Part shown: one piece after another, positions 1 through 13,008 of the stretch
Numbering within the stretch: the first letter of the stretch is position 1
Layout: every line of letters begins with the position of its first letter
Assembly (NCBI GenBank): GCA_938036315.1
Contig: CALHPK010000008.1
Span: forward strand, 1-13,008
Direction: 5' to 3'
Length of the DNA stretch: 13,008 bases
Source of the DNA: an uncultured bacterium
GTDB taxonomy: Bacteria > Calescibacteriota > Calescibacteriia > Calescibacteriales > Calescibacteriaceae
Position numbers and translations under genes: made by a program
Notes under the pieces: generated by a model
Told to the model about the DNA's origin: nothing
Databases searched by the model: none
Seen by the model: the letters and a program-made list of their open reading frames with translations, nothing else

Positions 1-583
1 TAGCTTTCAACACCTCCTTCTCTCTGCCTACCAATTTTGATAGTATAAATATTTTATTGACTATAGATGAAAATTTCTCTTGCTCAAGATTATATTTGAG
101 GATTCTCTCTACCAGAGTTTTGATGTCAGATCCCTTACCGAAAATCCCCAGAGCATTGATATTGGGATTGGGAACCTCCAAATATTTTTCAAAAGGGATT
201 TCATTCAGATCCACCACTTTGAATCCAAAATTGATAAAGCTTTCTAACTTTTCTTTTTGTTGAAGCCTTGAGATGAACTTTATTCCGCAGGTCAGAACTA
301 TCTGAACAATATCATAATCTGGAAATCTTGATTTGAGCATCACCCAGTATTCAAGCATTCTTATGTGAAAATCCTGCTGGTATTGTAGCTGGAATTCGAT
401 GTGAATCAGGGTTTTTTCGCCCTCAACGATAGCTTTGAAGACCTTATCTACTCTTCTTTCCTTGACCGCAGGGAATTCAACATTTGTGATCTCCATAATT
501 TGAGCATTGATGCCCAAAAATGTCAGGAATTCAGGTTCAGTTCCTAGTACAAGCTCCTTCAAGGATGTATCATATCTACCCAT
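1..583 (-). CDS. Rpn/DUF4351-like PD-(D/E)XK nuclease family protein, partial (3' end outside window)
   Basis: Open frame of 194 codons from an ATG at 583 to the left edge without a stop, so the C-terminus is missing. The protein begins MGRYDTSLKELVLG. It has Asp46 in RRVDKVF and, 17 residues later, LIHIEFQLQ with Glu63-x-Gln65, followed by an HIRMLEY segment. This spacing and the ExQ form of the nuclease motif are typical of the recombination-promoting nuclease / 'putative transposase' (Rpn, DUF4351) proteins common in cyanobacteria and other mobile-gene-rich bacteria. Members are predicted metal-dependent DNA endonucleases; RpnA of E. coli is the characterised relative. Upstream there is only a weak purine stretch (AGAGATCC) as ribosome binding site. 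It is transcribed away from the neighbouring operon. Family assignment is from motif recognition; its cellular role is unknown. Confidence 0.8.
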   Translation of the reverse strand, partial: MGRYDTSLKELVLGTEPEFLTFLGINAQIMEITNVEFPAVKERRVDKVFKAIVEGEKTLIHIEFQLQYQQDFHIRMLEYWVMLKSRFPDYDIVQIVLTCGIKFISRLQQKEKLESFINFGFKVVDLNEIPFEKYLEVPNPNINALGIFGKGSDIKTLVERILKYNLEQEKFSSIVNKIFILSKLVGREKEVLKA

Positions 584-621
584 ATTTACAGGATCTCTGC
601 TGATTAGAAAATCAAAAATTA

Positions 622-657
622 AGAATCAAGCTATCAATTTTTATTACTATTGATTCT
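622..657. repeat. 8-bp inverted repeat upstream of nuclease gene
   Basis: AGAATCAA (622-629) is the exact reverse complement of TTGATTCT (650-657), with a 20-nt spacer. It lies 39-74 bp upstream of the minus-strand nuclease start. It may be an operator or chance in AT-rich DNA; the stem is too weak to call a terminator. Confidence 0.35.
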
Positions 658-771
658 ATTTTTTCTGCATTTTTCAGAGAGTATTCAGCTATGTTTACAG
701 CGATATATAATTTTCTTGTTTCCTGTTGTTTATGTATTTTAAATGTCTATTATATTTTTAGATACATTTAT

Positions 772-814
772 TTTTGTTTATTTATTACTTTACTTTTGTT
801 TATTTATTATTTAC
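772..814. repeat. Imperfect tandem duplication, 22-bp unit, intergenic
   Basis: TTTTGTTTATTTATTA occurs at 772-787 and again at 794-809. The full units are 22 bp (772-793) and 21 bp (794-814), adjacent and differing by an indel. It lies about 75 bp upstream of the start of the three-gene plus-strand operon. Confidence 0.7.
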
Positions 815-889
815 TATGATATTATTTTACTATTTTACTAAAGTGTTTTCTTTATATTCTTGGAATTAATTTGTGCGGGGGGTTTGGTA

Positions 890-1252
890 GTGAAAGTTGA
901 GGAGGAAAAGATTATAGTGACTCCGGAGCAGGTTAAGGAGATATCGAAGAAGATAGAAGAAGGTATAAAGCAGAAAGAGGGGTTAGGGAAAAAGGATAAA
1001 TCTTTGAAAGTTGAGACTAAAACTGGTTTATATGTTAGAATTACAAGGAATGTTAATGAAAATAAGTTTTATCTCTCAATTGGGCCGAAGGGGGGACACC
1101 CTGTATATAATAAGGTGATTTTTGATTCTTCTGAAAAGATTAAGGAATTCATACTTGCAATGAAAACATTTATAAAAGAAAGGGAAGATGTTATTTTAGC
1201 TATTGATTTCCTAAATCAGGGAGCCCCCAGAAAAAGTGGGGATTCAATCTGA
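890..1252 (+). CDS. Small unrecognised protein, first gene of a three-gene operon
   Basis: 120 codons from a GTG at 890. I chose this start because a run of six G (877-882) sits 7 nt upstream as a Shine-Dalgarno element; a TTG at 860 would add ten residues (ELICAGGLVV) and lacks such a site. The protein starts MKVEEEKIIVTPEQ, with a charged, probably helical N-terminal third (residues 11-35, Lys/Glu rich). Then comes a compact domain with predicted beta strands (KVETKTGLYVRITR, KFYLSIGPKGG, NKVIFDSS) and a C-terminal helix (EKIKEFILAMKTFIKE). The strand-strand-helix order weakly recalls half of a PUR-type single-stranded nucleic acid binding repeat (DUF3276), but I would not assign it. No signal peptide or membrane segment. 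The next gene follows after 18 bp. Confidence 0.7.
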   Translation: MKVEEEKIIVTPEQVKEISKKIEEGIKQKEGLGKKDKSLKVETKTGLYVRITRNVNENKFYLSIGPKGGHPVYNKVIFDSSEKIKEFILAMKTFIKEREDVILAIDFLNQGAPRKSGDSI

Positions 1253-1270
1253 ATTTTTAAAATACAAATT

Positions 1271-1684
1271 ATGGTACGACTATTTCTTTCCATTATATCA
1301 ATTCTATTCATTGCTATAGTCATAAGTAGAATCTTTGATATAAAAACAGGGCATTGGTATATGTGCTTTTCATTGAAAGATTATGTTGTAAATAGCATTT
1401 TCGGGCAGAATAGAGGATTTCCAAGTTCCAGAGGGAGTGGACTTGATACGAAATCTGAAACGGAGAAACCGGGGATATCTAACACATCAAAATCTGAAAT
1501 GGAGAAACCGGGGATATCTAACACATCAAAGGGTGTTACGAAAGAGAATATCGGCACCGATAACTGGAAGGGAGGTGGTAGTGATAAAAAAGAAGTTATA
1601 ATTAAAAGAAAGAAAGCTGAACAGGAGCAGAACGAAAAGAGGGAGCAGGATCCAATAGGTGAGATAATACAACGTGTAAAGTAA
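1271..1684 (+). CDS. Small membrane-anchored protein with internal 13-residue repeat, function unknown
   Basis: 137 codons. Residues 2-20 (VRLFLSIISILFIAIVISR) form one hydrophobic segment, so the protein is probably anchored in the cytoplasmic membrane by its N-terminus, or carries an uncleaved signal. The rest is polar and low in complexity. A 13-residue unit, KSETEKPGISNTS, is followed directly by KSEMEKPGISNTS. The C-terminal 40 residues are rich in Lys, Glu and Gln and look helical or disordered. There is no clear ribosome binding site before the ATG, so translation may be coupled to the gene ending 18 bp upstream. It lies 16 bp before the HAD-TrmI fusion gene, so all three are probably co-transcribed. 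I recognise no family. Confidence 0.65.
   Translation: MVRLFLSIISILFIAIVISRIFDIKTGHWYMCFSLKDYVVNSIFGQNRGFPSSRGSGLDTKSETEKPGISNTSKSEMEKPGISNTSKGVTKENIGTDNWKGGGSDKKEVIIKRKKAEQEQNEKREQDPIGEIIQRVK
1451..1528 (+). repeat. 39-bp in-frame tandem duplication
   Basis: Two adjacent 39-bp units, 1451-1489 and 1490-1528, differ at one base (ACG versus ATG codon, Thr versus Met). The length is a multiple of three, so the frame of the membrane-anchored protein is kept. The near-identity implies a recent duplication. Confidence 0.95.
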
Positions 1685-1700
1685 TTCAGGTATAGTTAAG

Positions 1701-3182
1701 GTGAGTTTTCAGAATCAAAGAAAAAAGGTTTACGCTCTTTTCTTTGACTTTGACGGTACTATTGCAGATACTGAGAGAGCTCACTATTTTGCTTTCAAAA
1801 AGGTACTCGAAAGGTTCAATTTTGAACTTACCTGGGAAGATTACTTGAAGAAGTACTTAGCATATAAAGATGAAGATTTTTTCTCAGCTGTGGCTCCGAT
1901 TATTGGGATCGGTCAAGATCAAGTTTCTCATTTGTGTGAACAGAAGAAGGAGATATTCTCCCAATTCATAAAGGAAATTAAGCTTTATCCGGGGATTGAA
2001 GATTTTATCAGGTATATGGGAGATCGGGGGTATCTTATGTGTATAGTATCTGGTGCATTGCGGAGCGAAATAGAGACGGTACTTGAGAAATTTCAGCTTC
2101 TCAAATATTTCAAGTTTATCGTATCAGCGGAGGATTATAAGCATGGGAAGCCTTCTCCAGAATCCTTTGAGATTGCAATGAAGATATTTAAAGATAGGTT
2201 TGAGGTGGAGCTTGATCCTGTCGGATGTGTAGCGTTTGAGGATTCTATTTATGGAGTTGAAGCTGCTAAAAAGCTTAATTTTTTTGTTGTGGCAGTTACT
2301 AATTTTTACTCTACGGATGAGCTCAAAAAGTGCGGAGCTGATATAGTAATACAGGAATTTTCTGATCCGCCGAAAATTGAGCAAGAAATTCTGAAAAAGA
2401 TAGGTTCAAGAGTTTTTGAGGGGGATAGAGTTTTACTTTCCGTACCTGGAAAGAATAAGACATTTTTATTTAGGGTTTTATCGAAATCTCAGCTTCATAC
2501 ACATCTTGGCTTTATAGACGGGAAGGATTTATTAGGTAGGTATATAGGGGAGAAAGTATATACGAACAAGGGGAAGGAGCTTTATATTCTTGAACCCACC
2601 CTTGCTGATAAAGTTATGAAATTAGAAAGAAAAAGTGCGATAATATATCCGAAGGATAGCGCTTTTATGATCTTTCTGGCTGGAATAGGTCCGGGGAGTA
2701 AAGTGGTGGAGAGTGGTGCAGGTTCTGGTGGGCTCACTATCCCGCTTGCCCATTTTGTGAGACCCTCTGGGAAAGTCTACGTTTACGAGATAAGGAGTGA
2801 TTTTATAAAAATTCTTAAGAAAAATCTTGATGAGAATGATCTTTCGGAATATGTCGAGGTGAAAGAAAGAGACGTTTACAAATTTGGATTTGATGAAACT
2901 GAAGTGGATGCGGTTTTTTTAGATTTACCTGAGCCCTGGCACTGTGTAAGATTTGCGTGGAATAGTTTAAAGAATTCAGGAGTTCTTATCTCTGTTTCAC
3001 CTACGGTCAACCAAACTGAGATTATGTGTGAAGTGATGAGAAGAGAAGGTTTTATACTAATTGATACTTTCGAAGTTTTGGTTCGCCGTTTCTTAGCAAG
3101 GGAGGGAAAATCGCGTCCCTATGAAAATATGATAGCTCATACTGCATATATATCTGTAGGGAGAAAAGTTTTACGGGATTGA
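1701..3182 (+). CDS. HAD-superfamily hydrolase fused to TrmI-type tRNA (adenine-58-N1)-methyltransferase
   Basis: 493 codons from a GTG at 1701. Residues 1 to about 230 form a CbbY/phosphoglucomutase-like HAD hydrolase: DFDGT with Asp16 and Asp18 (nucleophile and acid), SGA at Ser117, KP at Lys150, and FEDS at 179-182. All four HAD motifs are present, so phosphatase or phosphomutase activity is plausible. Residues about 236-490 form a full-length TrmI: an N-terminal beta domain (EGDRVLL, LHTHLGFIDG), IIYPKD, the SAM-binding loop ESGAGSGG near 337-344, and DLPEPW at 408-413, whose first Asp is the family's catalytic residue. TrmI uses S-adenosylmethionine to make m1A58 in the tRNA T-loop, often linked to heat stability of tRNA. 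The frame is continuous, and no start codon with a ribosome site lies at the junction, so this is one polypeptide. Bacterial TrmI is normally a stand-alone protein of roughly 250-280 residues. The HAD substrate is unknown. Confidence 0.93.
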   Translation: MSFQNQRKKVYALFFDFDGTIADTERAHYFAFKKVLERFNFELTWEDYLKKYLAYKDEDFFSAVAPIIGIGQDQVSHLCEQKKEIFSQFIKEIKLYPGIEDFIRYMGDRGYLMCIVSGALRSEIETVLEKFQLLKYFKFIVSAEDYKHGKPSPESFEIAMKIFKDRFEVELDPVGCVAFEDSIYGVEAAKKLNFFVVAVTNFYSTDELKKCGADIVIQEFSDPPKIEQEILKKIGSRVFEGDRVLLSVPGKNKTFLFRVLSKSQLHTHLGFIDGKDLLGRYIGEKVYTNKGKELYILEPTLADKVMKLERKSAIIYPKDSAFMIFLAGIGPGSKVVESGAGSGGLTIPLAHFVRPSGKVYVYEIRSDFIKILKKNLDENDLSEYVEVKERDVYKFGFDETEVDAVFLDLPEPWHCVRFAWNSLKNSGVLISVSPTVNQTEIMCEVMRREGFILIDTFEVLVRRFLAREGKSRPYENMIAHTAYISVGRKVLRD

Positions 3183-3202
3183 GGAGGTTTTGCGATTTTT
3201 CA

Positions 3203-3240
3203 GTCCATCATATATATATATCCTAGTTCATCATATATCC
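3203..3240. repeat. AT-rich duplicated motif between convergent genes
   Basis: The 48-bp gap between the convergent HAD-TrmI and murB genes contains two related copies, 3203-3223 and 3226-3240 (GTTCATCATATATCC). They differ by three AT steps and one base, and the second includes the murB stop codon. No GC-rich hairpin is visible, so I cannot identify the terminator that convergent genes would need. Confidence 0.5.
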
Positions 3241-4229
3241 TTAAGGAGAACCGCTTCCTCTTCGAGCTCAATTTTTCTTTGTTCTCTGGCTTTTTCTTTG
3301 ACATAGTCTATTAATTCGTAGATTTCCGCAGCAGGAGCTGAATTTTCGTTTTCAATAAAGTTAGCATGGACTGGAGATATTCTTGCTCTTTTTGATAATC
3401 TGAATCCTTTCAGTCCAAGTTCATCTATTATTTTTCCTGCGGGAGCTTGAGGGGGGTTTTTGAATATACATCCGCAAGTTTTGGCGGTTAGGGGTTGAGT
3501 TTCATATCTTCTTTTAAGATATTCGGACACTTTGCTTTTCACCTCAGTTGGTTTTGCCTTCTTGAACTTCAGGGTTGCTGAAAGGATAATCTGATTATCT
3601 CCTATACTACTCCATCTGTATTCAAATTTAGGCTCTACCTTTTTTATTTCGAAACTCCCGTTGTTTAGAGATAATACTTCAACATTTTCCACAAAGTCAG
3701 AGATTGACCCAAATTTTGTTCCTGCATTCTTCTTTATCGCTCCACCTATACATCCTGGGATTCCACTTATTTTTTCAACTCCTTCGAATCCTTTTTTTAT
3801 ACCGCAGGCTACAATAAATTGTAATGATGTTCCTGCTGAAGCGTATACTTTGAAATGGTCTTTCCATTCTACTTCATTGTGAGACTCAAAAAGGTTAAAT
3901 GATACTGCGAGTCTGGGAATTTTTCCATCTCTCACTATAAGTTTTGACCCGTTTCCTACCGGTATAAATGGTATTTCTTTCTCAATTATGTACTCAAAAA
4001 GTTTTTTTACCTCATCGATATTTCGCGGGAAAGCAAAAGCGTAGGGTTCTCCGCCAACTCCTATCGTGGTAAGATCAGAAAAGGAAATAATTTTTGTGTT
4101 TATACCTAATCGCTTTAGATCTGCAGTTATCCCCCGCCGTCCTCCCTCGAAGTTCATACTAAGACCATAATTTTGATTGAAAAATTTTCCTTTTTTGTGA
4201 AAAATTTTATGAAAGTTTTCAAAGGACAT
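3231..4229 (-). CDS. murB: UDP-N-acetylenolpyruvoylglucosamine reductase MurB
   Basis: 332 codons from the ATG at 4229. MurB is the cytoplasmic FAD enzyme that uses NADPH to reduce UDP-GlcNAc-enolpyruvate to UDP-MurNAc. Visible family motifs: TTIGVGG (54-60) opening the FAD domain, VGNGSKLIV, SGIPGCIGGA with following Asn-Ala-Gly, YRWS with the conserved Tyr, CGCIFKNP (252-259), SPVHANF, and the final LEEEAVLL with the conserved Glu. The spacing fits the type II form. At the position of the catalytic Ser (GSVFKNP in most members) this protein has Cys254. The first A of the start codon is the last base of the upstream porin stop (TAATG), suggesting translational coupling. A second candidate start is ATG at 4157, nearer the usual family N-terminus. 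Pairing with a porin rather than the division/cell-wall cluster is unusual. Confidence 0.93.
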   Translation of the reverse strand: MSFENFHKIFHKKGKFFNQNYGLSMNFEGGRRGITADLKRLGINTKIISFSDLTTIGVGGEPYAFAFPRNIDEVKKLFEYIIEKEIPFIPVGNGSKLIVRDGKIPRLAVSFNLFESHNEVEWKDHFKVYASAGTSLQFIVACGIKKGFEGVEKISGIPGCIGGAIKKNAGTKFGSISDFVENVEVLSLNNGSFEIKKVEPKFEYRWSSIGDNQIILSATLKFKKAKPTEVKSKVSEYLKRRYETQPLTAKTCGCIFKNPPQAPAGKIIDELGLKGFRLSKRARISPVHANFIENENSAPAAEIYELIDYVKEKAREQRKIELEEEAVLLKDI

Positions 4230-5683
4230 TAAAATGTAAAATTCAATCGTGTGTAGAACCAATCTGCATTGCTTTTTTTCGGAAATTCTTGTTTTATGAT
4301 TTTCCCACCAAAAAATCTGGAATACCCTATGTCGAACCAAAATTTAGATGAGTATCTCACGACCAATGTTAAATCTATTTCATTTCCTAAATCAGGACTC
4401 CCTATATCCGATACTCTTGTAGCGGTAACCGTTGTTGAGTATCCTAAGGTTTTATTATTGAATGCTCCGGAGCCAGTATACCAACTATCTGAGCTTGAAT
4501 TAAGAGAGAAAATGTGGAAATCTATAACAAATTCGAAAATATCAATGGTAAAGATGTTCTGAATATATATGTTGCGCAGGTTGGAAAATGCGATCTTATC
4601 CATATATCCGTACCACTTATGGTTAGCTGGAAGAAGGTTGAAAAATGTTTTGTGAGTTTGGTCTTGTGGGTTAGTGTCTCCTGAGGCGTAAGCTATTCCT
4701 GTCCTAAGCCATGGTTTCAGCATAATTTCTGAGAATTGATATCCTACTTCTCCTATGAGTGCAAAAGCATTCTGATTTAAGCCGATAAATTTTCCAAACT
4801 GATATGCTCCCCACAGAACAAAGTCAAGTTCCCCGGGTCCTAATTCTTGAATAGAAACTGCCCTCAATCCTGATGTCTGTATCGCTATATCTTTATTTTT
4901 CCCATCAAATTTTCTTGTATCGTAGTATAATATGTTATATGCTCCAAGTTCTATTCCTCCCAGAGTATCTTTCTTTATTGTGAAGGAGCCTCCGGTGATG
5001 TATACATCAAGCCACTTGTATCCGTCGTCAAAATCTACTCCTCCGCCTAAAGCTCTTGCTCCGAATATAGATATTTTTGAGAAACCGAGGTCATATCCGA
5101 GTGTACCTCCATCAAATTTTCTCCCAGCGTTTGTCCAGTCCAATTCTCCGATAAGGCGTTCCGATACACGCCACATCTTGAGAGAATTGAATTTTTCATT
5201 TTTTTCGTATGTGATATCAGCCCCATCTTTTATCCCGATTCTTCCCAAACTAAAATCTAATTTCCAGATTTTTCCTCCTACGTTAAGTTCTACAAGATGA
5301 AGATCTCCTGGAAAGTTTTTTTTATCATTCTGCTCATAATAAGTTTTTCCCGGACCGAATCTTGCGTCCCGAGGCAGAAAAAGAGCTTTTACTCCTTGAC
5401 TTGCCAACCTGAAATTTAGGTTTCCAAAAGCGATATCGAATTTATTTCTGATTCTTGCTAATATAAAATTGTATGGATTATCACCCCCGATGTCCTTTTG
5501 AAATGTACTCCAAAATTCGTTTCGTAATCTTACTTCTGTTCTGATCCTGAGTTCAGCCAGATCGGAGTTTTCAACATAAGAATCGGAGTTTTCACCATAA
5601 GAATATGAAAAGGTAGCTATATAAATCAAAAAAAGAATAGTAATCGAGAAGATAAAAGGAATGCGACGAAGATTCCAAAGCAT
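4229..5683 (-). CDS. Outer-membrane beta-barrel protein, alginate-export (AlgE-like) family
   Basis: 484 codons from the ATG at 5683. The N-terminus (MLWNLRRIPFIFSITILFLI...) is a classic Sec signal: basic start, hydrophobic core, then FSYSYG. The mature part alternates polar and hydrophobic residues as in transmembrane strands and opens with RIRTEVRLRNEFW, as alginate-export-domain proteins often do. It holds the family's recognisable segment ASGDTNP...NLLPANHKWYGYMDK...NLRNIYI and ends in an aromatic-rich FYTRLNFTF, the usual outer-membrane insertion signal. An in-frame ATG at 5746 would add 21 charged residues (KDSNFCRENFCREHKNKEKY). I prefer 5683 because it gives a normal signal peptide, although the added part contains an in-frame 15-bp duplication. 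The protein probably forms a channel for an unidentified solute; there is no alginate pathway nearby. Its stop overlaps the murB start. Confidence 0.85.
   Translation of the reverse strand: MLWNLRRIPFIFSITILFLIYIATFSYSYGENSDSYVENSDLAELRIRTEVRLRNEFWSTFQKDIGGDNPYNFILARIRNKFDIAFGNLNFRLASQGVKALFLPRDARFGPGKTYYEQNDKKNFPGDLHLVELNVGGKIWKLDFSLGRIGIKDGADITYEKNEKFNSLKMWRVSERLIGELDWTNAGRKFDGGTLGYDLGFSKISIFGARALGGGVDFDDGYKWLDVYITGGSFTIKKDTLGGIELGAYNILYYDTRKFDGKNKDIAIQTSGLRAVSIQELGPGELDFVLWGAYQFGKFIGLNQNAFALIGEVGYQFSEIMLKPWLRTGIAYASGDTNPQDQTHKTFFNLLPANHKWYGYMDKIAFSNLRNIYIQNIFTIDIFEFVIDFHIFSLNSSSDSWYTGSGAFNNKTLGYSTTVTATRVSDIGSPDLGNEIDLTLVVRYSSKFWFDIGYSRFFGGKIIKQEFPKKSNADWFYTRLNFTF
5561..5602 (-). repeat. 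21-bp in-frame tandem duplication in porin gene
   Basis: Units 5561-5581 and 5582-5602 are adjacent and 20 of 21 bases identical. They encode SYGENSD and SYVENSD directly after the predicted signal peptide, so the exported N-terminus carries a short acidic repeat. Confidence 0.95.
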
Positions 5684-5705
5684 GTATTTTTCTTTATTTT
5701 TGTGC

Positions 5706-5735
5706 TCTCTACAAAAATTTTCTCTGCAAAAATTT
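5706..5735 (-). repeat. 15-bp tandem duplication upstream of porin signal peptide
   Basis: TCTCTACAAAAATTT (5706-5720) is followed directly by TCTCTGCAAAAATTT (5721-5735). If translation starts at 5746 it encodes a repeated NFCRE; if it starts at 5683 it lies in the leader. Confidence 0.9.
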
Positions 5736-5761
5736 GAATCTTTCATAATACGAGATAGTAT

Positions 5762-5793
5762 TTATAATAGTAGTTTGTTATAATAGTAGTTTG
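5762..5793. repeat. Perfect 16-bp tandem duplication
   Basis: TTATAATAGTAGTTTG occurs at 5762-5777 and again at 5778-5793, with TTA of a third copy. On the minus strand it places two TATAA-type hexamers 16 bp apart just upstream of the porin gene. Confidence 0.95.
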
Positions 5794-5885
5794 TTATCTT
5801 ACTAAATTCTGTTTTTGATATTATCTTTGTAATTGAATGTTTCCAGTTTCCTGTTTGTTAGTGATGTACTTACTCAAGTCAAGTG

Positions 5886-5928
5886 CAAAATAGTTCTGAC
5901 CATTTGCAAGATAGTTTCTAACCATTTG
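5886..5928. repeat. Imperfect 21/22-bp tandem duplication
   Basis: Units 5886-5906 and 5907-5928 are adjacent and differ by two substitutions and one inserted T. Each ends in CCATTTG. Confidence 0.85.
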
Positions 5929-6038
5929 TGTAAACTTTAGTTACCTCAAGTTTTGCGAATAATTTTTTTGTTGAAGATTAGACTCTTTGCAACTTATTTG
6001 CCAACACCAATTTTCTTACCAAGATAGATATTTTTTTG

Positions 6039-6054
6039 CTGTCAAATGCTGTCA
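6039..6054 (+). promoter_or_regulatory. Candidate OmpR/PhoB-type operator: CTGTCA direct repeat
   Basis: CTGTCA at 6039-6044 and again at 6049-6054, separated by AATG. The hexamer is identical to the half-site of the E. coli Pho box, but the period is 10 bp instead of 11. Direct repeats one helical turn apart are typical targets of OmpR-family response regulators. It lies 109-124 bp upstream of the Fe-S subunit start. Function is inferred; no regulator gene is in the window. Confidence 0.4.
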
Positions 6055-6162
6055 TCTATTTTTTGCTCTTTGAGATTTGTAGTGTGAGAGTACCAAAAAT
6101 TTCTGCAAATTATTCTGTTTTCAGAAACAACATTAGTATTGATAAAGAGGAGGATAAAAAAA

Positions 6163-7137
6163 ATGGGCGAGGGAGGGGAGGATTACAAGAAATTCTCAAA
6201 TAAAAAAAGAGGCGTTGAAGGTCAACAGATCGGAGAAAATGGAAAAAAGAAAAAGGGGCAGGTTATCAAAAGAGAAGTACTAAAGAAGATAAGCAGTACA
6301 GTTTTTGCTTCAATCGTTGCTCCTGCCATTTTGGATGAAGTTGTTGAAGCTTCTGAAGGACGGAATGGAGTTTCAATAAAACTTCCAGAACTTCCCCCAC
6401 CACAACCTAATGAAGATGTTCTTATTACGATGATGAGAGATTTGCAGAAAGCTCTTCAAAAACCAATGGAGCAGCGCAAATGGGTAATGGTAATAGATTT
6501 AAGAAAATGCGTTGGTTGTCACGCCTGTACTATTTCTTGCATTGCAGAGAATAAACTACCTCCAGGTGTTGTATATAGACCAGTAATAGAAGAAGAAATA
6601 GGGAAATATCCAAATGTGGCTCGCAGATTTTTACCTCGTCCCTGTCTGCAATGCGAAAATCCACCTTGTGTCCCTGTATGTCCCGTGAATGCAACTTGGA
6701 AGCGACCCGATGGTATAGTTGTAGTTGATTATAAGGCTTGTATTGGTTGTAAATATTGTATTAGTGCGTGTCCGTATGGAGCAAGGACATCTGATTATGG
6801 TGAGTACTATTCTGATGGCACTCCCGAGAAGGTTCAATACGAAGAATTACCAAGTTATGAATATCATTATAAATGGAAAAGGAGAAAAAAGAGATTGTTG
6901 GGAATTATTCTGTATGAGCAAAGTCCAATCGGGAATGTGCTTAAGTGTCATTTCTGCCTGCACCGAATTGAAAGGGGGCTTTTACCTCAGTGTGTAACAA
7001 CTTGTATAGGTAGAGCAACATTCTTCGGGGATGCTAACGATCCTGAATCATTGGTCTCCAAGTTGATTGCACAACCGAATGTGATGAGACTGAAGGAGGA
7101 ATTGGGAACTAATCCTCGTGTATTTTATTTGATGTAA
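6163..7137 (+). CDS. Four-cluster Fe-S electron-transfer subunit of a respiratory molybdoenzyme (TtrB/SrdB/PsrB-like)
   Basis: 324 codons from ATG 6163. AGGAGG at 6148-6153 lies 9 nt upstream and decides the start; an in-frame TTG at 6139 would put that site inside the gene. Sixteen cysteines form four [4Fe-4S] motifs: CxxCxxCxxxC from Cys116 ([11 protein letters not shown]), [24 protein letters not shown], and a split CHFC...CVTTC. This is the DmsB/NrfC/PsrB ferredoxin layout, which relays electrons between the NrfD membrane subunit and the catalytic subunit. The first 110 residues are an extension: about 36 polar, Lys/Gly-rich residues, then [21 protein letters not shown], which resembles a Tat signal with Lys replacing the first Arg. 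TtrB homologues are exported by Tat; here export could be direct or as a passenger of the catalytic subunit. First gene of the operon, 15 bp before the NrfD gene. Confidence 0.92.
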
Positions 7138-7152
7138 AGGGGGGCTATCAAT

Positions 7153-8391
7153 ATGGAAAGCTTGAAAATAAAAGATATGGCTATTGGTTTACGATACGGG
7201 CGGCTTCTTCTTATAGGAGTAGCAATACTCGGTGCAATTGGAATCATCGGAGTTATCCAGCGATTGGGGTGGGGGCATAAATGGACAAACTCCGGAAGTT
7301 ATATTCCTTGGGGGCTATGGGTTGTTGCTTACGCATACTTTGTTGGAATATCATCCGGATCATTTCTACTTTCTTCTCTTCTTACATATGTCTTTCGCAT
7401 ACATGTTCTGAAAAAGATTGGTGTTGCTCCATTAATCACTGCAATCATCGCTCTCTTTTTGGGACTGATAAGCATCTGGTTTGATCTTGGACATATGGAG
7501 CGTGTCTATTACGTATTCACTCGTCCAAATTTCAATTCTATAATGGCGTTGATAGTTTGGCTCTACACAGCCTATTTTATTTTCCTGATCCTTGAGCTTT
7601 ATTTAGCGCTCAGGGTAGCAGCGAGTGATACTCCTAAATCACCACTGAGTAGATTATCAAATGAGCGAGCTCTTCGCATTCTCGGTGTTCTCGCAAGTTT
7701 GGGTATACTTCTGGATATTGCTATCAGTGGTGGAGTCGGAGCTCTCTTTGGTACTGTATCAGCTCGTCCTATGTGGCATAACCCACTTTATCCGATATTC
7801 TTCATATTGCTAGCTATGATCTCTGGAGGAGGAGTGCTTATGGCAGTTGTAGCCTTTCTATATCCTATGTTGGAAGAAGAACGAGAAGCGGTGTTAAAAT
7901 CTATAGGGAGGGTTGTTGCAGCAATTATGATTTTTGAGCTACTCTTAGAGTGGGCAGAATTTTCTATCCCAATGTGGTATGGAGTATATGGAGAAGAAAT
8001 AAAGAACATGAAGTTGATTCTTTTTGGACCATCCTGGTGGGTCTTCTGGATCATACATTTGTTGATTGGTTTTGTGGTATCGCTTGTACTTATTTTTGCT
8101 GGACGGAAAACTTGGCAGTGGGGTTTAGCAGGACTTCTCATCACGTTGGGTTTTGCAGCAAGCCGTTATTATAATATTGTGATTCCGGGCCTTATCACTC
8201 CTGTTTTGCCTGGTCTTGAGGAAGCATTCGTAGATCATCGTCTCAGGCACGAGTATGTCCCATCAATTAGTGAGTGGTTGGTCTTTATATTCCTTATTGC
8301 TGTAGGAGTGTTCCTTATCTATATAGCTAATTTGCTTCTCGTGCATGGCAAATTTGTGCAGATAAATTTGAAGGAGGAAACTAAGCAATGA
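7153..8391 (+). CDS. NrfD/PsrC-type integral membrane quinol-oxidising subunit (TtrC/SrdC-like)
   Basis: 412 codons from ATG 7153, with AAAGGGGGG about 9 nt upstream. About ten hydrophobic segments can be counted, near residues 18-36, 55-79, 91-111, 128-150, 174-200, 212-236, 249-265, 290-316, 320-345 and 380-400. The segment YIPWGLWVVAYAYFVGISSGSF is the hallmark of the NrfD/PsrC family, whose members bind quinone in the membrane and pass electrons to the Fe-S subunit without haem. LGHMERVYYVFTRPNFNSIM is another family-like stretch. Its stop overlaps the catalytic-subunit start (ATGA), and the strong AGGAGG for that gene lies inside its last codons. Arginine codons here are mostly CGN (13 of 17 by my count), unlike moaA and the HAD-TrmI gene, where AGA/AGG dominate. 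Confidence 0.93.
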   Translation: MESLKIKDMAIGLRYGRLLLIGVAILGAIGIIGVIQRLGWGHKWTNSGSYIPWGLWVVAYAYFVGISSGSFLLSSLLTYVFRIHVLKKIGVAPLITAIIALFLGLISIWFDLGHMERVYYVFTRPNFNSIMALIVWLYTAYFIFLILELYLALRVAASDTPKSPLSRLSNERALRILGVLASLGILLDIAISGGVGALFGTVSARPMWHNPLYPIFFILLAMISGGGVLMAVVAFLYPMLEEEREAVLKSIGRVVAAIMIFELLLEWAEFSIPMWYGVYGEEIKNMKLILFGPSWWVFWIIHLLIGFVVSLVLIFAGRKTWQWGLAGLLITLGFAASRYYNIVIPGLITPVLPGLEEAFVDHRLRHEYVPSISEWLVFIFLIAVGVFLIYIANLLLVHGKFVQINLKEETKQ

Positions 8392-11300
8392 GTAAAGGTA
8401 AAGGAAAAACATCAAAATGTTTGTATAAAACACGGCGGGAGTTCTTAAAAAAATCCGCCGCAGTTGCGGTGGGGACACTTCTGGGGAGTGGGTGTATTCG
8501 CCGTTATCACAAGTTCAGCTTTGAGCCCAGTGCTGATTACGAATTGAATCGGCCAGAAAATATCATATATTCCGTCTGCTTGCAGTGTAATACTGGCTGT
8601 GGAATAAAAGTAAAGATTCAAGATGGAATAGCTTCTAAAATTGATGGAAATCCGTTAGCTCCTCAAACTCTACTTCCACACCTCCCATATAAAACTTCCG
8701 TTGATGTTCTTGCCGCAATTGATGGAGCCCTTTGTCCAAAGGGACAATCTGGATTACAAACTGCTTACGACCCATATAGAATTAGGAAAGTTCTAAAGCG
8801 CGCAGGAAAACGTGGTGAAAACAAATGGATAACTATCTCTTTTGAGCAGGCTATTGATGAGATCGTCAATGGCGGATATTTATTCAAACACGTTCCAGGT
8901 GAAGAAAATAGATATGTTCCAGGTCTTAAGGATATATGGGCTCTCAGAGATCCAAAAGTCAGTAAAGAGATGGCAGAAGAAGTAGGGAAAATAAGGAAGA
9001 TAGCAAAAGAGGTAAATGCTGGTAAAAAACCAAAAGAAGAACTTCAAAAAGCAATAGATGAATTTAAGGAGAAGTTTAAGGATTACCTTGATACTCTGAT
9101 TGATCCAAATCACCCAGATCTTGGTCCAAAAAATAATCAACTAGTTTTTGCTTGGGGACGTCTGAAAGCTGGAAGATCGGACCTTGTCAGAAGATTCATA
9201 AGCGATGCTTTTGGATCTGTAAACAGACACGGGCACACCACTGTTTGCCAGGGTAGTCTCTATTACGCTTGTAAAGCTATGAGTGAGCAATGGGAATATG
9301 ATCCAAAGAGCAAAGAGGTTAAATGGACAGGTGGTAAAAAGTTCTATTGGCAAGCAGATACTGGAAATTCTGAATTTATAATATTTGTTGGAGCTTCCCC
9401 CTTTGAAGCTAACTATGGTCCTCCCGGACGCTCAGTAAGAATCACAACCGGGATATCTGACAACAACATGAAAATTGCCGTTATTGATCCAAGATTCAGT
9501 AAAACTGCTTCTAAAGCTTGGAAATGGATTCCTATTAAACCTGGAACTGAAGGAGCTTTTGCCTTAGCAATGATCCGTTGGATTATTGAGAATAATCGTT
9601 ATGATGCTAAATATTTAGCTAATGCTAACAAAGCTGCAGCAAAAGCCGATAATGAACCAACATGGAGCAATGCCACATGGCTTGTAAAAATTGATGAAAA
9701 AGGTAAACCTGGAAAATTCCTAAGAGCACATGAGATTGGTATTGCACCAGTACAGAAGCGCAAAGCCGAAGATGGAACAGAATATGATTATGAACTTTTC
9801 GTAGTTCTTAAAGATGGAAAACCAATACCAGTAGATCCAAACGATGATAAAAATCCTGTAGAAGGTGATCTTTTTGTAGATACTACAATAAATGGAATTC
9901 GTGTAAAATCTGCTCTTCAATTACTTTACGAGTCTGCAAGTGAATATAAACTTGAAGAATGGGCTGAAATTTGTGGCGTTAAGGTTGAAGATATTATAGA
10001 ATTAGCAGATGAATTTACAAAACATGGTAAGCGAGCTGTTGCTGACGTACACAGAGGTGTTAGCCAGCATACAAATGGGTTTTATAGCTCCTTAGCTTGG
10101 AATTCTCTCAATTTACTTATTGGTAATTACGATTACAAAGGTGGATTTATTCAAAAAAGTGAATGGAATGCAGTAGGTGATAAAGGAGAAAATCAACCAT
10201 TTAACATTAGAAAATTACATCCAAAGAAGCTTACCCCATTTGGTATTAGCATTATTCGCCATGAAGTTAAGTACGAGGATACTACTTTATTTAATGGATA
10301 TCCAGCAAAACGTCAATGGTATCCTCTTTCAAGTGATATATATCAAGAAATTATTCCAAGTATAGGTGATCAATATCCTTACCCTGTAAAATGCCTTATA
10401 TTCTACATGGGATCTCCAGTTTACGCTTTACCTGGAGGTGATAAAACCATTCCTATTCTTATGGATACTGAAAAGTTACCACTCTTTATTTCAATAGATA
10501 TAACCATAGGTGAAGCATCACTATATGCAGATTACATTTTCCCAGATCTTTCTTATCTTGAAAGATGGGAATTCCACGGAAGCCATGCAAGTTTTGCTCC
10601 CAAGATTCAGCCAATTCGTCAACCTGCAATACCTCCAATTCCAGAAACTGTGAAAGTTTTCGGTCAGGAAATGCCTATTTCTCTTGAAGCATTCTTTTTA
10701 GCAATAGCAGAAAAGTTAGGACTTCCTGGATTTGGAAAAGATGGTTTTGGACCCGGTATGGACTTTACTCATCCGGATCATTTCTATCTAAAAATGGTAG
10801 CTAATGTGGCTGCAGGAGAAAAACCAGGACAAGAAGTTCCCGATGCTAATGATAGGGAAGTTGAAATATTCTTAAAGGCACGCAGGCATTTACCAAAAAG
10901 TGTTTTCGATGAGGAACGCTGGAAAAACAGTGTTGGAGAAGCTTGGTGGCGTAAAGTTATATATGTTCTCAATCGTGGAGGAAGATTTGAAGATTACGAT
11001 AAAGCATACGATGGTGTATATGTAAAGCACAAATATAAAAAACTTATTAATCTCTATAGTGAAAAAACAGCTACCACTAAGAATGCAATGACTGGAAAAT
11101 CATATATTGGAATTGCAAAATATTTCCCACCTTATACTGACTGTATGGGCAATCCAATTGAAGATAAAGAATATGATTTAACGCTTACTACCTATAAAGA
11201 TATTACCATGACAAAATCAAGAACAATTAGTAATTATTGGCTTTTGGGTGTTTTACCTGAAAATCCTATTCTTATCAATTCAGAAGATGCCAAAAGGCTC

Positions 11301-11690
11301 GGACTTAAAGATGGAGATCTCGTTAAAGTTATCTCCGCATCTAATCCAGAAGGTGTTTGGGACCTTGGTCCTATGGGTAAAAAACCACTTATAGGTAAAA
11401 TTAAGGTTATTGAAGGAATCCGCCCCGGTGTTATATCTTTTGCACTTGGATACGGCCACTGGGCTTATGGTAGTAGTGATATTGTTATTGATGGAAAAGT
11501 TATAAAGAAAGATAAGAGGAGAGAAAAGGGAGTTCACTTGAATGCTGCTATGAGAACTGATCCTGTAATAACTAATACACCACTAACAGATCAAGTTGGT
11601 GGTAGTGTTGTTTTCTATGAGACAAAAGTGACATTGAAGAAAATCAGGGAACAGGAACTGAAATTCTTCAGAAATTTAAGGGCGATCTAA
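8388..11690 (+). CDS. Tat-exported molybdopterin oxidoreductase catalytic subunit (TtrA/SrdA-like)
   Basis: 1100 codons, ATG 8388 with AGGAGG at 8372-8377. The N-terminus has a clear twin-arginine signal, [15 protein letters not shown] (Arg16-Arg17), so the folded enzyme is exported. Cys64, Cys67, Cys71 and Cys116 (CLQC..C, CPKG) bind the proximal [4Fe-4S] cluster. Cys287 in [16 protein letters not shown] is in the place of the Mo/W ligand, as in cysteine-ligated PsrA/TtrA-type enzymes. [10 protein letters not shown] (near 365) and the C-terminal ITNTP...GGSVVFYE belong to the bisMGD-binding fold. A charged helical stretch (about 185-225) precedes [16 protein letters not shown]. Length and the B-C-A gene order resemble tetrathionate reductase TtrA (about 1020 residues) and selenate reductase SrdA. 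Substrate could also be polysulfide, sulfur or arsenate; I cannot decide. Cys36 follows GSG, not a good lipobox. Confidence 0.93.
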
Positions 11691-11722
11691 CATTTATGAT
11701 CTAAGAAAGTTTAAATCAGATT

Positions 11723-12679
11723 ATGAATCTTTTTGATGGATACGGTAGGAAAGTAAGCTACCTCAGAATTTCTCTCACAGACAGATGTAATCTGCAGTGT
11801 TTCTACTGTAGAAAGGATAATTTGATTTTTTATAAAAAAGAGGAAATTCTCACAATTGAAGAGATAAAGTTTTTGATCTCCGTTTTTCGCGATAATTTCG
11901 GAATTAGTAAAGTTCGTTTCACAGGTGGAGAACCACTTCTGAGGCGAGGAATTGAAATTCTCATAAAGGGATTGAGCAACTCAAATTTATCGCTAAATAT
12001 AACTACAAATGGAATATTGCTTAAAGAATTTGCTCACCTTTTGTCTGAGAATAATATCGGGGTAAATGTGAGCCTTGATACACTAGTCCCTGAGAAATTT
12101 AAAAAGATCTCAGGAAGTTCTGACCTAAAACGAGTGATAGAAGGTATTGATACAGCTTTGCAAGTCGGAGTCAAACTGAAGATAAACACTGTCCCTTTGC
12201 GTGGTATAAACGATGATGAAATATTTGACCTGATTGATTTTGCATCTTCAAGAGGTGTTGTGATAAGATTTATTGAATTTATGCCATTTGTAAATGAGCT
12301 CATTTGGAAAAAATATTATGTTCCAGAAGATGAATTGAAAAGTATAATTGTTCAGAAATACAGGCTCTATGAGATAGATCAAGATGGTTCAACCGCACGT
12401 TACTATGAACTTGAAAACGGAGCGAAGATCGGATTTATATCAACAGTTTCTAAACCATTTTGTCACAGTTGCTCAAGGGTAAGAATAACTTCAGACGGTA
12501 ATTTAGTTTTGTGTATGTTTGATAAGTTCTCATATCCATTAAAGCAATTTTTGAGACCCAAAATAAGAGAGAATCAACTTATAGAATATATCAGCACAGT
12601 GGTCAAGTTGAAACCAAAAGGGTACGTCGAACTTAAGGAAAGAAAATCAGGCTTTGCAATGATAAAACTTGGTGGCTAA
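11723..12679 (+). CDS. moaA: GTP 3',8-cyclase MoaA (molybdenum cofactor biosynthesis)
   Basis: 318 codons. MoaA is a radical-SAM enzyme that converts GTP to 3',8-cyclo-7,8-dihydro-GTP, the first step of molybdopterin synthesis, in the cytoplasm. Cys22-x3-Cys26-x2-Cys29 binds the SAM cluster, GGEP at 68-71 contacts SAM, and Cys247-x2-Cys250-x13-Cys264 binds the second cluster that holds GTP. The protein ends in Gly-Gly, the tail known to be needed for MoaA activity. It starts 32 bp after the catalytic subunit with only a weak purine-rich site (AAGAAAG) upstream, and no terminator is visible between them. Co-transcription would couple cofactor synthesis to its main user. Its stop TAA overlaps the moaD start (TAATG). 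Confidence 0.96.
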   Translation: MNLFDGYGRKVSYLRISLTDRCNLQCFYCRKDNLIFYKKEEILTIEEIKFLISVFRDNFGISKVRFTGGEPLLRRGIEILIKGLSNSNLSLNITTNGILLKEFAHLLSENNIGVNVSLDTLVPEKFKKISGSSDLKRVIEGIDTALQVGVKLKINTVPLRGINDDEIFDLIDFASSRGVVIRFIEFMPFVNELIWKKYYVPEDELKSIIVQKYRLYEIDQDGSTARYYELENGAKIGFISTVSKPFCHSCSRVRITSDGNLVLCMFDKFSYPLKQFLRPKIRENQLIEYISTVVKLKPKGYVELKERKSGFAMIKLGG

Positions 12680-12906
12680 TGAAAGTCATATTCTTTGGAA
12701 GGTTAAAAGAAATTGTAGGATTGAAAGAATTACAGATAGAGGGATTTGAAAAACTATCAGATCTAAAAAATCATCTGCTCGAGAGGTATCCAATATTAAA
12801 AAACGAAACCTTTGCAATAGCAGTCAATTTTGAAATCGTTCACAGTGATATTGAATTAAATAATAACGATGAAATAGCATTACTACCACCAATAGCAGGA
12901 GGATAA
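12679..12906 (+). CDS. moaD: Molybdopterin synthase small subunit MoaD
   Basis: 75 codons. A ubiquitin-fold sulfur carrier: it starts MKVIFFGRLKEIVG, has the NNDEIALLPPIAGG end typical of MoaD, and finishes in the Gly-Gly tail that is thiocarboxylated and delivers sulfur to the dithiolene of molybdopterin together with MoaE. The start codon shares its A with the moaA stop. No moaE, moaC, mogA or moeA is in the window, so these lie elsewhere or beyond the right edge. The two codons for the last glycines and the base before them form an AGGAGG that could serve as ribosome site for the next gene. ThiS is an alternative fold relative, but the moaA linkage favours MoaD. Confidence 0.93.
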   Translation: MKVIFFGRLKEIVGLKELQIEGFEKLSDLKNHLLERYPILKNETFAIAVNFEIVHSDIELNNNDEIALLPPIAGG

Positions 12907-12915
12907 ATTGTATCT

Positions 12916-13008
12916 ATGGTTAAAAACATTAAAAATACAGCAAAAATAGTAATTGGTGATAGTAGAATAATGAAGGAAGTAAATAATGAGGAGGTAGATT
13001 TGATCATA
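12916..13008 (+). CDS. Probable site-specific DNA methyltransferase (N4-C or N6-A type), N-terminal fragment
   Basis: 31 codons from ATG 12916 to the right edge, no stop. The visible peptide, MVKNIKNTAKIVIGDSRIMK then EVNNEEVDLII, matches how beta-class N4-cytosine/N6-adenine DNA methyltransferases begin: a strand, GDSR/GDS, a short helix, and VDLI(I/V) leading into the T/S-S/D-PPY catalytic motif, which would fall just past the edge. AGGAGG at 12898-12903, inside the end of moaD, lies 12 nt upstream, slightly far for a ribosome site. The assignment rests on this short motif only. If right, a restriction-modification or orphan methylase gene directly follows the moa genes. Confidence 0.6.
   Translation, partial: MVKNIKNTAKIVIGDSRIMKEVNNEEVDLII

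Follow-up and report, generated by a model that had tools for sequence, protein, structure and literature searches.

All five sampled species of the Calescibacteriota, a little-known bacterial phylum of hot springs, encode a HAD-type phosphatase and the tRNA m1A58 methyltransferase TrmI in one continuous gene. Judging from the sequences compared, we consider it likely that the product is a phylum-specific bifunctional protein, in which a housekeeping m1A58 methyltransferase and an active small-molecule phosphatase act independently. The gene was studied in a window of 13,008 nt, i.e. the whole stretch of DNA that was analysed, taken from contig CALHPK010000008.1 (assembly GCA_938036315.1, Calescibacteriaceae). 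It occupies positions 1701..3182 of the forward strand, begins with a GTG start and encodes 493 aa plus a stop. The phylum, formerly EM19 or Calescamantes, was described from springs of ~80 °C (PMC4791363). The four named Candidatus Calescibacteriota records are Ca. Calescibacterium nevadense OTU 1, Ca. Calescibacterium sp. SKYB43, bacterium HR19 and MAG BF2.bins.44.

An earlier note on this DNA had reported a continuous frame of 493 codons with complete active-site motifs in both halves. Both statements hold: 1701-3182 (+) is a single open frame without interruption, and all of the motifs were found where the note had placed them. The frame divides into three parts. The first is a HAD_2 (class IA, C1 cap) phosphatase domain (1734..2366, + strand, residues 12-222), which is supported by Pfam, by PDB sequence and fold matches and by residue invariance. 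It is followed by a linker (2367..2411, + strand, residues 223-237), mostly helical by AlphaFold2 prediction, and by a TrmI (GCD14) m1A58 methyltransferase (2412..3173, + strand, residues 238-491) consisting of an N-terminal beta domain and a catalytic domain.

For the methyltransferase half the Pfam profile GCD14 matched residues 294-471 with 135 bits compared to a cut-off of 26 (E 4.6e-39), and thus the half belongs to the family by the curated profile cut-off. The PDB sequence matches were 1o54 (residues 232-492, E 6.4e-57, ~39% identity) and 5c0o (residues 251-486). As the 1o54 alignment spans residues 232-492, this half is a whole TrmI including the small N-terminal beta domain. The SAM loop SGAGSGG is located at ~338-344 and DLPEPW at 408-413. 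Chain 5c0o aligns at a constant offset of 238, which equates Y316 and D408 with Y78 and D170 of T. thermophilus; both residues are invariant in the fusions, and PDB titles name T. thermophilus mutants of both. The beta domain, the SAM loop and the catalytic Asp and Tyr together also identify the half as a TrmI, and a Foldseek search with the fusion model returned TrmI structures. In the AlphaFold2 model, built from five input sequences, some regions of the TrmI catalytic domain have low confidence, probably due to the shallow alignment of only five sequences. Both domains, the SAM glycine loop and DLPEPW are common to the fusion and to known TrmIs (PF08704; 1o54 = Thermotoga maritima TM0748, P. 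abyssi 3mb5, T. thermophilus 2pwy, A. aeolicus 2yvl). However, prokaryotic TrmIs of solved structure stand alone and have a length of ~250-280 aa, whereas the Calescibacteriota protein carries an extra N-terminal HAD of ~230 residues. TrmI is tetrameric and m1A58 is important in thermal adaptation (PMC4125815, PMC3281791). No second TrmI was matched in the genome of the window, where the fusion is the sole TrmI match. Its C-terminal half would be the cell's m1A58 tRNA methyltransferase and would work as a tetramer, aiding tRNA stability at high temperature. An N-terminal extension on TrmI looks tolerable. With one HAD per N-terminus, four phosphatase domains would be expected to lie on the outside of the tetramer.

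In the HAD half Pfam HAD_2 covers residues 14-199 with 114 bits compared to a cut-off of 23.8 (E 8.7e-33), the four motifs and the C1 cap place the domain in class IA, and class IA HADs matched residues 8-222 in the PDB sequence comparison. Sequence and fold matches in the PDB included 3kbb, 4gib, a BT2127-type pyrophosphatase, HDHD1A and CbbY; with Foldseek, beta-PGM, the BT2127-type pyrophosphatase, HDHD1A and CbbY were recovered at a TM of ~0.7-0.8 of the target. AlphaFold2 (five sequences) modelled the half as a C1-cap HAD fold with a pLDDT around 90 over most of its length. The C1 cap, DxD, Ser/Thr motif II, Lys and ED motif are held in common with the PGMB-YqaB group (TM_1254/3kbb, BT2127-type pyrophosphatase 3qu2, HDHD1A 9m7l, CbbY 4uar, beta-PGM 1lvh/4gib). 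Unlike that group, the fused HAD has YLA-x-x-D-x-x-x-F in the cap in place of the usual G, and it is joined to a methyltransferase. The earlier note had also considered a mutase. This is unlikely: the beta-phosphoglucomutase profile TIGR01990 gave 80.6 bits compared to an equivalog cut-off of 189, and the cap loop has A at position 54, where 26 of the 29 other sampled HADs have G. By the curated TIGR01990 cut-off the half is not a beta-phosphoglucomutase, and among the matches listed the half scored below all NCBIfam equivalog cut-offs. Fused HADs and their stand-alone relatives have the cap motif Y-x-x-x-Y-L-A-x-x-D-x-x-x-F (residues ~48-61) and S-G-A at motif II in common, and the HAD half is a member of a subfamily that is apparently uncharacterised. 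We would expect the half to be an active phosphatase of HAD class IA that depends on Mg but not on TrmI, and its substrate would be a small phosphorylated metabolite.

We then compared the fused proteins across the phylum. HAD and TrmI lie in one frame in all five Calescibacteriota genomes sampled (three genera) at 58-67% identity. Split genes, which had been named beforehand as evidence against a fusion, were absent from these five genomes, as were frameshifts. All of the genomes compared are draft assemblies, in which two neighbouring genes could be merged by a sequencing or assembly error. However, the same stop-free junction occurs in five independent assemblies that differ as much as the above identities indicate, and we regard such an artefact as practically inconceivable; the occurrence in every phylum genome sampled excludes chance or misassembly. 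In the alignment of the five orthologs D16, D18, S117, K150, E180 and D181 of the HAD are invariant, and so are DLPEPW and most of the TrmI glycine loop. The data support the earlier proposal that two apparently active enzymes are genuinely fused.

The two halves differ in their rates of change. Between the window and its orthologs the HAD is 49-59% identical and the TrmI 67-75%, and on these alignments the HAD half is the faster-evolving one. Synonymous sites were saturated or nearly so in most fused pairs and we took dN/dS from the closest pair (L022/L025), which gave ~0.14 for HAD and ~0.06 for TrmI. Both halves are thus constrained by purifying selection. The stronger divergence of the HAD would suit a domain that serves merely for structure or oligomerisation and whose activity is irrelevant. 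Such a role is quite unlikely, as no HAD catalytic residue varies, the cap motif of the subfamily is largely invariant too and the dN/dS of the half is about 0.14.

At the junction the earlier note had seen no internal start, and for the window sequence we came to the same result: neither the window nor the ortholog L024 has an in-frame ATG, GTG or TTG between residues 205 and 262. In the orthologs L022, L023 and L025 two or three of these codons occur near the junction, as would be needed if internal initiation gave a free TrmI besides the fusion. No codon is common to all five, however, and with two of the five sequences lacking one in this region this reading is very improbable. The AlphaFold2 model places a helix at 223-235 in the linker with a pLDDT above 80. 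The fusion may also be cleaved by proteolysis into separate halves in vivo.

To see how widespread the architecture is, we searched 386 bacterial genomes for PF08704. Of the 70 genomes with a match, a HAD was detected in the frame of the TrmI only for the five Calescibacteriota. Most other TrmI frames are about 250-310 aa long and thus have no room for a second domain. In eight longer frames (L026-L033, 338-544 aa) profiles detected no HAD, and the extra stretches of six of them contained no further Pfam domain. When six further phyla were searched by profile, TrmI turned up many more times, but never fused to a HAD. In all, over 100 further TrmI matches came from several hundred other bacterial genomes, and not one was joined to a HAD. 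Viral contigs gave no relative, and the papers searched contained no report of a TrmI-HAD fusion. Among the bacteria searched the fusion is therefore not widespread but clade-specific.

A likely origin can be read from the phylum of genome G074 (57 genomes). Close HAD orthologs stand alone in nearly every genome there, and a stand-alone TrmI is present in most; the two are always separate genes, on different contigs or at different positions. Since this phylum carries HAD and TrmI separately, the fusion probably formed from two genes that already existed. The HAD tree places the fused HADs in a single clade, whose sister consists of the G074-phylum orthologs and a few HADs of other phyla (support of the joint clade 98/86). 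The fused TrmIs likewise make up a single clade close to the TrmIs of the G074 phylum, although the tree does not settle the exact sister. On these trees the simplest history would be a single joining of the two ancestral genes in the Calescibacteriota stem, head to tail and before the sampled genera diverged.

We also considered whether the two activities are linked. The HAD could, for example, clear away phosphorylated nucleosides, phosphates at tRNA ends or metabolites by which methylation is limited. Alternatively, it could sense a metabolite and tune TrmI. The fusion is kept throughout the sampled phylum with both active sites retained, and HDHD1A, which in humans is a pseudouridine-5'-phosphatase, ranks among the top HAD matches. 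However, HDHD1A is just ~24% identical in the fold search, on par with other HADs. In the G074 phylum the HAD orthologs stand free, away from TrmI, and family f294, with genomes of about 1 Mb, has kept the HAD with no TrmI match. In several families of that phylum the stand-alone HAD adjoins gmk, relA/spoT, signal peptidase and arsenosugar genes, in other families unrelated genes, and no tRNA genes were among these neighbours. As the neighbours differ between families, they give no firm function. The roles that the earlier note had suggested, a coupling of tRNA modification to metabolite removal or a HAD that serves for dimerisation or regulation, are thus not supported by the data, and a coupling of the HAD to tRNA modification is unlikely. 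The more specific case, in which m1A58 formation is tied to a particular phosphatase reaction (e.g. on a nucleotide or sugar phosphate reflecting the metabolic state) and the protein is a metabolite-responsive tRNA-stability enzyme, is highly doubtful. A precedent is the bifunctional MtlD (7ocn), in which an N-terminal HAD phosphatase is joined to another enzyme, mannitol-1-phosphate dehydrogenase. The halves of MtlD act in sequence in one pathway, whereas no common pathway is evident for the Calescibacteriota fusion. For two independently acting enzymes the tether would probably provide co-expression rather than channelling.

The novelty lies in the domain architecture, which combines two known families and is lineage-specific among the sequences compared. 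Both halves are ordinary enzyme families and no coupling is evident, so that the interest is modest. The architecture is distinctive for Calescibacteriota and could serve as a phylum marker. In the Rosetta-stone sense it also offers a hint on a HAD subfamily that is conserved but uncharacterised and elsewhere occurs as a separate protein. A coupling, if true, would connect metabolism to tRNA modification in a new way, in a thermophilic phylum.

Just upstream of the fusion are two small genes without a known domain (860-1252 and 1271-1684, both + strand), which gave no clue to its function. Among the loci compared, the trio of these genes and the fusion was observed only in the genome of the window and in L024; the first gene (860-1252) is conserved elsewhere in the phylum, on other contigs. 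An arsenosugar biosynthesis cluster (ArsM-like, AhpD-like, ArsS radical SAM and CofC-like glycosyltransferase; L047:7757-12150, L054:1667-6065) was repeatedly a neighbour of the stand-alone HAD ortholog and of gmk and relA/spoT. One such ortholog lies at L054:6287-6967. Further along the window, 6139-12679 (+) is a putative respiratory operon with a TtrB/DsrO-like 4Fe-4S protein, an NrfD-like membrane protein and a TtrA-like molybdopterin oxidoreductase of 1100 aa, followed by moaA. Only moaA scored above its curated cut-off and the other three stayed below the equivalog cut-offs; the arrangement points to a divergent reductase of sulfur compounds, accompanied by its cofactor gene. The listed frame of murB (3231-4340, - strand) overlaps the upstream gene for an alginate-export-like porin (4229-5746), and the true murB start is therefore probably downstream of the listed one. 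At the window edge the frame 2-583 (-) is cut off; it is weakly similar to Rpn-family PD-(D/E)XK nucleases/transposases.
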